Of a stretch of 64,000 bases of DNA, positions 1 through 64,000 are shown piece by piece. Position numbers and translations under genes: made by a program. Every line of letters begins with the position of its first letter. The first letter of the stretch is position 1. A model generated the notes under the pieces. The model was given only the letters and a program-made list of their open reading frames with translations. It did no database searches and was not told the origin of the DNA. Where the stretch lies: positions 1-64,000 of the forward strand of contig MEOK01000017.1 of the NCBI GenBank assembly GCA_001769195.1, written 5' to 3'. The DNA comes from Bacteroidetes bacterium GWF2_40_14. Its GTDB lineage: Bacteria; Bacteroidota; Bacteroidia; Bacteroidales; UBA932.

Positions 1-488
1 AACGCAGCCTTGATTCCTTCAGAAATTTCATAGCCCTCCTTGAGAATTGAATAGATATCGTAATAATCCCGCATCTTCATTCTACGAAGCATTACCTCCA
101 TCTTCATAGCCATTATCGAATAAATATCGGCAAGACGGATATTTCCCAAATAATAAATAGGTTCTGTTACAGGGCAAAAGTTTTCGCTTACATAAAATGA
201 AAATTTTACTCCTTTTACTGTAAATTCTACCTGGTCGAAGCTTAGTAAATTAATGTTTTCAGGCTCACCTATCTTGTCTGTCAGCTCTTTCTCTATGGCT
301 GTCCAATCGACTTCGGGCTTTTCTGCCTTTGACCTGCGCCACATCATAAAATCCAGATCCTCGCTTTTGCGGTGTCCGATTTGCATGGCTAGCGCAGTCC
401 CTCCTACAAGAATATATGGTTTTACACACTCCATGGTTGCCACTTTTTCAATTATGGCATCAATATTTTCTGTCAGACCTTTACGCAT
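1..488 (-). CDS. AbiEii-type nucleotidyltransferase, 3' end beyond the window
   Basis: Reading the minus strand from an ATG at 488 gives a frame open to the window edge (about 162 residues). It begins MRKGLTENIDAI and contains an LVGGTALAMQIGHRKSEDLDFMM stretch: the GG(T)xL and D-x-D pattern of the minimal nucleotidyltransferase fold, typical of AbiEii/AbiGii-type (DUF1814) toxins. The residues after it (about 110-150) keep the alpha/beta pattern of this family. Its start codon overlaps the stop of the upstream XRE gene by eight bases, so the two are translationally coupled and form a probable type IV-like toxin-antitoxin or phage-defence pair. The C-terminus is missing only because the window stops. 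It could also be a non-toxic nucleotidyltransferase; the family call is fairly safe, the toxin role is inference. Confidence 0.75.
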   Translation of the reverse strand, partial: MRKGLTENIDAIIEKVATMECVKPYILVGGTALAMQIGHRKSEDLDFMMWRRSKAEKPEVDWTAIEKELTDKIGEPENINLLSFDQVEFTVKGVKFSFYVSENFCPVTEPIYYLGNIRLADIYSIMAMKMEVMLRRMKMRDYYDIYSILKEGYEISEGIKAA

Positions 489-1035
489 AATTAATCTGAT
501 TTTTAATATGTTCCCGTTCCAATCGCTTCAAATACCTTTCTGGCTGATTAATGTCAAAATAGTAGAGTGCTATCATGACATTCAAATTGAAAAGGTAGTC
601 ACCCTGAATTGCTAATTTCTCTCTCCACACTTTTCGTATATAGTCTCTTGAATATAACTCAAATATTTTTGAGATTTCATTTAAATCCAGGTAGATGAAT
701 ACTTTTTCAATCAACTCATCATCGGGAATATTCTCTACTGAAACATTGGCATAAGACCATAAGGCCTTTGCATTGAGCAATTGCTCGAGAAGTTCGGTTT
801 TTTGCCTTTGTTTATATCTATTAATGGCGATTTCTGCCTGCATTTTAACGATTTTTCCTTCCGGGAGATTAAAGAACGACTCTAATTTAAGAGCCAGTTG
901 CATGGACAATTCCCTCCGCTCTGCAATGACATAGCTAAGTAGTTGACGAGAAACGCCAATTGCTCTGGCAACGTCCGATTGCTTATAACCCGCCTCTTTA
1001 ATTATTGAGTCTATATATTGACCAATATTTTTCAT
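481..1035 (-). CDS. XRE-family helix-turn-helix protein paired with the nucleotidyltransferase
   Basis: A 184-residue protein when started at the ATG at 1035 (MKNIGQYIDSII); a start nine codons further upstream at 1062 is possible but would lie above the probable promoter box. Residues about 5-60 form an XRE/Cro helix-turn-helix (YKQSDVARAIGVSRQLLSYVIAE). The rest is mainly helical with no recognised domain, ending in a basic EREHIKNQINYA tail. The stop codon overlaps the start of the nucleotidyltransferase gene by eight bases, so the order is regulator then toxin-like enzyme. By analogy with AbiEi/AbiEii the protein probably represses its own promoter and counteracts the partner. The HTH is clear; the antitoxin role is inferred from the pairing. 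Confidence 0.7.
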   Translation of the reverse strand: MKNIGQYIDSIIKEAGYKQSDVARAIGVSRQLLSYVIAERRELSMQLALKLESFFNLPEGKIVKMQAEIAINRYKQRQKTELLEQLLNAKALWSYANVSVENIPDDELIEKVFIYLDLNEISKIFELYSRDYIRKVWREKLAIQGDYLFNLNVMIALYYFDINQPERYLKRLEREHIKNQINYA

Positions 1036-1039
1036 ACTG

Positions 1040-1047
1040 CAAATATA
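1040..1047 (-). promoter_or_regulatory. Candidate -7 box for the XRE/nucleotidyltransferase pair
   Basis: The minus strand reads TATATTTG, a match to the Bacteroidota -7 consensus TAnnTTTG, ending five bases before the ATG at 1035. No good TTTG -33 box is seen 19-21 bases upstream. If used, transcription would start at or next to the start codon, giving a nearly leaderless mRNA. Confidence 0.4.
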
Positions 1048-1125
1048 ATATTTTGTCAACATATTTGTTCACATTTCCAGATTTTTCGCAGAGGGTCACC
1101 TTGCCAGGGGGGCACCTGCCGGGTG

Positions 1126-1150
1126 CACCTTGCCACAGTTTTTGGCAAGT
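1126..1150 (+). repeat. REP-like repeat family A, copy 1
   Basis: A 25-bp unit with a 7-bp stem CTTGCCA/TGGCAAG around a 7-nt loop CAGTTTT, flanked by CAC and T. It is identical to the copies at 4223 and 8447 and is the exact reverse complement of those at 1251 and 8592. A partial copy (CACCTTGCCA) starts at 1097, and a small GCACC/GGTGC hairpin lies between them. With the inverted copy at 1251-1275 it forms a head-to-head pair about 150 bp long. Confidence 0.85.
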
Positions 1151-1250
1151 AGTTGATATTATGGCTGTTGAAAACACCATTTATTGAGATTTGGTAACAA
1201 GAAGAAAGCAAGAAGAAGATATGCTTGTTTTATTAGCTTAATTATTAATC

Positions 1251-1275
1251 ACTTGCCAAAAACTGTGGCAAGGTG
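1251..1275 (-). repeat. REP-like repeat family A, copy 2 (inverted, upstream of RAYT)
   Basis: Exact reverse complement of the 25-bp family A unit. It lies 69 bp before the RAYT start codon at 1345 and faces the forward copy that follows the RAYT stop codon, so the transposase gene is bracketed by oppositely oriented repeats. Confidence 0.85.
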
Positions 1276-1344
1276 TGTTTTTTTCTTGTGTGTCTTGAGT
1301 TTTTTTTTGTAAATTGCGCCAAGAAATTTGTGGGAGGGATTGTG

Positions 1345-2271
1345 ATGAAGGATTTTTCTGCGTTAGTGAGTGCTGCCGATAAGTCTGTGTCGGCGTCTGT
1401 GTCGGCGTCTGTGTCGGCGTCGGAGCCGGTGTCGGTGTCGGTTGAGAATTTTCAAAGTTCAGCGGTTGTTGCATATGAGCCCAAGCGGGCGCAGGTTGGC
1501 TTTTTCCACGTGTGGATTAGGGGGAGTAATCGGTATAACGTTTTTTACGATACTACCGATTTTGCGGGTTTTCTTGAGCGGTGCCAAAGATCTGCCGAGA
1601 AGAATGAAACGGTTGTATCGGCTTTTGTACTGATGGACAATCATGTTCATTTACAAGTATATACACGCGCATTGAATGCATTTATGCGGTCTCTGCTGAT
1701 GAGCTTTAATCAGTGGTACAACAAGCGCAAAGGGATGAGCGGGCAACTTTTCAACAGTCCTTTCTCAAGCAAATTGATTGATAATGAGGAGTATCTTCAA
1801 TATAATTACTTATACATACTTACAAATCCGATTAGGGCGGGAATTTGCGAAAACATAACCAAATATCGGTGGAGCTCCTACCATTTTTCTAAGAAGGGTT
1901 ACTACAATTCTTTAGGTAAGTTTATTGATGTTAGTAACTTGGTGAATGATTACCTGTATAAATCTAATAACCATTTACATTTAAGCGCTTTACATCATTT
2001 AAAAGAGTTTTGGTCACTGGAGGGGACTGAGGGGGAGAATAGTGAAGTGAAAGAGCATTATAAAGAGAAGCATATAATCAGACCTACGGATCACGAAGTG
2101 TCAACATATTTGGTTTACATTCTCCAAGGAAGGAAATTGAGCGAAATTTCGCGTAAGGAGCTGATTAGAACGATGCAAATCCTCAGGGATCATGGCAACG
2201 CAACATATCGTCAAATCTCATCAGTCACCCACGAAAGCTTTTATGATGTGGTGAGGATGCTGAAGAGGTGA
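1345..2271 (+). CDS. REP-associated tyrosine transposase (RAYT, Y1_Tnp family)
   Basis: A 308-residue protein from ATG 1345; the frame opens at 1273, but that start would fall inside a repeat. It has the Y1/HUH transposase pattern: a first strand FFHVWIRGSNRYNVFYD near residues 51-70, the metal-binding MDNHVHL motif with His100 and His102, and YILTNPIRAG with the probable nucleophile Tyr157, followed by a W-SSYHF motif. RAYT proteins cleave and join single-stranded REP palindromes and are thought to spread them through the genome. Typical RAYTs are about 150-250 residues; this one has extra N-terminal Ser/Ala/Val repeats and a C-terminal helical DNA-binding-like region (about 245-308). The flanking 25-bp palindromes are the likely substrate. 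All active-site residues are present, so it may be functional. Confidence 0.9.
   Translation: MKDFSALVSAADKSVSASVSASVSASEPVSVSVENFQSSAVVAYEPKRAQVGFFHVWIRGSNRYNVFYDTTDFAGFLERCQRSAEKNETVVSAFVLMDNHVHLQVYTRALNAFMRSLLMSFNQWYNKRKGMSGQLFNSPFSSKLIDNEEYLQYNYLYILTNPIRAGICENITKYRWSSYHFSKKGYYNSLGKFIDVSNLVNDYLYKSNNHLHLSALHHLKEFWSLEGTEGENSEVKEHYKEKHIIRPTDHEVSTYLVYILQGRKLSEISRKELIRTMQILRDHGNATYRQISSVTHESFYDVVRMLKR
1384..1443 (+). repeat. 12-bp tandem repeat inside the RAYT gene
   Basis: Imperfect units of TCTGTGTCGGCG and shorter GTGTCG derivatives encode the SVSASVSASV and PVSVSV stretch at the protein N-terminus. Because units are multiples of three, copy changes would lengthen or shorten the protein without a frameshift. 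Confidence 0.7.
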
Positions 2272-2296
2272 CACCTTGCCACAGTTTTTGGCATGT
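2272..2296 (+). repeat. REP-like repeat family A, copy 3 (abuts RAYT stop)
   Basis: One mismatch from the family unit (GGCATGT in place of GGCAAGT). It begins at the first base after the RAYT TGA. It is followed by an about 60-bp spacer and hairpin B, the same order as at 4223-4371 and 8447-8553. Confidence 0.85.
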
Positions 2297-2357
2297 TGCT
2301 GTTGGTGTGGGTATTGTAGATGCCATTTTGGTATAGCAGATGCCTTTTTTTGATTTT

Positions 2358-2460
2358 AAGTTATTTCCCGCAGCCGGGTTCCGGGTTATTTCCCGCTCAT
2401 ATCGCAAGCTTTTTGTGAGCTTGCTGAGCGTGGGAATAACCCGGGCTGCGAGAATAACTT
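2358..2460. repeat. Hairpin repeat family B, longest copy
   Basis: A nearly perfect 103-bp palindrome with nested stems: AAGTTATT/AATAACTT, CGCAGCC/GGCTGCG, CGGGTTATT/AATAACCCG, CCCGCTCA/TGAGCG-GGG and CAAGC/GCTTG. Its last base is the first base of the minus-strand stop codon of the next gene. As RNA it would fold into a long stem from either strand, so it may act as a transcription end or mRNA 3' shield for both convergent genes. Confidence 0.85.
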
Positions 2461-4046
2461 CAATGAATGCATTTAACTATTCCGTCTGTTTTTGAGGCCA
2501 GATAAACATTGTCTTTTGTGTCCACAATCATTGGAATGTAGGCGCAACCCTTAACTAGCTCTTCTATGCCCTCAATTTTCTTTGCACCCTCTTTGCTGTA
2601 AACTTTTATACGGGTTGGATCTTTCTCAACAGTTACTATACCTCCGTTTGACAAGAAAGCAACGCTTACAGGATTGCAGCAGCCGTGGAATTCATCGATT
2701 CCTGCACCGCGTTGGCCAAAAGCTATTGTAGGGTTTCCTGTAAAGTCAAAACCGTTTACTCTGAATGCACCCAGATTAGCTACCAGAACCTCATTATTGT
2801 TACGTACTCCAAAATCCAGAATCCCACAACATGTGCGAAGTTTCTCAATTGAAGATTTTTTTGCTCCAGTAGCGTTGTCGTATATGTTAATGAGCCTGCC
2901 GCGTGTATCTGCAACCAGAATGTTGTTTTCTGACACTCTCACACCTGTAGCCGTAATTATTCCTTCAAGTTTAAGTTCTCTTACTTTTGCCCCCTTTGAG
3001 TTTAATATAATGCACTCTACGCCGGTAGGAGTCTCTACCTGCATAGTCCTTCCTCTGGATTCAACTGTTTTCTTTTCTATGATGGTACCAAGAACATAAA
3101 TGTTGTCTGTTTTGTCAACAGCTATTACAGAGGGTTTAGAGGTAAGATTAGATTTGAACTCTGCCACTTTTGCTCCTGTAGGACTTACCAGCAGAATTTT
3201 ACCTTCGCTTGTGATTGCACATACATTGTCATTTGACATTACTGCCAGATAGATTACATTTTTATGCCCTTTCCCTGCAAAAGTGTTATCTACCGAATAT
3301 GTAAGATTGCTGGCCTCTGTGATGAAAGATTCCATTGAAACTTCTGTCTTCTTCATCTCTTTTACTGTCTCGCGCATCTTTATAACACTTGGCAGTTGGG
3401 CAAGTTTTGGATTCAGCATATTTATGTATTCCTCTAGAACTGCTGCACTTTTACCGGAGGTGGCACGGCCAACTAAAACAACAGAATAGTTTGATTTTGG
3501 AAACTCCTTAATAAAATCTCTAGTAAGTTGTTCGTTCTCCTTGGCGTAGGTATCAAGAATTGCTTCAATCTCTTTTTTTCTCTCTTCAGTTACAGTTCCT
3601 CGAGGATCTCTGGAATACATCTCTCTTCTTAATTCTGTTACTTTAAACTTTTCGCTTAGCGCTTTAACCCTCTCGTTGTAAAGTTGTGAGTCATCCTGCA
3701 TCTTACTTCCCTTAACAACAGCCTTCATTAACGAGTCAACATGGCCCTTAATAGTTATGTTGGAGTTCTCATTATAAAAATAGAGTGTAGATGCCCTTGT
3801 GGCTTTAACCATAAGATAGTATTGAGATGGCTCTTGCACACTTCCCGTAAATGTAAAAGATCCGTTTTCCACAACAGCAGTGTCGATTATTGTTCTGTCT
3901 GTCACAGATATAAGAACAATCTTCCCATCTGTCAGGCCTTCCAGAGTTCCTGTAATTTTGAAAGTAGTGCTTGGTTTACATGATGTTACAGCCAATACTA
4001 ATATCAGCATAAACGCACCGAAGCGTGATTTTTGTTTTGTATTCAT
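2460..4046 (-). CDS. Lipoprotein with DUF4369-like and beta-propeller (NHL-like) domains
   Basis: A 528-residue protein. Residues 1-23 are a signal peptide ending in the lipobox VTSC, so it is a lipid-anchored envelope protein. Residues about 28-110 match the DUF4369 pattern (ITGTLEGLTDGKIVLISV, then VVENGSFTFTGSV). Residues about 250-528 contain repeated strands of the type VIAVDKTDNIYVLG and VSENNILVADTRG, as in 6-bladed beta-propeller/NHL proteins of Bacteroidota. A Cys-rich spot (RTCCGILDFG, FHGCCNPVSV) is unusual for a propeller. No enzyme motif is visible; binding of a surface ligand is a reasonable guess only. It is monocistronic, with a hexamer microsatellite upstream and hairpin B touching its stop codon. 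Confidence 0.75.
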   Translation of the reverse strand: MNTKQKSRFGAFMLILVLAVTSCKPSTTFKITGTLEGLTDGKIVLISVTDRTIIDTAVVENGSFTFTGSVQEPSQYYLMVKATRASTLYFYNENSNITIKGHVDSLMKAVVKGSKMQDDSQLYNERVKALSEKFKVTELRREMYSRDPRGTVTEERKKEIEAILDTYAKENEQLTRDFIKEFPKSNYSVVLVGRATSGKSAAVLEEYINMLNPKLAQLPSVIKMRETVKEMKKTEVSMESFITEASNLTYSVDNTFAGKGHKNVIYLAVMSNDNVCAITSEGKILLVSPTGAKVAEFKSNLTSKPSVIAVDKTDNIYVLGTIIEKKTVESRGRTMQVETPTGVECIILNSKGAKVRELKLEGIITATGVRVSENNILVADTRGRLINIYDNATGAKKSSIEKLRTCCGILDFGVRNNNEVLVANLGAFRVNGFDFTGNPTIAFGQRGAGIDEFHGCCNPVSVAFLSNGGIVTVEKDPTRIKVYSKEGAKKIEGIEELVKGCAYIPMIVDTKDNVYLASKTDGIVKCIH

Positions 4047-4110
4047 ATTTATTTAAGTGTTTATTTCAGAAACAGGTTAAGGATTGAGTTTATCTATCTA
4101 TGTGTATGTG

Positions 4111-4188
4111 TTTATGTTTATGTTTATGTTTATGTTTATGTTTATGTTTATGTTTATGTTTATGTTTATGTTTATGTTTATGTTTATG
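4111..4188. repeat. Hexamer microsatellite, 13 perfect TTTATG units
   Basis: Thirteen uninterrupted copies of TTTATG, preceded by degenerate GTGTATG units. The array lies 65 bp upstream of the ATG of the lipoprotein gene at 4046 (minus strand), where promoter elements would be expected. It is not coding in any credible frame. Confidence 0.9.
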
Positions 4189-4222
4189 TTTTAAAAGCAC
4201 ACATCTTACAAAAAGGGTGAAA

Positions 4223-4247
4223 CACCTTGCCACAGTTTTTGGCAAGT
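4223..4247 (+). repeat. REP-like repeat family A, copy 4
   Basis: Identical to the 25-bp unit at 1126. It is followed by a spacer (TTTGCATGGGC...GAATTTAAGTT) that is shared with the copy at 8447 and by hairpin B, showing that A, spacer and B are one compound element. No inverted A closes the element on the right. Confidence 0.85.
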
Positions 4248-4293
4248 AGCTGTTTGCATGGGCTTTGCATCTCTCATTTTTGAATTTAAGTTG

Positions 4294-4371
4294 AAGTTAT
4301 TTCCCGCTCATATCGCAAACTTTTTGTGAGCTTGCTGAGCGCGGGAATAACCCGGGCTGCGAGAATAACTT
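4294..4371. repeat. Hairpin repeat family B, shortened on the left arm
   Basis: A 78-bp version of the 2358-2460 palindrome. It lacks the left-arm segment between the two TTATTTCCCGC direct repeats, as expected from a deletion between those repeats, while the right arm is complete. Confidence 0.8.
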
Positions 4372-4400
4372 TAGAAACATCTAAACTAAGGGTAATTTTA

Positions 4401-4432
4401 CTTGCTTACTCCGGTAATTTGTTCTATTTTTG
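4401..4432 (+). promoter_or_regulatory. Candidate promoter of the Xre/RES pair
   Basis: A -7 box TATTTTTG at 4425-4432 matches TAnnTTTG exactly. CTTG at 4401-4404 (three of four bases of TTTG) precedes it by a 20-bp spacer. The start codon follows 23 bp after the -7 box. Confidence 0.5.
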
Positions 4433-4455
4433 TTGTGAGTAAAATTTTATGCATC

Positions 4456-4881
4456 ATGAGCGACTACAAGATAATGGATTTGGAAAAGAGTGTGCCGTCC
4501 CGATTGAATGAATCGGATGTGGTGTATGCGCTGCTTAACAAAACGGTGGACAGTGGGTCCCTGATGGCTTTGAAGGAGGTAACAGGAATAAGCGGTGAAG
4601 TTCTTTCCGGGTGGTTACATTTGACACCTAAGACATTAAGGAGTTATTTGAAGCGGAAGTCCGGCCTTTCCGAACCGGTTGGGGAACTGGTTTTGCTTCT
4701 TACAGATCTGTTCCGGCATGGTGCCGTTGTTTTTGGTTCGGTAAAGGACTTTGAGGTTTGGTTGGGCAGGGAAAATAGCATGCTCGACGGGTTGAAGCCT
4801 GCTGACATGCTTGGGTCAGTTTCCGGTATAAGATTGGTAGACGGTCGGTTGTATGGCATTGAATACGGCGATAATGTTTAA
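4456..4881 (+). CDS. Xre/MbcA/ParS-type antitoxin (DUF2384)
   Basis: A 141-residue protein from ATG 4456 (MSDYKIMDLEK); an upstream in-frame start at 4402 lies on the probable promoter and was not used. The middle (about 30-75) is a helix-turn-helix-like domain (LKEVTGISGEVLSGWLHLTPKTLRSYL). Residues about 75-135 fit the MbcA/ParS/Xre C-terminal toxin-binding domain (LTDLFRHGAVVFGSVKDFEVWL, then a GLKPADML segment matching the family's G..P..LL). It is followed 25 bp later by the RES toxin, the standard order for this type II system. It should neutralise the toxin and repress the operon. The gene pair is richer in G+C than the gene that follows. Confidence 0.85.
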   Translation: MSDYKIMDLEKSVPSRLNESDVVYALLNKTVDSGSLMALKEVTGISGEVLSGWLHLTPKTLRSYLKRKSGLSEPVGELVLLLTDLFRHGAVVFGSVKDFEVWLGRENSMLDGLKPADMLGSVSGIRLVDGRLYGIEYGDNV

Positions 4882-4906
4882 GCGACGCTGATAGAATGTT
4901 TGAGCT

Positions 4907-5392
4907 ATGCTGATATATCGTATTTGCCGTTCTGATTTTGCTTCGGATTTGAAAGCGTCGGGTTATGCCGGTAGGTGGAACCGGGATGGTCAATGGGTTT
5001 TGTATGCTAGTGCTACGCGTTCTTTGGCGGCTCTGGAGCAACTGGCCAACCGTAGTGGGCTGGTTCTGAGTGGTTCTTACTGTTTAATGGTAATAGAGGT
5101 TCCCAATATAGAAGCTACCGATGCAGAAGCTCCAGACGAGATGGATTCCTTGCGCACGGTCCTTCCTGAGATGTTGCCCCCAGACTGGCGGCGGTTTTCG
5201 GGCTACGGACGGTTGCAGGAATTGGGGGCAAATTGGTATCGCCGATCAAAATCACTGTTGTTGCGGGTTCCTTCTGTTCTTGTTCCTCAGGAATACAATT
5301 TCCTGATAAATACTCAACATCCGCACTTCCGCACTCAGGTTCGTCTGGTGGGAACGGAGGATTTTGATTGGGACAATCGGTTAGTTTTGTAG
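4907..5392 (+). CDS. RES-domain toxin
   Basis: A 161-residue protein with the RES-family signature: YRICRSDFAS, GRWNRDGQWVLYASATRSLAALEQL and a late SVLVPQEYNFLINTQHP block. The conserved Arg (in YRI), Glu (ALE) and Ser (SVL/VPS) that name the family are present. Family members degrade NAD+ by phosphorolysis or ADP-ribosylate a target, arresting growth. Length is typical. It is second in the Xre/RES operon. The next gene starts 33 bp downstream and may be co-transcribed. Confidence 0.88.
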   Translation: MLIYRICRSDFASDLKASGYAGRWNRDGQWVLYASATRSLAALEQLANRSGLVLSGSYCLMVIEVPNIEATDAEAPDEMDSLRTVLPEMLPPDWRRFSGYGRLQELGANWYRRSKSLLLRVPSVLVPQEYNFLINTQHPHFRTQVRLVGTEDFDWDNRLVL

Positions 5393-5424
5393 GTCGAATT
5401 CATATATGGAAAATTAAGATAACT

Positions 5425-6660
5425 ATGGACAAAAAAACAAAAACAGCGCCATTTTTTGACTATCTTATTCGTGTAGCTCAATCACAGACAATCGTAACTG
5501 ATAAAGACTGCATTGAAAAATTATTGCTTCTAATAAATGAAATAAGTGTTCTTGAAATTCAAGGTGTAGACGAACTTCGTAACATTTGGATAGAAGTGCC
5601 TAGAGGTGATATCCAGGATTATGGTTTATATGAAGAATTTCTTGAGGGAGAGGTCGTTAGTAACTACGAAGAGTTTGTTGAAATGTGGAAATATGAATAC
5701 CCCGAAATAACAAAATGGTATGAGATTTCTGTTGCAACTTATAACAAGGAGTATTATTTTTATGTTGATTCTGTTTTGACGTTTCATGTCAAATTTTTGG
5801 AAGAAAGGCCTACTCAAGCATATTATAGCGGTGAATTGATTGGTTGGTTCTTTGATGTTGTTATGGATGTGATGAGCTTTGTAAAAACCGATATTGCGAA
5901 ATATAATGAGCACATAAATAATTACTTACCTTTCGATAGAAGATTTGGGAAAATATTAAGAAAAGATTATTGGTCCATTTTTCCAGAAGAGGGTTTGACA
6001 TTCCAGAATCAACTTTCCGAGGAGGATGTTAATATTCTTGAAACTATCGTAAATCAATCGGTGGATCCCGGAATTGATCTGGTTCTTAAGAAACTTACTG
6101 CCGGTGATTTTTTTGATTATTGCAGAATAGGGTATGTTGCTAATGACTACTTTACAAACGATACGAATAATCTTACTGCATTGGAGATGTACAAACGATC
6201 GGCTGATGGAAGAGATGAGGGTTTTACTAAGCTAAATCTGGATTCTGAAGCAGATTTCCTTGATTGGTTCAGGAACAAAAATGGTGGTGGTCATCCGTGG
6301 GAAATCTGCAGGGGCGGGAATTCAACGCATATTTCACTATATGTCCAGTCTTCTGAAAATGGGTGGCTGTTAGTTTTGGATGGAAGCAGTTGCGTCCGAG
6401 TCCTTGAGACTGTTAAAATGGCCATCGCTTTGTACAAGAGTCACATTCCTTTCATTCTTAATAAATCGGCCGAAATACTTCGAATGATAACCGGAATTGA
6501 TTATATAGGAATTGTCCCTAAAACAATATTTCCCAGGTATTGTAATTCTCATTTCCCACCTGAAGACAAGATTATCGATTTTATGAATCTGGGTTTTGAT
6601 AATAAGGAGGAAATCATTCAAAAAGCAACTTGGTATCCGCTAAGGAGGATCCTGTTGTAG
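5425..6660 (+). CDS. Unrecognised 411-residue protein downstream of Xre/RES
   Basis: Started at ATG 5425 (MDKKTKTAPFFDYL); the frame extends upstream to 5368 but would overlap the RES gene. No signal peptide or membrane segment. It is rich in aromatic and acidic residues. A central KNGGGHPWEICRGGNSTHISLYV stretch (about 288-310) has a Gly-rich turn plus His and Cys that could be catalytic or binding, and YCRIGYVANDYF (about 213-224) precedes it. Base composition is visibly more A+T-rich than the toxin pair, which suggests a different origin. I do not recognise a family. Its position right behind a toxin-antitoxin pair makes it a passenger or possible defence gene candidate, nothing more. Confidence 0.6.
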   Translation: MDKKTKTAPFFDYLIRVAQSQTIVTDKDCIEKLLLLINEISVLEIQGVDELRNIWIEVPRGDIQDYGLYEEFLEGEVVSNYEEFVEMWKYEYPEITKWYEISVATYNKEYYFYVDSVLTFHVKFLEERPTQAYYSGELIGWFFDVVMDVMSFVKTDIAKYNEHINNYLPFDRRFGKILRKDYWSIFPEEGLTFQNQLSEEDVNILETIVNQSVDPGIDLVLKKLTAGDFFDYCRIGYVANDYFTNDTNNLTALEMYKRSADGRDEGFTKLNLDSEADFLDWFRNKNGGGHPWEICRGGNSTHISLYVQSSENGWLLVLDGSSCVRVLETVKMAIALYKSHIPFILNKSAEILRMITGIDYIGIVPKTIFPRYCNSHFPPEDKIIDFMNLGFDNKEEIIQKATWYPLRRILL

Positions 6661-6730
6661 TTGTTTGTCAAAATGCCAGATTTACGGTGGTACATTCCCT
6701 AAATAATCAAAAGTTTATAGTGGTATATTT

Positions 6731-8407
6731 CTAGTTATTGCCGCAACAATGCTTATATTTTTTACCGCTTCCACACGGGCAGGGGTCATTTCTTCCTGTT
6801 TTGCGAGATAGAATTGGCATTGCATATGTATTGTCAATCTGTTGTTTGGTTCTCTCTTTGTCAAAAATATTATACGAGGAGTTCCCTTTAAGTATCCATT
6901 TAGGAATGTTGTTGCTGTATTCTGTCACCAGTTTAAGAATGTTCTGGATCTCTTCAAAACTGTCGAAAATTAAATTATTCTTTAAGAATTTTATTGTTCC
7001 TGAGTGACTTACATCGTTTTGAATATTAAGCCATAACTTGTGAAGAAATGAATCAATATCTCTAACTCCGTTTTTTATCAGAAAAATTTTGATTTTATCT
7101 ATTTGAGGATTATTAAATGAGTAAAACGTTTTTGATGCATTCTCTATCTCTTTCCTGGAAAATATAAAATAATCTATTTTTTCTCTTTTTGATATCTCAT
7201 TAATAATTAAATTGGTATTAGCTATAAACATATAAAACAGATAGCGTGTGCCTGAAAGTTCATCTGTAATAATTTGCCTTTGCAGACGAGGGGAGCTGTT
7301 TAGACGTTTAATAATCTCTCCCTTTTCTATTGTCTCATCCTGATATTTATTTACAAATTCTACCATTTGGTTGAGTGATACAGCACCGTATAATGTTATT
7401 ACTCCAAGGATTATGTTCTCCAATTTATAATTTCTTTGCAGGGCTGGATCGTCTAATAAGGTGTCCAGGACCGGGATTATCGCACTTTTTATGTTTTGCG
7501 GAATTGTGACCGGGGGTTTGTCTTGAAGTGATAATGATATGTCTAATAATCCCGCAGAGAAGAGTCCGTCTAAGTCGTCATAAATGAAGCCTATATTTGA
7601 TTCTTCTTCATTCAGAAGAATTTTTAGTGCCGATAATTCGTTGTATGAGAGTACGTTTCTGAGAATTTGAGGTTGATTTATTATTGTATTTTCCACTAAT
7701 TGGGCACAGTCTGTTTTATTGTGACTGGTTTTCATTTTTATTCCATAAGAGCGGCCAAGTTCAATTATCTGTTCCTTTGTTTTGGTTGCAAATAATATAT
7801 CTGAGTATGTCATGACATAACCTTGACTTTCATCAAATTGTTTGTCTTCTTCATCTTCCTGCAAAAATGTATTTATCTCATTTCTATCAAAGTGAGAAGG
7901 ATCAAATTCACCTCCCAGCCACTCCTTATAGCTTTCATACTCTTCGTGATGGGGTTGCTTTAGTATCTCGACCATGTCTGAATATCCTCCTGCTCCACCG
8001 CAATCTTCCGGCGGGCAGTTCATCTCTCCCGCAATACATTGTGCGTATTTTACATTATCGTCTTCCGGTAGAATTTTTTCTAAAATAATTTCATGTTCCC
8101 ATGAATCGCCAAAGTCATATTCATATATTATTTTTTCCTTTTCTCTCTTCAATAAATCTGATACTCGCATGCATGAATAATCTACGTTGTTCATCTCTTC
8201 CCATAAGTCGTCGTCCTGCATCCTAACCGTATAAAATGTTTTGTTTTTTATAAACTGATGCAAATGCGAGTCTGACCAACCCATTGTTGTTTGGATTATT
8301 TGATGAAAATCTGACAATAATAAATCAGATGGTAAAAGAAGGCGTCTCCATATTTTTGGTTTGATCCCTTTTAAGGCAATTTGAATTTGGTAGATTTGAT
8401 TTGCCAT
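6731..8407 (-). CDS. pRiA4b ORF-3-like protein with C-terminal SEC-C zinc motif
   Basis: A 558-residue protein. Residues 1-185 match the plasmid pRiA4b ORF-3 family (PF07929): [22 protein letters not shown], the WSDSHLHQF motif, [13 protein letters not shown], and [15 protein letters not shown] with paired Cys. Residues about 200-530 are helical and unrecognised. Residues 537-556 ([19 protein letters not shown]) are a SEC-C motif that binds zinc. The family is common near mobile and accessory DNA; its molecular role is not established. The gene stands alone between two repeat islands, with its own promoter-like boxes partly inside a family A repeat. Confidence 0.85.
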
Positions 8408-8415
8408 TTTTTATT

Positions 8416-8447
8416 CAAATATAGTAAAGATGATAAACCTTGTCAAC
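8416..8447 (-). promoter_or_regulatory. Candidate promoter of the pRiA4b-like gene
   Basis: On the minus strand TATATTTG (8416-8423) matches TAnnTTTG, with GTTG (8444-8447) 20 bp upstream as a three-of-four -33 match. The -33 box overlaps the first base of a family A repeat. Confidence 0.5.
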
Positions 8448-8471
8448 ACCTTGCCACAGTTTTTGGCAAGT
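8447..8471 (+). repeat. REP-like repeat family A, copy 5
   Basis: Identical to the 25-bp unit. Together with the inverted copy at 8592-8616 it encloses a 170-bp compound element that contains the shared spacer and the shortest hairpin B. Confidence 0.85.
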
Positions 8472-8517
8472 GGGTGTTTGCGTGGGCATTGCAGATACCA
8501 TTTTCGAATTTAAGTTA

Positions 8518-8553
8518 AAGTTATTTCCCACAGCCGGGCTGCGAGAATAACTT
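8518..8553. repeat. Hairpin repeat family B, minimal copy
   Basis: A 36-bp remnant keeping only the outer stems AAGTTATT/AATAACTT and CAGCC/GGCTG. The entire inner hairpin seen at 2358-2460 is absent. Confidence 0.75.
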
Positions 8554-8591
8554 TAAAACAAATGGTAAGCAATAATGTTTGATAATGAATC

Positions 8592-8616
8592 ACTTGCCAA
8601 AAACTGTGGCAAGGTG
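8592..8616 (-). repeat. REP-like repeat family A, copy 6 (inverted, abuts a stop codon)
   Basis: Exact reverse complement of the 25-bp unit. Its last base at 8616 touches the stop codon (8617-8619) of the minus-strand lipoprotein gene. Confidence 0.85.
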
Positions 8617-9675
8617 TTATCTCCTGTAAACAGATCCTGACTCTTTCTTCTCTTTGTTTTTCTCTTCGCTCTTTTTTGTCTCTGTTTTTTTAGTCTCTGC
8701 TTTTTGTTTTTGCTCAGAGTTTCTTTTTACTTCCGCATTTCTTTTTTGATCGGCGTTCTTTTTTGCATCTGCCTTTTGCTGTTGCTCACGGTTTTGCATC
8801 TCTTTCCTCACTTTCACTGAGTTACCGATCGGTTTACCATAGTAGTTGGTCTTCTCGTTCCTGTCACCTTGCTGAGTTGTGACCGGTGGGCGATTGTTTT
8901 CTGTATTTTGGCGTTTGACATCTTGATTCTGTCGGTTGTACTCCTGGTTGCGTCTGTTTACATCCTGGTTTTGTTGGTTGACATTTTGGTTCTGCCTGTT
9001 GACATCTTGATTTTGTCGGTTGATATCCTGGATCTGTCTGTTGGCATCTTGGTTCTGCCTGTTGAACTCCTGATTTTCTCTGCGTACTCCTTGATTCTGA
9101 TTGTTCCAGTTTTGTTGTTGCTGGCGGTCCTCTTTAGAGTAATTGAAGTTGCGGTTTTTTCTCACATTTTCATCATCCCACTTGCGTGCCCTGTGCCTGT
9201 CGTTTTCTCCCCAGTAAATTGCACTCCTTCTGTTTTCATTGAATCCGCGTACATATGGGAAGTTGCTATGGTCGTAGTAGTCGCGATAATAATACCTCGG
9301 ATAATGGGAAACATAATACTGGTGATGCATCCATGGTTGATATACGTTGATATCGAGAACTATGGCAAAACTGTTATACAAATCGAAGCTTGAGTACATC
9401 GACGGCATGTTCTGCGTATAGAACCATCTGCCATCGTTCAGATAAATAAAATTACGATTCGAAAGATCGTAGTAGCATTCGATGTCCGGCAAATAATAGT
9501 AACGTGCCCCGCTGTAATATGGAGGGGCCCATTGTGGATTTTCATCGCCATAACCGTAACCGGGTTGTCCTGTTGATATTCCTAAGCCTATCACACCACA
9601 TGCGGTAAACATGGTGGTTGAGAGTAAAATGACAGCTATTACTGCTAACTCTCTTAATCTTTTGATTCTCTTCAT
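8617..9675 (-). CDS. Lipoprotein with Asn/Gln-rich heptad repeats and a Lys/Glu-rich tail
   Basis: A 352-residue protein with a signal peptide and lipobox FTAC (Cys near residue 26). Residues about 40-150 are rich in Tyr, Trp and Asn (WAPPYYSGARYYYLPDIE), a pattern seen in uncharacterised Bacteroidota envelope proteins. Residues about 200-265 consist of about nine heptads of the form NRQNQDV. Residues 290-352 are charged and probably coiled (KKNADQKRNAEVKRNSEQK). No enzymatic motif is visible. It is probably anchored in the outer membrane with an extended low-complexity arm. It is monocistronic, with its stop codon joined to a family A repeat. Function unknown. Confidence 0.7.
   Translation of the reverse strand: MKRIKRLRELAVIAVILLSTTMFTACGVIGLGISTGQPGYGYGDENPQWAPPYYSGARYYYLPDIECYYDLSNRNFIYLNDGRWFYTQNMPSMYSSFDLYNSFAIVLDINVYQPWMHHQYYVSHYPRYYYRDYYDHSNFPYVRGFNENRRSAIYWGENDRHRARKWDDENVRKNRNFNYSKEDRQQQQNWNNQNQGVRRENQEFNRQNQDANRQIQDINRQNQDVNRQNQNVNQQNQDVNRRNQEYNRQNQDVKRQNTENNRPPVTTQQGDRNEKTNYYGKPIGNSVKVRKEMQNREQQQKADAKKNADQKRNAEVKRNSEQKQKAETKKTETKKSEEKNKEKKESGSVYRR
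8911..9085. repeat. 21-bp tandem repeat inside the lipoprotein gene
   Basis: About eight or nine degenerate 21-bp units encode the NRQNQDV heptads. Units are in frame, so copy-number change would alter only the length of the arm. Confidence 0.7.
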
Positions 9676-9767
9676 GATATAATATTTTTGATTGCCTGTT
9701 AATCAGACCTAACTTACACTTTGTAAGTATATGTACAATATACATGCCACTCAGCAACTCTGCTGCC

Positions 9768-9875
9768 CAGCCCTATGCTTTCATGGCCAAACATTGATAA
9801 TGAGGCCATTACGTCAAATAAATAATTTCGATAACTATCTGAATATGAGGACTTGGCCATGAAAGCATAGGGCTG
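9768..9875. repeat. MITE-like element family D, copy 1 (108 bp)
   Basis: Perfect 23-bp terminal inverted repeats (CAGCCCTATGCTTTCATGG at the left end; reverse complement at 9853-9875) enclose about 62 bp of unrelated sequence. The same termini occur at 44102-44208. No coding capacity. It lies between the divergent lipoprotein and mscS genes, 44 bp before the mscS start. Confidence 0.85.
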
Positions 9876-9918
9876 AGTATTTTTTTGTATCTTTACCACA
9901 ACTGATATCGGCATAATT

Positions 9919-10803
9919 ATGAATAATGTAGAAGAGATCCTTCACTGGATGAAAAAAACATGGAATATTGAGTTGTTTCATTTCGGGGACAGCCCATTTA
10001 CCACAAAGACGTTCTTCTTTCTTATACTTTCTCTTTTTCTGGTGATTTACCTTTCCGGACTAATCAGAAAATTATTGATCAGGAAGATTTTTCCTCGCTA
10101 TCATTTAGATATTGGAGTTGGCGAATCGGTAGGCACAATCGTGAGGTATATATTGCTGATTACCGGTCTTGTAATTATTTTTCAGACCACAGGGATAGAC
10201 CTGAGTGCATTGGGTTTATTGGTTGGTGCCTTGGGTGTCGGTATTGGTTTTGGTCTGCAGAGCATTACAAATAATTTTATCAGTGGAATTATTATCCTGT
10301 TTGAAAGGCCTGTCAAGGTTGGTGACCGGGTGGAGATGGACGACCTTGCCGGCAATATCGTCAATATTTCTGCGAGAGCAACCACTATTATCACCAACGA
10401 CAACATTGCTGTTATTGTGCCCAATTCCGACCTTATTAATAAAAGAGTAATCAACTGGAGTCTCAACAAAAGAGAGGTGAGGCTAAATTTTCCGGTGGGC
10501 GTTTCTTACAAAGAAGATCCTGAAGTTATTAGGAATCTACTGATAGAAGTGGCAAAGGAAAATCCGGGAGTACTTGAAACACCGGAGCCACATGTGCGTT
10601 TTGATGAGTTTGGCGAAAGCAGCCTTCGTTTTCAGATAATGGTATGGACAAGCGAATACATAGACAAACCTAAGGATCTCAAAAGTGAACTTTACTTTGC
10701 AATTTTTAAAAAGTTCAAGGAGCACAATATTGAAATTCCTTTTCCTCAACGCGATATCCATATTAGGAGCGGCGTGGCAGAGAATCTTACTAATATTAGT
10801 TAA
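9919..10803 (+). CDS. Small-conductance mechanosensitive channel, MscS family
   Basis: A 294-residue protein with three membrane segments (about 27-50, 68-88, 95-125). The third is the Gly/Ala-rich pore helix LGLLVGALGVGIGFGLQSITNNFISG. It is followed by the MscS beta domain (FERPVKVGDRVEMDDLAGNIVNISARATTIITNDNIAVIVPNSDL) and the cytoplasmic alpha-beta domain to about 290. Such channels release solutes when membrane tension rises after osmotic downshock. The length is that of a minimal MscS. It is monocistronic; its stop codon overlaps the convergent stop of the anti-sigma gene by three bases. Confidence 0.93.
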   Translation: MNNVEEILHWMKKTWNIELFHFGDSPFTTKTFFFLILSLFLVIYLSGLIRKLLIRKIFPRYHLDIGVGESVGTIVRYILLITGLVIIFQTTGIDLSALGLLVGALGVGIGFGLQSITNNFISGIIILFERPVKVGDRVEMDDLAGNIVNISARATTIITNDNIAVIVPNSDLINKRVINWSLNKREVRLNFPVGVSYKEDPEVIRNLLIEVAKENPGVLETPEPHVRFDEFGESSLRFQIMVWTSEYIDKPKDLKSELYFAIFKKFKEHNIEIPFPQRDIHIRSGVAENLTNIS

Positions 10804-12047
10804 AAAGAGATTTTAAACGTGATTCCGCTGGTTGTGAAGATAAGGTTTTCAGTCGCCAGGCCGGATACTGGTATTTTCATGAATGGCTCTATGTGAAGGT
10901 AGAGTGTAGGTGATATCTGTTTTTCAAATCCTATGCTGATATTCAGACGGCCTGCTATGTCGAACTGATTTGATGCTCCGGCTGTGTTTGTGGTTGTTGT
11001 CTCTACATTCTCCAGCTTGTATGTTCTTGTGGGCTCATTTCCCATAAACGACAGGACCTCTCTGAGTTCTTGCTTGCGCGATGTGGTTGTGTACTTCTCG
11101 CTCAGATACGCCAGTGACGATATTCCTCCTGCAATGTAATAGCTGCCCGACCGCCTTGAAAGGAATTTCCATTTGATGTTCAATGGAAAGTCGAGGTTTA
11201 TGAGACTTGCCCTTTTGTTGTCAGACGGAATAGCGGTATTGCTGACTGTGCTTTTACTCACAACTGTCTGGTTTTCTATCTGCATACCTGTAGATAAAGC
11301 AAGATTCTTTGATAGTGGAATGTCTATGTTTACTCCGCCGGAATAGTTGTATGCTGTGGATGTAGTCGTTGAATTTATCCCCTGGGCCACGTTTACACCA
11401 AATCGCACTTTTTTTGCCGGTTTATTGTCGGCATTGTCTGCAGGAGTGTTGGCAGGAGTGTTGGCAGCTATTGCTTGCCAGGTGTCTGTTGGTTGCGTTG
11501 TGCCCGGAGCGGATTGTTGCGTAACTGGTTGTTGTGTAACTGATTGTTGTGCAACTGGTTGTTGTGTAACTGGTTGTTGTGTAACTGGTTGTTGTGTAAC
11601 TGATTGCTTTATAGATGGTTGTTGTATGATTGTTTGTTGCTTACCGGTTTGCTGTGCTTCTGGTTTGACTGCCTTTTTTTTAGCAGAATTTTGTGCTATA
11701 ATTATTGACTTTTTGGGAGTGTGAATCTGGTCAGTATCGGTCTTGCTGCTATTGTCGATCACTCCTATCAGAGGGCTTCCAGCTCCGGCTGGCTGCACTT
11801 TTACATCTGGCTGATCTTTCCTGTACATGTTGAGCACAATAATCCCCAGCAGCAGGCATGCCGCAAGACCGGCCGCATAACGCATGAAGACAACTCTTCG
11901 CCTTCTATTCTCCTCTTTATTAAGAATGTACTTCTGCTTGCGGGCAAAATTCTCCCATGCACCTGCCACATACTCCTCTTCATATCCGGCAAGGGTATCT
12001 TTTATCAACTCGCTCAACTCTTTCCCTATCTCATTATCTTTATCCAT
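10800..12047 (-). CDS. Dual membrane-spanning anti-sigma factor (Dma-like)
   Basis: A 415-residue protein. Residues 1-50 are a charged helical domain starting MDKDNEIGKELSELIKDTL, the likely cytoplasmic sigma-binding part. Residues about 54-74 are one membrane helix (YAAGLAACLLLGIIVL). Residues about 75-205 are a disordered linker with repeated TQQPV units. Residues about 212-415 look like an outer-membrane beta-barrel (VRFGVNVAQGI...ISF ending in Phe, alternating strands). This inner-membrane, periplasmic linker and outer-membrane barrel layout is that of the Dma family described in Bacteroides thetaiotaomicron, linked there to vesiculation. It lies one base downstream of its ECF sigma gene. 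The family call rests on architecture and gene order. Confidence 0.75.
   Translation of the reverse strand: MDKDNEIGKELSELIKDTLAGYEEEYVAGAWENFARKQKYILNKEENRRRRVVFMRYAAGLAACLLLGIIVLNMYRKDQPDVKVQPAGAGSPLIGVIDNSSKTDTDQIHTPKKSIIIAQNSAKKKAVKPEAQQTGKQQTIIQQPSIKQSVTQQPVTQQPVTQQPVAQQSVTQQPVTQQSAPGTTQPTDTWQAIAANTPANTPADNADNKPAKKVRFGVNVAQGINSTTTSTAYNYSGGVNIDIPLSKNLALSTGMQIENQTVVSKSTVSNTAIPSDNKRASLINLDFPLNIKWKFLSRRSGSYYIAGGISSLAYLSEKYTTTSRKQELREVLSFMGNEPTRTYKLENVETTTTNTAGASNQFDIAGRLNISIGFEKQISPTLYLHIEPFMKIPVSGLATENLIFTTSGITFKISF
11511..11605. repeat. 15-bp tandem repeat inside the anti-sigma gene
   Basis: Imperfect GTTGTTGTGTAACTG units (plus-strand reading) encode the TQQPV pentapeptides of the periplasmic linker. 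Units are in frame, so linker length could vary without loss of the barrel. Confidence 0.75.
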
Positions 12048-12048
12048 A

Positions 12049-12627
12049 TTATTTATGGTTTGTATTATAATAAACCTGATACAATTCCCGTAACCTTTTC
12101 TTGGCCCTGGTAAGATATACTCTTGATGTACTCATGCTCATGTTCAGTTGTCCGGCTATCTCTTCGTGGCAGTATCCTTCAATTTCATAGAGGCAAAATA
12201 CCGTTTTCTGTACTTCAGGGAGTTCATTCAGCATTTCAATTATCTCTTGTGCAGTAAGCCGGCTGATTATTTCCGGTTGTTCTATATTGGCTCCGTGGCT
12301 CTCATGGATGTCGGGAAGCGCCTCTCTCTCAATGAGAGGCATCTCCCTTGTCTTCTTTCTGAATTTGTCTATTGAGGTGTTGATTACTATTTTGCGTAAC
12401 CAACCTTTAAAAGATTGTTTTGTGTCTAACCTCTCAATCTCAGAAAACACCTTCAGAAAACTATCATCCACTGTTTCAATGGCATCGTTTCGCTGGCTGT
12501 TATATAACATTGCGATACTCAAAGCGTAGCCGAAATATTTTTTATATAACAGCTCCTGATGCTTTATACTCTTTCGAATGCATCCCTGAATTATTACTTC
12601 TATATCGTCAAAGTCTGTATTTGCCAC
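12049..12627 (-). CDS. ECF-type RNA polymerase sigma factor
   Basis: A 192-residue protein starting at GTG 12627 (the frame is closed by TAG 16 bp further upstream). Region 2 is at about 22-90 (LLYKKYFGYALSIAMLYNSQRNDAIETVDDSFLKVF, then FKGWLRKIVINTSIDKFRK) and region 4 at about 125-185 (LNELPEVQKTVFCLYEIEGYCHEEIAGQLNMSMSTSRVYLTRAKKRLR). It should direct transcription of its own operon and of a regulon controlled by the downstream anti-sigma protein. A heptamer tandem array begins two bases before the start codon. Confidence 0.92.
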   Translation of the reverse strand: MANTDFDDIEVIIQGCIRKSIKHQELLYKKYFGYALSIAMLYNSQRNDAIETVDDSFLKVFSEIERLDTKQSFKGWLRKIVINTSIDKFRKKTREMPLIEREALPDIHESHGANIEQPEIISRLTAQEIIEMLNELPEVQKTVFCLYEIEGYCHEEIAGQLNMSMSTSRVYLTRAKKRLRELYQVYYNTNHK

Positions 12628-12628
12628 T

Positions 12629-12705
12629 CTATTGCCTATTGCCTATTGCCTATTGCCTATTGCCTAATGCCTATTGCCTAATGCCTATTGCCTAATGCCT
12701 AATGC
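12629..12705. repeat. Heptamer tandem array, 11 units, upstream of the ECF sigma gene
   Basis: Eleven contiguous 7-bp units, CTATTGC (seven) or CTAATGC (four), on the plus strand. They fill the leader of the sigma gene up to two bases from its GTG. The seven-base unit would shift any reading frame, and TAG stops arise in every frame, so the array is not translated. Copy changes would alter leader length or promoter spacing. Confidence 0.9.
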
Positions 12706-12737
12706 CCTGCAACAAAAACTATGCAAGACTATCTATC

Positions 12738-13727
12738 TTAATTTGATGCTTTAAGCTTGACAACGTATTTTACTATGGAATAAGGCAGTACGTCGGCAGA
12801 TATTATTCTGTCGTTCAATAGTTTGGCTCTTGTTTTCTGTGGTATCACACACAAACTTTGTTTGAAAGCCAGTTTTGATGGCATTATCAGGACAGATGTC
12901 CCTCCCTCTTTCATCAGTTTTATTCCCTCTTCGAGCCCTTGAACAGCTTGTCCCTGGCCGAGGAAGAACGATACACCATTTGTTACCTTGATTACATTGT
13001 CGTCCATGTATTTCCTGCTGAAGTCTATTGACACATAATCTACGGTGTTGGGCCTTCTGCCTGTTCCAGGGATGCTGTCTACAAAATAGAGCCCCGATGC
13101 ATATTTTTCAAATGCTGCATATTTGGTGCTCACATAATTTTCTATTGAGTCTCTTTGAATATCATCAATTTCTGTTTCTGTTTTTGCACTAACAATCCTA
13201 ATATCGATTATAAAATTGCTATTTGCAGAAAAATCGGAAGTACTGTAACTTCCATAGGCAAGGTATGATGGGATATAGAACCTATATTTCTCTCCTACCC
13301 TCATCATGCTGACGGCTTGGTCCAGCCCTTCGGGGATGATTGAATATGTGAGCAGCTTGAATTGTGCCGGTTTTTTCCCAGGCAGATCGTTTGTCTCGAT
13401 AGGGCCCAATGCTACGAATGGACTGTTAAGTAGCATTAAATCTGTTGGGTTCATATTCGTAATAGAATAATAGAAACTCACCACATCATTTTTCTTTAAG
13501 GCTGCTCCTGTCGGATTAGCTGTTAATACCTGATAATAAAATCCTTCTGAGTGTTTCTGTGCCTGAATATTATTGTCTGCCATATATTTGTACAATATCT
13601 GGTCGTCAATTTTTACCTGCCTCTCATAATCCGTTTCACCTATCGAACAAGAGAAAAGTATCAGACCCGACATAGCTATCAGCATGATTTTAGTTAAATA
13701 ACCCAGTGGAAGATTTTGTTTGCTCAT
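12738..13727 (-). CDS. FKBP-type peptidyl-prolyl isomerase lipoprotein with two FKBP-like domains
   Basis: A 329-residue protein with a signal peptide and lipobox LFSC (Cys near residue 27). Domain 1 (about 60-185) contains KKNDVVSFYYSITN, IPEGLDQAVSMMRVGEKYRFYIPSYLAYG and a final IDIRIVSA strand. Domain 2 (about 205-327) has FVDSIPGTG, VDYVSIDFSRKY, AVQGLEEGIKLMKEGGTSVLIMPSKLAF. Both keep the G-(L/M)-E/D-x-A-(V/I) and (Y/F)-IP-S-x-LA-(Y/F)G pattern of FKBPs, though aromatic pocket residues are only partly conserved. It is probably a periplasmic folding factor. Monocistronic. Confident for the fold, less so for catalytic activity. Confidence 0.82.
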   Translation of the reverse strand: MSKQNLPLGYLTKIMLIAMSGLILFSCSIGETDYERQVKIDDQILYKYMADNNIQAQKHSEGFYYQVLTANPTGAALKKNDVVSFYYSITNMNPTDLMLLNSPFVALGPIETNDLPGKKPAQFKLLTYSIIPEGLDQAVSMMRVGEKYRFYIPSYLAYGSYSTSDFSANSNFIIDIRIVSAKTETEIDDIQRDSIENYVSTKYAAFEKYASGLYFVDSIPGTGRRPNTVDYVSIDFSRKYMDDNVIKVTNGVSFFLGQGQAVQGLEEGIKLMKEGGTSVLIMPSKLAFKQSLCVIPQKTRAKLLNDRIISADVLPYSIVKYVVKLKASN

Positions 13728-13898
13728 AATTGAAAATTTTAATTGTTTACAAGACTATACGCTCACTCCGCTTAAAACGCTACAACGGCAACATTGCTCT
13801 GATCTGATATTTACTAATTGCTTTGCCAAAGGGGTTAGTAATGTTGGAGACTTCAGCAGAGTCGTTGCCACATATTGTTCCATATATTGGTATTTTAT

Positions 13899-13930
13899 TT
13901 TGTTTTTTGTAATTTTTTGCATTATTTTTG
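13899..13930 (+). promoter_or_regulatory. Promoter of higBA
   Basis: TTTG at 13899-13902 and TATTTTTG at 13923-13930 are separated by 20 bp, a full match to the Bacteroidota -33/-7 consensus (TTTG, 19-21 bp, TAnnTTTG). The higB ATG follows 18 bp after the -7 box. Confidence 0.65.
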
Positions 13931-13948
13931 TAGGTGAGATAATGAACA

Positions 13949-14242
13949 ATGAGAATAATTACATTCCGTAGGATTATAGAGTTTTCTGAGAAGTATGCAG
14001 ATTCGGATGTTGCGTTGCGAGAATGGTATTGTAAGACTCAAAGGGCAAATTGGGAGTGCTTTGCAGATGTGAGAAGGAGTTTTAACATTGTTGATGCTGT
14101 GGGTAACAATCGTTTTGTTTTTAATATCAAAGGGAATAGTTACAGGCTTATTGCAATTATACTCTTTAAAACAAAAATGGTTTATATTCGGCAGATATGC
14201 ACACATGCTGATTATGAAAAATATGACTGCTCAAAAATTTAA
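13949..14242 (+). CDS. higB: HigB-family mRNA interferase toxin
   Basis: A 97-residue protein matching HigB throughout: MRIITFRRIIEFSEKYADSDVALREWY, then WECFADVRRSFNIVDAV, NNRFVFNIKGNSYRLIAIILFKTKMVYIRQICTHADYEKYD. The RLIA strand and final HADYDK-like motif are family hallmarks; HigB cleaves mRNA at the ribosome. Length is typical (about 95-105). The toxin-first order with the antitoxin immediately after is the usual higBA arrangement. Its start follows a good consensus promoter. An ATG seven bases upstream (13942) is out of frame. Confidence 0.9.
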   Translation: MRIITFRRIIEFSEKYADSDVALREWYCKTQRANWECFADVRRSFNIVDAVGNNRFVFNIKGNSYRLIAIILFKTKMVYIRQICTHADYEKYDCSKI

Positions 14243-14246
14243 TGGT

Positions 14247-14669
14247 ATGAAACAAGAAACGTATATGATGAAACAAAAAACTTATATTGCAAATCCTGGC
14301 AGGCCTACTCATATAACTAGTAATGAGCAATATGAAATTATCCTAGATAGAGTTGAAGAGCTTTTACAGGTAGTTGATAATGATACTCCCTCAGATAATA
14401 AATATTCTGTGGAGTTGGAGTTGTTGTCTAATCTGGTTGCAGATTATGAAGAAGCATATTTGCCTGTCATTCAGCCTACTTTGTCAGAGATACTCCGTTT
14501 GCGAATGGTAGAAATGGGTCTGAATCAAAAGGGAGTTGCCAAATTATTGGATGTCAGCCCTTCTCGCATTAGTGAATACTTAAATGGAAGCAGCGAACCC
14601 ACATTAAAGGTCGCTCGTAATATGGGGAAAAAACTTTCTATTGACCCTCATATATTGCTAGGAGTCTAA
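14247..14669 (+). CDS. higA: HigA-family XRE antitoxin
   Basis: A 140-residue protein from ATG 14247, four bases after the higB stop; in-frame ATGs at 14223 (overlapping higB) and 14268 are alternatives. The N-terminal half (EQYEIILDRVEELLQVVDNDT...ELELLSNLVADYEEAYLPV) is the helical region that contacts HigB in this subfamily. Residues about 82-138 are an XRE helix-turn-helix (LRLRMVEMGLNQKGVAKLLDVSPSRISEYLNGSSEPTLKVARNMGKKLSID). It should bind the toxin and repress the higBA promoter. Confidence 0.9.
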   Translation: MKQETYMMKQKTYIANPGRPTHITSNEQYEIILDRVEELLQVVDNDTPSDNKYSVELELLSNLVADYEEAYLPVIQPTLSEILRLRMVEMGLNQKGVAKLLDVSPSRISEYLNGSSEPTLKVARNMGKKLSIDPHILLGV

Positions 14670-14695
14670 TTTAGAATATTTATAATTATTTTGTA

Positions 14696-17428
14696 ATGTA
14701 TAGAATACAAAAACGATTGACAATCTTTGCTTTATTGATTGTCTCTTTATGGGGATGCGGGAGTGGTTCCGCACATTTAATTGCCGACACATCTGTACGG
14801 AAGGCTGTTTTGGAGAAATTTGAGGTGCGTAAGGCTGAATTCCTGAATAATAGAGGGAGTGAACTTTTGTCGGTTCTGGATAGTGCCTCTTTGCAGGAGC
14901 GCGAGGGGCTTATGTTTTTGTATGCATATTCCACTTTGAGCGACCTGAGTAATTATGACGGTGCATACTTTCTGGATCAGGTTAGATATGCTCTTATGGC
15001 AAGGGATAGTTTTGCCTGGGGCAGAATGGCTAGTGATGCAGATTTTCTGCACTTTGTGCTTCCTCCAAGGGCGGGTTCGGAGAACCTGGATTCGGCGCGC
15101 CGGGTGATCTTCCGGGAGTTGCTGCCTCGTCTCAGGGGTATGTCTATGACGGAGGCTGCGCTGGAGGTTAACCATTGGTGTCACGAACGGGTTGTCTATC
15201 AGGCTGCTGACGGAAGGACCTCGGCTCCTTTGGCCACAATAAAGACGGCGTTTGGTCGTTGTGGCGAGGAGTCTGTACTGACTGTTACTGCGTTAAGGGC
15301 GGTCGGAATCCCGGCGCGCCAGATATACACACCACGTTGGGCCCATCAGGACGACAATCATGCCTGGGTGGAGTTCTGGGCCGATGGCAAGTGGTACTAC
15401 TGCGGTGCCTGTGAGCCCGAACCCGACGTTAACATGGGTTGGTTCACCGAGCCCGCCCGCAGGACAATGCTTACAGCTACAACAACTCCCGGGCAATATG
15501 CTTCGGAATATATTATAAATGAGGAACCTAACTATACACGACTGAATCAGATAGATAACTATGCTAATGCTAAGGATTTATATGTGCAAGTGGTTGATGA
15601 GGCGGGCTCTCCGGTTAAGGGTGCAACAGTAAGGTTCCTGCTTTATAATTATGCAGAATTTTACCCTTTGGCAGCGCTTAAGAGTGACCATAAAGGATTT
15701 TCACGTTTGCGCCTTGGTATGGGTGACATCTTGGTTTGGGCGGGCGATGACGAGCGTTTTGCTTACGAAAAGGTTACTGTCAGAGAAATTGACACACTAG
15801 TTCTTTCTCTTTCTAAAAAATCTTTTGACGATTCTGTTTTTTCACTTGATTTCATACCTCCGGGTGCACAGCCTCCGTTGGCTGTCTCCGACGAAAAGAG
15901 GGTCGAGAACAATAAACGTCTTGCATATGAGGATTCGTTGAGGGGTGTCTATGAATCAACTTTCATGAATGAGTCCCAGACAATGGAGTTTATCAGAAGT
16001 CGTTTCTCTGGAATCGGCAGTAAAGAGAGTGCTGACAGTAAAGAAAATGCCTGCCAAAATTTTGTTCCTGACAAACAGACGGGCAAGGAACTGGCCGGCT
16101 TACTGGTTAAATCCCGCGGAAATCATGGGGAGTTGTGCAGGGTGATAAACGAGGTAGAGCCTGAGTTTTTATCTCGTGTTGTTGATATTTTGCGAGTCAT
16201 ATCGGAAAAGGATCTTCGCGATGCTCGTGCCGATGTGCTTCTTAGTCATATTCGGAACACATCCGCGACAAAAGATGACCACAAAATCTGGTCACAATAT
16301 CTTCTGAATCCACGAATTGGCATTGAAATGATGACTCCTTACAAGGAGGAGTTGATGCCACTTTTTCCTGAGAGTTTCTGGTTGGATGTTGCCAGTAATC
16401 CCAAGGTGGCAGAGAAATGGATAGAGGAGAATATTAAGTTGGTGGATGACAATGAGAACTATATAAAGGTGCCTTCGGTTCCACTTGGAACTTATAAGAT
16501 GAGGGCTGGTGATCTGGTTAGCCGAAACATCCTTTTTGTTGCAATCTGTCGCACAGCCGGTGTTGCCGCGAGGATTGATCAGGTTACCGGTTGGGCGCAA
16601 TATTATGCTAATAATGAGTGGGTAAACGTATTTGAGAAACCCGAAACAGATTTTTCTGCCCAAAATAATTCTGCCCCAAATAATTCTGTCCAAAATGTCA
16701 CTGCACATATTTCACTCAAATATAACGGAAAAGCACCCTGCCGTTACTACTTCAACTTCACTTTGGCCAGGTTTGAGAATGGTTTCTTCAGGACCCTTGA
16801 GTTCGAAGAGGGCAAGGATATCAAGCTCTTCCCTACTTCTTTGCAACTGGAACCTGGTTATTATATGCTGGTTACGGGAAATCGCCTGGGTGATGGCTCG
16901 GTTTTAACCAACGTCTCGTTCTTTAATCTGGAGAGTGGCTCAAAAAAGGTTGTTAATGTTGTGGTACGTGACCCTGAGAATTCTGTCGAGCCGGTTGCAA
17001 ACATCAAGTTGCCTGATTTCATCACCCGGATGGATGGGTCAAAAATTGAGACTGGTCAGCTGATTCGGACATATGGCGCCATTGCAATGATCTGGCTGGA
17101 CCCGGGCAAGGAGCCAACAAGACATGTGCTTAACGATCTGTCTCTTATGAAAAAGTCTTTCGACGAGTCGTTGCTGCCATTTGTATTTTTTGTTCCCAAG
17201 GAGAAACTGACAGATACTTTCCGCCCGGAATCGTATGTATTACCTGCCAATTCAGTATTTGCTTCTGAGTCAGACATAAACAAACAGCTATCGGATCTGT
17301 CCGCTCAGTTGCCCGTAGTAATTCTTGTCAATAACAAAGGCGACGTCCTATATTTTTCGTCGGGGTATAAAATTGGAGCTTGTGAACAGCTTCTTAAAAC
17401 ATTTGGCAGTATAAGTATCAAAAAATAA
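14696..17428 (+). CDS. Large transglutaminase-like lipoprotein
   Basis: A 910-residue protein with a signal peptide ending in SLWGC (lipobox). Residues about 150-270 form a transglutaminase-like domain with an apparently complete triad: Cys189 in GRCGEES, His222 in DDNHAWVEFW and Asp244 in EPEPDVN. Next comes an Ig-like or carboxypeptidase-regulatory-like segment (about 295-365, VQVVDEAGSPVKGATVRFLLYN). A second region (about 600-650, LVSRNILFVAICRTAGVAARIDQVTGWAQYY) resembles a degenerate transglutaminase core. The C-terminal 110 residues look thioredoxin-like in strand order but lack CxxC. The protein probably acts on peptides or proteins at the cell surface, as peptidase or cross-linker. 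cutC follows after 10 bp. Confidence 0.8.
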   Translation: MYRIQKRLTIFALLIVSLWGCGSGSAHLIADTSVRKAVLEKFEVRKAEFLNNRGSELLSVLDSASLQEREGLMFLYAYSTLSDLSNYDGAYFLDQVRYALMARDSFAWGRMASDADFLHFVLPPRAGSENLDSARRVIFRELLPRLRGMSMTEAALEVNHWCHERVVYQAADGRTSAPLATIKTAFGRCGEESVLTVTALRAVGIPARQIYTPRWAHQDDNHAWVEFWADGKWYYCGACEPEPDVNMGWFTEPARRTMLTATTTPGQYASEYIINEEPNYTRLNQIDNYANAKDLYVQVVDEAGSPVKGATVRFLLYNYAEFYPLAALKSDHKGFSRLRLGMGDILVWAGDDERFAYEKVTVREIDTLVLSLSKKSFDDSVFSLDFIPPGAQPPLAVSDEKRVENNKRLAYEDSLRGVYESTFMNESQTMEFIRSRFSGIGSKESADSKENACQNFVPDKQTGKELAGLLVKSRGNHGELCRVINEVEPEFLSRVVDILRVISEKDLRDARADVLLSHIRNTSATKDDHKIWSQYLLNPRIGIEMMTPYKEELMPLFPESFWLDVASNPKVAEKWIEENIKLVDDNENYIKVPSVPLGTYKMRAGDLVSRNILFVAICRTAGVAARIDQVTGWAQYYANNEWVNVFEKPETDFSAQNNSAPNNSVQNVTAHISLKYNGKAPCRYYFNFTLARFENGFFRTLEFEEGKDIKLFPTSLQLEPGYYMLVTGNRLGDGSVLTNVSFFNLESGSKKVVNVVVRDPENSVEPVANIKLPDFITRMDGSKIETGQLIRTYGAIAMIWLDPGKEPTRHVLNDLSLMKKSFDESLLPFVFFVPKEKLTDTFRPESYVLPANSVFASESDINKQLSDLSAQLPVVILVNNKGDVLYFSSGYKIGACEQLLKTFGSISIKK

Positions 17429-17438
17429 AGTAACTATA

Positions 17439-18089
17439 ATGGAAAAAGATAATATCATTCTGGAGGCTTGTGTCGAGACACTTGAACAATGTATTGCGGC
17501 TGAAAAACGGGGTGTGGGACGGTTGGAACTTTGCGACAGGTTAGATCTTGATGGTACTACCCCTGCTGAGTCTTTGATAAGAGCTGTAATGAACAGTGTC
17601 AAAATTCCTGTGAGGGTCATAATCCGCCCAAGAGGTGGTATTTTTGTCTGTACAGCAGATGAAATTGAGCAGATGCGTAAATCTATAATACTATGCAAAT
17701 CTATTGGTGTAGATGGTGTTGTCTTTGGAATCCTTGATAAGCATAATGAGCTTGATATTGCTGCAATGTTGCCTCTCATAGAGCTGGCAAAACCTCTTAA
17801 TGTAGTAATTCATAAAGCAATAGATCTCACTCCCGATCTCTTTGCAAGTATGCAGAAATTGCAAACAATACCAGGTGTAAATGCTATCCTCACTTCCGGG
17901 AAATCTACTACTGCTCTGGAGGGTGCTGCTTTGCTCAGAAAAATGTGCGACCACCTGAAATCCACACTTAATCCAGACAATAATACCAACAACCTGTCAA
18001 TCATTGTGGCCGGACGGGTTACCTACGAAAACCTCAGTCACCTCCACCGCCTTATAGGAGCCAGTCAATATCATGGCAAGTTACTTTAG
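17439..18089 (+). CDS. cutC: CutC family protein
   Basis: A 216-residue TIM-barrel protein of the CutC family: ILEACVETLEQCIAAEKRGVGRLELCDRLDLDGTTPA, VIIRPRGGIFVCTADEIEQM, GVDGVVFGIL, VIHKAIDLTPD, ILTSGKSTTALEG, IIVAGRVTYENL and the terminal YHGK. Normal CutC is 210-250 residues. Copper homeostasis is the historical label, but the function is not firmly shown. Here it is co-directional with the transglutaminase-like gene (10-bp gap). Its stop codon TAG supplies the first G of a family C repeat. Confidence 0.9.
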   Translation: MEKDNIILEACVETLEQCIAAEKRGVGRLELCDRLDLDGTTPAESLIRAVMNSVKIPVRVIIRPRGGIFVCTADEIEQMRKSIILCKSIGVDGVVFGILDKHNELDIAAMLPLIELAKPLNVVIHKAIDLTPDLFASMQKLQTIPGVNAILTSGKSTTALEGAALLRKMCDHLKSTLNPDNNTNNLSIIVAGRVTYENLSHLHRLIGASQYHGKLL

Positions 18090-18117
18090 GGTACGTGGGG
18101 ACGTAGAATGTGTACCC
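18089..18117. repeat. Family C palindromic repeat, copy 1
   Basis: A 29-bp unit with terminal GGGTAC/GTACCC and a central GGGGAC core. It starts on the last base of the cutC stop codon. The upstream ATG of the next frame (18108) lies within it, which argues for the later start at 18153. Confidence 0.75.
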
Positions 18118-18152
18118 AAATTTTTAATACCTTTGGAAAAATATCAGAACCA

Positions 18153-18992
18153 ATGCGCACACCCCTTTTAATAAAAAAAGCATCCGGAGAGATGGAGCCG
18201 TTTTCTTCGGAAAAACTCAAACGTTCACTTCAACGCTCCGGGGCCGCCGATATGCTAATAGATTCAATTCTAAGGGATATAGATTCCTGGATCTATGATG
18301 GAATCAGCAGCAGGAAAATATACGACAGGGCCTTTTCGCTTCTAAGAAAAAAGACTCTTGGGACTGCAGCCCGATACAAGCTAAAACGGGCAATCATGGA
18401 AATGGGGCCAACAGGTCATCCTTTTGAACACTTTATGGGTCAGGTTTTCAAGCGTCAGGGGTACAACATAGAAGTAGCTCAGGTTATTCAGGGGCATTGT
18501 GTTACACATGAGGTTGATGTAATTACAACTCGTGATTTCAACCAAACTTTCGTCGAATGCAAATTTTACCTTAGTCAGGATAAGAATGCCAATGTTCAGG
18601 TCCCTCTTTATATTCGATCAAGGGTGGACGATATAATAAAGTATCGCAAAGATTTGCCAAAGTTTGCAGGGTACACTTTTTTTGGAGGAGTTGTCACTAA
18701 TACGCGCTTCACCTCAGATGCCACTGCCTACGGAGAGTGCAGCGGGTTGAAGTTGCTAAGCTGGGACTACCCTTACGGCAATGGTCTGAAAGACATTATA
18801 GACAGAGAGAGAATTTTTCCTGTTACAGCACTTACACGACTCACCACTCCCGATAAGCAAAAACTTATGGAGCAAGGTGTGGTAATTTGCAGCCAGATAT
18901 TTGAGCAACCAGCATTGCTCGATATCCTGGCACTGGACTCTGTTAAACGTCAGAAAGTTATGGAAGAGATACAAGCTTTGGCAGAGGAGTGA
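18153..18992 (+). CDS. ATP-cone domain fused to a PD-(D/E)XK (Mrr-like) endonuclease domain
   Basis: A 279-residue protein from ATG 18153. Residues 1-90 match the ATP-cone (LIKKASGEMEPFSSEKLKRSLQRSGA, then SSRKIYDRAFSLLRKKTLGTAARYKLKRAI), the allosteric nucleotide-binding module of ribonucleotide reductases and NrdR. Residues about 95-200 are a restriction-endonuclease-like core: GHPFEHFMGQVFKRQGYNIEV, Asp122 in HEVDVITT, and Glu135-x-Lys137 in VECKFY. This suggests a nuclease gated by ATP or dATP. Fusions of this kind are known but not characterised to my knowledge. It is flanked by cutC and metH and has no modification methylase beside it. Confidence 0.82.
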   Translation: MRTPLLIKKASGEMEPFSSEKLKRSLQRSGAADMLIDSILRDIDSWIYDGISSRKIYDRAFSLLRKKTLGTAARYKLKRAIMEMGPTGHPFEHFMGQVFKRQGYNIEVAQVIQGHCVTHEVDVITTRDFNQTFVECKFYLSQDKNANVQVPLYIRSRVDDIIKYRKDLPKFAGYTFFGGVVTNTRFTSDATAYGECSGLKLLSWDYPYGNGLKDIIDRERIFPVTALTRLTTPDKQKLMEQGVVICSQIFEQPALLDILALDSVKRQKVMEEIQALAEE

Positions 18993-19003
18993 TTTTTTAT
19001 TTG

Positions 19004-19011
19004 TATTTTTG
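19004..19011 (+). promoter_or_regulatory. Candidate -7 box of metH
   Basis: TATTTTTG matches TAnnTTTG, 14 bp before the metH ATG. The nearest TTTG (18977-18980) is 23 bp upstream, slightly wider than the usual spacer. The gap of only 33 bp leaves no room for a SAM or cobalamin riboswitch. Confidence 0.45.
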
Positions 19012-19025
19012 CAGAAAATCATACT

Positions 19026-22000
19026 ATGAAATATTCTCCGGAAGATATTGCTAAACAAAAGATTCTAATCCTCGACGGGGCGATGGGTACGATGATCCAG
19101 AGGTACAAGTTGCAGGAGGATGATTACAGGGGCGAAAGGTTTGCAAATCATGTGCGCCTGCAGAAAGGGAACAACGATCTGCTGTCTCTGACAAAGCCTG
19201 AGATTATAAAGGCAATCCATATGGAGTACCTCGAAGCAGGTGCAGACATAATAACTACCAATACATTTAATTCCAATAAGATATCCATGGCCGATTATGG
19301 CATGGAAGATCTTGTGTATACTTTGAATTTTGAGTCGGCGCAAGTAGCTGCGGCGGCAATTGCTCAGTACGAAGCTGGAGGTGCAAAGTCGCACTTCATT
19401 GCCGGAACTTTGGGCCCGACAAACAGGACGGCTTCTATGTCGTCGGATGTTAATGATCCGGGCGCAAGGGCAGTTACTTTTGATGAGCTTGTTGAAGCAT
19501 ATTCTGAACAGACAAGGGGGTTGATGAATGGTGGCGTGGATATCTTATTGGTAGAGACCATTTTCGATGTTCTTAACGCCAAAGCGGCACTATTTGCAAT
19601 TGATTCTGTATTTGAGGAGAAAGGTGTAAGAATACCTGTTATGGTGTCGGGTACAATTACCGATGCCAGCGGAAGAACCCTCACCGGGCAGACTTTAGAG
19701 GCTTTTTTAGTTTCAGTCTCCCATTTTCCATTATTCAGCATAGGGCTTAACTGTGCACTGGGAGCAGAACAACTCAGGCCGTTCGTCCAGGAGCTCTCTG
19801 CAAAATCAAGATTTTTTGTGTCGGCCCATCCAAATGCCGGTCTGCCTAATCAGTTTGGAGAGTATGACCAGTCTGCTGAGTACATGGCCTCAATTACAGA
19901 GGATTTCATGAAGGAGGGATGGGTAAATATAATTGGAGGTTGTTGTGGTACTACACCTTTACATATCAGAAAGATAGCAGAAAAAGCAAAACTTTACCAG
20001 CCGAGAGTAAAACCGGTTTTAGAAAAATACACAAAACTTAGTGGGCTTGAGGCATTGACAATTGCCCCGGAGACAAATTTCGTGAATGTAGGCGAACGTA
20101 CAAATGTGTCGGGTTCCAAAAAATTTGCAAGGCTTATAAGGGAGGAGAAATACGGCGAGGCACTTGCTATTGCCAGAGATCAGGTAGAGGGTGGTGCCCA
20201 GATTATTGACATCTGCATGGATGAGGCGATGCTTGATTCGGAAATGGCTATGGTTAAGTTTGTGAATCTTATAATGGCCGAGCCGGACATCTCAAAGTTA
20301 CCTCTCATGATAGACTCTTCTAAATGGAGCGTCATTGAACCAGCTCTCAAATGCATTCAGGGTAAGTCTGTTGTAAATTCGATAAGCCTTAAGGAGGGAG
20401 AAGAGGTATTCCTCGACCACGCCCGCAAAATCAGAAAATACGGAGCTGCCGCTGTTGTGATGTTGTTTGATGAAAATGGGCAGGCCGACACTTACGAAAG
20501 ACGGATAAAGCTTGCTGAGAGGTCATACAGACTTTTAGTAGACAAAATAGGATTTCCACCAGAAGATATAATTTTTGACCCTAACGTGCTTGCAATTGCA
20601 ACCGGCATAGAGGAGCATAACAACTATGCTGTCAACTTTATACGAGCTACAGAATGGATCAAGAAAAACCTGCCCCACGCTAAAATAAGCGGAGGAATAA
20701 GCAACCTATCATTTTCATTCAGAGGTACAGACAAGGTCCGCGAGGCTATTCACTCGGTATTTCTTTATTATGCCATAAAATCCGGATTGGACATGGGTAT
20801 AGTAAACCCCGGTATGCTTCAGGTTTACTCAGAGATACCTGCCGATCTGCTGTTACTTACAGAGGATGTTGTTCTTAACCGTCGCAAGGACGCAACCGAG
20901 CGCCTTGTTAAGTTTGCCGAAGGCATACAGAATGAAGGCAAAAAGGAGGAGAAGGCCGACGAGTGGAGATCATTACCTGTTATTGAAAGAATAAAACATG
21001 CTCTCATAAGGGGTTTGGACGAGTTTATTGAGCAGGATGTGGAGGAGGCCAGAGGACTTTTCAGAAGGTCCATTGAGCTGATTGAAGGTCCTTTGATGGG
21101 CGGAATGAACGAGGTTGGAGATCTTTTTGGTGCAGGCAAGATGTTTCTTCCACAGGTTGTCAAAAGTGCACGTGTTATGAAGAAGGCTGTTTCCAAACTT
21201 GCACCTTACATTGAACTTGAGAGTGAGGGCGAGGAGAAGAAGAGCGCTGGAAAGTTGTTGCTGGCAACTGTAAAGGGTGATGTTCACGACATTGGCAAGA
21301 ATATAGTTGGAGTTGTACTGTCGTGCAACAACTATGAGATTATAGATCTGGGGGTTATGGTTCCAGCAGAGAAGATTATAGACACCGCTATAAGGGAAAA
21401 TGTAGATTTCATTGGACTTAGCGGGCTGATAACACCTTCACTTGAGGAGATGGTGCATGTTGCATCTGAGATGCAGCGCAGGAACATCACAATTCCACTG
21501 CTTGTTGGTGGGGCAACAACATCGGAGATTCATGCTGCGGTAAAGATTGCACCATCATATTCCAATGCAGTGATCCATGTAAAGGATGCCTCAAAGGCGG
21601 CCGGGGTTCTATCTGCACTCAGTCAGGAGGACAACAGTAAATATGTGGCTGCTGTAGCGGAAAAATACAGAAAACTCAGTTTTGACCACAACTCACGCCA
21701 GGTTGAGAAGAATCTTCTCTCAATTGCTGATGCCCGAAAAAACAGATTGATTTCCGATTGGGACACCAATTCCGATTGGAACACTAATTCCAGTTGGGAC
21801 ACCAGTTCCCTTCCTCAGCCGGCTAAACCAGGAATTCATGAAATGCATGATATTGATCTTAAGGAGCTTAGCAATTACATAGACTGGACATTCTTCTTCT
21901 TTGCATGGAAGGTTTCGGGTAAATACCCGGCAATTTTCAAAGATCCTGTAAAAGGTCATGAAGCCAAAAAACTTTTCGACGATGCTCAACTTTTCCTTAA

Positions 22001-22733
22001 AGAGATTATCGATAAAAAACTGCTTACAGCAAAGGCTGTCTTCGGCCTATTCCCTGCTGTATCTGAGGGTGATGACGTTATTGTATATACTGGCAATTCT
22101 GTTACAAAAGAGGTGGCCACCACATTCCATTTCCTGAGAAATCAAGAGCTTAAGGAGAGTGGCGTTCCAAACCTATCTTTGGCAGATTTTGTGGCACCTG
22201 CCAGTGTAGTTGGCCAGACCGACAACATGGGTCAGACCGACAACATGGGTCTTTTTGTTGTGACGGCCGCCATTGATGAAGATAAATTCGCTCATTACCA
22301 TGAAGATGATTATGCATCCATTATGATAAGAATCTTAACCGACCGTCTGGCCGAAGCCGCCGCCGAATGGCTTCACGAAAAGGTCCGCAAGGAGTTCTGG
22401 GGATATTCTCCTGACGAAAAGCTCTCTCTTGAGCAGATGCTCTCTGCAAAATACAGAGGCATTCGTCCGGCTCCCGGTTATCCTGCCTGCCCCGACCATA
22501 CAGAAAAAAGAATTCTGTTTGATGTCTTGAATGCAGAAAAAAGAATAGGTGTAGAACTGACAGAGAATTTCACAATGGTACCTGCTGCATCGGTCAGCGG
22601 ATATTTCTTTTCTCACCCTGCCTCATCTTATTTCAATATCGGCAAAATTGGTCAGGACCAGCTCAAAGATTATGCAGAAAGAAAGAAGATGAGCTTAGAA
22701 GAGGTTACCCGGTGGCTTGCCCCCAATTTGTAA
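19026..22733 (+). CDS. metH: Cobalamin-dependent methionine synthase
   Basis: A 1235-residue full-length MetH. It moves a methyl group from methyl-THF through cobalamin to homocysteine. Domains: homocysteine-binding 1-330 with zinc ligands Cys243 (NCALG) and the GGCCGTTP Cys pair near 306; pterin-binding about 350-620 ([16 protein letters not shown]); B12 cap and Rossmann domain about 640-890 with the D-x-H-x-x-G motif, His754 being the cobalt ligand; activation domain about 920-1235 with [15 protein letters not shown]. Two low-complexity insertions are unusual: [17 protein letters not shown] near 912 and a tandem GQTDNM near 1065. metF and ahcY follow, giving the core of the methyl cycle. 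Confidence 0.96.
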
Positions 22734-22792
22734 AGCGCAAAATGGACAAATAAATATTAGAAATAGACAATAAAAGATAAGAAACACAGATA

Positions 22793-23746
22793 ATGAGTGT
22801 AATAGAAAAAATAAAAAACGCAAAAGGGCCGCTTTTCACATTTGAGCTTCTTCCCCCGCTTAAAGGACATAGCATTGATAAGATTTATGCTGCAATAGAC
22901 AGGCTTGTAGAGTTTAATCCGGCTTACATTAATTTTACCTCTCACCGTAATGAAACTTCGTATCGCGAAAGACCTGACGGACTTGTAGAGAGGAGACTGA
23001 CCCGTGTGCGCCCGGGGACAATTGCTCTTGCGGCTGCAGTCAAGTATAAATATAACATCACTGTTGTCCCTCATGTACTTTGCGGTGGCTTTTCAAAGGA
23101 GGAGACAGAAAATGCTCTTATTGAGATGAACTTTCTGGGAATTGACGATGTTCTGGCACTCAGAGGTGACCCTGTGAGAGGTACCCGTTCTTTTATTCCT
23201 GAAAAGGACGGACACTCTTATGCTTCGGACCTTATTACTCAAATAGTGAACATGAATAATGGTCAGTATCTTGAGCCGTCACTTGTTAATGTAACTCCCT
23301 CCTCTTTTTGCATAGGTGTTGCCGGCTATCCGGAGAAACATTTCGAAGCACCTAATCTGCAAATAGATATGGATAATCTCAAGAAAAAAATTGATGCAGG
23401 AGCAAACTATATTGTCACTCAGATGTTCTTTGACAATCAAAAGTTCTTCAGCTTCAGGGATGAATGCAAGAAGGCAGGTATAAATGTTCCTGTAATTGCA
23501 GGGATAAAACCTATTTCTGCTTTAAATGACATTAACCTTCTCCCTCAGACATTCCATATTGATTTTCCGAGCGACCTTGTTGCTGCTGTCCGTAAATGCA
23601 AGACAGACCAGGAGGCAAGGGAGGTTGGTATCGAATGGACCACTATGCAGTCGAAGGAGTTGATCCAGGAAGGTGTACCTGGTATTCATTACTATACTTT
23701 GGGACGTTCCGACAATATCGCCCGCATCGTAAAAGCCTCCTTTTAA
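22793..23746 (+). CDS. metF: Methylenetetrahydrofolate reductase
   Basis: A 317-residue TIM-barrel flavoprotein: FTFELLPPLKG (N-terminal Glu of the active site), YINFTSHRNE, VVPHVLCGG, DDVLALRGDP, CIGVAGYPEKHFEAPN, YIVTQMFFDN, VIAGIKPI. It reduces methylene-THF to methyl-THF, the methyl donor for the MetH encoded 59 bp upstream. Length is typical of bacterial MetF. The 59-bp gap has no terminator, so co-transcription with metH is likely. Confidence 0.96.
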   Translation: MSVIEKIKNAKGPLFTFELLPPLKGHSIDKIYAAIDRLVEFNPAYINFTSHRNETSYRERPDGLVERRLTRVRPGTIALAAAVKYKYNITVVPHVLCGGFSKEETENALIEMNFLGIDDVLALRGDPVRGTRSFIPEKDGHSYASDLITQIVNMNNGQYLEPSLVNVTPSSFCIGVAGYPEKHFEAPNLQIDMDNLKKKIDAGANYIVTQMFFDNQKFFSFRDECKKAGINVPVIAGIKPISALNDINLLPQTFHIDFPSDLVAAVRKCKTDQEAREVGIEWTTMQSKELIQEGVPGIHYYTLGRSDNIARIVKASF

Positions 23747-23801
23747 TTAACCCATTAGCAAATTAGCAAATTAGCAAATTAACCCATTAGCAAATTAAAA
23801 C
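23746..23801. repeat. Octamer array between metF and ahcY
   Basis: Seven contiguous 8-bp units built from ATTAGCAA (four) and ATTAACCC (two), with a final ATTAAAAC. They fill the whole metF-ahcY gap; the first unit begins on the last base of the metF stop codon and the last ends one base before the ahcY ATG. Confidence 0.8.
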
Positions 23802-23802
23802 C

Positions 23803-25209
23803 ATGAACACATCCACAGAATATAAAGTTGCAGACATAAACCTGTCGGCATTTGGACGCAAAGAGATAGATATTGCAGAAAAAGAGATGCCGGGACTTAT
23901 GTCTCTGCGAAAAAAATACGGTTCTAAAAAACCTCTCAGCGGTGCCCGCATTATGGGCTCGCTACACATGACAATTCAGACAGCTGTTCTGATTGAAACT
24001 CTTGTAGATCTTGGCGCAAAGGTACGCTGGTGCAGTTGCAACATCTTCTCAACTCAGGATCATGCTGCTGCTGCTATTGCCGCCGCCGGCACGCCTGTAT
24101 TTGCCTGGAAGGGCGAATCTCTCGAAGAGTACTGGTGGTGTACAGAACGCGCTCTTGATTTTGGAAACGGAGAGGGCCCTACCCTTATCGTTGATGATGG
24201 CGGCGATGCCACAATGATGATACACCGAGGATATGAAGCAGAAAATAACCCTGCAGTTCTTGATGCAAAGGCCGACACTCCTGACGAAATTGAACTGAAC
24301 AAGATTTTGAAAAAGATTCTTGCCTCCGACTCATCCCGCTGGCATCGTCAGGCTCCTGAAGTTAAAGGTGTGTCGGAAGAGACCACTACTGGTGTTCACA
24401 GACTTTACCAGATGCTTGAGCAAGGCAAATTGCTTTTCCCTGCATTTAACGTAAATGACTCTGTTACAAAATCCAAGTTCGACAACCTTTACGGTTGCCG
24501 CGAGTCACTGGCAGACGGTATCAAGCGTGCCACCGATGTAATGATTGCCGGCAAGGTGGTTGTTGTGGCAGGTTATGGCGACGTTGGAAAGGGCTGCGCC
24601 CGCTCTATGCACAGTTACGGTGCTCGTGTGATAGTAACTGAGATTGACCCTATTTGCGCATTGCAGGCTGCTATGGAAGGCTTCGAGGTAAAGACTATGG
24701 AAGATGCCCTTGGTGAAGGAAATATTTATGTTACAACCACTGGCAACAAAGATATAATCACTGCCGAGCATATGGCAAAAATGAAAGATCAGGCAATCGT
24801 ATGTAACATAGGTCACTTCGATGACGAGATACAGGTAGCCAAGCTCGAACAATGGCCGGGTATCAAAAAACTCAACATTAAACCACAGGTGGACAAATAC
24901 ACATATCCCGATGGTCATTCGATCTTCATGCTTGCAGAAGGTCGTCTTGTAAATCTGGGTTGTGCAACCGGTCACCCATCATTCGTTATGAGCAACTCAT
25001 TTACAAATCAGACACTTGCTCAGATGGAACTATGGAACAAGAAGTATGAGGTAAGTGTATATCGCCTGCCAAAAGATCTGGACGAAGAGGTAGCCCGCCT
25101 GCACCTGGAACAACTTGGCGTTAAACTTACCATTCTTACACCGGAACAATCGGCCTACCTTGGCATTTCCATTAACGGCCCATACAAATCTGACCACTAC
25201 CGCTACTAG
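23803..25209 (+). CDS. ahcY: S-adenosylhomocysteine hydrolase
   Basis: A 468-residue protein, the long bacterial form. It splits S-adenosylhomocysteine into adenosine and homocysteine, returning homocysteine to MetH. Visible motifs: [66 protein letters not shown]-binding [15 protein letters not shown] from residue 253, GHFDDEI, and the C-terminal KSDHYRY that completes the neighbouring NAD site. All catalytic segments look intact. Confidence 0.97.
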
Positions 25210-25211
25210 CA

Positions 25212-25240
25212 GGGTACATGGTGACGCATCATATGAAAAC
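25212..25240. repeat. Family C palindromic repeat, degenerate copy
   Basis: The left half GGGTACATGGTGACGCA matches the family at 16 of 17 positions; the right half is degraded. It begins three bases after the ahcY stop codon and covers the start region of yjbQ. Confidence 0.5.
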
Positions 25241-25649
25241 ATACCGAAAGGAACTTTGGTTCGAAACCAGAAAACGAAGAGAATTCATCAACATTACACG
25301 GCAAATTGATGATTGCCTTAAAGAGAGTGGAATTAAGGAGGGGTTGTTGCTTTGCAATGCTATGCACATCACCTCCAGCGTTTTCATAAATGACGACGAA
25401 AGCGGTCTGCATGCAGATTTTGAGCAGTGGTTGGAGAAGCTGGCACCAGAAAAGCCCCACTCACAATACTGGCACAATGGTTTTGAGGACAATGCAGATG
25501 CCCACCTCAAAAGACAGGTGATGGGTCGCGAGGTTGTGGTTGCAATCACTGCCGGACATATGGACTTTGGCCCATGGGAGCAAATCTTCTATGGAGAATT
25601 TGACGGACTTCGCCGCAAACGCGTACTCGTAAAAATTATTGGGGAGTGA
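25233..25649 (+). CDS. yjbQ: YjbQ family protein (UPF0047)
   Basis: A 138-residue protein started at ATG 25233 ([10 protein letters not shown]); the ATG at 25218 lies in a degenerate repeat and was not used. It matches the YjbQ/UPF0047 family: [75 protein letters not shown]. The conserved His and Asp/Glu residues form the predicted metal site. Some members are annotated as secondary thiamine-phosphate synthase from complementation, but the physiological role is uncertain. It lies 23 bp after ahcY and is probably co-transcribed with the methyl-cycle genes. Confidence 0.9.
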
Positions 25650-25715
25650 CTCTTTACGGGCGAATCTGTGCCGATGACACTTTGGAAATAACTTTGCCAG
25701 ATGGGTTAACAGGTG

Positions 25716-25846
25716 AAACTTCCTTGAAGTTTTTTGTAATTATCAATCATCCTTTTATTTATAAGAATTTTCCAGAAAATTTTATCTAGAAAATTTTTCG
25801 TATTTACCTACAAACCTGTCATATACAAAAAACTTCAAGGAAGTTT
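25716..25846. repeat. MITE-like inverted-repeat element (131 bp)
   Basis: Perfect 23-bp termini: the left arm 25716-25738 starts AAACTTCCTTGAAG and the right arm 25824-25846 is its exact reverse complement. The arms contain a smaller internal palindrome (CTTC/GAAG). GGTTAA/ATGGTTAA-like sequences lie just outside both ends. The A+T-rich centre does not code. Only one copy is in the window. Confidence 0.8.
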
Positions 25847-26078
25847 TTGAAGTTTCCCACATGGTTAAGTATTACATAGTCAGTATGCAAGAAGGTGTTT
25901 TTGCCTTTTTAGTTTACAATAGTTCAAACTATGATAAAAACAGGACAGTCAAAGTAACATTGCTTTAGTTTATTTGGAAAAACAACATTGATACAGTAAA
26001 TAATACAGCTATATGTCACATATTCAAGCATATATGCATTATGCTGATAATCAGACGATTTTTTAAATATTTGTAAAT

Positions 26079-26126
26079 CATACATATGCTACTGGCAGAT
26101 CATTCAACAATCTGCCAATTTGTATG
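26079..26126. other. Two-stem hairpin upstream of the MFS gene
   Basis: Inner stem TGGCAGAT/ATCTGCCA (8 bp, 9-nt loop) with an outer stem CATACA/TGTATG. It is not followed by a T-tract, so it is not a standard terminator. It could be a regulatory structure or operator about 140 bp before the MFS start. Confidence 0.5.
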
Positions 26127-26265
26127 TTGTAAATAAATAATAGACAGAGAGAACAAAACAGATGGTTGTTGTGCATGGTTATTGATGGCTCATGCCTATA
26201 ACTGACTGTAATATGATCGACTATCAGAAACTATCTGAAACTGTTATGACCAATAAATAATTCAT

Positions 26266-27570
26266 ATGACTAACAACTGGAAACGTGTATTCGCAATTAT
26301 CTGGACAGGGCAGCTCTTCTCTACATTGAGCAGTTCTGTTGTCAGTTTTGCTGTTATTTTCTGGTTGAGTGTGCAGACTGGTTCTGCAGAGGTCCTGGCT
26401 TTTGCTACATTGGCTTCACTGCTGCCACAGCTTGTGTTTGGTTTGTTTACCGGCGTCCTTGTTGACAGATGGGACAGAAAGAGGACGATGATTGTTGCTG
26501 ATTTGTATATTGCAGCTCTGACTTCGGTAATGGCGGTGCTTTTTTACTTTGGGGCCACCGATATTGAGTTGATATATTTATTGCTGGCATTGCGATCTAT
26601 CGGAAGTGCATTTCACATGCCTGCCATGGAGGCCTCTGTTCCGTTGCTTGCACCTGCAACAGAACTTATGCGTGTAGCAGGTGTGAATAATATGATTTTC
26701 TCTGTAAGCACAATCGCTGCACCAGCTATAGCAGCAATATTCGTCAGCACACTCAGCATGACGTGGGTGTTGATGTTTGATGTTATTGGTGCCTTGATAG
26801 CCTGTGGATCGCTATTGTTTGTTGTTATTCCAAACCCCGGCGATAAAACGAATGGAGGGGGTGTACCGGGCAATGTAGATATACTGGATGAAAAAGATAT
26901 GGCGGATGATGGACATATTGCAGAAGTTTCTACCAGAGGAATAAGGGCGGAGTTCAGACGTTTTTTTTGGGAATTGAACCAGGGACTGCATGAAATTATT
27001 AAAAGACCGGGGCTTATGTGGATGTTTGTCTTTACAATCTTTGCCAGTCTTGCAATGGTACCGGTCTCCACATTGTTCCCTCTTATGACCCTTAGTCACT
27101 TTGCCGGCGACACATACAAAATGAGCATGGTGGAGATTGCCTGGGGTGTCGGTATGCTTATTGGAGGAGGGCTGATGAGCCTTCCAAGGTTCAAATTCAA
27201 TAAGATATTGCTTATCAATGCCATGTATGTTATTCTTGGTCTGACATTTGTCTTCTCCGGATTTCTTCCGTCGGAAGGCTTCTATCTATTTGTCAGTTTC
27301 ACCTTGTTTGGAGGCATTGCTGGTGCCATATTCTGGGGAGCATTTACGGTACTTCTGCAGATGAGCCTAGATTCTGCAGTTCTCGGCAGAGTATTCTCAA
27401 TACACAATAGTCTTATTATGATTCCGGCTATGCTTAGCCTTATAGCAACAGGGTATATTGCAGACAGCATTGGAATATCGAACACATTTATAATATCTGG
27501 ATTCGTTCTTGTACTTATCGGTATCATTTCCAACTTCATACCCTCTATTAAAAAAATGGCTCAACTCTGA
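26266..27570 (+). CDS. MFS transporter, macrolide-efflux/enterobactin-exporter-like (MFS_3)
   Basis: A 434-residue protein with about twelve membrane helices in two halves separated by a charged loop (about 190-235, rich in Gly, Asp, Lys). The N-terminus IWTGQLFSTLSSSVVSFAVIFWL and the loop motif GVLVDRWDRKRTMIVAD match the Mef/EntS branch of the major facilitator superfamily. Substrate is unknown; export of a drug or small metabolite is likely. It stands alone after a long upstream region with hairpins. Confidence 0.88.
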   Translation: MTNNWKRVFAIIWTGQLFSTLSSSVVSFAVIFWLSVQTGSAEVLAFATLASLLPQLVFGLFTGVLVDRWDRKRTMIVADLYIAALTSVMAVLFYFGATDIELIYLLLALRSIGSAFHMPAMEASVPLLAPATELMRVAGVNNMIFSVSTIAAPAIAAIFVSTLSMTWVLMFDVIGALIACGSLLFVVIPNPGDKTNGGGVPGNVDILDEKDMADDGHIAEVSTRGIRAEFRRFFWELNQGLHEIIKRPGLMWMFVFTIFASLAMVPVSTLFPLMTLSHFAGDTYKMSMVEIAWGVGMLIGGGLMSLPRFKFNKILLINAMYVILGLTFVFSGFLPSEGFYLFVSFTLFGGIAGAIFWGAFTVLLQMSLDSAVLGRVFSIHNSLIMIPAMLSLIATGYIADSIGISNTFIISGFVLVLIGIISNFIPSIKKMAQL

Positions 27571-27582
27571 CAATGTTTCAAA

Positions 27583-27598
27583 TATTTTTGTACATTTG
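27583..27598 (+). promoter_or_regulatory. Two adjacent candidate -7 boxes before the patatin gene
   Basis: TATTTTTG (27583-27590) and TACATTTG (27591-27598) both match TAnnTTTG and lie 20-35 bp before the ATG at 27619. No clear TTTG at the -33 distance, so which one is used cannot be said. Confidence 0.4.
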
Positions 27599-27618
27599 AT
27601 TTAAAGGGTAAATAACAG

Positions 27619-28644
27619 ATGAAAAAGATTCTTTCATTGGATGGTGGCGGTATAAGAGGGATACTGCCGGCTGCAATCCTGGCTCACCTTGAGGAGAGGT
27701 TGCAGACAATAAAGTCTGACGAGAGCTTCAGACTGGCAGAGTGCTTTGATCTTCTGGCAGGAACCTCAACCGGAGGCATTATTACCTGTCTATACCTTAC
27801 TCCTGCAGAAACAGGGTCGCTTAAACCAAAGTACTCGGCAAAGCAGGTTCTTGACTTCTATGTAGAACTTGGGCCCGTTCTGTTTCACAGATCTTTGAAT
27901 CAACTTCTGAAATCGGGGTTGGGAGTTTTCAGGAGCAGGTATTCCGAAGATGCCCTTTATGATTTTTCAAAAAGACTAATGGGCGACCACTATATATCTG
28001 AGGTGCTGAAAGACTGTCTGGTTACTGCTTACGATCTGAGTACTCGCAAGGCGCTGCTGTTCAGCAAGAAAAATGTGTCAAAATATGGCACAATGGCAGA
28101 TTATAAACTATGCGACGTTGTCCGATCCACATCTGCAGCGCCCTCCTATTTTTCACCTGCCCGCATTTTCGCACGCGACAACAGCAGCCGACACCTTGTA
28201 GATGGAGGTGTCTATGCCAACAACCCTACTATGTGTGCACTGGTAGAGGCTGTAAAACTCTGGCCGGACGAGGGTATATCAAACTACATCATGGTTTCAG
28301 TAGGTACAGGCAAGGTAATCAAACCCTACTTCTGGGAAAAGACTCACAAATATGGGTACCTCAACTGGCTGGAGCCAATCATTGACATCCTTACTGCATC
28401 TGTTGCCGAAACTGTAGATTTCCAGCTCCAGCAGCTATTTTCCGCATCTGGTGTTCCCGAAAGATACATTCGTGTAGAACCTCCCCTGCTCACTGCAGAC
28501 ACCCGTATGGACAACGCATCTGCCAAAAACATCCGGGCTCTGCAAAATGCCGCCCAGTACTATATAGATCACAACTCAGACACATTCGACCACCTCATCG
28601 CCTGGGTACATGGGGAAGTAACAGGTGTACACATATCCAAATAG
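27619..28644 (+). CDS. Patatin-like phospholipase
   Basis: A 341-residue protein with the patatin fold: oxyanion loop DGGGIRG (residues about 7-13), nucleophile elbow GTSTGG near 52-57, and the catalytic DGG in LVDGGVYANNP near 194-204, giving the Ser/Asp dyad. The catalytic Ser is in GTS-T-GG. It is similar in length and start (KKILSLDGGGIRGILPA) to CapV-type lipases, but no cyclic-nucleotide synthase lies nearby, so a general lipid acyl hydrolase is the safer call. The last ten or so codons are written in sequence matching repeat family C, so the original C-terminus may have been replaced. Confidence 0.9.
   Translation: MKKILSLDGGGIRGILPAAILAHLEERLQTIKSDESFRLAECFDLLAGTSTGGIITCLYLTPAETGSLKPKYSAKQVLDFYVELGPVLFHRSLNQLLKSGLGVFRSRYSEDALYDFSKRLMGDHYISEVLKDCLVTAYDLSTRKALLFSKKNVSKYGTMADYKLCDVVRSTSAAPSYFSPARIFARDNSSRHLVDGGVYANNPTMCALVEAVKLWPDEGISNYIMVSVGTGKVIKPYFWEKTHKYGYLNWLEPIIDILTASVAETVDFQLQQLFSASGVPERYIRVEPPLLTADTRMDNASAKNIRALQNAAQYYIDHNSDTFDHLIAWVHGEVTGVHISK
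28604..28632. repeat. Family C repeat read as the patatin C-terminus
   Basis: Matches the 29-bp family unit (in the orientation GGGTACATGGGGA...GTAC) at 22 of 29 positions, including the first 13. It lies inside the reading frame and encodes WVHGEVTGVH just before the stop codon. Confidence 0.55.
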
Positions 28645-28752
28645 CATAATATAGACATATAAATTACTCTAATCGTGGAGACCAGTAACCACATTAAAAA
28701 ACGGGGCGATCCCGAAAAGCCACAAGAGTAGGGAAATTAATAAATGATAATC

Positions 28753-29124
28753 ATGAATTGGTATCTTGACATTTTAAAAAACAAGTACGCTGAATTTGGC
28801 GGAAGGGCAAGAAGAACTGAATTTTGGTCATTCGTTCTTTTCAATTTTATTTTTGGTTTGGTTGCAATGGCTCTGGATAATATTTTTGGGATCGCATTTG
28901 GCGGATACGGCAATGGTCCTATTAATTTACTGTATTCATTGGCTATATTGATACCCAGTCTGGCTGTATCTGTCAGAAGGTTGCATGACATCGGGAAAAG
29001 TGGATGGATGTTACTGGTTGCTCTTATTCCGATAATTGGTGCTATCTGGTTGCTAATTCTTTTCTTTACTGAGGGGACCCATGCAGTAAACGAATACGGA
29101 CCTGATCCTAAAGAAAAATTATGA
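28753..29124 (+). CDS. DUF805 family membrane protein
   Basis: A 123-residue protein started at ATG 28753 (MNWYLDILKNKYAEFGGRARRTEFW), the usual start of the family; an ATG nine bases upstream is possible. The N-terminal F-GRA-R-EFW motif, three or four membrane helices and the SVRRLHDIGKSGWMLL motif are typical of DUF805. Function unknown. It overlaps the next gene by four bases (ATGA), so both are one operon. Confidence 0.9.
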   Translation: MNWYLDILKNKYAEFGGRARRTEFWSFVLFNFIFGLVAMALDNIFGIAFGGYGNGPINLLYSLAILIPSLAVSVRRLHDIGKSGWMLLVALIPIIGAIWLLILFFTEGTHAVNEYGPDPKEKL

Positions 29125-29579
29125 AATACCCTCAACTCCATTCAATAGAAGAGATCCGCAGGAGCCATGGCTCCATACGAAATGTAAATGTCCTCAACAA
29201 GGAAAACCTCTCTGCAGTTAATAAAATTGCATTATGGATAACAAACCACGTTGGCAGCATGGGATTTTTTACTATAATTTTCAGTTGGACAGCTCTGTGG
29301 CTGAGCTGGAACACTCTGGCTCCGGTTGAACTGAGATTTGATCCGTTTCCTGCATTTGTTCTGTGGCTTTTTATATCCAATATGATTCAGATATGTCTTA
29401 TGCCCCTAATTTTGATAGGGCAAAACCTGCAGGCAAAACATTCCGAAATTCATGCAGAGGAAGAATATTCTATGAATCAAAAATCAGAAATGGAAATTGA
29501 AACGATCCTGATGCATCTTGAAAATCAGAATGAGTTAATTATTAAAATATTAGAGCGGCTGGAGAAATCAGAAAAGTGA
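29121..29579 (+). CDS. DUF1003 family membrane protein
   Basis: A 152-residue protein with two membrane segments (about 42-62 and 72-98) and the DUF1003 pattern: NKIALWITNHVGSMGFF, WLSWNTLAPVELRFDPFPAFVLWLFISNMIQICLMPLILIGQNLQ. The C-terminal 40 residues are a coiled helix (ETILMHLENQNELIIKILERLEK). Function unknown. Its end overlaps the convergent TfoX gene by 12 bp. Confidence 0.9.
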   Translation: MKYPQLHSIEEIRRSHGSIRNVNVLNKENLSAVNKIALWITNHVGSMGFFTIIFSWTALWLSWNTLAPVELRFDPFPAFVLWLFISNMIQICLMPLILIGQNLQAKHSEIHAEEEYSMNQKSEMEIETILMHLENQNELIIKILERLEKSEK

Positions 29580-29912
29580 TTTTCTAACGTTTTTTGTCTT
29601 CAGTTTAGGTGCAGGTAGCTCCGGGTAGCTGATTTTAATTAGTTGCGCCAGGAAATCTCTGTCTTCCAGTTTATCTTCTATCAGAAAAAAGTTTTTTGCC
29701 CCCGGATAGGGAGGAGCTTCAACAAGCTCTCCTTCAAGAAAATTTCTTCCAGCAACAGTAGGTTTTATAAACAGTTTGTTGTCGCATATAAGTGCTATTA
29801 CCTTTTCCTGACAGTAAACGACATATTCGCCCATCATCTTCCTTTTGGAGATGGCTCCTGCTCCGGACATCTGTTCGGTTACAAAATCGGCAAAATCCTG
29901 ACTAGTTGACAT
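29568..29912 (-). CDS. TfoX/Sxy N-terminal domain protein
   Basis: A 114-residue protein made of only the TfoX N-terminal domain: FADFVTEQMSGAGAISKRKMMGEYVVYCQEKVIALICDNKLFIKPT, then APPYPGAKNFFLIEDKLEDRDFLAQLIKI. The DNA-uptake regulators of gamma-proteobacteria have an extra C-terminal domain that is absent here, so a competence role should not be assumed. Confidence 0.88.
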   Translation of the reverse strand: MSTSQDFADFVTEQMSGAGAISKRKMMGEYVVYCQEKVIALICDNKLFIKPTVAGRNFLEGELVEAPPYPGAKNFFLIEDKLEDRDFLAQLIKISYPELPAPKLKTKNVRKSLF

Positions 29913-29943
29913 TTATTTCTCTATTAGTCTATTATTCGATTTT

Positions 29944-30462
29944 CTACCTCTCCCACACTTTTATTATCTCTGCAATATACATTTTATGAAGTCCCCCTTT
30001 TGTACTGTAATGTGTATAAACAGGTTCCTTATTGAGAAATGAATCGATCGTAAGCATGTCGGCATAAAGTTTTTTACATTCGATTACTAACCTGGCTTCG
30101 GCAAAAGTGGGATTTCCCAATTCTGTGAAATGAGGTGTGAGTGAGGCCTCTGAGACTTTGTCACAATCACGGCCACTTACCGATCCGCAAATGTCAAGTG
30201 CCTTCTGATATTTTTCATCGAAAAAAGAGAGGGTAAATGAATCAAACTTTTCCGCAAATTCAAAAGTATATCTTTCAGGACGTATAAAGACAAACACAAC
30301 AGGCTTGTTCCATATGTAACCTGCCCCTCCCCAGTTGGCAGTCATTGTGTTGAACTTCTCTTTGTTTCCCGCCGTAACCAGCATCCAGTCATCCGATATA
30401 AGCTTTATAAGATTATCGTCTATTGCCTTTGGGTCAATTTGTGTGTATCCGGAATCTTTCAT
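29944..30462 (-). CDS. Flavin reductase family protein (FMN-binding)
   Basis: A 172-residue protein with the split-barrel flavin reductase pattern: MTANWGGAGYIWNKPVVFVFIRPERYTFEFAEK, FTLSFFDEKYQKALDICGSVSGRDCDK and a C-terminal AEIIKVWER strand. Members bind FMN and reduce it with NAD(P)H or serve as flavoproteins. It shares a short intergenic region with the divergent dehydratase gene and is otherwise alone. Confidence 0.88.
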   Translation of the reverse strand: MKDSGYTQIDPKAIDDNLIKLISDDWMLVTAGNKEKFNTMTANWGGAGYIWNKPVVFVFIRPERYTFEFAEKFDSFTLSFFDEKYQKALDICGSVSGRDCDKVSEASLTPHFTELGNPTFAEARLVIECKKLYADMLTIDSFLNKEPVYTHYSTKGGLHKMYIAEIIKVWER

Positions 30463-30501
30463 GGTAGTATAGTTTAGTTATGTAAAATTAGTCATTTTAT
30501 C

Positions 30502-30509
30502 TATCTTTG
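30502..30509 (+). promoter_or_regulatory. Candidate -7 box of the dehydratase gene
   Basis: TATCTTTG matches TAnnTTTG and ends only five bases before the ATG at 30515. A transcript from it would begin at or inside the start codon. No consensus -33 box is visible. Confidence 0.35.
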
Positions 30510-30514
30510 GGTAT

Positions 30515-31531
30515 ATGTTAACAAATAAGACTATAGTGATTACCGGCGGAACAGGTTCTTTCGGAACAGCTCTTGTAAATCGCCTGCGAAACTCACATTT
30601 AAAGGAGATCAGGGTTTTCTCACGAGATAAGAAAAAACAGGAAGAGATGTTGGCAGGCCTTAACATATCCGATAGGGTCCGTTTTTTTGAGGGGGACATT
30701 AAAGACAAAGAGAGTCTGACATCGGCTATGAAGGGCGCTGACTTTGTTTTCCATGCTGCGGCATTAAAGGAGATTCCATATTGTGAATCGTTTCCCATGG
30801 AAGCTGTCGAGATTAATGTAACTGGCACAAAAAACGTTATAGATAGTGCTATTGAGGCAGGTGTAAAAAAAATAGTGGTAGTAAGTTCCGATAAGGCATG
30901 CTATCCCTTAAGTGCCATGGGAATATCAAAGGCAATGATGGAAAAGGTTGCGCTTGCCATAGCTCGCTCGTCTGAAGAAAAGGAAAAGGCCGACAATACT
31001 CCATCTACTGCTATATGTGTCGTCAGGTTTGGAAACCTGATGGGTTCAAATGGAACAGTTGTTCCCTTGTTCGTGAATCAGATAAAAGCCGGGAAAGATC
31101 TTACCGTAACGAATCCTGATATGACCCGGTTCATGATGACTCCCGACACAGCTGTTGACTTGGCTCTTTTTGCATTAATGCACGGGAAAAACGGAGATAT
31201 AATCCTTAAGAATGCACCATCTGCCTCTCTGGATACACTAACCAAAGCTCTGATTGAAATTTACGGTAATTCAAACAACAAGGTAAAGATTATAGGACCT
31301 CGCCCCGGAGAAAAGTTATTTGAAACCATGGCTACACAGGAAGAGATGCTGAAAGCAGAAAGTATTGGCGAGGACGACGATTCGGGAAAGTATATCAGAA
31401 TTCCTGTAATTGCAGGTTTAGAGAATAAATCGGACAACACTGCTGTTTTCACCCCAGAAGATTTCAACTCACATAATGCCAATCGTCTGGATATTGAAGG
31501 AATGAAGCAGCTGCTCTCCACACTTGTGTAA
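30515..31531 (+). CDS. UDP-GlcNAc 4,6-dehydratase-like protein (CapE/PseB family)
   Basis: A 338-residue short-chain dehydrogenase/reductase with the NAD(P) motif GGTGSFG near residue 10, FFEGDIKD, HAAALKEIPYCE and VRFGNLMGSNGTVVPLF. The catalytic segment reads SSDKACYPLSAMGISK: the usual Tyr of YxxxK is Met, as in CapE of Staphylococcus capsule synthesis, which makes 4-keto-6-deoxy sugars with 5-epimerisation. It probably feeds surface polysaccharide or protein glycan synthesis. No glycosyltransferases are adjacent. The last 50 residues (GPRPGEKLFETMATQEEMLKAESI) are family-typical. Confidence 0.88.
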   Translation: MLTNKTIVITGGTGSFGTALVNRLRNSHLKEIRVFSRDKKKQEEMLAGLNISDRVRFFEGDIKDKESLTSAMKGADFVFHAAALKEIPYCESFPMEAVEINVTGTKNVIDSAIEAGVKKIVVVSSDKACYPLSAMGISKAMMEKVALAIARSSEEKEKADNTPSTAICVVRFGNLMGSNGTVVPLFVNQIKAGKDLTVTNPDMTRFMMTPDTAVDLALFALMHGKNGDIILKNAPSASLDTLTKALIEIYGNSNNKVKIIGPRPGEKLFETMATQEEMLKAESIGEDDDSGKYIRIPVIAGLENKSDNTAVFTPEDFNSHNANRLDIEGMKQLLSTLV

Positions 31532-31580
31532 ACATATTACACTTTTCACTTCTACTAATCTTTTGCTCCTCCGATTACTG

Positions 31581-33728
31581 TTATTTTATTGTAAAGTAAA
31601 ATTTTGTTCCAACTCCTGGTTCCGACTCAACCCATATATCGCCACCAAGGATATTTACGTATTCCTTGACTATGGAAAGGCCCAGACCGGTACCTTCAAA
31701 AATCCGCTGATTTCCGCTCTCTACCTGATAAAACCGAGAAAATACCTTTTCCAGGTTCTCTTTGGCAATGCCAATTCCTGTGTCCTGGACAAAGAAAATC
31801 ATCTGTCCGCCATCTATCTTATAACCAAACTGTACAGATCCTTCTGTAGTGAATTTTATAGCATTACTAACCAGGTTTGAAAAAATCTGTTGCAATTTTG
31901 TCTTGTCAGTATAGATTTCTCTCATGTCGGGGGATGGCACTACAACTTTGAAGTCGAAAGAAAATTTCAGCTTGTTATAAAACATGTATACATCGTCGAG
32001 AACCTCATTAACGTCAAATGTCTCCTTATGAGGGGCAACCTGTCCGGCTTCGATTTTTGCCATATCAATAACATCATTGACAATATTCATAAGTCTGTAG
32101 GCACTACTGTTAACAATAGAGATATACTCTTTTTGTCTTTCATCGGTTACCTCTCCCATGAGGATATCTGTAAATCCTATTATTCCATTCATGGGGGTAC
32201 GTATCTCATGACTTATATTTGCCAGAAAAGCGGTCTTTAATCTGTCGCTCTCTTCTGCCTTATCTTTTGCTGCTTTTAAACTGTTTATATTTGTAAGCCT
32301 TTCAATAAACATTCCTATGTTACTTGCAAAGATTTCCAAAATTAACAAATCTTCCAGTGAGTATGCGTTTGCATCGTGGTAATCCTGGACTGCTACTACT
32401 CCTGTTATCTTATTTAAAGTTGAGTCCATTAGCGGTGCCCCCATCCAAACAGGTGAATACTCTCCTATATCTTTCAGATTATACTCCTCCCTAATCTCCT
32501 TCTCTGTTTCTGCCGTCACACGTTTTCCCTTCCCAGTTATCCTGACATAATCGGTAAGAGTATTTTCCAGACACATAAGCTCATCGGTTTCAAAGTTATC
32601 ATACTCGTCCACAAAATAGGGACAGCTGTATTTGTTTGCTTCTTTATTGTATATAGCTATATAGAAGTTATCGGCTTTTATGACCTTTTTCATTAAAGAG
32701 TGCACCTTGCCAAGAAATGTTCTGAGGTCAGTATTTTCCAGGGATATCCTTGATATGTCCAGTAATACCTGCTGAAGCTCTACTCTTTTCTTGCTCTGGG
32801 TCACGTCTCTCATTATGCCCCCTACTCCCTTTTTCCCTTTACTCAGATTTACGGGAAATTTCGTTATCTCATATATTCTCTCACCTAGTTTCTCCTCAGC
32901 TGAAAACAATACACCTTCTTCCAAGGCTCTTTTATCAGACGATGGGCATGGTGATATTAAATCTTCAGATGCTAGTTCCTGGTCGGTTTTATTAAGTATT
33001 TCTTCTTTGGTTTTACTGAAGAACCTACAGGTTGCTTCGTTTGCAATAATATACCTTAGCTGTTCATCTTTGACAAACATACAGTCACTGTTTGCATTGA
33101 TAAATGTTACGTATCTCTCTTCTCCAAGTTTTAACGCATTTTTTGCATTCCATCCCGACAATCTGCTGATTAAAATACGTCCAAGCAACATCGAACCTAT
33201 CGGATATATAACCAGAACCGGCAAGGCCATCTTTGTCAAAGTTATCCATAAAACCTCCTTTGGTAAAAAAACCGTGCAGGCAAGCATTACTATATGGGTC
33301 AACATGCTTACTTTGAATAGATCCAGAAGATAGTTTCCTTTCCTCCAGTCGGGATAGAATTTTTTCCAAAGTATTCCAATGGAACCAGATGTGACAATAA
33401 CAGCAACTCCCATCCATACACCGGCACCTCCAAGATATATCCTGTATAATGCTGTAATAGTCATAGATATTATTGTAGGAATTGGTCCGAAGAAAAGTCC
33501 GGAATTTAAAAGAAGAATGGAACGTGTATCAAAAGTCAGCCCCGGAACAAGCACCCAGGGGGTCATCATGAGCACAATTCCAATTATGCCTATAGCAGTA
33601 CCAAGAAAGTATTTGTAAAGTATTTTGATGAATCCATCCTCCTTTCTCCACACAAGATCGTATAACAAGCTGAATGCAAGCAGGATTGCGACATTTTGCA
33701 CCAAGCCTAAAATCATTGAGTCGTTCAT
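31581..33728 (-). CDS. Membrane sensor histidine kinase (5TM-type, PAS, GAF)
   Basis: A 715-residue protein. Residues 1-190 hold five or six membrane helices resembling the 5TMR/LytS-type sensor (LLLNSGLFFGPIPTIISMTITALYRIYLGGAGVWMG). A PAS domain is at about 205-310 (FINANSDCMFVKDEQLRYIIAN) and a GAF domain at about 330-475. HisKA has phospho-acceptor His507 in ANISHEIRTPMNG. The HATPase at about 600-715 has N box LVSNAIKFT and G boxes DTGIGI and GTGLGLSIV. It has no receiver domain and no response regulator beside it, so its partner is elsewhere. Confidence 0.93.
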   Translation of the reverse strand: MNDSMILGLVQNVAILLAFSLLYDLVWRKEDGFIKILYKYFLGTAIGIIGIVLMMTPWVLVPGLTFDTRSILLLNSGLFFGPIPTIISMTITALYRIYLGGAGVWMGVAVIVTSGSIGILWKKFYPDWRKGNYLLDLFKVSMLTHIVMLACTVFLPKEVLWITLTKMALPVLVIYPIGSMLLGRILISRLSGWNAKNALKLGEERYVTFINANSDCMFVKDEQLRYIIANEATCRFFSKTKEEILNKTDQELASEDLISPCPSSDKRALEEGVLFSAEEKLGERIYEITKFPVNLSKGKKGVGGIMRDVTQSKKRVELQQVLLDISRISLENTDLRTFLGKVHSLMKKVIKADNFYIAIYNKEANKYSCPYFVDEYDNFETDELMCLENTLTDYVRITGKGKRVTAETEKEIREEYNLKDIGEYSPVWMGAPLMDSTLNKITGVVAVQDYHDANAYSLEDLLILEIFASNIGMFIERLTNINSLKAAKDKAEESDRLKTAFLANISHEIRTPMNGIIGFTDILMGEVTDERQKEYISIVNSSAYRLMNIVNDVIDMAKIEAGQVAPHKETFDVNEVLDDVYMFYNKLKFSFDFKVVVPSPDMREIYTDKTKLQQIFSNLVSNAIKFTTEGSVQFGYKIDGGQMIFFVQDTGIGIAKENLEKVFSRFYQVESGNQRIFEGTGLGLSIVKEYVNILGGDIWVESEPGVGTKFYFTIK

Positions 33729-33781
33729 TTTCAGATGTTCATGATTACTGTAACAAATCTACTAATAAAAAAGCGGAAACT

Positions 33782-33808
33782 GAAATGCAGATTTTTAGAT
33801 CTGCTTTC
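33782..33808. terminator. Hairpin between the histidine kinase and TlpA-like genes
   Basis: Stem GAAA-GCAGAT/ATCTGC-TTTC around a TTTTAG loop, followed by A+T-rich DNA. It lies 75 bp beyond the stop of the minus-strand TlpA-like gene and may end SusCD locus 1 transcripts. It lacks a clean T-tract. Confidence 0.45.
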
Positions 33809-33845
33809 AATTCCCGCCTCGGTTTATTTTATTAGATTTCTCAAT

Positions 33846-33884
33846 GGGTACACAATGTGCATCCCCATTAACTCCCAAGTACCC
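33846..33884. repeat. Family C palindromic repeat, copy with insertion
   Basis: Matches the family over the first 23 bases (GGGTACACAATGTG, then CATCCCCAT) and the terminal GTACCC, with about ten extra bases before the right end. Its last base is the first base of the minus-strand stop codon of the TlpA-like gene. Confidence 0.7.
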
Positions 33885-35011
33885 TATTTAAGTATCTCAG
33901 CAAGTTTATCCAATAATGCTTTGCCTCTTAGGTTTTTGCCAACTATTACACCATTTGGGTCTATCAGTACATTCTGAGGAATTGATCTGATGCCATATGA
34001 TTTTGACACTTCATTGTTCCAGTATTTAAGGTCAGAGACGTGTGTCCATGTAAGACCGTCTTTCTTAATTGCATCGAGCCATTTTTGTTTTCCTTTTTCG
34101 TCATCTAGTGAGACTCCCAATACGGTGAATCCTTTATCTTTATATTGATTGAATGCGTTTACCACATTAGGATTTTCTCCACGGCATGGTCCACACCATG
34201 AAGCCCAAAAGTCTACAAGTACATATTTTCCTCTGAAGCTCGACAATTTAACAGGGTTTCCGTCAGGATCGTTTTGCGTAAAATCCGGAGCAACTGCACC
34301 TACCATTGTTTTTTTCATAATTTCAAGGCTTGCTGCATACTCAACACCTGCAGGGGAAGCCTTGATATCTGCTGTCAGACCGTTGTATAATGGAGCAACC
34401 TTATTGTATTCCGGAATAGATCCACCATAAGCTTTGATGGCTTCAAGACTGATGAAACTTGCAGGATTTGCTTTAATAAAAGCAAGGGTTGCTGCCTCTT
34501 TCTCAGCCATGATTGCATTATATCTGATTGTCAGAGGTGCCCTTACTGCCTCGTCTTGCTGTTTATCCTTAGGCAGGGCATTGTACTCGTCATTGAAGGC
34601 TTTCATCTTCAAATCAGAAGGTTTCAAGGCTTCCATATAAATATCGTTATCGGCATTTATCTTTGAACCTGATATCTTTGCATTTTTCAATGAGTCGGGG
34701 CTTGATACTTTAATAACACCGGCCTCAAGGTACATTGGAAGCTGGGCTGCTGTCCTGCTGCGCATGCCGGATCCTTTATAATTTATTACCAGATTTGCTT
34801 TAACAGGGGCATTTACTAATCCTTTGAATTCGAATTTCCCGTCAACAATAGCAGATGAGTCTGTAATGTTGTCAGTAGCTGTACGATATGCCAGGTATGC
34901 TTTTGCAGGTGCATTAAGCTTCCCAACCTCACCTTTAATTGTGTATTCTCCCTTCTGTGCAAATAGAGACATAGGAGCGAGCAATAGAATTGCTAAAATT
35001 GTTTTTTTCAT
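33884..35011 (-). CDS. DUF4369/TlpA-like thioredoxin-fold protein
   Basis: A 375-residue protein with a signal peptide (1-18, ending LFAQ). Residues about 22-110 are DUF4369 (YTIKGEVGKLNAPAKAYLAYRT, IVDGKFEFKGLV), about 120-220 a helical linker, and 238-375 a TlpA/AhpC-TSA thioredoxin domain with WASWCGPCRGENP, GVSLDDEKGKQKW, and cis-Pro segment RSIPQNVLID. It is a periplasmic disulfide reductase type. It ends SusCD locus 1; the 183-bp gap before it contains a hairpin, so it may also have its own promoter. Confidence 0.88.
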   Translation of the reverse strand: MKKTILAILLLAPMSLFAQKGEYTIKGEVGKLNAPAKAYLAYRTATDNITDSSAIVDGKFEFKGLVNAPVKANLVINYKGSGMRSRTAAQLPMYLEAGVIKVSSPDSLKNAKISGSKINADNDIYMEALKPSDLKMKAFNDEYNALPKDKQQDEAVRAPLTIRYNAIMAEKEAATLAFIKANPASFISLEAIKAYGGSIPEYNKVAPLYNGLTADIKASPAGVEYAASLEIMKKTMVGAVAPDFTQNDPDGNPVKLSSFRGKYVLVDFWASWCGPCRGENPNVVNAFNQYKDKGFTVLGVSLDDEKGKQKWLDAIKKDGLTWTHVSDLKYWNNEVSKSYGIRSIPQNVLIDPNGVIVGKNLRGKALLDKLAEILK

Positions 35012-35132
35012 TTAAAATTGATTTTTATTGTGATTGAATTTATTTTTTGTTTATACTATAAGTACACTTTATTAAGGGTTATCCCTAAATAATGTTGTAA
35101 AACTACAATTTTATTATCTTAATATACAAAAA

Positions 35133-35177
35133 CAGAAACCGAAAGTGTGTGTTTTTATTACAAACTCGCGGTTTCTG
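35133..35177. terminator. Hairpin after the thioredoxin-like gene of locus 1
   Basis: Perfect 9-bp arms CAGAAACCG and CGGTTTCTG separated by 27 bases. It lies 18 bp beyond the stop of the minus-strand gene ending at 35195. No T-tract follows, so it may be a weak terminator or processing stem. Confidence 0.4.
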
Positions 35178-35194
35178 CTTAGAGAAAAGAGGTT

Positions 35195-36310
35195 TTATTT
35201 ACTCAACAACCTAATCTTTTCAATTACACTTGACTTTGTCTCAAGTAGGGATTCCCGTTTATCTGCGGTTACTGTTGGCAATAACTGGTCTATCCATTTT
35301 ATTGAATAAGCCAACGCCTCAACATTGTCGCAATACCATGCCAATTGCTCTGCCATCATTTTTTTAAACTGATACCTCTCATCTCCTTTAAGGATATTAA
35401 AAGCCATCGCATTCTCAATCTCCTCAGCCATTGATGTCCAGTTTGAAAACTTATATTTTGCCGGTACCAGATAAGCTAGCCATATAGAAGCCTTAGGATG
35501 GTCGCTTTTTTGAGCATATTTTAGGACTGTCTCAAATTCAGGATCATCTGCAGGTGCCTTTTTGCCAAAAATATAGATTCTGGATTTTGCACCATATAAA
35601 ACATCAATTTTTGACGACACAGCCTTTTCTCCATACAAACCAACAAACTTATTAAGGTTATCCATTACATATAAGGTTTGCCTGCTCACTGCAGATTCAT
35701 CATATTTGAGATACAGGCTCCAATATGTTTTTGTGTACAGAGAATCCAATGAAAAATCGGGTGGGAAGATGTTTGACAAAACAGCTTGCTTTTTCTCTCT
35801 TAATCCGGCAATATGAAGAGTGTTAACATAAGAAACAATAAAACCGGCATCTCTCCTGCCACCGTCATAATCTCTGTTTTGTGCTGCCAGATTGTTTTTT
35901 CTGTCTATCCCCTGTCTGAATCTATCAAGCATCTCTCCTGCGGTTGATCTTCCCTCGGTCCTGTGCATTAGGTTACCATCGGAGTCTACAATCAAAAAAA
36001 CAGGCTCAGTATATACTCCATAGATTTTGCTCAATCGCACTTTTTCCGGCCCTTCTGTATAATCGGCACTTATAAAACGTTCATTGACAAAATCAGCAAC
36101 ACTGTCTATAGTAAAAATATTGTTTTTCATATACAGACATGGAGAACATTTTGGTGACCCGAAATCTAAAAAAACAAGCTTTTTCTGAGCCTTTGCCGCT
36201 TTCAGGACATCTTCCAGAGGTACATTTTTTTGCAGGTTTACTTTTCTGGTCTGAGCATAAGCCAAGCCGGGAAGAGATAGAATAAGCAATGCTATAATGA
36301 CATTTCTCAT
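35195..36310 (-). CDS. Secreted protein with N-terminal thioredoxin-like domain
   Basis: A 371-residue protein with a signal peptide (1-19, ending AYAQ). Residues about 25-140 are a thioredoxin-like domain of the DUF255/thioredoxin_7 kind: KAQKKLVFLDFGSPKCSPCLYMKNNIF with CSPC, and IYGVYTEPVFLIVD with cis-Pro. Residues 150-371 are helical and unrecognised. It is four bases downstream of the DUF4465 gene in SusCD locus 1, so it is translated with it. It probably supports redox handling of an imported or surface-bound substrate. Confidence 0.8.
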   Translation of the reverse strand: MRNVIIALLILSLPGLAYAQTRKVNLQKNVPLEDVLKAAKAQKKLVFLDFGSPKCSPCLYMKNNIFTIDSVADFVNERFISADYTEGPEKVRLSKIYGVYTEPVFLIVDSDGNLMHRTEGRSTAGEMLDRFRQGIDRKNNLAAQNRDYDGGRRDAGFIVSYVNTLHIAGLREKKQAVLSNIFPPDFSLDSLYTKTYWSLYLKYDESAVSRQTLYVMDNLNKFVGLYGEKAVSSKIDVLYGAKSRIYIFGKKAPADDPEFETVLKYAQKSDHPKASIWLAYLVPAKYKFSNWTSMAEEIENAMAFNILKGDERYQFKKMMAEQLAWYCDNVEALAYSIKWIDQLLPTVTADKRESLLETKSSVIEKIRLLSK

Positions 36311-36314
36311 CTTA

Positions 36315-37127
36315 TCATTTTTTAAGCCTTATACCGTCAAGACAGAAGTAGGAATTTATCAGGTCCTTACTGTTAGCATCTTTATACGAGCAGCTTGTGC
36401 TGAATACAACCTTCGTAACCATTCCAAGTGGTTTAAGATCCGCTGCAACCCATTCTGCCCTAATAAAGGCAAAAGCGGGATTCAGTGGGTCGGCACCCTT
36501 TCTGCAACACAGATATACTTCAACTGTACCAGTAAGTGCAGAGCCGTTATAGCCTTTGACAATTACTTTATAATAGTCACCGTCTAAGGTAAGTTTTCTT
36601 GTAACTCCTGTTGCGTAGGTATTCCAGATTGCTTTTGGAGCCGATGGTATATTGGGATTTGCTATAGAGGTTCCTGAGTTGGCTCCATAAGTCATTGCCA
36701 GATAGTTATAAGTGTTGTTCGCAAACAATGCAAGGTCAATTACAGCTGCTTTGTCCAGTGTGAAATAAGTATCTGTCTCATTGTCGGCACAAGCAACAGC
36801 ATAGACTTCTGTCATGTTTCTGTATGCTGTATAAACACTCAGAATATTTGTATCTCTGGCAGCCTTGGTGTTTGTCCAGACAAAAGAGCGGTTGTTCTGG
36901 TTCGAATAAGCGAAGCCGCTAAAGGTTCCATCTGGATTCTTCTTAGTATTGAACCTTATTCCGCCGGAGGTAAATCCTCCATCCGGAACAGCATTTGTGT
37001 AAGTGCCTAGTTTCAATTCGTTGAAAGTAATGTCATTTGGAATTGAAACCAGTAATTCTGCTTTATCGGAGCAAGAATAAGTAAGTAATATGGCACTTGT
37101 GAGTATTGTAAATAATATTTTTTTCAT
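36315..37127 (-). CDS. DUF4465 surface lipoprotein
   Basis: A 270-residue protein with a signal peptide and lipobox TYSC (Cys near residue 19). It shows the DUF4465 layout: an early GGFTSGGIRFNTKKNPDGTFSGFAYSNQNN stretch, then TDTYFTLDKAAVIDLALFANNTYNYLAM, GDYYKVIVKGYNGSALTGTVEVYLC, and a final LINSYFCLDGIRLKK. Such proteins are usually encoded beside TonB-dependent transporters and are thought to be surface ligand binders. It sits between susD and the thioredoxin genes. Ligand unknown. Confidence 0.85.
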   Translation of the reverse strand: MKKILFTILTSAILLTYSCSDKAELLVSIPNDITFNELKLGTYTNAVPDGGFTSGGIRFNTKKNPDGTFSGFAYSNQNNRSFVWTNTKAARDTNILSVYTAYRNMTEVYAVACADNETDTYFTLDKAAVIDLALFANNTYNYLAMTYGANSGTSIANPNIPSAPKAIWNTYATGVTRKLTLDGDYYKVIVKGYNGSALTGTVEVYLCCRKGADPLNPAFAFIRAEWVAADLKPLGMVTKVVFSTSCSYKDANSKDLINSYFCLDGIRLKK

Positions 37128-37139
37128 ATTAACAAGTTT

Positions 37140-38636
37140 TTAGTTGTCGTAACCCGGGTTTGGTTTAATTTGCTTATTTGTACTGGTTTCTGTTGACGGA
37201 ATTGGCCAGCAATGTTTGTTTACATCTACAGGAGTAATGTCCGGTTTCAGAAGATAGAGAATTGGCAGATTGTTTTTCTTGAACCTTAGTGAGGCAAACC
37301 ATTCACTACCATTCTCCATGTAAAGCTCCAGACAGTACTCTTTAAAAATCAAATCCATCAACTGTTCCCTTGTTGCCGGTGCAGCCAATGAGGCAAGAAC
37401 CGGGTTGGTTCTCTTAGATCTCATTGTATTGATTGGTTCTATGCAACTTGCTATGCTCTCATTGGTTCTTGACTTCAACTCAGCCTGCATAAGATATAGT
37501 TCCGGATATCTGAAGTAATAAGTTGTAAACTTGTCATTCATGAGATCTGTGGATGCTCTTCCCTGTCTTGCAAGTTTTGTAGGACAAAAATAAAGTATAC
37601 CGGTGGCACTGATGGCTCTTGCCCAGCCCATGGTCTGCGCAAATCTTGGATCTGCAGTGATCCATGAATCAAATTCCGGATAAAATGACTTTAGCGAAGA
37701 AGGGTTATTCTGATTGGCTGTACTCCATGCGTCACCCGCCTGAATTATAGTCTGAGAATATGAGCCCTCGCCATATGCCCTTCCTGCATTCTCTTCCATA
37801 TACCTAGCCCACAATACCTCTTTTGAATCCCATGCATCGGTATACATTCTCTTCATGTCTGTATCCATTTTGAAAGTGGCAGGTGCTGTTGATATTACAC
37901 TGTTTGTCAACGCTAATGCTGCAGCATAGTCACCAGTCCAGCCCCTGTTCATTAGAAGCTTTGCTTTTAGCACTTGCGCCATTTGTTTCGAAAGTCTCTT
38001 TGAAGAGGTATAATCTCCCAGATTCTTGATGCCTTCGTCAACATCGGCAAATATCTTTTCATAACTCTCTTTCACAGATATTCTTTCTGCAAATATATTA
38101 GTGAAGTTTGCAATCTCTTCCCTCCAAAGGATACCATACTCATCTTCGGCCCAATAGTGAGAGAAACACCACAATAAATGAGAATATACCCATGCTCTGA
38201 ATGTTCTTGCCTCTGCAAGCATAACGACTTTGTCATTTGCTGTAGGAAATTTGTTATCTGGTAATCCGCTGATACCTATAATGGCTGCATTGGAGGCATT
38301 TATACAAGCAAACCATTGCTGCCAGTATGTAGAAAAAGTAGATTGAGTAGAGAGGTAACTCATATTGTAATATACAACTCCGCTAGCTCTTCCGACTCCT
38401 GCCTGTGATGAAAGTGCGCAGAATGGACTGCCGCCAAAGAAGTCACTTGTAGAACTTCCACTGCCTGTAGAGAGCGAAGCATACATTCCGTTAAGAACAG
38501 ATACGGCACCATCATAGGTTGTTACTGCATTATCTACAACCAATTTATGGGGCGGTGTGAGTGAGAGGAACTTGTTGCATGAGGTGAGTGCCATTGTAGC
38601 AAAAACCACCAATATTATTTTATTTATCTTTTTCAT
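37140..38636 (-). CDS. SusD/RagB-type nutrient-binding lipoprotein (locus 1)
   Basis: A 498-residue protein from ATG 38636 (MKKINKIILVVFATMALTSCNK); a GTG three codons upstream is also in frame. Lipobox LTSC. It is a RagB/SusD protein: LSLTPPHKLVVDNAVTTYDGAVSVLNGMYASL, tetratricopeptide-like helices in the middle (EARTFRAWVYSHLLWCFSHYW), and a C-terminal RYPELYLMQAELKSR-like block with INTMRSKR. It caps the SusC channel encoded ten bases upstream and captures the ligand. No glycoside hydrolase or peptidase is in the operon to reveal the substrate. Confidence 0.94.
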   Translation of the reverse strand: MKKINKIILVVFATMALTSCNKFLSLTPPHKLVVDNAVTTYDGAVSVLNGMYASLSTGSGSSTSDFFGGSPFCALSSQAGVGRASGVVYYNMSYLSTQSTFSTYWQQWFACINASNAAIIGISGLPDNKFPTANDKVVMLAEARTFRAWVYSHLLWCFSHYWAEDEYGILWREEIANFTNIFAERISVKESYEKIFADVDEGIKNLGDYTSSKRLSKQMAQVLKAKLLMNRGWTGDYAAALALTNSVISTAPATFKMDTDMKRMYTDAWDSKEVLWARYMEENAGRAYGEGSYSQTIIQAGDAWSTANQNNPSSLKSFYPEFDSWITADPRFAQTMGWARAISATGILYFCPTKLARQGRASTDLMNDKFTTYYFRYPELYLMQAELKSRTNESIASCIEPINTMRSKRTNPVLASLAAPATREQLMDLIFKEYCLELYMENGSEWFASLRFKKNNLPILYLLKPDITPVDVNKHCWPIPSTETSTNKQIKPNPGYDN

Positions 38637-38646
38637 TTTTACCACT

Positions 38647-41600
38647 CTATTTAAATGTTAATTTTAATCCTAAGCTGAAGGTTGTTGATGAAGGGTAAGC
38701 GCTATAGTCTATACCTGAACCAACTCCTATCAACTCCTGAGATGTCCTTGTTCCGACAGTGTAGCTTTGGGCCATATCTGTGCTTCCGAAGTTACCTTGT
38801 GGGTCGAATCCGGGATATTTGGTAATTGTCAACAGATTTGATGCCTGCATTGTTATATCTACGTTTGTCAGGAATTGTTTATTGAACCATCTCTTTGGTA
38901 ATCTGTAGTTTAGATTTAACGCATTCAGTCTTATGAACGATGCATCAAAGATAAAGAAGTCACTAAGTCCGTTATATGTAGCAGTAAGACCTATTCTAGG
39001 TAATGCTGCCTGTGGATCATTGTTGAAGTTCCAGGCCGACTGCAGATAATTATATGCATTGTATGTGCTTGCACCTGCCGTTACAGCAGAATATGGGTAG
39101 TTCCACAGCCTTTTTGCACCATATGAGTATGTGAATACAGCAGATGCATAAAAGTTCTTGTATGTAAAACCAATATTGAAACCTCCGTAAAACTTAGGAT
39201 TGAAGTTCCCAAGTATAACCCTGTCTGTCTTGGTTATTACACCATCTCCGTCGGTATCCATAATATAAGGATCTCCGGGTACCTCCCTTGCAAGTCTGTA
39301 ATTCAATTGTGCACCGGTTGTTGGATTAATTTTCCTTAAAGCAAAAATCTCCTCAGCGGTGGTAAAATATCTTCCTGCAGATTTATATCCGTACCAGTCA
39401 CCAAGTTTACCGCCTGCAACAAGCTTTACATATTCATAATAATATGGCATTACAATCTCTTTCTGGATTCCATCGAGCTTGTTCACAATACTGCTGTTTG
39501 TTGCAATATTGAATCCTAGCTCCAGGGTCATATTAGTATTCTTGATAACATCTCCTCTTAGTTCAAATTCCCATCCTTGATTTGTTATGGATCCTACATT
39601 CTGGTTTATTGTCTGATAAGATGAGTTTGTGGGAACCGACCCTGTGTATATAAGGTTGTCCACTCGTTTACTGTAATAACCAACAGTTCCTCTCAGTCTC
39701 TCTTTAAGCAATCCAAAGTCTATACCTACGTCTGTGGATGTTGTATTCTCCCATTGCAAAGAGGGGTTGCCAAGATTATATGGTTTTATACCAGGTTGTT
39801 CGGTATATGGTGCCGCAGAGAGAGTAGTCATCCAGTCGTAATAGCCAAGGTTTTGAGAACCTGATTTACCCATCGATAGTCTTAACTTAAGGTAAGGAAC
39901 TATATTATTGATGGGTTGCATGAATTTCTCCTCAGATATTATCCATGCCAGAGCTCCTGAAGGGAAATAACCCCATCTGTTGTTCGGACCGAATTTTGAA
40001 GAACCGTCTGCCCTGAATGTGGCTGTTACGAGATACCTGTTCATATACTTGTAATTCACCCTGGCAAAGAATGAAGCCAGAGCGCTGCCATATTCATCGC
40101 TTCTTCCACCTGTAGTGGCAGCGCTGTTTATGTTTATAAGAACCACCTCATCCGGAAAGCCTTCTCCATAAGCGTTTTGCGTTTTGTATTTAAACAATTC
40201 CGTTGATTGTCCCAGAACGGCAACAATGTCGTGCTTGCCTATGACTGCTGCATAATTCAAAGTGTTGTCCCATACCTGAGTCGAGTACTCTGTGTTTGTA
40301 AGCGATCTGTAATTATATGCGGAGTTATAACCCTGGGTACCTTTCTTGTTAAAGATGTCGTTTGACGAACCAGAAAAGTTGATAGTTCCTGCTGATCGGA
40401 ATTTCAAACCCGGTAATACCTTCAGTTCCAGATATGCTGTTCCGTTAAGTCCCTTTCCAACACCATCGTTTCTGTTATATAGTGTTATAAAAGGACTTTC
40501 GATAGTTGTATTTGTTGGTACAATATTTATGCTACCATCGGGATTATATGCCTGAAAATCTGGTCTGAATCTTGGTATGCTTTTCATCAAGGCATCTTTG
40601 TTGTTTGCTGTCCTGGTAGATCCTGATAATGTGATTCCTATCTTGACAGCCTTCCCAACATTTGTCTCAAAATTCATTCTACCTGTGTACAACTGGCTTT
40701 TCCCGCCTTTAACCAATCCATTGATGTCTGTATAACCAAAAGATAAATAGTAGTTTGTATTTTCAGTTCCACCTCTTACAGAGAGGTCAACCTGGCTTGT
40801 TACAGCAGGCTGTGTCATCTCTTCCCACCAGTCTGTATCTCCTGTCATATATGCATCTGAACGAAGTTCCAGCATTTGAGGGGTCCACTGGCTTGTGTTT
40901 ATTTTGAGGAACTTGGTTTCATCAAAGAAAAACTTCTCGCTGTATCCCAAGTTACCATCTATATTAATTCTTTGTCTTCCAAGTGTTTCTGTGAAGGCTT
41001 TATATTCACTGACATTTAATGTCTTAAGGTCATTTGAATTTAATGTCTGTATACCTGTTTTGAAGTTCAGGTCTATCGTAGGAGCCTGTCCTTTGATCCC
41101 TCTTTTAGTAGTGATCATAACAACTCCGTTTGCAGCTCTTGAACCATAAATTGCTGTTGCAGATGCATCTTTGAGAATATCGATGCTCTCAAGGTCGGAA
41201 AGGTTAAGGTTAAACAGACTATTGGTAATATCTCCGGTTGTATTTGAAGAGTAATCCGGAACACCATCAATAACCCAGAGAGGTTGTGTTCCTGAGCTTG
41301 AAAGAGTTGACACACCCCTTATTGTAACACTTATGGGAGATGTGGGAGAGGCTGATTGAATCATTACATTCACACCTGCTGCTCTACCCTGAAGCATACT
41401 CTGAACACTGGCACCCATAGGTACCGATTCAATTTCCTTACTGCTTAATCTTGATACAGCACCTGTAGCATCCTTTATGGTTGTCGATCCATAACCTTGT
41501 ACTACAATCTCATTAAGATATTCTGTAGCATCGTTTAATGTTATCAGTTTAAAATTAGAAGTGTTTGCAGGATTAAAATCCATATCAACTCTTTGATATC

Positions 41601-42174
41601 CAAGACAAGAAATTGTTATCTTGCGTGAATTGACAGGTACTTGAAGGGTGAAGTATCCGTCAAGATCTGTAGATGTTCCCTTTTTTGAATCAACAACCAA
41701 CAAGTATGCTCCTATAACTGGTTCATTACCTTTGGAAGAGATGACTCTGCCTTTTATAACCATAAAATCTGTCTGTTGTGATTTTACGGTTGAAGGATTT
41801 GTTTCTCTCTTGCCCGCAGGTAATGCTGGGTTGGATTCGTCAGAAAATTTTTCAGGTGAAATTATAATTTGCTTTTCAACAATCTTATAACTATAACCTG
41901 TATTTTTCAACAGCAGATTCAAAACAGGGGTGATCCCCATTTTTTTTGCATCGATAGATACCTTCCGGTTTGCGTCAACCATATTGTTGTTGTATACAAA
42001 TGTGAAGGTTGTCTGCTTTTCTATCGCCTTTAATACCTCCTTAAGAGTGGAGTTTTTAAAAGTAACAGAAATTTCTTGAGCATCAACTCTGTTTGTCACA
42101 AAAAGAAGACAAAACAGAACCACCAGAAAAGCGAGGAGTTCCTTAATTCTGGAGAAAGGAATAGTTTTTCTCAT
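38647..42174 (-). CDS. SusC/RagA TonB-linked outer-membrane transporter with STN domain (locus 1)
   Basis: An 1175-residue protein. Signal peptide 1-32. STN (secretin/TonB short N-terminal) domain about 33-105 (ISVTFKNSTLKEVLKAIEKQTTFTFVYNN), which signals to FecR. Carboxypeptidase-regulatory-like domain about 138-220 (IKGRVISSKGNEPVIGAYLLV, GTSTDLDGYFTLQVP). TonB plug about 225-345 (EIVVQGYGSTTIKDATGAVS, the SusC motif, VWVIDGVP-like PLWVIDGV, LKDASATAIYGSRAANGVVMITTKRG). Beta-barrel to the terminal LGLKLTFK. All segments intact. Confidence 0.95.
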   Translation of the reverse strand: MRKTIPFSRIKELLAFLVVLFCLLFVTNRVDAQEISVTFKNSTLKEVLKAIEKQTTFTFVYNNNMVDANRKVSIDAKKMGITPVLNLLLKNTGYSYKIVEKQIIISPEKFSDESNPALPAGKRETNPSTVKSQQTDFMVIKGRVISSKGNEPVIGAYLLVVDSKKGTSTDLDGYFTLQVPVNSRKITISCLGYQRVDMDFNPANTSNFKLITLNDATEYLNEIVVQGYGSTTIKDATGAVSRLSSKEIESVPMGASVQSMLQGRAAGVNVMIQSASPTSPISVTIRGVSTLSSSGTQPLWVIDGVPDYSSNTTGDITNSLFNLNLSDLESIDILKDASATAIYGSRAANGVVMITTKRGIKGQAPTIDLNFKTGIQTLNSNDLKTLNVSEYKAFTETLGRQRINIDGNLGYSEKFFFDETKFLKINTSQWTPQMLELRSDAYMTGDTDWWEEMTQPAVTSQVDLSVRGGTENTNYYLSFGYTDINGLVKGGKSQLYTGRMNFETNVGKAVKIGITLSGSTRTANNKDALMKSIPRFRPDFQAYNPDGSINIVPTNTTIESPFITLYNRNDGVGKGLNGTAYLELKVLPGLKFRSAGTINFSGSSNDIFNKKGTQGYNSAYNYRSLTNTEYSTQVWDNTLNYAAVIGKHDIVAVLGQSTELFKYKTQNAYGEGFPDEVVLININSAATTGGRSDEYGSALASFFARVNYKYMNRYLVTATFRADGSSKFGPNNRWGYFPSGALAWIISEEKFMQPINNIVPYLKLRLSMGKSGSQNLGYYDWMTTLSAAPYTEQPGIKPYNLGNPSLQWENTTSTDVGIDFGLLKERLRGTVGYYSKRVDNLIYTGSVPTNSSYQTINQNVGSITNQGWEFELRGDVIKNTNMTLELGFNIATNSSIVNKLDGIQKEIVMPYYYEYVKLVAGGKLGDWYGYKSAGRYFTTAEEIFALRKINPTTGAQLNYRLAREVPGDPYIMDTDGDGVITKTDRVILGNFNPKFYGGFNIGFTYKNFYASAVFTYSYGAKRLWNYPYSAVTAGASTYNAYNYLQSAWNFNNDPQAALPRIGLTATYNGLSDFFIFDASFIRLNALNLNYRLPKRWFNKQFLTNVDITMQASNLLTITKYPGFDPQGNFGSTDMAQSYTVGTRTSQELIGVGSGIDYSAYPSSTTFSLGLKLTFK

Positions 42175-42249
42175 AAATGTTTATTTTGGGTTAAGTATTA
42201 CCTCTAATACACTACTCGGTAGATTTCCCCTCAAAAAACATCCTTTTTT

Positions 42250-43236
42250 TTAGAATTTTTTCAAGGTTATTCTGGTATCGTCAATGTTATATTTGATATT
42301 TGACGAAAGTCTAAGAATTTCTAATACCTGTGTAATTGATTCTGACTTGAAATTTGCAGTAAACCTGTAATTGAGAATAGATGAATTATTTATGGTAAAT
42401 TTAACGCCATACCATCTTTCCATCTTCTTAATAACTTCGTCCATAGGGGAATCATCAAATAAAAGATATCCCTCCTTCCATGCAGTGTTGTACTCTATGT
42501 TGGCATTTTTCACCAATGTGGGTTTTTGTTCGTCCGGAATTACAAGCTCCTCTGCAGGATGCATGATAATTTCCTTTTTGTCTTGATGCAGAAGCGAGAT
42601 TTTCCCGGAAATTAGTGTAACAATCAACTTGTTATCATTTGAGTAAGAGGAGAGATTGAATGATGTTCCTGTTACTTTAACCGTATAACCTTTTGATGTC
42701 TTTACATACATTGGCCAGTTTTTATCTGAAACAACCTCAAAGTAACCCTCTCCTTCAATTTCTATTTCTCTTTTATCCGAACTGAATTTCTCAGGACATT
42801 TTATTGAACTTGAGCTGTTAAGCCATATTTTACTACCGTCCGGAAGATTCACTATGCCTTTGACGCCTGTGTTTACAATGTACTCAAATGTAGCCATTAC
42901 CTGTTTGTCTTCCTCTTTCTCCTTGTTGCCAAACAACATATATGCACCAAAGAGAGAGAGTGCAAGTATCAGGACTGCTGCAATTCTGTAGATCTCACTC
43001 AAACTTGTATAGTACTTTCTTTTATTATTTCTAAATGAAGCTTTTGACTCAGATGTTTCCTTTGAAGCATCTAAAGATTTAATACCTTCAAGCACCCAAT
43101 AATTCTTCAGCTGACTATATAGTTTTTTATTTTCGTCGTTCTGGTCAATCCAGTCAAGCACCTGATTCTTTTCATCATCACTGGCCAAACCCGAAATGTA
43201 CTTTAAAATCAATTCCGTGTCAATTCTGTTTTCCAT
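42250..43236 (-). CDS. FecR-family anti-sigma factor (locus 1)
   Basis: A 328-residue protein. Cytoplasmic sigma-binding part about 1-80 (ELILKYISGLASDDEKNQVLDWIDQNDENKKLYSQLKNYW), one membrane helix about 82-104 (IAAVLILALSLFGAYMLFG), periplasmic FecR domain about 115-215 (TGVKGIVNLPDGSKIWLNSSSSIKCPEKF, REIEIEGEGYFEVV) and the C-terminal DUF4974-like domain (WKEGYLLFDDSPMDEVIKKMERWYGVKFTI). It receives the signal from the SusC STN domain and controls the sigma factor encoded 37 bp upstream. Confidence 0.95.
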   Translation of the reverse strand: MENRIDTELILKYISGLASDDEKNQVLDWIDQNDENKKLYSQLKNYWVLEGIKSLDASKETSESKASFRNNKRKYYTSLSEIYRIAAVLILALSLFGAYMLFGNKEKEEDKQVMATFEYIVNTGVKGIVNLPDGSKIWLNSSSSIKCPEKFSSDKREIEIEGEGYFEVVSDKNWPMYVKTSKGYTVKVTGTSFNLSSYSNDNKLIVTLISGKISLLHQDKKEIIMHPAEELVIPDEQKPTLVKNANIEYNTAWKEGYLLFDDSPMDEVIKKMERWYGVKFTINNSSILNYRFTANFKSESITQVLEILRLSSNIKYNIDDTRITLKKF

Positions 43237-43273
43237 ATTTATAATACACTTATAAAAATATTTACCCTCATAT

Positions 43274-43840
43274 CTAATCTATAAAGTCCTTCAACCTTAT
43301 CCTGAATAATTTCAAGGCCTGAGAAATATGATATTCCACTACCTTTATCGATATCCCTTTACTATCCGCTATCTCCTGATAGGTCATACCGTGCATTCTG
43401 TTCATGATAAATGTGTTGCTTACTTTTTCCGGTAGTTCCTTGTATGCTTTTTTTATATATTCTTCCAGTTGAAATTTTATGACTACATCGGAAGAATCGT
43501 CAGTCAGTGATATAATGCTTGCTCTGTACTCCTTTTGTAACATCTCATTTTTTATCCTCTTGTCATTAGCCAGCTTTCTGAGCAGGTTAAGACAACGATT
43601 TTTTACAATGGAGTAGAGATATGGTTGTATTGGAAACTCCTTGTCTAACAGTTTGCGTTTCTCCCACAAAGCAATAAAGGAGTCCTGAACAATATCTTCT
43701 GCCAATGCTTGGTCGTGCAGATACTGGATAGAATAGAAAAGAACCTTTTTGTACTCCTTGCTGTACAAAGTATCAAAAGACCTCCTGTCCCCATTGATAA
43801 TGGAAATCATTAATTCTTTCTCGTCCGGTACTTTCTCCAT
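43274..43840 (-). CDS. ECF sigma factor (locus 1)
   Basis: A 188-residue sigma-70 family member: region 2 about 15-85 (FDTLYSKEYKKVLFYSIQYLHDQALAEDIVQDSFIALWEKR) and region 4 about 128-182 (YKELPEKVSNTFIMNRMHGMTYQEIADSKGISIKVVEYHISQALKLFR). It is first in the minus-strand operon that runs through fecR and susCD, so it should activate that operon when FecR releases it. Confidence 0.94.
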   Translation of the reverse strand: MEKVPDEKELMISIINGDRRSFDTLYSKEYKKVLFYSIQYLHDQALAEDIVQDSFIALWEKRKLLDKEFPIQPYLYSIVKNRCLNLLRKLANDKRIKNEMLQKEYRASIISLTDDSSDVVIKFQLEEYIKKAYKELPEKVSNTFIMNRMHGMTYQEIADSKGISIKVVEYHISQALKLFRIRLKDFID

Positions 43841-43868
43841 TAGATATTATAACTAGACATTATTCTTG

Positions 43869-43876
43869 CAAATATA
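43869..43876 (-). promoter_or_regulatory. Candidate -7 box of SusCD locus 1
   Basis: The minus strand reads TATATTTG, matching TAnnTTTG, 28 bp before the sigma-factor ATG. TTTC at 43897-43900 lies 20 bp upstream as a weak -33 match and falls within the end of the 196-bp inverted-repeat element, so insertion of that element would have supplied part of the promoter. Confidence 0.45.
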
Positions 43877-43895
43877 TACTTTTTTGGGTTCAAGT

Positions 43896-44091
43896 TGAAA
43901 AGTAGGTGGAGCAGTAAATTTCAAGAGAGGGCAAAAGTTTGGATTATTTTCAGTCCAGGTGTGGATTTTTGGATACTGCACCGGGTTTACCTTCTCATGC
44001 AAGCATCCTTCAAATTCCACAACTGGATCTGCTTTTGCCAAATTTTTGCTCAATTAATATTTTTAACCATATCTGCTCCACCTACTTTTCA
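43896..44091. repeat. MITE-like inverted-repeat element (196 bp, family E)
   Basis: Perfect 19-bp termini (TGAAAAGTAGGTGGAGCAG and its reverse complement at 44073-44091). A second imperfect pair just inside (GGGCAAAAGTTTGG near 43928 against CCAAATTTTTGCTC near 44038) extends the palindrome. Short frames inside are not convincing genes. Located between the ECF sigma promoter and element D. Confidence 0.8.
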
Positions 44092-44101
44092 TTTGACACA
44101 T

Positions 44102-44208
44102 CAGCCCTATGCTTTCATGGCCAAACGCTCATTATCAATATATTAGTAAAACTATAAAAATTTATAATTGCTTAATAATCAATACTTGGCCATGAAAGCA
44201 TAGGGCTG
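44102..44208. repeat. MITE-like element family D, copy 2 (107 bp)
   Basis: The same perfect 23-bp inverted termini as 9768-9875 (left arm 44102-44124, right arm 44186-44208) around a different, A+T-rich centre. It lies ten bases from element E. Confidence 0.85.
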
Positions 44209-44220
44209 AAATTGGTATGT

Positions 44221-44263
44221 AAAAAATATACGGGGCCCCAACCAGGGTCCCCGTATATTTTTT
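44221..44263. terminator. Strong bidirectional terminator
   Basis: AAAAAATATACGGGG and its exact reverse complement (44249-44263) flank a 13-base loop, giving a G+C-rich stem with an A-tract on one side and a T-tract on the other. It works for the minus-strand ferritin gene (stop at 44321) and for any plus-strand transcript from the repeat island. Confidence 0.85.
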
Positions 44264-44280
44264 ATATCTCTGGATTCATC

Positions 44281-44309
44281 GGGTACACAATGTGCGTCCC
44301 CATGTACCC
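44281..44309. repeat. Family C palindromic repeat, reference copy
   Basis: A 29-bp unit, GGGTACACAATGTGCG then TCCCCATGTACCC, with 6-bp ends GGGTAC/GTACCC. It lies 11 bases from the ferritin stop codon. A partial echo (CATGTACA) follows immediately. Confidence 0.8.
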
Positions 44310-44320
44310 CATGTACACAT

Positions 44321-44842
44321 TTATACCGCAGCAGCTTGTGTAGAATCTACGAATACTCTCGTGGCCAACTCTTTGTCCAGAAGATATATTGCCTGACCAT
44401 CCTCTCCTATAAGGCTAAGCTGATCCAGGATTGCCTGTACATTCTGCTCCTCCTCTGCCTGTTCGTTGATAAACCACTGAAGCATGTTTGATGTGGCATG
44501 ATCTCTCTCGTTTAAGGCAGTCTCATAGCAATTGTGAATCATATCTGTTACCTTGCATTCATGATTGTAGGTCTCTTTAAATGCATCTTTTATTCCTTTC
44601 CACTCAGTTGGCACCTTTGCAATTGCCTCTAACTTAACTACTCCCCCACGTCCTACTATATAGTCATAAATTTTTAAAGCATGGGTTACCTCTTCCTGAT
44701 ATTGTACTCTCATCCAATTTGCAAATCCTTTAAGCCCTTTTGTCTGGAAATAAGCCGACATAGATAAATACATATATGCTGACCAAAATTCTGCATTGAT
44801 CTGTTTGTTCAATACTTCTTCTACTTTGTTATTAAATCTCAT
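44321..44842 (-). CDS. ftnA: Ferritin
   Basis: A 173-residue protein started at ATG 44842 (MRFNNKVEEVLNKQINAEFWSAYMYLSMSAYF); the frame extends further up but the family begins here. It is a four-helix ferritin with ferroxidase ligands in NAEFWSAYMY, QYQEEVTHALKIYDYI and NEQAEEEQNVQ. It oxidises and stores iron in 24-mers. It ends in VFVDSTQAAAV, somewhat different from the usual tail. It is bracketed by two family C repeats (44281 and 44914) and followed by a strong terminator. Confidence 0.95.
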   Translation of the reverse strand: MRFNNKVEEVLNKQINAEFWSAYMYLSMSAYFQTKGLKGFANWMRVQYQEEVTHALKIYDYIVGRGGVVKLEAIAKVPTEWKGIKDAFKETYNHECKVTDMIHNCYETALNERDHATSNMLQWFINEQAEEEQNVQAILDQLSLIGEDGQAIYLLDKELATRVFVDSTQAAAV

Positions 44843-44913
44843 AATTATAATTTTTAGTTTTTCAATGGCTTTTGAACTGCAAAATCTGTACCACTTAAAG
44901 CAGGTATAAGGTA

Positions 44914-44940
44914 AGGTAACGGGGACGTATATTGTGTACC
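44914..44940. repeat. Family C palindromic repeat, copy upstream of ferritin
   Basis: A 27-bp copy ending ATTGTGTACCC with the GGGGACGTA core; the left end is reduced to GGTAAC. It lies between the divergent ferritin and HAD genes, in the opposite orientation to 44281-44309. Confidence 0.7.
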
Positions 44941-44956
44941 CAAAAGAAGTTTTTAC

Positions 44957-44964
44957 TACATTTG
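44957..44964 (+). promoter_or_regulatory. Candidate -7 box of the HAD gene
   Basis: TACATTTG matches TAnnTTTG, 26 bp before the ATG at 44991. TTGT at 44931-44934, inside a family C repeat, is the nearest -33-like sequence. Confidence 0.45.
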
Positions 44965-44990
44965 CATAAACATTCAAAAACCTGTATAAC

Positions 44991-45410
44991 ATGTTTATCG
45001 CAGTAGATTTCGATGGCACTATAGTAAAGCATAAGTACCCCCAGATTGGGGATGAGATTCCATTCGCTATTGATACTCTTAGGCTAATCCAAAGCGAATT
45101 AAAGCATCAGATAATTCTTTGGACTGTACGTGAGGGTGAGCTGCTGGATGCAGCTGTAGAATTCTGCAGAGTTAGAGGACTTGAATTTTATGCAGTAAAT
45201 CAGAATCATCCGGAGAGCACAATGGTAAACGCTCCACGTAAACTTATGGCAGACATGTTCATAGATGACAGAAATTTTGGCGGAATGCCAGACTGGGGCT
45301 TTATTTACAATGCTTTAAAGGATCGACCCAAGGAGTGCCTGTCGGTAAACATTTTCAATCAGGCAGAACAATCCTTGCCAAAAATTAAAAAACGCGGCCT
45401 ATTCAGGTAA
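44991..45410 (+). CDS. Small HAD-family hydrolase
   Basis: A 139-residue protein with HAD motif I (AVDFDGTIV, Asp nucleophile near residue 6), motif II (ILWTVREGE) and a C-terminal DMFIDDRNFGG acidic motif. No cap domain. It resembles minimal HAD phosphatases known from Bacteroides. Substrate unknown. Its end overlaps the convergent ECF sigma gene by 12 bp. Confidence 0.88.
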   Translation: MFIAVDFDGTIVKHKYPQIGDEIPFAIDTLRLIQSELKHQIILWTVREGELLDAAVEFCRVRGLEFYAVNQNHPESTMVNAPRKLMADMFIDDRNFGGMPDWGFIYNALKDRPKECLSVNIFNQAEQSLPKIKKRGLFR

Positions 45411-46010
45411 ATGAGACCTTTCTGCAATTGCCAGAATTATGAATATCAGGAACATGCAGTTCCTCATCTTTTTATAAGCTATCTTAACTTGCGTTTTAAT
45501 GGTATTAACAGATATTCCCAATGTTTTTGACACTTCTTTGTAGCTTAAATCATCAATAACACTCATAATGAATATTTTTCTGCAAGAAGGTGGTAATTCA
45601 TTTATTTTCTTGTTTATAGCCCGTATTTTTATTTCGTTTTCTTTCACGGAATTTGTAAAAAGCTCATTATCTTCGATTGATATCCAATTATCGCTTTCAT
45701 GTAAAATTTTCTCGTTGTGTTTGGCAATTATTTTGTTGTGCCTTATATAATTTAAAGACATGTTCTTGACGATTTTCCTTAAGTAGGCACCAATAATTGA
45801 CTCTTCAGATAAATTTTCCCTGTTTTTCCACAAATAAATAAACGCTTCCTGAATAATATCCTCGGATGATTGAGCATTATTCAAGTATGCCATTGATAAA
45901 AAGTATAATTCTCTGGAATATCTGTGGTAAATAATTTCAAAAGCTCCGATATCACCATTAATTAGCCTGTTCGTCAATACTCTATCGTAATTAAATTCAT
46001 TGACTGACAT
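45399..46010 (-). CDS. ECF sigma factor (locus 2)
   Basis: A 203-residue sigma-70 protein. Region 2 is at about 18-90 (FEIIYHRYSRELYFLSMAYLNNAQSSEDIIQEAFIYLWKNRE) and region 4 at about 135-190 (INELPPSCRKIFIMSVIDDLSYKEVSKTLGISVNTIKTQVKIAYKKMR). The C-terminal FLIFIILAIAERSHLPE is hydrophobic and unusual, perhaps an extension created when the stop codon was lost near the HAD gene. It is divergent from the FecR gene it should partner, across a 117-bp region with a perfect palindrome. Confidence 0.92.
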   Translation of the reverse strand: MSVNEFNYDRVLTNRLINGDIGAFEIIYHRYSRELYFLSMAYLNNAQSSEDIIQEAFIYLWKNRENLSEESIIGAYLRKIVKNMSLNYIRHNKIIAKHNEKILHESDNWISIEDNELFTNSVKENEIKIRAINKKINELPPSCRKIFIMSVIDDLSYKEVSKTLGISVNTIKTQVKIAYKKMRNCMFLIFIILAIAERSHLPE

Positions 46011-46067
46011 TTTACTAATAATAATCCATCATACCATTAATAGTAAATATAGCACTTAATTCTGGAG

Positions 46068-46087
46068 TAGGGTGAAGCTTCACCCTA
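46068..46087. promoter_or_regulatory. Perfect 20-bp palindrome between sigma and FecR genes
   Basis: TAGGGTGAAGCTTCACCCTA is an uninterrupted dyad centred in the divergent intergenic region, 57 bp from the sigma ATG and 40 bp from the FecR ATG. It could be an operator for a dimeric regulator or a repeat remnant. No second copy noticed. Confidence 0.5.
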
Positions 46088-46127
46088 TTTGATATTTATG
46101 TGCTTTATTTTATGTAAAACAGAAATA

Positions 46128-47273
46128 ATGAAAGAAAGCGCAAATAACAATAACAAGAAAGTATACAGAAATCTCATCAAAATATTAAAGAATTCTGATA
46201 TCGATTCAAATACAGATAGTATCTATTATAAGTTAATAACAAGATTATATAGTATAATATCTAAAGAAGAACCTGATTACGAGCTTTTACTCAAAAGAAT
46301 TTTCAAAAGCATACCTCAAAAAAAAACCGGAAGAAATATCTTTGTCCGGAACAGATATTTTGCGTATGCGGCAAGTATTGCAATTTTATTATTTGCTGTG
46401 TTTAATTACAGTGAAAATTTCAAAAATATTTTTTACTCCGCTAAAACCCGCGAAGTTATAAATAAGATATCCGAGGTTCCAAAAAGGTATAAAGCGACTC
46501 TGATAATCAATGACAGTTGCTCTGTGAGAATAGAGAAGGATTCTGTCGCATACAGCGGAAACAAACTTGATAAAAGCATCGTTAACATTGTTGCTGGGTT
46601 AAAAATTTCAGACAGGTCAGAAATTCAAATGCACTCTTTATTAATTCCTAAAGGGGGTGAGTTTTTCCTGATTTTGCCCGATGGAACAGAGGTGCATCTC
46701 AACAGCAATTCAAAATTAAAATATCCAAGTAAGTTTTCTGAAGATAAACGAGAGGTTTATCTGGAAGGAGAGGCATTTTTCTGTGTAAGTCATTCAGATG
46801 GTATTCCGTTCTTAGTTATTACCAATAAAAGTATAACTAAAGTTCTTGGTACTGAGTTCAATGTCAAGTCCGATTCATTAATTAATCAAGTTACTCTTTG
46901 TAGTGGCTCTGTTGAAATAGAAAATCTACTGGCAAAGACCAAGATAATCATCAAACCTGAAGAACAAGCTACAATCACTAATCAAAAAACAGATATAGAA
47001 ATAGTAGACTCATATGAAATAAGAGCTTGGACAGAAGGCAAATACTATTTTAGAGAAAAAACCCTGAAAGAGATTACAGATAAGCTAAATGAATGGTATG
47101 ATGTCGATTTTCAATTCAAGGAAAATCGCACAAAATCAATCTTGTTCACAGGGATGATTAATAGAAATAACATCCTGAATGAAATTTTTGAATTATTCGA
47201 AACCAGCTATAACCTTAAGTTCCGGGTAAATGACTATGGAGTATTGATTATTGAAAACCCCGATAACAGCTGA
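46128..47273 (+). CDS. FecR-family anti-sigma factor (locus 2)
   Basis: A 381-residue protein from ATG 46128 (MKESANNNNKKVYRNL). Cytoplasmic part about 1-75, membrane helix about 80-98 (FAYAASIAILLFAVFNY), FecR domain about 165-275 (IPKGGEFFLILPDGTEVHLNSNSKLKYPSKF, REVYLEGEAFFCVSH, TKVLGTEFNVKS) and C-terminal DUF4974-like domain (WTEGKYYFREKTLKEITDKLNEWYDVDFQF). It should control the divergently encoded sigma factor and take its cue from the STN domain of the next gene. Confidence 0.93.
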   Translation: MKESANNNNKKVYRNLIKILKNSDIDSNTDSIYYKLITRLYSIISKEEPDYELLLKRIFKSIPQKKTGRNIFVRNRYFAYAASIAILLFAVFNYSENFKNIFYSAKTREVINKISEVPKRYKATLIINDSCSVRIEKDSVAYSGNKLDKSIVNIVAGLKISDRSEIQMHSLLIPKGGEFFLILPDGTEVHLNSNSKLKYPSKFSEDKREVYLEGEAFFCVSHSDGIPFLVITNKSITKVLGTEFNVKSDSLINQVTLCSGSVEIENLLAKTKIIIKPEEQATITNQKTDIEIVDSYEIRAWTEGKYYFREKTLKEITDKLNEWYDVDFQFKENRTKSILFTGMINRNNILNEIFELFETSYNLKFRVNDYGVLIIENPDNS

Positions 47274-47302
47274 AAAACCTCCTTTACTTAATAATATATG
47301 AT

Positions 47303-50300
47303 ATGAAAAAAATTCAATTTAAACCTCGTTACGACAGAGAGAAATGGAAAGTTCTTTTCATGAAAATAAGTTTGTTGTTAACGCCTCTGTTATTTGCCGC
47401 ATCATCCTATTCAATCGGTTATGAAGAGTTATTGGCACAGAAAAAAGTAACTCTAAATGCAAATCAACTGCAATTGGGAAAAATATTTAAAGAAATCGAG
47501 AATCAGACAAAATTAACGTTCTTCTTTTCAAACAATTGTGTGGACATTACTAAAACTGCATCAATAAATGTAAAAGATGAAACACTGGAAAACGTGCTAA
47601 ATACACTCATTAGCAATAAATATACCTACGTTTTGAAGGACAACTATATAGTTGTAAGTGAAAAGCAGAATCAACAACCTCAGAAAAACACAAAAAAAAT
47701 AGTCGAAGGAACTGTAAAAGACAAAAAAGGAGAGCCCCTCATAGGAGTCAACATCATTGTCAAGGGAACAAAAATTGGATCGACAACAAATGAAACCTGA
47801 CAATTCAGAATTGAAATACCGGAACTCAAAGAGGTGACTCTTGTGTTCAGTTATATAGGTATGGACAAACTTGAAACCAAGTATACGGGCCAGGAAAAAA
47901 TCATTGTAATTATGGTTGAAACTCTGGCAACAATTTCCGACGTAGTTGTAACAGGATATTTTACTGCGAATAAAAAAACTTATACTGGCTCTGCAACTAC
48001 TATAAGTGCGGCAGATATTGCAAAAATCAACAGTGGAAACCTGCTTCAGACAATTCAGGTTCTGGACCCCTCATTCAGGATAATTGAGAATGTAGACCAA
48101 GGTTCCAACCCAAACGCATTGCCCGAAATTGAGCTTCGTGGGAGCGGCAGTTTACCGGGCCTAAAAAGTGAGTTCCAATACAGCCCCAATATGCCCACAT
48201 TTATTCTGGATGGCTTTGAAGTGTCTGCACAAAAGATTTTTGACCTGGACCCAAGCCGCGTTTTATCAATTACCCTCCTTAAAGACGCGGCTGCTACAGC
48301 AATTTATGGATCAAGGGCGGCAAACGGAGTTGTTGTTGTAGAGACAAAAACACCAGAAAAAGGAAGAATTCAGATAAATTATAAAGGAGATTTTAAAACA
48401 TCTTCGGCAGATCTTTCCGGTTATGACCTGTTAAATGCATCTGAAAAACTTGATTACGAACTGCTCGCGGGAGTATATCCCGGCTCAAACAGGGTGAGCG
48501 ATATGGAGCGTAATATGGACGAGTACTATCAGAAGAGACGACTAGTGGCAATGGGTTACAACACAGACTGGCTTGTTCAGCCAATTGACCCGTTTTCAAT
48601 TGCTCATAAACACAGCCTCCAGGTTGAGGAAGGGGGCGAGAATTTTCGCTACAACCTAAATATGTTTTATGACAAAGACAATGGCGTAATGAAGGAGTCA
48701 TCCAGGGACCGTCTTGGAATAGGTGTTTATTTTCAGTACAGATATAAGAATCTGCTATTTATGAACAACCTCACATACAACAATGTGGTTGCAAAAAACT
48801 CTCCTTACGGATCCTTCAGCGAGTATGCAAAGGTTAACCCTTATTTGCCGTATAAAGATATTAACGGAAACATCGTCAAATTTTTCGAGTATGTAAATAC
48901 TCCAAACCCGCTATATAACGCTAATATTGGTGTGATTGACCAGGAGGCATATGACGAAATAATAAATAACTTTAAGCTGGAGTGGAGAATTGCAGATGGT
49001 ATCAAGCTTAAGAATACCATTGCATTCAGCAAAAAGGTATCAAACAATAAATTGTTTTACCCAGCCGATCATACTATATTCCGTGATCTGTATAACAGCC
49101 AGATAGGATCAGAAAAAGATAAGGCCGGCCTATATAGAAACGAATATGGGGAAGGAGTTTCATTCAACGCCAATTCGGTCTTCTCCTATTTTAAAGAGAT
49201 TAAAAATCACTATATTACATTTAATGGAGGGTTTGAGATGATTACCCAAAGAGGAGATCTAAATGTTTTTCAGACAAGAGGGTTTCCAAACAGCCTTCTG
49301 GCCTATCCAAGTTTTGGGACCTCATACGATATGGTTTCAACCGGATCGGGTGGAACCAAACCGGGTGGATCGGAAGACATTCTTAGATCAGCTGGATTTT
49401 TCGGAACATTTAATTACTCATGGAAAAACAAATACTTTGTAGATTTTTCTGGTCGTGCAGACGGTTCTTCCAAATTCGGAGCCAACAACCGTTGGGCAAA
49501 ACTATGGTCTGCAGGTGTGGGCTGGAACATTCATTACGAAAATTTCCTAAAGGACTCGAAAGTTGTAACAATGCTAAGGTTGAGAGCTTCCACCGGTTTT
49601 ACAGGAAGCCAGAACTACAACCCGAACCAGAGTCTTACTATGTTTGACTACATAAGAAACTACTACTATCAGAGAAACTATGCCGGAGCTCAGTTAACAG
49701 CAATGGGAAATGAAAATCTCAAGTGGCAGAGAACAAGGAAAAACAATTTCGGAATGGATTTGGAGCTATTCAGCAAACGCTTTACTGCAACTTTTGACTA
49801 CTACATAGATGACTCAAAAGATGCACTCACCCAGGTGACCCTCCCACCTTCTCTTGGGTTCTCATCTTATACAGAGAACCTGGGGCAGGTAAGGAATAGC
49901 GGATATGAGATCAAACTTAATATCGGAATAATCTCCAACAGCTCGAACGGGCTGTACTGGTCTCTGTTCGGCAGCGCCGCTCATAATAAAAACACCCTGC
50001 TCAAGATATCCAACTCATTGGATGCGTGGAATACTGAGCAAGATGCCATTGTCACAAGCAAACCAAAAGTACGCTTTATTGAGGGTCAGGATATGAAATC
50101 TATCTGGGTGGTTCCATCTATGGGGATAGATCCGGCAACAGGAAGCGAGGTGTTCCAAAAGCTAAACGGAGAATACACAACCACATGGAGCGCCGCAGAC
50201 CAGATTGTAGGAGGAACTATGACCCCCGACCTGTTTGGGAACCTTGGAACACAATTTATTTACAAACAGTGGCAACTCAATCTTTATCTGCTTTACAGTC

Positions 50301-50674
50301 TGGGAGGACAGACCTACAACCAGACACTGGTAGACAGAGTAGAGAATGCTGACCCTAATTTTAACGTAGACCGCCGGGTATTTGAAGGCAGGTGGAAAGT
50401 ACCGGGAGATATCTCCAGATTTAAAAACATTGCTGACCTGAGCGTAACTAAACCAACCTCACGCTTTATTGAGGATGATAATTTCATCCGCCTGAACTCA
50501 ATCAATGTATCTTATGAATTTGAAAAGAGACAACTTGAGAGACTTAAGCTCCAGAGGCTTAAGATCATTTTTTACGCCAACGATGTGTTTAATATTTCAA
50601 CAGTTAAACAAGAGAGAGGCCTGAGTTATCCGTTTGCAAGAAGCTTTACGTTAACATTTCAAATTGGCATCTAA
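47303..50674 (+). pseudogene. SusC/RagA transporter with STN domain, interrupted by one in-frame TGA (locus 2)
   Basis: The frame is continuous over 1124 codons except for TGA at 47798-47800 (codon 166). Before it: a signal-anchor region, STN domain (about 50-120, VTLNANQLQLGKIFKEIENQTKLTFFFSNN) and the first half of the carboxypeptidase-regulatory-like domain (VEGTVKDKKGEPLIGVNIIVKGTKIGSTTNET). After it the same domain continues (QFRIEIPELKEVTLVFSYIGM), then the plug (LLKDAAATAIYGSRAANGVVVVETKTP) and the complete barrel to FQIGI. Homologues have Gly (GGA) where TGA stands, so a single G-to-T change explains it. Translation would yield only the 165-residue STN part unless read through, or restarted at an internal codon near 47834 without a signal peptide. 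Sequencing error is the main alternative. Confidence 0.85.
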
Positions 50675-50687
50675 AAAATATATCGAT

Positions 50688-52094
50688 ATGAAAACATATA
50701 ATAAAATATTATTTGTCACACTGTCAACCGTTTTGCTGCTTTCTAGCTGCAATGGATGGCTGGACATCTCTCCAAAATCTTCTCTTAAAAAAGAGGATTT
50801 GTTTAAAACCGAAGGTGGTTACTTAAATGTTTTAAATGGAGTGTATATCGGAATGGTAAACGATCGTCTCTACGGTCAGGAACTTACATACGGCTTTATG
50901 GATGTGCTTGCTCAATATTATAATAACATTCCCAGCACACCTCTGCACAAATATGCAAACGCCTCAAAGTACAAATACGAAGAGGCAGCTACAAAGGGCA
51001 TCATAACAAACATATGGAATTCTATGTACAACAATATTGCAAATTGTAATGTTATTCTGGACAATATAGATGCAGATAAAGAGATCTTTACCGATAACAA
51101 CTATAACCGCGTAAAGGGAGAAGCTTTGGCACTGAGAGCATTTATGCACTTCGACCTGCTTAGGATGTTCGCCCCGGCATATAATACTGCAACTAAAAAT
51201 TTGTCCGGAATCCCATATGTAGATAAATTCACAAACATAAGGATTCCATTTTCGTCAATAGATGCAGTCTGCATCAGGATCAAACAGGATCTTATCGCAG
51301 CAAGAGATCTGCTTAAAGAGTTTGACCTTATGGGGCCTGTGGATGAGACTGTAGACGCCTCTCTCTCATACACTGTAGCAGACAGGAAAGCCTGGTTCAA
51401 TTACTATGCAGCAACTGCTCTTCTTGCAAGACTCAATCTATATATGGGAGATAAGGTAGCGGCTCTTGGGTATGTAGATGAGATAACAACAGACCACGCA
51501 AAAACAAAGATATCGTGGTCGCAGCAAACCCAATTCTACTATTACTTCTACTCACGAGAGAGAATATTTGGAGTTTTTATTGTGCTGGATCCGTATATGA
51601 AGAGCAAGGTAACCGATTACTTCGATATCGCAACTGCAAACAATAACAACATCCTAAAGGTGAGCATCCAGAGAACTATGGAGCTTTATGAGACATCAAG
51701 CGGGGGAGCATCAGACTGGAGGTATCTGGACTGGATGAGCAAAACAGACGATAACTATATCACAAAGTTCAATACATTATCCGGAATCCCGGTCCTTAAA
51801 CTGGCAGAGATCTATCTAATAGGAGCTGAGTGCACAATGGTGAGCGACCCCGTGAAATCTCTCTCCTACCTAAACACAATCCGCACAAACAGGGGACTTC
51901 CCGCTCTGCAGTCAAATGCGAATCTCTCAGATGAGATTCATAAGGAGTACGTAAAAGAGTTTCTTGGCGAAGGACAACTGTTCTATTTTTATAAAAGAAA
52001 CAGTTACGGAAACATCCCTTACTGGGGCACACCGGTTGACAATAAAGAGTACGTGTTCCCTGTTCCGGACAAAGAGATGGAGTTCAATAATTAA
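50688..52094 (+). CDS. SusD/RagB-type nutrient-binding lipoprotein (locus 2)
   Basis: A 468-residue protein from ATG 50688 (MKTYNKILFVTLSTVLLLSSCNGWLDI), lipobox LSSC. RagB/SusD features: LDISPKSSLKKEDLFKTEGGYLNVLNGVYIGM, EALALRAFMHFDLLRMFAPAYN, and the C-terminal PVLKLAEIYLIGAEC...LNTIRTNRGLP and FLGEGQLFYFYKR blocks. It starts 13 bp after the interrupted SusC frame and is itself intact. It is expected to be useless for uptake if SusC is not made. Confidence 0.94.
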   Translation: MKTYNKILFVTLSTVLLLSSCNGWLDISPKSSLKKEDLFKTEGGYLNVLNGVYIGMVNDRLYGQELTYGFMDVLAQYYNNIPSTPLHKYANASKYKYEEAATKGIITNIWNSMYNNIANCNVILDNIDADKEIFTDNNYNRVKGEALALRAFMHFDLLRMFAPAYNTATKNLSGIPYVDKFTNIRIPFSSIDAVCIRIKQDLIAARDLLKEFDLMGPVDETVDASLSYTVADRKAWFNYYAATALLARLNLYMGDKVAALGYVDEITTDHAKTKISWSQQTQFYYYFYSRERIFGVFIVLDPYMKSKVTDYFDIATANNNNILKVSIQRTMELYETSSGGASDWRYLDWMSKTDDNYITKFNTLSGIPVLKLAEIYLIGAECTMVSDPVKSLSYLNTIRTNRGLPALQSNANLSDEIHKEYVKEFLGEGQLFYFYKRNSYGNIPYWGTPVDNKEYVFPVPDKEMEFNN

Positions 52095-52129
52095 TATAGA
52101 CAACAGCAAATATTATAAAACTTTAATAT

Positions 52130-52837
52130 ATGAAGAAGATAATTACATTATTGATAGGTATAATTTCTTGCTTATTGATAACATCTTGCGAAAATGATAT
52201 TCAGGGGTTATATTCGGGTGAACATGCAGTATATTTTTCTGACTATAATTCTTCTGCAGATAGCGTAACTTACTCTTTTATAGGCAAAAACAGAGAGCAG
52301 GATACTGTTTTTCTGAATGTTCGTTTACTTGGCAACATGCTTACCTCTCCATCAAAAGTAGTTGTGAGAGTGATTCAGGGGAAGACAACTGCAATATCTG
52401 GAAGCCACTTTGAGGCAATAAAGCCTTATTACGAGTTCGGGGTAAATACATTTGATTATAAGCTGCCAATTATTTTAAAGAAGCACAACGATCTCAATTC
52501 GGGAGCCTTTGTTCTGGCTCTGGAGATAGTAGAGAGTGAAAATCTTTTGGTGGCCTTCAAGGAGAAATCAAGTGTGAGAATAAGGTTCTCCAACATCTTC
52601 ATGAAACCATCTATCTGGGATGCTACTCTGGCTCCTGTATTCGGAATTTACTCAAGAACAAAGCACGCAATATGCATGGATATAATGGGACGGCCATTCC
52701 CGGAGACTCTTGTAGCGTTTAATCTTGAGCGGAACCTCTGGAGAAATTTCGGATGGCAGTGTAATGCCTACTTTAAAGACAACATTGTGATGGACAATGA
52801 CCTTGTTCCACCTGCACGTATTTTACCTTGGTTCTAA
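52130..52837 (+). CDS. DUF4843 lipoprotein
   Basis: A 235-residue protein with signal peptide and lipobox ITSC (Cys at about residue 20). It shows the DUF4843 pattern: IQGLYSGEHAVYFSDYNSSADSVTYSFIGKNREQDTVFLNVRLLGN, a central VVVRVIQGKTTAISGSHFEAI and FVLALEIVESENL. These proteins occur regularly between SusD and PKD-like lipoproteins in Bacteroidota operons. Likely a surface accessory protein; function unknown. Confidence 0.85.
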   Translation: MKKIITLLIGIISCLLITSCENDIQGLYSGEHAVYFSDYNSSADSVTYSFIGKNREQDTVFLNVRLLGNMLTSPSKVVVRVIQGKTTAISGSHFEAIKPYYEFGVNTFDYKLPIILKKHNDLNSGAFVLALEIVESENLLVAFKEKSSVRIRFSNIFMKPSIWDATLAPVFGIYSRTKHAICMDIMGRPFPETLVAFNLERNLWRNFGWQCNAYFKDNIVMDNDLVPPARILPWF

Positions 52838-52868
52838 ACTAGTAAACCATTTTTAAAAGTTTTAAGTT

Positions 52869-54368
52869 ATGAAAATCATAAAAATATTAATTGTCTGTAC
52901 ATCTCTGTCGGCACTTTTCCTCTCTTGTGTCAAGGATGACGGAAACTATGTCTATAACGAAGTAAATGATGTGGTGATATCTGGAATTGAGGCAAATTAT
53001 GTAGCAATAATGCTGGACTCATTCACGATTACACCAGCTTTGAACAGGACCCTTACGGCAACTGAAGCCGATCTTGAGTACTCGTGGACAATTTACAACT
53101 CAATGAATACCTACAACTTTCCGGATACTCTTGCCAAAACAAGAAATCTGAAAATATTGGTCAGTACAATCCCCGGAACATATAAAGTTTCTTACAATGT
53201 GTATGATAAAAACACAGGAGTGAGATACAGATATGAATTCAATGTTGTAGTCACATCGGAACTGCAAAGGGGCTTTCTAGCCCTGAGTGAACTCAATGGC
53301 AAAGCTAATGTTACATTCATCGGAGTTAGCGGAAAAGTTTACCAGGATATTTACGACAACATTAACGGAGAGGCTGTTGGCACAAACCCTGTATCCATCT
53401 GCTATACATACCAGGCCCCTATCGACTATGTTGCAATACTCTGCAACGACACCAGAGGCGGAGTCTACATTAGCAGTACATCCTTTAAAAAGCTATTCGA
53501 CTTAAAGGATTTCTTCTACGACAATCTTACAATAACCAATCCGCAAGCGTTTGTGGTTCAGGAGTACTATGGCTCTGTCTCTGATTATCAGGCCAGTGGT
53601 TCAAAACTCTTTCTTACTGCAGATAACAAGCTCTACTATAGGGATGCCAACTACAACACAACAATAGATGGTGTATCTACCCGTATTGAGACAAAATTCT
53701 ATAGTGCCTTTCCCGGAGACTATGAGATAGCTCCTGTTTCGTTCCAGGCGCTGGGGCGTGAACTCTTCTACGACAACAAGTACAAGAAATTTATGTACAT
53801 AGCAGATTATGCCAAACCAAATCTAATGGTAACAGCAGCCAAACCTACCGGTATATTTGACCCTGCAAATGTAGGTCTGGATTTTGTGTGGGGCAAATTT
53901 ACTATAAGCGCGCGCAATACATACAACTGCAATTCCATATTCAAAGATGGCAGCGGAAACTACTTCTATCTCAAATTTGATATGACCAACAAAGCAGCAG
54001 TTACTCCACTTAAAAAGGTTGCAATTCCTGCAGGGTTCAAAATTCGTGAAGCTAAAACTTTCGCCGGAAACTCGTTGCAAGACTACATATATTTTGCAGT
54101 TGGCAGTAAGGTCTATGTTTTTGACTGTATCCTCAATCAGGAGCGTGAGATATATGACTTCGGAACAGGTAAAAGCGTAGATAATATCCGTTGGCACGAA
54201 GCCGTCCTAAGTTCCAGGATAATGCATGTTTGCACAAGCACTACCGGATCTACAGGCAGAACCGGCAGCATATACGAAATGAACGTTGCCACAGATGGTA
54301 TACTCTCCATTAAAAATGCCTACACAAATGTTTGTGGCAGAGTTGTGAGTACACACTGGAAAAACTAG
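52869..54368 (+). CDS. PKD-like family lipoprotein
   Basis: A 499-residue protein with signal peptide and lipobox FLSC (Cys at about residue 20). Residues about 30-130 hold an Ig/PKD-like fold (ADLEYSWTIYNSM...ISTIPGTYKVSYNVYDKNTGVRYRYEFNVVV). The remainder looks like a beta-propeller-like repeat region (RGFLALSELNGKANVTFIGVSGKVYQDIY). This matches the PKD-like family seen downstream of DUF4843 in SusCD operons. Presumed surface ligand-binding partner. Confidence 0.85.
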   Translation: MKIIKILIVCTSLSALFLSCVKDDGNYVYNEVNDVVISGIEANYVAIMLDSFTITPALNRTLTATEADLEYSWTIYNSMNTYNFPDTLAKTRNLKILVSTIPGTYKVSYNVYDKNTGVRYRYEFNVVVTSELQRGFLALSELNGKANVTFIGVSGKVYQDIYDNINGEAVGTNPVSICYTYQAPIDYVAILCNDTRGGVYISSTSFKKLFDLKDFFYDNLTITNPQAFVVQEYYGSVSDYQASGSKLFLTADNKLYYRDANYNTTIDGVSTRIETKFYSAFPGDYEIAPVSFQALGRELFYDNKYKKFMYIADYAKPNLMVTAAKPTGIFDPANVGLDFVWGKFTISARNTYNCNSIFKDGSGNYFYLKFDMTNKAAVTPLKKVAIPAGFKIREAKTFAGNSLQDYIYFAVGSKVYVFDCILNQEREIYDFGTGKSVDNIRWHEAVLSSRIMHVCTSTTGSTGRTGSIYEMNVATDGILSIKNAYTNVCGRVVSTHWKN

Positions 54369-54401
54369 AAACTTAAATAACAATTAATAAAAAACAAGAT
54401 T

Positions 54402-55775
54402 ATGCGAAAAAAATTATTTACACTTCTACTGTTACTGATAACCGTATGTGGTTTTGCACAAAACAAGGTAATCTTCAAGGGAACCGCCCCGCTTAACGGT
54501 AAGGACAAAGAGGTGGAGGTTAAAGAGAATAACAGAACAATTGCCGTATTTCCGGTAAAAGAGGATGGAACATTTTCCGGAGAGCTAGCTCTGGATAAGG
54601 TTAAACAACTCTCTTTAAACTACAGCGTTTGCGCCCTTCCTATAATTGCCAAGCCCGGACGAGAGATAACCATTACTTTTGGTTCGCAGCCAAAAACCGG
54701 AAAATTCATTGGCAGCCCAGAGACACAATACTATCTGGATATGCGCTTTCTTGTCTATCCTGGAGATCCCGCAATTATATTCAGTATGCCTTGGCACGTC
54801 TATAAAAAGTATCAGTCAGATGCTCTGGTTACCAAGATGAGGTTCAGCGAAATTTTCTGTATGGCATACAACGATATTCCCCCATTGTTCAAAAAAGAGG
54901 TTGAGCAGTATAACAAATACTCGAACTACGGACTTTTTATCATGTGGCCCCAGTTTTACATGAATACAAATAAATTAACCGAATTTAAGGAGGAGGCAGA
55001 CTGGAAGGCACATCTGGAATCTCTTTTTGAAAAAATTGAGTGGAACGACCCTTTCCTTTTGGGAATTCCGGCTTATATTAGTTTTGCCGAATATTCTATG
55101 AATGAAAAGATTAAGAAGATGGATCCAAGTAAATCGTTCCTGATGAACGCCTATAGCCATCTTAATACCTCTATAACAAACAAAGAGGTAAAAGAGTATT
55201 TTATGTATCACTATACCAATAAATATCTAAAAGATGAGTCATCTGCAAACAGAGGGGCCGCCATAGAGATATTTAAGGCCAATGTAACAAATGAGAGGTT
55301 CATTGCTCAAGTCGAGAAGATTCTTGCAGATGCAAAACAGTTTGGAAGCGACGCTCCTGCATATGATTTTACACTTGAGGACGTTAATGGCAAAATGGTA
55401 ACACTAAGCAGCTTTAAGGGCAAAGTTGTCTATATGGACTTCTGGGCAACCTGGTGCGCTCCTTGCCGTGCAGAGATTCCTCACATGAATAAAATGAAAG
55501 AGGAGTTAAAAGATAATAAGGATATAGTTGTTATTTGCATCTCTACCGACCAGGACAGGGACAAAGATAAGTGGAAACAGATGGTGAAAGAAATGGGAAT
55601 GACCGGTTACCAATTATTTGCCGGAGATAAAAATCCTGATATCCATAAGTTCTATAAAATTACCGGAATTCCACATTTCACAATGATTGGAAAGGACGGT
55701 AAGATTTATAAAAACATGACCATTCGTCCTTCTAATCCGCAAACCAAGTCGGTTTTATTGGACCTGGCAAAATAA
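54402..55775 (+). CDS. TlpA-like thioredoxin-fold protein (locus 2)
   Basis: A 457-residue secreted protein (signal peptide 1-19, ending GFAQ). The first 100 residues resemble the DUF4369-type beta domain, about 110-310 are helical, and about 318-457 form a TlpA thioredoxin domain: APAYDFTLEDVNGKMVTLSSFKGKVVYMDFWATWCAPCRAEIPHMNKM with CAPC, VICISTDQDRDKDKWKQMV, and cis-Pro segment ITGIPHFTMIGKDG. It is the last gene of SusCD locus 2, followed by a clear terminator. The parallel with locus 1, which also ends in such a protein, suggests a shared redox step. Confidence 0.88.
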   Translation: MRKKLFTLLLLLITVCGFAQNKVIFKGTAPLNGKDKEVEVKENNRTIAVFPVKEDGTFSGELALDKVKQLSLNYSVCALPIIAKPGREITITFGSQPKTGKFIGSPETQYYLDMRFLVYPGDPAIIFSMPWHVYKKYQSDALVTKMRFSEIFCMAYNDIPPLFKKEVEQYNKYSNYGLFIMWPQFYMNTNKLTEFKEEADWKAHLESLFEKIEWNDPFLLGIPAYISFAEYSMNEKIKKMDPSKSFLMNAYSHLNTSITNKEVKEYFMYHYTNKYLKDESSANRGAAIEIFKANVTNERFIAQVEKILADAKQFGSDAPAYDFTLEDVNGKMVTLSSFKGKVVYMDFWATWCAPCRAEIPHMNKMKEELKDNKDIVVICISTDQDRDKDKWKQMVKEMGMTGYQLFAGDKNPDIHKFYKITGIPHFTMIGKDGKIYKNMTIRPSNPQTKSVLLDLAK

Positions 55776-55800
55776 TTACTGTTATTATTTAGTTGTTCAT

Positions 55801-55836
55801 GGCAAGGCCGGCATATCGCCAGCCTTGCCTTTATTT
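55801..55836 (+). terminator. Terminator of SusCD locus 2
   Basis: GGCAAGGC...GCCTTGCC, an 8-bp stem extended inside by GGC/GCC around ATATC, followed by TTTATTT. It lies 26 bp after the stop codon of the TlpA-like gene. Confidence 0.8.
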
Positions 55837-55850
55837 GTAGAAATATTTAC

Positions 55851-55858
55851 TACATTTG
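55851..55858 (+). promoter_or_regulatory. Candidate -7 box of the rfb cluster
   Basis: TACATTTG matches TAnnTTTG, 27 bp before the rfbA ATG. A TTTG at 55834-55837 is only 13 bp upstream, too close for a standard -33 box. Confidence 0.45.
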
Positions 55859-55885
55859 CTAAGAATATTCTTTAAAATCTTAGCG

Positions 55886-56761
55886 ATGAAAGGCATTGTA
55901 CTGGCCGGAGGTTCCGGAACGCGTCTATACCCAATAACCAAGGGCGTCTCAAAGCAATTGCTACCAATATATGATAAACCGATGGTTTATTATCCTATTT
56001 CTGTCTTATTCCTTGCCGGAATCAGAGAGATACTGATAATCTCCACTCCGGACGATCTGCCGGGCTTTCGCCGATTACTGGGCGACGGCAGTGACTTTGG
56101 GGTGCGCCTTGAATATGCTGAACAGCCGTCGCCTGACGGACTGGCACAGGCCTTCATCATTGGAGAAAAATTCATTGGTACCGACTCTGCCTGCCTCGTT
56201 CTTGGTGATAACATTTTTTATGGTCAGTCGTTCTCCGGAATGTTGAAGGAAGCCGTAAGGACAGCAGAAGAAGATAGGAATGCTACAGTTTTCGGTTACT
56301 GGGTGAGTGATCCCGAAAGATATGGCGTTGCAGAATTTGACTCTGACGGTAAAGTCCTGAGCTTAGAGGAGAAACCACAGCAACCACGGAGCAATTATGC
56401 AGTAGTGGGCCTCTATTTCTATCCCAATAAGGTAGTTGAGGTGGCAAAAAGAATAAAACCCTCTGCACGTGGAGAACTTGAGATTACAACTGTCAATCAG
56501 GAGTTCCTGAAAGACGAAGAGCTTAAGGTTCAGCTTCTGGGACGCGGTTTTGCATGGCTCGACACGGGAACGCACGACTCTTTGTCAGATGCCTCCACTT
56601 TTGTAGAGGTTATTGAGAAAAGACAGGGTCTTAAGGTAGCCTGTCTGGAGGAGATCGCATACGCCAACGGATGGATATCCGGTCAAAAGCTGACAGAACT
56701 AGCACAGCCGATGATCAAGAATCAATACGGGCAGTATCTTTTAAATCTTCTAAAGCGTTAA
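55886..56761 (+). CDS. rfbA: Glucose-1-phosphate thymidylyltransferase
   Basis: A 291-residue protein from ATG 55886 ([41 protein letters not shown]); the frame opens earlier at a TTG. It joins dTTP and glucose-1-phosphate to make dTDP-glucose, the first step of dTDP-L-rhamnose synthesis. The nucleotide-binding GGSGTRLYP, the LGDNIFYG metal-binding Asp and [15 protein letters not shown] are intact, as is [14 protein letters not shown]. First gene of the cluster; rfbC follows after two bases. Confidence 0.96.
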
Positions 56762-56763
56762 AT

Positions 56764-57330
56764 ATGAGATTCATTTCCACAGAAATACCAGAAGTTTTTA
56801 TTGTCGAACCAAAAGTACATGGCGATTCACGCGGCTACTTTATGGAGTCGTTCATCGCCTCATTTTTTGAAAAAGAGGTTTGCAACATAAAATTTATTCA
56901 GGACAACGAATCCAGCTCATTTTACGGGGTTTTGCGTGGCCTGCACTACCAGCTGTCGCCTCATTGCCAATCCAAGCTATTAAGGGTCGTATCTGGTCGT
57001 ATAATGGATGTAGCCGTGGATATCAGAGTAGGCTCCCCCACATTTGGGAAGCATGTAGCTTTGGAGCTATCCGCCGACAATAAAAGACAGTTGTTCATAC
57101 CCAAAGGCTTTGCTCATGGTTTTTCTGTCCTTAGCAACCAGACAATTGTCCAGTATAAGACCGATAATAAGTATGCTCCTGAATTTGAACGCGCTATACG
57201 GTGGGACGACCCTATATTGAACATAAACTGGGGCTTACCATCTTCCGATATAATTTTGAGTGAAAAGGATAAACAACATCCATTTTTTATGGATGCTCCC
57301 CTTTTTGATTATAACCAAAAACTATATTAA
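56764..57330 (+). CDS. rfbC: dTDP-4-dehydrorhamnose 3,5-epimerase
   Basis: A 188-residue cupin started at ATG 56764 (MRFISTEIPEVFIVEPKVHGDSRGYFMESF). It epimerises C3 and C5 of the 4-keto-6-deoxy sugar. Visible motifs are GVLRGLHYQ with the catalytic His, VVSGRIMDVAVDIRVGSPTFG, and FIPKGFAHGFSVLS. Length is typical. Its stop codon shares one base with the rfbD start codon. Confidence 0.95.
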   Translation: MRFISTEIPEVFIVEPKVHGDSRGYFMESFIASFFEKEVCNIKFIQDNESSSFYGVLRGLHYQLSPHCQSKLLRVVSGRIMDVAVDIRVGSPTFGKHVALELSADNKRQLFIPKGFAHGFSVLSNQTIVQYKTDNKYAPEFERAIRWDDPILNINWGLPSSDIILSEKDKQHPFFMDAPLFDYNQKLY

Positions 57331-58256
57331 TGACAATTGACCCAGATAATATGACTGGCAATCTTACCGGCGTCCTTGTAACGGGCGTAAACGGTCAGCT
57401 TGGCAAGGAACTAAAAAGACACTTCGATTCGGGTGCAGGTAATGTAAAGGCTCTGCTTTCAGTTTTCCCTCAGTTATTCTATACCGATATTGAAGAACTT
57501 GATATTTGTGATTCAGACGCAGTCAAACAGTTTGTCAACGCAAATAAAATCGGGCTGATTATAAACTGTGCTGCCTATACTGCCGTTGATAAAGCGGAAG
57601 ATGAGGTTGATAAAGCCCAAAAAATTAATGGGGAGGCTCCCGGTATTCTGGCCGATGCCGCTTCGGAATCAGGGGCGCTACTCATTCACATCTCTACAGA
57701 TTATGTTTTTAACGGGAAAAGCAACATCCCATATACAGAAAGGGACCAGACCTCTCCCCATTCGGTATACGGGCGCACAAAGCTTGCAGGCGAATATGCA
57801 ATAGCTTCTTCCGGATGTAGTTACGTAATATTACGCACATCATGGTTATACTCAGGCTTCGGTACTAATTTTGTTAAAACAATACTACGTCTGGCTTCGG
57901 AACGTGATACACTTAATGTGGTATTTGATCAGACCGGCACACCCACAAACGCAGCAGATCTTGCTTCTGTAATAGTGACTATCGGTTCACAAATCAAAGA
58001 GAGAGTAAGTGCAATTTATAACTTTTCCAACGAGGGTGTATGTTCCTGGTACGACTTTGCAACCGAGATTGTAAACTATTCCGGTTTAAAGTGCGGGATA
58101 ATGCCGGTAACCAGCGATATGTTTCCTTCCAAGGCCTTAAGACCCGTGTACTCTGTTTTAAATAAAAGCAAGATAAAGAAAGAATTTGGAATTGAGATAA
58201 GACACTGGCGTACAGCACTAATAGATTGTCTTAAGAACATGGATGCTCAGAAATAA
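57330..58256 (+). CDS. rfbD: dTDP-4-dehydrorhamnose reductase
   Basis: A 308-residue short-chain dehydrogenase. It reduces the keto group to give dTDP-L-rhamnose. NAD(P) motif GVNGQLGKEL near residue 20, NCAAYTAVDKAED, STDYVFNG and catalytic YGRTKLAGE (Tyr/Lys) are all present, as is the C-terminal LRPVYSVLNKSKIKK. The first dozen residues (MTIDPDNMTGNL) are an extra tail; an internal ATG at 57351 could be the true start. Confidence 0.95.
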   Translation: MTIDPDNMTGNLTGVLVTGVNGQLGKELKRHFDSGAGNVKALLSVFPQLFYTDIEELDICDSDAVKQFVNANKIGLIINCAAYTAVDKAEDEVDKAQKINGEAPGILADAASESGALLIHISTDYVFNGKSNIPYTERDQTSPHSVYGRTKLAGEYAIASSGCSYVILRTSWLYSGFGTNFVKTILRLASERDTLNVVFDQTGTPTNAADLASVIVTIGSQIKERVSAIYNFSNEGVCSWYDFATEIVNYSGLKCGIMPVTSDMFPSKALRPVYSVLNKSKIKKEFGIEIRHWRTALIDCLKNMDAQK

Positions 58257-58282
58257 TACTTGAATATCATAATTCGAAAATA

Positions 58283-59332
58283 ATGAAAAACATACTTATA
58301 ACAGGAGGCGCAGGATTTATCGGATCACACCTTGTGCGCCTGATGGTAAACAAATACCCGCAATACAATATCATAAATCTGGACAAGCTTACTTATGCCG
58401 GCAACCTTGCCAACCTGAAGGATGTTCAGTATAGTCCCAATTATAGATTTGTCAAGGGCGATATTTGTGATTTCATTTTTATTCAGAAACTATTTGCAGA
58501 ATATAATATTGACGGAGTTATACACCTTGCAGCAGAATCTCATGTTGACCGTTCAATAAAAGATCCTTTCTCTTTTGCACAAACAAATGTAATGGGCACG
58601 CTATCCTTGCTGCAGACCGCCCGTCTGTTCTGGGAGGGTTCTTTCGAAGGTAAGCTTTTCTATCATGTATCTACCGATGAAGTATATGGTTCGCTTAAAG
58701 ATGACGGAACTTTTTTTCTTGAGACTACCAAGTACGACCCTCACTCTCCCTACTCCGCCTCCAAAGCATCCTCGGACCACTTTGTACGGGCATTTTACGA
58801 CACATATGGCTTTCCTGTCAAAATATCCAACTGTTCAAACAACTATGGGAGCTACCAATTTCCGGAGAAACTTATCCCGCTTTTTATCAACAACATCCGT
58901 AACAATAAACCTCTTCCGGTATACGGAAAGGGCGAGAATGTAAGGGACTGGCTATATGTAGAGGACCATGCATCTGCAATTGACCTGATATTTCATAAGG
59001 GGCGTAAGGGCGAAACTTACAACATTGGAGGATTTAACGAATGGAAAAATATTGATCTTATAAAGCTTATGATTAAGGTAGTAGATAAGTTTCTCGGACG
59101 ACCGGAAGGTTCATCGGAATCACTTATCACTTATGTTACAGACAGGGCAGGGCACGATCTTCGTTATGCTATAGACTCAACCAAGTTGCATAATGAGCTG
59201 GGATGGTCACCTTCACTGCAGTTCGAAGAGGGAATTGAGCGTACTGTTAGATGGTACCTGGAGAACCAGGAGTGGCTTGACAATGTCACCTCAGGTGATT
59301 ACCAACGTTATTACGATGAAATGTACAAATGA
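58283..59332 (+). CDS. rfbB: dTDP-glucose 4,6-dehydratase
   Basis: A 349-residue protein. It converts dTDP-glucose to the 4-keto-6-deoxy form. NAD motif GGAGFIGSHL, the HLAAESHVDRSI segment, STDEVYGSL with the catalytic Asp/Glu pair, YSASKASSDH with Tyr and Lys, and NCSNNYG are intact. With rfbA, rfbC and rfbD it completes the dTDP-L-rhamnose pathway. It overlaps the cupin gene by four bases. Confidence 0.96.
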   Translation: MKNILITGGAGFIGSHLVRLMVNKYPQYNIINLDKLTYAGNLANLKDVQYSPNYRFVKGDICDFIFIQKLFAEYNIDGVIHLAAESHVDRSIKDPFSFAQTNVMGTLSLLQTARLFWEGSFEGKLFYHVSTDEVYGSLKDDGTFFLETTKYDPHSPYSASKASSDHFVRAFYDTYGFPVKISNCSNNYGSYQFPEKLIPLFINNIRNNKPLPVYGKGENVRDWLYVEDHASAIDLIFHKGRKGETYNIGGFNEWKNIDLIKLMIKVVDKFLGRPEGSSESLITYVTDRAGHDLRYAIDSTKLHNELGWSPSLQFEEGIERTVRWYLENQEWLDNVTSGDYQRYYDEMYK

Positions 59333-59733
59333 AATCTACTGCGACACTTATAGACAACAAGCTTCTTGACGAAATTACCGAACAGGCTAAAAAATCACCC
59401 CGTCTGAGAATGAATCTCAACCTTCATGATTCCTATGAATCAAATGCTCAGAAGATGATTAATTCGCTCGAGCCGGGTACAGTGATTCCTGTGCACAGGC
59501 ACAGAAACTTTTCAGAGACATACATCGTACTGAGGGGAGCAATAAAGGTGTTTTTTTATGACGACAATAAAGTATTAATCAACAGCTATTTACTTGACCC
59601 ATGTGACGGGAGCTACGGACTGGAAATTCCAGCCGGAGTTTTTCACAATCTGGAAGTCATTGCACACGGAACTGCAATTTTCGAAGCTAAAGATGGCCCA
59701 TATATACCAATTGGTACAGAGGATATACTTTGA
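59329..59733 (+). CDS. WbuC-family cupin protein
   Basis: A 134-residue cupin of the WbuC type found in O-antigen and capsule clusters: SPRLRMNLNLHDSYESNAQKMINSLEPGTVIPVHRHRNFSETYIVLRGAIKVFFYDD with the His metal ligands (PVHRHR and the Glu of SETY), then GLEIPAGVFHNLEVI. Its role, perhaps a sugar isomerase or a regulatory metalloprotein, is unknown. It is translationally coupled to rfbB through ATGA. Confidence 0.9.
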   Translation: MKSTATLIDNKLLDEITEQAKKSPRLRMNLNLHDSYESNAQKMINSLEPGTVIPVHRHRNFSETYIVLRGAIKVFFYDDNKVLINSYLLDPCDGSYGLEIPAGVFHNLEVIAHGTAIFEAKDGPYIPIGTEDIL

Positions 59734-59747
59734 GGCCGTTTTTTATT

Positions 59748-59755
59748 TATCTTTG
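59748..59755 (+). promoter_or_regulatory. Candidate -7 box of the wlbA pair
   Basis: TATCTTTG matches TAnnTTTG in the gap between the cupin and the first WlbA-like gene, 23 bp before the GTG at 59779. It supports choosing that GTG over the GTG at 59755, which lies in the box. Confidence 0.45.
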
Positions 59756-59778
59756 TGCCACTTAAAAAAATATATGTA

Positions 59779-60777
59779 GTGAAAAATTTTGCGTTGATTG
59801 GTGCTGCAGGATACATTGCTCCTCGACATATGCGCGCCATAAAGGATACAGGGAACAACCTCATTGCAGCATACGATGTTTTCGACAGTGTGGGTATTGT
59901 CGATTCTTTTTTCCCTAAATGTGCCTTTTATTCCGAATACGAGTTATTTGAGCGACATATTGCAAAAAAGAGAAAAGTTCTTTCAGCCGGAGACTCAGAT
60001 CCTGTCTATCCTAAAGGTAAGCTGGATTATGTTTCTATATGTACTCCAAACTATCTGCATGATGCACATATAAGGTTTGGGCTAAGAGCCGGTGCCGATG
60101 TAATATGCGAAAAGCCATTGGTACTCAATCCATGGAACATTGACTCACTTACAAACGTAGAGAAAGAGACAGGGGGACATGTATATAATATATTGCAACT
60201 CAGGCTTCACGATGCTATTATTGCACTTAAAAAGAGAGTTGCAGAGAGTCCTGCCGACAAGATATTTGATGTAGATCTCACATATATCACATCACGTGGA
60301 AACTGGTATTATACTAGCTGGAAAGGTGACCCGCGTAAAAGTGGAGGCGTTGCAACCAACATTGGGGTACATTTCTATGACATGTTGTCATGGGTGTTCG
60401 GTGCCGTAAAAAACAATATTGTTCATGTTTATTCACACGATCGTGTGGCAGGGTTTTTGGAGTTCGAGAAGGCACGTGTAAGATATTTTTTAAGCATTAA
60501 TGTAGATACTTTGCCTGCAGATGTAAGGCTTACAGGCAAAAGAACCTACAGGTCATTGCTAATGGAGGGTCAGGAGATAGAGTTTTCTGACGGATTTACT
60601 GAACTTCATACAGAATCTTACCGAAAAATACTGGCTGGTGAAGGGTTTTGCCTTCAGGAGGCCAGAAATTGCATTCAAATAGTTCACGATATAAGAAATA
60701 CAGCTCCTGTGGGGCTTAAGGGTGATTATCACCCATTCGCAAAACAGGAATTAACCCGTCACCCTTTTGGATGGTAA
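59779..60777 (+). CDS. WlbA-like UDP-N-acetylglucosaminuronate 3-dehydrogenase, copy 1
   Basis: A Gfo/Idh/MocA oxidoreductase of 332 residues from GTG 59779 (reading MKNFALIGAAGYIAPRHMRAIKDTGNNLIAAYDVFDSVG); an earlier GTG at 59755 would add eight residues. NAD motif GAAGYIAPRH, catalytic EKPLV Lys, and SRGNWYYTSWKGDPRKSGGVATNIGVHFYDML with the active-site His are present. This closely follows the WlbA/WbpB family that oxidises UDP-GlcNAcA at C3 during synthesis of diamino-uronic acids. No WbpA, aminotransferase or acetyltransferase is adjacent. A paralogue follows after 28 bp. Confidence 0.9.
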   Translation: MKNFALIGAAGYIAPRHMRAIKDTGNNLIAAYDVFDSVGIVDSFFPKCAFYSEYELFERHIAKKRKVLSAGDSDPVYPKGKLDYVSICTPNYLHDAHIRFGLRAGADVICEKPLVLNPWNIDSLTNVEKETGGHVYNILQLRLHDAIIALKKRVAESPADKIFDVDLTYITSRGNWYYTSWKGDPRKSGGVATNIGVHFYDMLSWVFGAVKNNIVHVYSHDRVAGFLEFEKARVRYFLSINVDTLPADVRLTGKRTYRSLLMEGQEIEFSDGFTELHTESYRKILAGEGFCLQEARNCIQIVHDIRNTAPVGLKGDYHPFAKQELTRHPFGW

Positions 60778-60805
60778 TTAGTTGAAAAAATAAAATAATA
60801 ATAAT

Positions 60806-61780
60806 TTGGAAACTGTAAAACAATTTGCATTAATGGGCGTGGCCGGCTATATAGCACCCCGCCACTTAAAAGCCATTAAGAATTCCGGAAACAATCTAAT
60901 AGCAGCCATAGACCCATTCGACAGTGTGGGATTAATGGACAGCTATTTCCCAGATTGTGCTTATTTCAACGAGTTTGAACTGTTTGACCGTCACCTTTCC
61001 AGGTTAAAAAGCGCGAATAAAGGTATTGGTTTTCTTTCTGTATGCACTCCTGACTATCTTCACGATGCTCATGTCCGTTATGGTCTTAAACTTGGTGCCA
61101 ATGTTATTACAGAAAAACCTATGGTACTGAACCCCAAGAATCTGGACGAACTTGCAATTGCAGAAAAAGAGAGCGGATGCAGGGTATTTACTATTTTACA
61201 ACTTCGTTATCACGACATAATATTAGCCCTTAAGAAATCAATTGATGAAGGTCCTGCAGATAAAATCTATGATCTGGATCTCACCTATATCACATCGCGT
61301 GGCAGCTGGTTTTATACAAGCTGGAAGGGCAACCCTCAAAAAAGTGGCGGTATAGCAACAAATATTGGTATTCATTTCTATGACATGTTTCAATGGATAT
61401 TTGGCGATGTCAAGCAAAACATCGTCCACGTAAAGACTCATGACAGAGTTGCCGGATACCTTGAATTCGACAGGGCTCGCGTTCGCTATTTCCTTAGCAT
61501 AAACTCTGACACCCTTCCTAAAGATCTACAAGAGAGTGGGCAGCGAATATATCGCTCAATTAATGTGGGAGGAGAAGAGATTGATTTCACCGATGGTTTT
61601 GCAGACCTGCATACTGAATCATACAAAAGAATCATGAATGGCGAGGGTTTTGGTATCGAAGATGCTCGCCCGTCCATCCAGATTGTAAATGATATCCGCA
61701 ATGCCATTCCTATAGGACTAAAAGGTGATTATCATCCATTTGCCCGCCTGGAACTGGTCAAGCACCCGTTCGGCTGGTAG
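60806..61780 (+). CDS. WlbA-like UDP-N-acetylglucosaminuronate 3-dehydrogenase, copy 2
   Basis: A 324-residue paralogue of the preceding gene, sharing YIAPRHLKAIKNSGNNLIAAIDPFDSVGLMDSYFPDC, EKPMVLNPKNLDEL, ITSRGSWFYTSWKGNPQKSGGIATNIGIHFYDMF and the terminal KGDYHPFARLELVKHPFGW. The only plausible start is TTG at 60806 (no ATG near the N-terminus in frame). All catalytic motifs are kept. Either the two copies act on different UDP sugars or form a hetero-oligomer. The stop codon forms a palindrome with the next gene's stop. Confidence 0.9.
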   Translation: METVKQFALMGVAGYIAPRHLKAIKNSGNNLIAAIDPFDSVGLMDSYFPDCAYFNEFELFDRHLSRLKSANKGIGFLSVCTPDYLHDAHVRYGLKLGANVITEKPMVLNPKNLDELAIAEKESGCRVFTILQLRYHDIILALKKSIDEGPADKIYDLDLTYITSRGSWFYTSWKGNPQKSGGIATNIGIHFYDMFQWIFGDVKQNIVHVKTHDRVAGYLEFDRARVRYFLSINSDTLPKDLQESGQRIYRSINVGGEEIDFTDGFADLHTESYKRIMNGEGFGIEDARPSIQIVNDIRNAIPIGLKGDYHPFARLELVKHPFGW

Positions 61781-61789
61781 GGTACCCTA
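61778..61789. repeat. Minimal palindrome joining two convergent stop codons
   Basis: TAGGGTACCCTA contains the TAG stop of the wlbA copy and, on the other strand, the TAG stop of proline dehydrogenase. The GGGTAC/GTACCC ends are those of repeat family C with its centre removed. It may be a deletion remnant. Confidence 0.5.
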
Positions 61790-62959
61790 CTTTCCTGTTC
61801 TTCTGCGGTCCAGCTCTGCTTTGATAAGCTGGAGCTCACGGCCTGTCTGGCCGGACATTGAGGTGTTTTCTTCTGCACGTCTTAGAAGGTATGGCAGCAC
61901 TTTGTTAACCGGAGCATAAGGTATATACTTACATACATTAAAGCCCTCCCTGGCCAGTGTAAATGAGATGTTATCACTCATCCCGTATAATTGTGAAAAG
62001 AAGATTCTTTTATCATCTCTCTTAAGCCCTTTTTCATCTATTAATTGGGCAAGTAGCTGGTTACTCTCGTAATTGTGCGTTCCGCTGAACAATTCAAAAT
62101 TATCAATATTCTCAACTACATATCTGAGACCTTCATTATAGCTTTGGTCGGTGGATTCTTTATTCGGATGAATAGGATCGATATAACTTAATTCGTATGC
62201 CCTTGCCCGCTCATCCTCCATATAAGCACCCCTGACAAACTTAATTCCCGGTATATAATTGACTTTTAAAGAATCATTATGTAAAAACTTAAGATATTCA
62301 AGTCTGTCTTTCCTGTACATCTGGAGGGTCTGAAATACTATAGCCCTCTCCTTGTTGAACCTCCTCATTGCCTCTTCTACAATCCTGTCTATTAGCTCCT
62401 GATAAGCAAAATGTTCCGCATCTATAAGGATTCTTACATTTCTTTTGTATGCTTTTTCACACAAGGCAAATATTCTCTCCCTGAAATTGTCATATTCTGC
62501 TTTTTCAATATCTCCGAGTGAAGGAAAATTTTCTGATGCTTTCACCAACACCCTGTTAATAATCATTGCTGTAGGTTTAAAAACAGTATAGGCAATGGCT
62601 TGGCTTCCTGCAGCAAATTCTATTGATCTTATTGTCTCCTCATATGCTTTTTGAACATCCTCCAGTTCTGTACCCCCTTCAGCCGAATAGTCAAGCACCG
62701 ACTTAACATTATAATTGTTCAGAATATTAACATTCCTCAGGCAATCTTCAAGAGTTTCTCCACCTACAAACTGACGATACAATGTTGGTTTTACGGCCCA
62801 TGCCAGTGGCAATTGTAACTTTAATGCTATCATTGTTGCACCTTTAGCCGTCCTTACTATTGCCGGACTCTGTATAGTCGAAAAGAGAAGATATGCATTG
62901 CGTAGGTCTGCATTGCTTTTCATAGAGAAAGCAACCTCAGTATTATTAAAGTCTATCAT
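61787..62959 (-). CDS. Proline dehydrogenase
   Basis: A 390-residue PRODH-family flavoenzyme: IALKLQLPLAWAVKPTLYRQFVGGETLEDC, VLDYSAEGG, FKPTAMI, RILIDAEHFAYQELID, VFQTLQMYRKDRLEYL, GIKFVRGAYMEDERARA and FSQLYGMSDNISFTLAREGFNVCKYIPYAPVNKVLPYLLRRAEEN. It oxidises proline to pyrroline-5-carboxylate with FAD and is a single-domain PutA-type enzyme as in other Bacteroidota. It overlaps the upstream GNAT gene by 14 bp. Confidence 0.94.
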   Translation of the reverse strand: MIDFNNTEVAFSMKSNADLRNAYLLFSTIQSPAIVRTAKGATMIALKLQLPLAWAVKPTLYRQFVGGETLEDCLRNVNILNNYNVKSVLDYSAEGGTELEDVQKAYEETIRSIEFAAGSQAIAYTVFKPTAMIINRVLVKASENFPSLGDIEKAEYDNFRERIFALCEKAYKRNVRILIDAEHFAYQELIDRIVEEAMRRFNKERAIVFQTLQMYRKDRLEYLKFLHNDSLKVNYIPGIKFVRGAYMEDERARAYELSYIDPIHPNKESTDQSYNEGLRYVVENIDNFELFSGTHNYESNQLLAQLIDEKGLKRDDKRIFFSQLYGMSDNISFTLAREGFNVCKYIPYAPVNKVLPYLLRRAEENTSMSGQTGRELQLIKAELDRRRTGK

Positions 62960-63233
62960 TTAATGTTATTTTGAGCTGTTCTTTGTGCCTCTCGATATAG
63001 GTCCTCACATATGAGCATGATGGCTTAACTCTTAGCCCTTTCTCCCTGGCGTAATCCAGAACAAAAGCGACAATGCTTGCTGCCACACCTCTGCCTTCTA
63101 TCTGTTTTGGTACAATAGTATGTGTAAGGTCAATTCCTCCCTCATATAGTTCATATTGAACATATCCTATAAATCCCTCTTCTTCTGTCTCAAAACGCTT
63201 TAAAGCCTCTCGGTGAATAATTAACCTTTTCAT
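62946..63233 (-). CDS. Small GNAT-like acetyltransferase (NATD1/YjdJ type)
   Basis: A 95-residue protein with the minimal GNAT pattern: EEGFIGYVQYELYEGGIDLTHTIVPKQIEGRGVAASIVAFVLDYAREKGLRVKPSCSYVRTYI. The acetyl-CoA loop QIEGRGVA and the PSCSYVRTYI segment are typical of the YjdJ/NATD1 group. Substrate unknown. It overlaps and precedes the proline dehydrogenase gene in one operon. Confidence 0.88.
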   Translation of the reverse strand: MKRLIIHREALKRFETEEEGFIGYVQYELYEGGIDLTHTIVPKQIEGRGVAASIVAFVLDYAREKGLRVKPSCSYVRTYIERHKEQLKITLNDRL

Positions 63234-63316
63234 TTAGTATGTAATTAGCTGTACATATTTAATAATAACACAATGCTCCAATATTTGTTCATGGCCGGGT
63301 GTACATGTAAAAAAAA

Positions 63317-63340
63317 AGGAGCACCCCGAAAGGTGCTCCT
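63317..63340 (-). terminator. Rho-independent terminator of the C-terminal surface-protein gene
   Basis: AGGAGCACC/GGTGCTCCT is a perfect 9-bp stem with a 6-nt loop; on the minus strand it is followed by a run of nine T (A-tract at 63309-63317). It lies 23 bp beyond the stop at 63364. Confidence 0.85.
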
Positions 63341-63363
63341 CAATTATTATATAACTGTTGTAA

Positions 63364-64000
63364 TTATGGTTTAATAACTCTAACAACAACGTCACGTTCT
63401 AGTTTCTGAGCGAATAGATCAGTTACAGTCAACTTAAGAGTAACATCAACATAAGCCTGTGGAAGTTCAGCAACAGCTGCAGTAGCTTTAATGTCAAAGT
63501 CATTACCGTTAGGAGTTACGCTTACTAAGTGAGCGTTAGCTGAAGTATTGGTCAAAGTAACTGTAGCAGCTCTAACGTCTCTTACTGCTCCGAATACATT
63601 CAGGTTAACACCTAAGTAGTCATTTACCTTAAAGAATGCACCAACAGACTTAGTAGTTGCAAGGTCACCATTAACAACCTGAAGAGTTTGAACAGCAGTT
63701 GCAGGAAGTTGTGGTATAGCAACTAAAGCACCTTCTTTAACTTCACTCTTAGAGTATACAGTGATTGTTTCAAGTACAACTGAGTTATTTGGGTTGCCAA
63801 AGTAGTAGTATAACAGATTTATCTGGTAAGGAACTGCAGAGTACATAGTAGCTGTAACAATGTTAAATCTGTCAGCATTTGCAAAAGCAAGAGCTGGAGA
63901 AGTTGTCAAAGGATTGGCTGCAGGACCTGCAGGAACAGTAACTTTCTTAACGAATCTCCATTTGTTAGCTGCTACTTTTGGTGCGGCACCTCCAAGAACA
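63364..64000 (-). CDS. Probable surface protein, 5' end beyond the window
   Basis: An open frame of 212 codons runs from the window edge to a stop at 63364; its start is not in view (an apparent internal TTG at 63909 is not a credible start). The protein is rich in Ala, Val, Thr and Asn with alternating beta strands: VTVPAGPAANPLTTSPALAFANADRFNIV, GALVAIPQLPATAVQTLQVVNGDLATTKSVGAFFKVNDYLGVNLNVFG, and a final VTDLFAQKLERDVVVRVIKP. It looks like an Ig-like or fimbrial repeat protein. No family recognised. A strong terminator follows. Confidence 0.6.
   Translation of the reverse strand, partial: VLGGAAPKVAANKWRFVKKVTVPAGPAANPLTTSPALAFANADRFNIVTATMYSAVPYQINLLYYYFGNPNNSVVLETITVYSKSEVKEGALVAIPQLPATAVQTLQVVNGDLATTKSVGAFFKVNDYLGVNLNVFGAVRDVRAATVTLTNTSANAHLVSVTPNGNDFDIKATAAVAELPQAYVDVTLKLTVTDLFAQKLERDVVVRVIKP

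Follow-up and report, generated by a model that had tools for sequence, protein, structure and literature searches.

Repeat A and hairpin B at three compound sites of a Bacteroidales contig: two repeat families and the decay of a palindrome

Within 6.3 kb of one bacterial contig a short repeat (A), a spacer and a palindrome (B) occur three times in the same order, with the palindrome present in three different lengths. The locus raises the question of whether this arrangement is a single mobile unit caught at successive stages of decay or the meeting of two repeats with separate histories, and of what would move either of them. The window, that is, the whole stretch of DNA analysed, comprises bases 1–64 000 of contig C17, and the source genome (G000) is a 3.36-Mb draft.

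The compound sites and the shortening of B

The three sites lie at 2272–2460, 4223–4371 and 8447–8616, and in each of them a REP-like repeat A is followed on the forward strand by the spacer and then by hairpin B. The first site abuts a RAYT-like gene (REP-associated tyrosine transposase; 1345–2271, forward strand; named from NF047646, Pfam Y1_Tnp and motifs). Its repeat A (2272–2296) begins one base past the RAYT stop codon and leads through the spacer (2297–2357) to B1 (2358–2460), the full nested hairpin of 103 bp, whose last base overlaps the stop codon of a convergent DUF4369 gene (2460–4046, reverse strand). The second site consists of A (4223–4247), the spacer (4248–4293) and a 78-bp form, B2 (4294–4371). 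At the third site, A (8447–8471) is the left half of a pair completed by an inverted copy, A′ (8592–8616, reverse strand), which terminates one base short of the stop codon of the next gene (8617–9675, reverse strand), and the spacer (8472–8517) and the 36-bp form, B3 (8518–8553), are enclosed between the two halves. The coordinates, the order of the parts and the lengths of B given in a first-pass annotation of this DNA were all correct.

The same annotation proposed that B decays by deletion, and both deletion junctions could be reproduced exactly. When 25 bp between two GTTATTTCCCGC repeats are removed in silico from B1, the product matches B2 with 2 mismatches in 78, and removal of 67 bp between two CCGGG repeats yields B3 with 1 mismatch in 36. 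Full-length B is common in other genomes, including among copies found by blastn with no requirement for the two boxes described below, and the short window forms are therefore read as losses. The 78-bp form recurs, with similar flanks, in genomes G011 and G024. Thus, the length series represents palindrome decay via deletion between short direct repeats, and the three states show how such palindromes decay.

The spacers are also related. None of 1000 shuffles scored as well as the alignment of the spacers at 4223 and 8447, or as that of the spacers at 2272 and 8447, and 28 of 1000 did so for those at 2272 and 4223. All three copies are homologous over the whole span of A, spacer and B, and the core of A lies within 120 nt 5′ of B in each, so that a chance neighbourhood with unrelated spacers, which the first-pass annotation had considered, does not describe these sites. 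Moreover, the compound spacer resembles the left arm of an A...A′ pair upstream of the RAYT gene (A at 1126–1150, forward strand; A′ at 1251–1276, reverse strand), with 75–77% identity over 57 nt including A itself. On this resemblance we take the compound spacer to be an arm of A, so that B3 would sit within an A...A′ pair.

Structure, occurrence and possible RNA role of B

B is a nested, bulged single hairpin of ∼100 nt that contains two similar boxes and a middle stem whose halves covary. Its ends are GTTATT...AATAAC, its outer box is GTTATTTCCCG / CGAGAATAAC, and the inner box, of nearly identical sequence, stands in direct order with the outer one. The middle stem is bulged on its 5′ side; a conserved YCAT bulge and a variable apical hairpin complete the structure. 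Folded as RNA, B1 reaches −59.3 kcal/mol (z −9.5; equalled by none of 200 shuffles), and the shortened B2 and B3 give z-scores of −3.8 and −3.0, each equalled by 1 shuffle in 200. An alignment of 37 copies contains 42 invariant columns, chiefly in the boxes, an invariance which is partly an artefact of selection because most of these copies were chosen by the two-box pattern; diverged boxes do exist, in G018, G016 and G175. RNAalifold returned 24 pairs, 6 of them with double-sided changes, from an alignment that is imperfect in the middle and apical parts. The pairing of the middle stem was also assessed by permutation: halves set against their own partner averaged −3.74 kcal/mol versus −2.25 kcal/mol (sd 0.21) for permuted partners, a difference matched in 0 of 5000 permutations. 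The 38 distinct pairs used were parsed from 55 sequences out of 63 (8 did not parse), with the proviso that related sequences are not independent.

A search of the literature, including by sequence string and judged mostly from titles, found no description of B. At the Rfam gathering thresholds there was no match to B in the window or in loci L129, L137, L116 and L132, the single match, at 28670, being unrelated; a permissive Rfam scan of 2200–4500 gave as its best match at B MIR4239 with 17.8 bits, against a gathering threshold of 100. On the strength of these scans of five sources and of 2200–4500, B as a known RNA was rejected. By the searches made here, B is apparently an undescribed family of REP-like hairpin.

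In the source genome, B was found at the three window places only: the covariance model lists three at E 0.01, and the further blastn matches have E ≥0.36. By the model, 14 of the 25 host-genus genomes contain B. Since many of its matches are the reverse-strand shadow of the same palindrome, distinct places were counted; G009 and G018 have 17 each, two of those in G018 being weak, G011 has 7 and the other genomes have 1–5. Two genomes carry a second number, judged from identical contig coordinates (G060 is G009, and G435 is G017). Across the order, B was found in at least 6 of 393 genomes, two of them genus members, a lower bound given the strict filters and the 10 candidates scored per genome. 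A two-box left-arm search of genome contigs returned 50 stretches, of which 32 were judged to be B, all in records with Bacteroidota names; the other 18, which by sequence and fold look like tandem repeats, coding sequence or chance matches, were set aside. Among viral contigs, one of three two-box stretches (L164) was taken as B, and a second pattern found the same one. Blastn gave no match to B in plasmid records (query from L129) or in phage records (query from the window).

Outside the genus, B follows a MobB relaxase gene or an extra last gene of the element, and in other cases an integrase operon or its follower (L143, G175, G412); here BfmA and MobB are named by NCBIfam, MobB scoring below cut-off, and DUF5712 by Pfam. 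In the elements read, Bacteroidales integrative mobilizable elements with BfmA/MobB, B comes after mobB or the last gene, near the right end. It is optional, unlike a fixed part of these elements: the 10 MobB relatives in 9 of the 393 genomes comprise 2 followed by full B, 1 by B cut after the first box and 7 with none in the DNA read. For the ends of the mobilizable elements, the search for repeats found only weak AT-rich 9–10-mers. The interest of B is that its structure, which is small, conserved and covarying, is found across genus boundaries in Bacteroidales, carried by mobilizable elements.

These positions bear on an alternative in which B is a 3′-end RNA structure (a terminator, an mRNA stabiliser or a protein-binding 3′ UTR), retained because it acts on the upstream transcript, with which it spreads. 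At nine MobB-type loci with a listed last gene, the distance from the stop codon of that gene to B is about 17 nt in 6, 30 nt in 1 and about 148 nt in 2, which favours a 3′-end role. So does the observation, made by eye, that three MobB relatives lacking B (L320, L321, L325) carry a different hairpin-like sequence at roughly that position. The genes on either side of B1 converge, as do those around B in G175 and G412, where B separates a forward integrase operon from a convergent HTH-like gene; in G009, the gene upstream of 15 copies is on the same strand in 9, on the opposite strand in 3 and unclassified in 3. However, the neighbours of B2 diverge and those of B3 are both on the reverse strand, and over 55 copies (54 from the genus and one from G032) simple ORF calling gave a mixed picture, with the upstream gene on the same strand in 27, on the opposite strand in 22 and unclassified in 6. 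Nor was B among the 7 sites flagged by a terminator scan (6.7 expected), whose short loop limits may miss nested hairpins, and an intrinsic terminator was rejected as a candidate on that result. Taken with the lack of Rfam matches in the stretches scanned, this makes a 3′-end RNA role unlikely as the explanation for B.

Repeat A, its RAYT and the joining of A to B

Repeat A (CACCTTGCCACAGTTTTTGGCAAGTG) has 18 sites in the source genome at ≤3 mismatches, against none for a reversed control pattern. Six inverted pairs, with starts 59–143 bp apart, account for part of these and the remaining sites are single; the pairs lie in the window at 1126/1276 and 8447/8616, with one on C13, one on C41 and two on C4. 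The hairpin-forming inverted pairs are those of a REPIN, and the copies at 1126, 1251 and 2272 flank the gene at 1345–2271. That gene has the HUH and Y motifs, but its profile scores are both below cut-off (53.2 bits for NF047646, cut-off 80; 22.1 bits for Pfam Y1_Tnp, cut-off 23); 22 of the 25 genomes of the host genus have a RAYT match at E 1e-10. A is a REP-like, REPIN-like repeat belonging to the neighbouring RAYT-like gene.

REPs and REPINs with their RAYT (TnpAREP) are small intergenic palindromes, REPINs being inverted pairs with a spacer (PMC3116915, PMC6006769), and a canonical REP has GTAG or GTGG 0–2 nt 5′ of the hairpin (PMC6006769). A and B resemble them in being small intergenic palindromes that are multicopy in the genus and in some cases lie beside a RAYT, with A in inverted pairs. 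They differ in the foot, which is scarce in A (1 of the 10 exact-core sites checked, of 18 A sites, so that A is not a canonical REP) and absent from B (0 of 40 copies). B differs further in its length of ∼100 nt, its nesting, its two direct boxes and its persistence in genomes with no RAYT match, and the numbers of both are low (B ≤17 per genome, A 18 here). No inverted dimer with separate hairpins is present in B; it is a single nested hairpin, and so not a REP/REPIN dimer. The latter source also describes Bacteroidetes subclass 2.6 TnpAREP genes, with the motif YIH[QN]NP, as flanked by ‘atypical secondary structures’ (PMC6006769). The likeness extends to the phylum, to atypical hairpins near the transposase and to copies elsewhere in the genome, the hairpins being set beside A and B by description; unlike that subclass, the window RAYT has NHVH and YILTNP, not YIH[QN]NP.

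The association between A and B depends strongly on the genome. In addition to the three copies in G000, an A core lies ≤120 nt 5′ of B in 15 of the 16 copies examined (of 17) in G009, where the background is 10.5% of 120-nt windows, and in 2 of 7 copies in G011 and 1 of 2 in G024. No A core was found near B in the 13 copies examined (of 17) in G018 or in the three of G013, and there was no A-like core near B at any of 22 loci outside the genus, a set in which L153 is counted by its record name and has a B locus resembling one of G013. In G016, the A core is on the 3′ side only, in 2 of 3 B copies, and in G007 a diverged A, missed by the core pattern, lies 3′ of both B copies. Conversely, B is absent from five of the six inverted A pairs of the source genome. 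A and B are therefore two separate families, joined locally rather than forming one unit throughout. The first-pass suggestion of one mobile unit is borne out in part: the association of A with B is seen in G000 and G009 but is unsupported as a general rule.

G011 and G024 have a common A...A′ pair, with 98–99% likeness around it, and in G011 only this pair is followed by a 568-bp block with B, where G024 has 10 bp of other sequence; the G024 contig starts just before the pair. An insertion and a deletion are alike compatible with this difference, which could be a deletion.

A stronger form of the single-unit proposal makes A–spacer–B one compound transposon, with A as the left end and B as the right end. 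The homology of the window copies over all of A, spacer and B and the frequency of a 5′ A-like core in G009 are in its favour, as is a comparison, made by eye, with the DUF4369-gene relatives of G017 and G008, which keep the 5′ flank of the gene up to the point where A starts, at 4221–4223, and then differ. Against this, the copy at 8447 has A′ on its right, some G011 copies are ordered A–A′–B, and in G007 B precedes the diverged A. B is multicopy in G018 with no A-like cores, and the A pair of G024 persists with no B. We consider a compound transposon improbable.

Mobility of B and its co-oriented arrays

The first-pass annotation had also offered REPIN-like forms mobilised by the RAYT. For A, the REPIN-like character is borne out; for B, the evidence is divided. 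B lies <2 kb from a RAYT in 4 of the 14 B-positive genus genomes, namely G000 (about 90 bp), G011, G007 and G018, while in the other 10 every B is more than 2 kb from any listed RAYT (about 12 kb in G013 and about 42 kb in G010, for instance). At about E 1e-73 or better for the RAYT, 6 of 7 genus genomes have B versus 8 of the 18 others (Fisher p 0.09). Yet the occurrence of B is not bound to that of a RAYT. The window RAYT, searched against 23 genomes with B, has no match at E 1e-4 in 21 of them (four of the 21 known to belong to the same order, the rest placed by record names), and the two positives are genus members, judged from identical contig coordinates; a distant Y1 enzyme could be missed at this threshold. 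It follows that the persistence of B does not need this RAYT. Two genus members with a B match, G002 (draft, 87% complete) and G005 (draft, 80% complete), lack a RAYT match, and the numbers of RAYT and B do not track each other, G021 having five RAYTs and no B and G009 one RAYT and the most B. No excision product or target-site signature of B was seen.

The explanation that we tentatively prefer for these results together is that separate A and B families were joined locally, copied and then decayed, with B spreading as DNA. The left arm of A and B would have been joined in this genome, and the joined unit copied to three places within 6.3 kb; two of the B copies would then have lost parts by direct-repeat deletion, as palindromes do in replication. 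In this explanation B is probably propagated at the DNA level; the simplest route within the genus, where mobilisation by RAYT is plausible, would be a folded single strand on which a Y1 (RAYT-type) transposase acts in trans. Outside the genus, B may be a passenger on integrative mobilizable elements. Amplification in a genus where RAYTs are common, with carriage as a passenger elsewhere, would be the simplest joint reading. B also offers a tangible substrate with which to ask what enzyme moves REP-like hairpins in genomes lacking a RAYT.

A further feature of B is the orientation of neighbouring copies. All 17 pairs ≤20 kb apart, drawn from six genomes, share one orientation (the pairs not being independent, with one using a partial match and one a weak one), as opposed to 1 of 5 pairs further apart. 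This suggests array growth on one strand, or transcription or replication running the same way through the copies. Such co-orientation is not expected from free transposition and counts against the reading of B as transposing. In G009, the arrays take the form B–gene(s)–B, with cargo from the AAA_15, HTH_3 plus IrrE-like peptidase, AAA_14, peroxidase, CGGC and OsmC families.

Both the co-orientation and the varied G009 cargo would fit a folded recombination site, with integron-like cassettes of cargo plus one B inserted head to tail by a tyrosine recombinase. Integron attC sites are recombined as a folded single strand, with R and L boxes in inverted order and a GTTRRRY core. B resembles what is generally known of attC in its two conserved boxes, strand-specific extrahelical bases, variable terminal structure and co-oriented cargo arrays, but its boxes are direct, it has neither an R-box core nor GTTRRRY/RYYYAAC ends, and the array surroundings that were read showed no obvious integron-type integrase; B does not fit the attC pattern. 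In an all-against-all blastn of 27 loci, genes near B were common to G011, G009 and G007, and no homology was seen to end exactly at B in two contexts. The window genes separating the B copies, moreover, represent both strands. Integron-like cassettes are thus a decidedly improbable explanation. One gene that precedes a B copy in G011 had been considered RES toxin-like, and this label was dropped for want of a Pfam match at 0.001.

A recombination site of an undescribed Bacteroidales cassette system, with strand-asymmetric single-stranded hairpins and two tandem recombinase boxes, is very improbable; such a system, if real, would collect toxin–antitoxin-like, ATPase and stress genes head to tail and also ride mobilizable elements. 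As for the co-oriented B arrays themselves, they are the least explained result of this analysis, and they make a cassette-type mechanism testable.

Hairpin-like sequences at mobB loci

At three loci that encode relatives of the relaxase MobB and have no copy of the nested hairpin B (L320, L321 and L325), a different hairpin-like sequence lies, as judged by eye, in roughly the same slot, that is, 3' of mobB or of the last gene. A further locus, L323, carries a truncated B 3' of mobB, which ends directly past the first of the two boxes (AAGTTATTTCC).

B copies in two other genomes of the host genus

In G011, the B copies at L094-L097 have on their 3' side a second palindrome, CCGAGGGGTCACCCCTCGG-like, and more repeats. 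In G018 (L270-L278), the boxes of B are diverged (AGGTTATTTGCCGG), and ATCCCTCGGATAAATT repeats surround many of the copies.

Other features of the window

Immediately to the right of the 78-bp form of B lies a gene pair resembling an Xre antitoxin and a RES toxin (4456-5392). A REPIN-like family distinct from the REP-like repeat A, seen as inverted pairs CAGCCCTATGCTTTCATGGCC... at 9768-9876 and 44101-44209, shows no relation to A or B. Short tandem repeats are made up of TTTATG units (4095-4196) and CTATTGC units (12615-12706). On the plus strand, 28670-28739 matches Rfam RF03081, the cis-regulatory RNA family DUF805, with 76.8 bits against a gathering threshold of 51.1.
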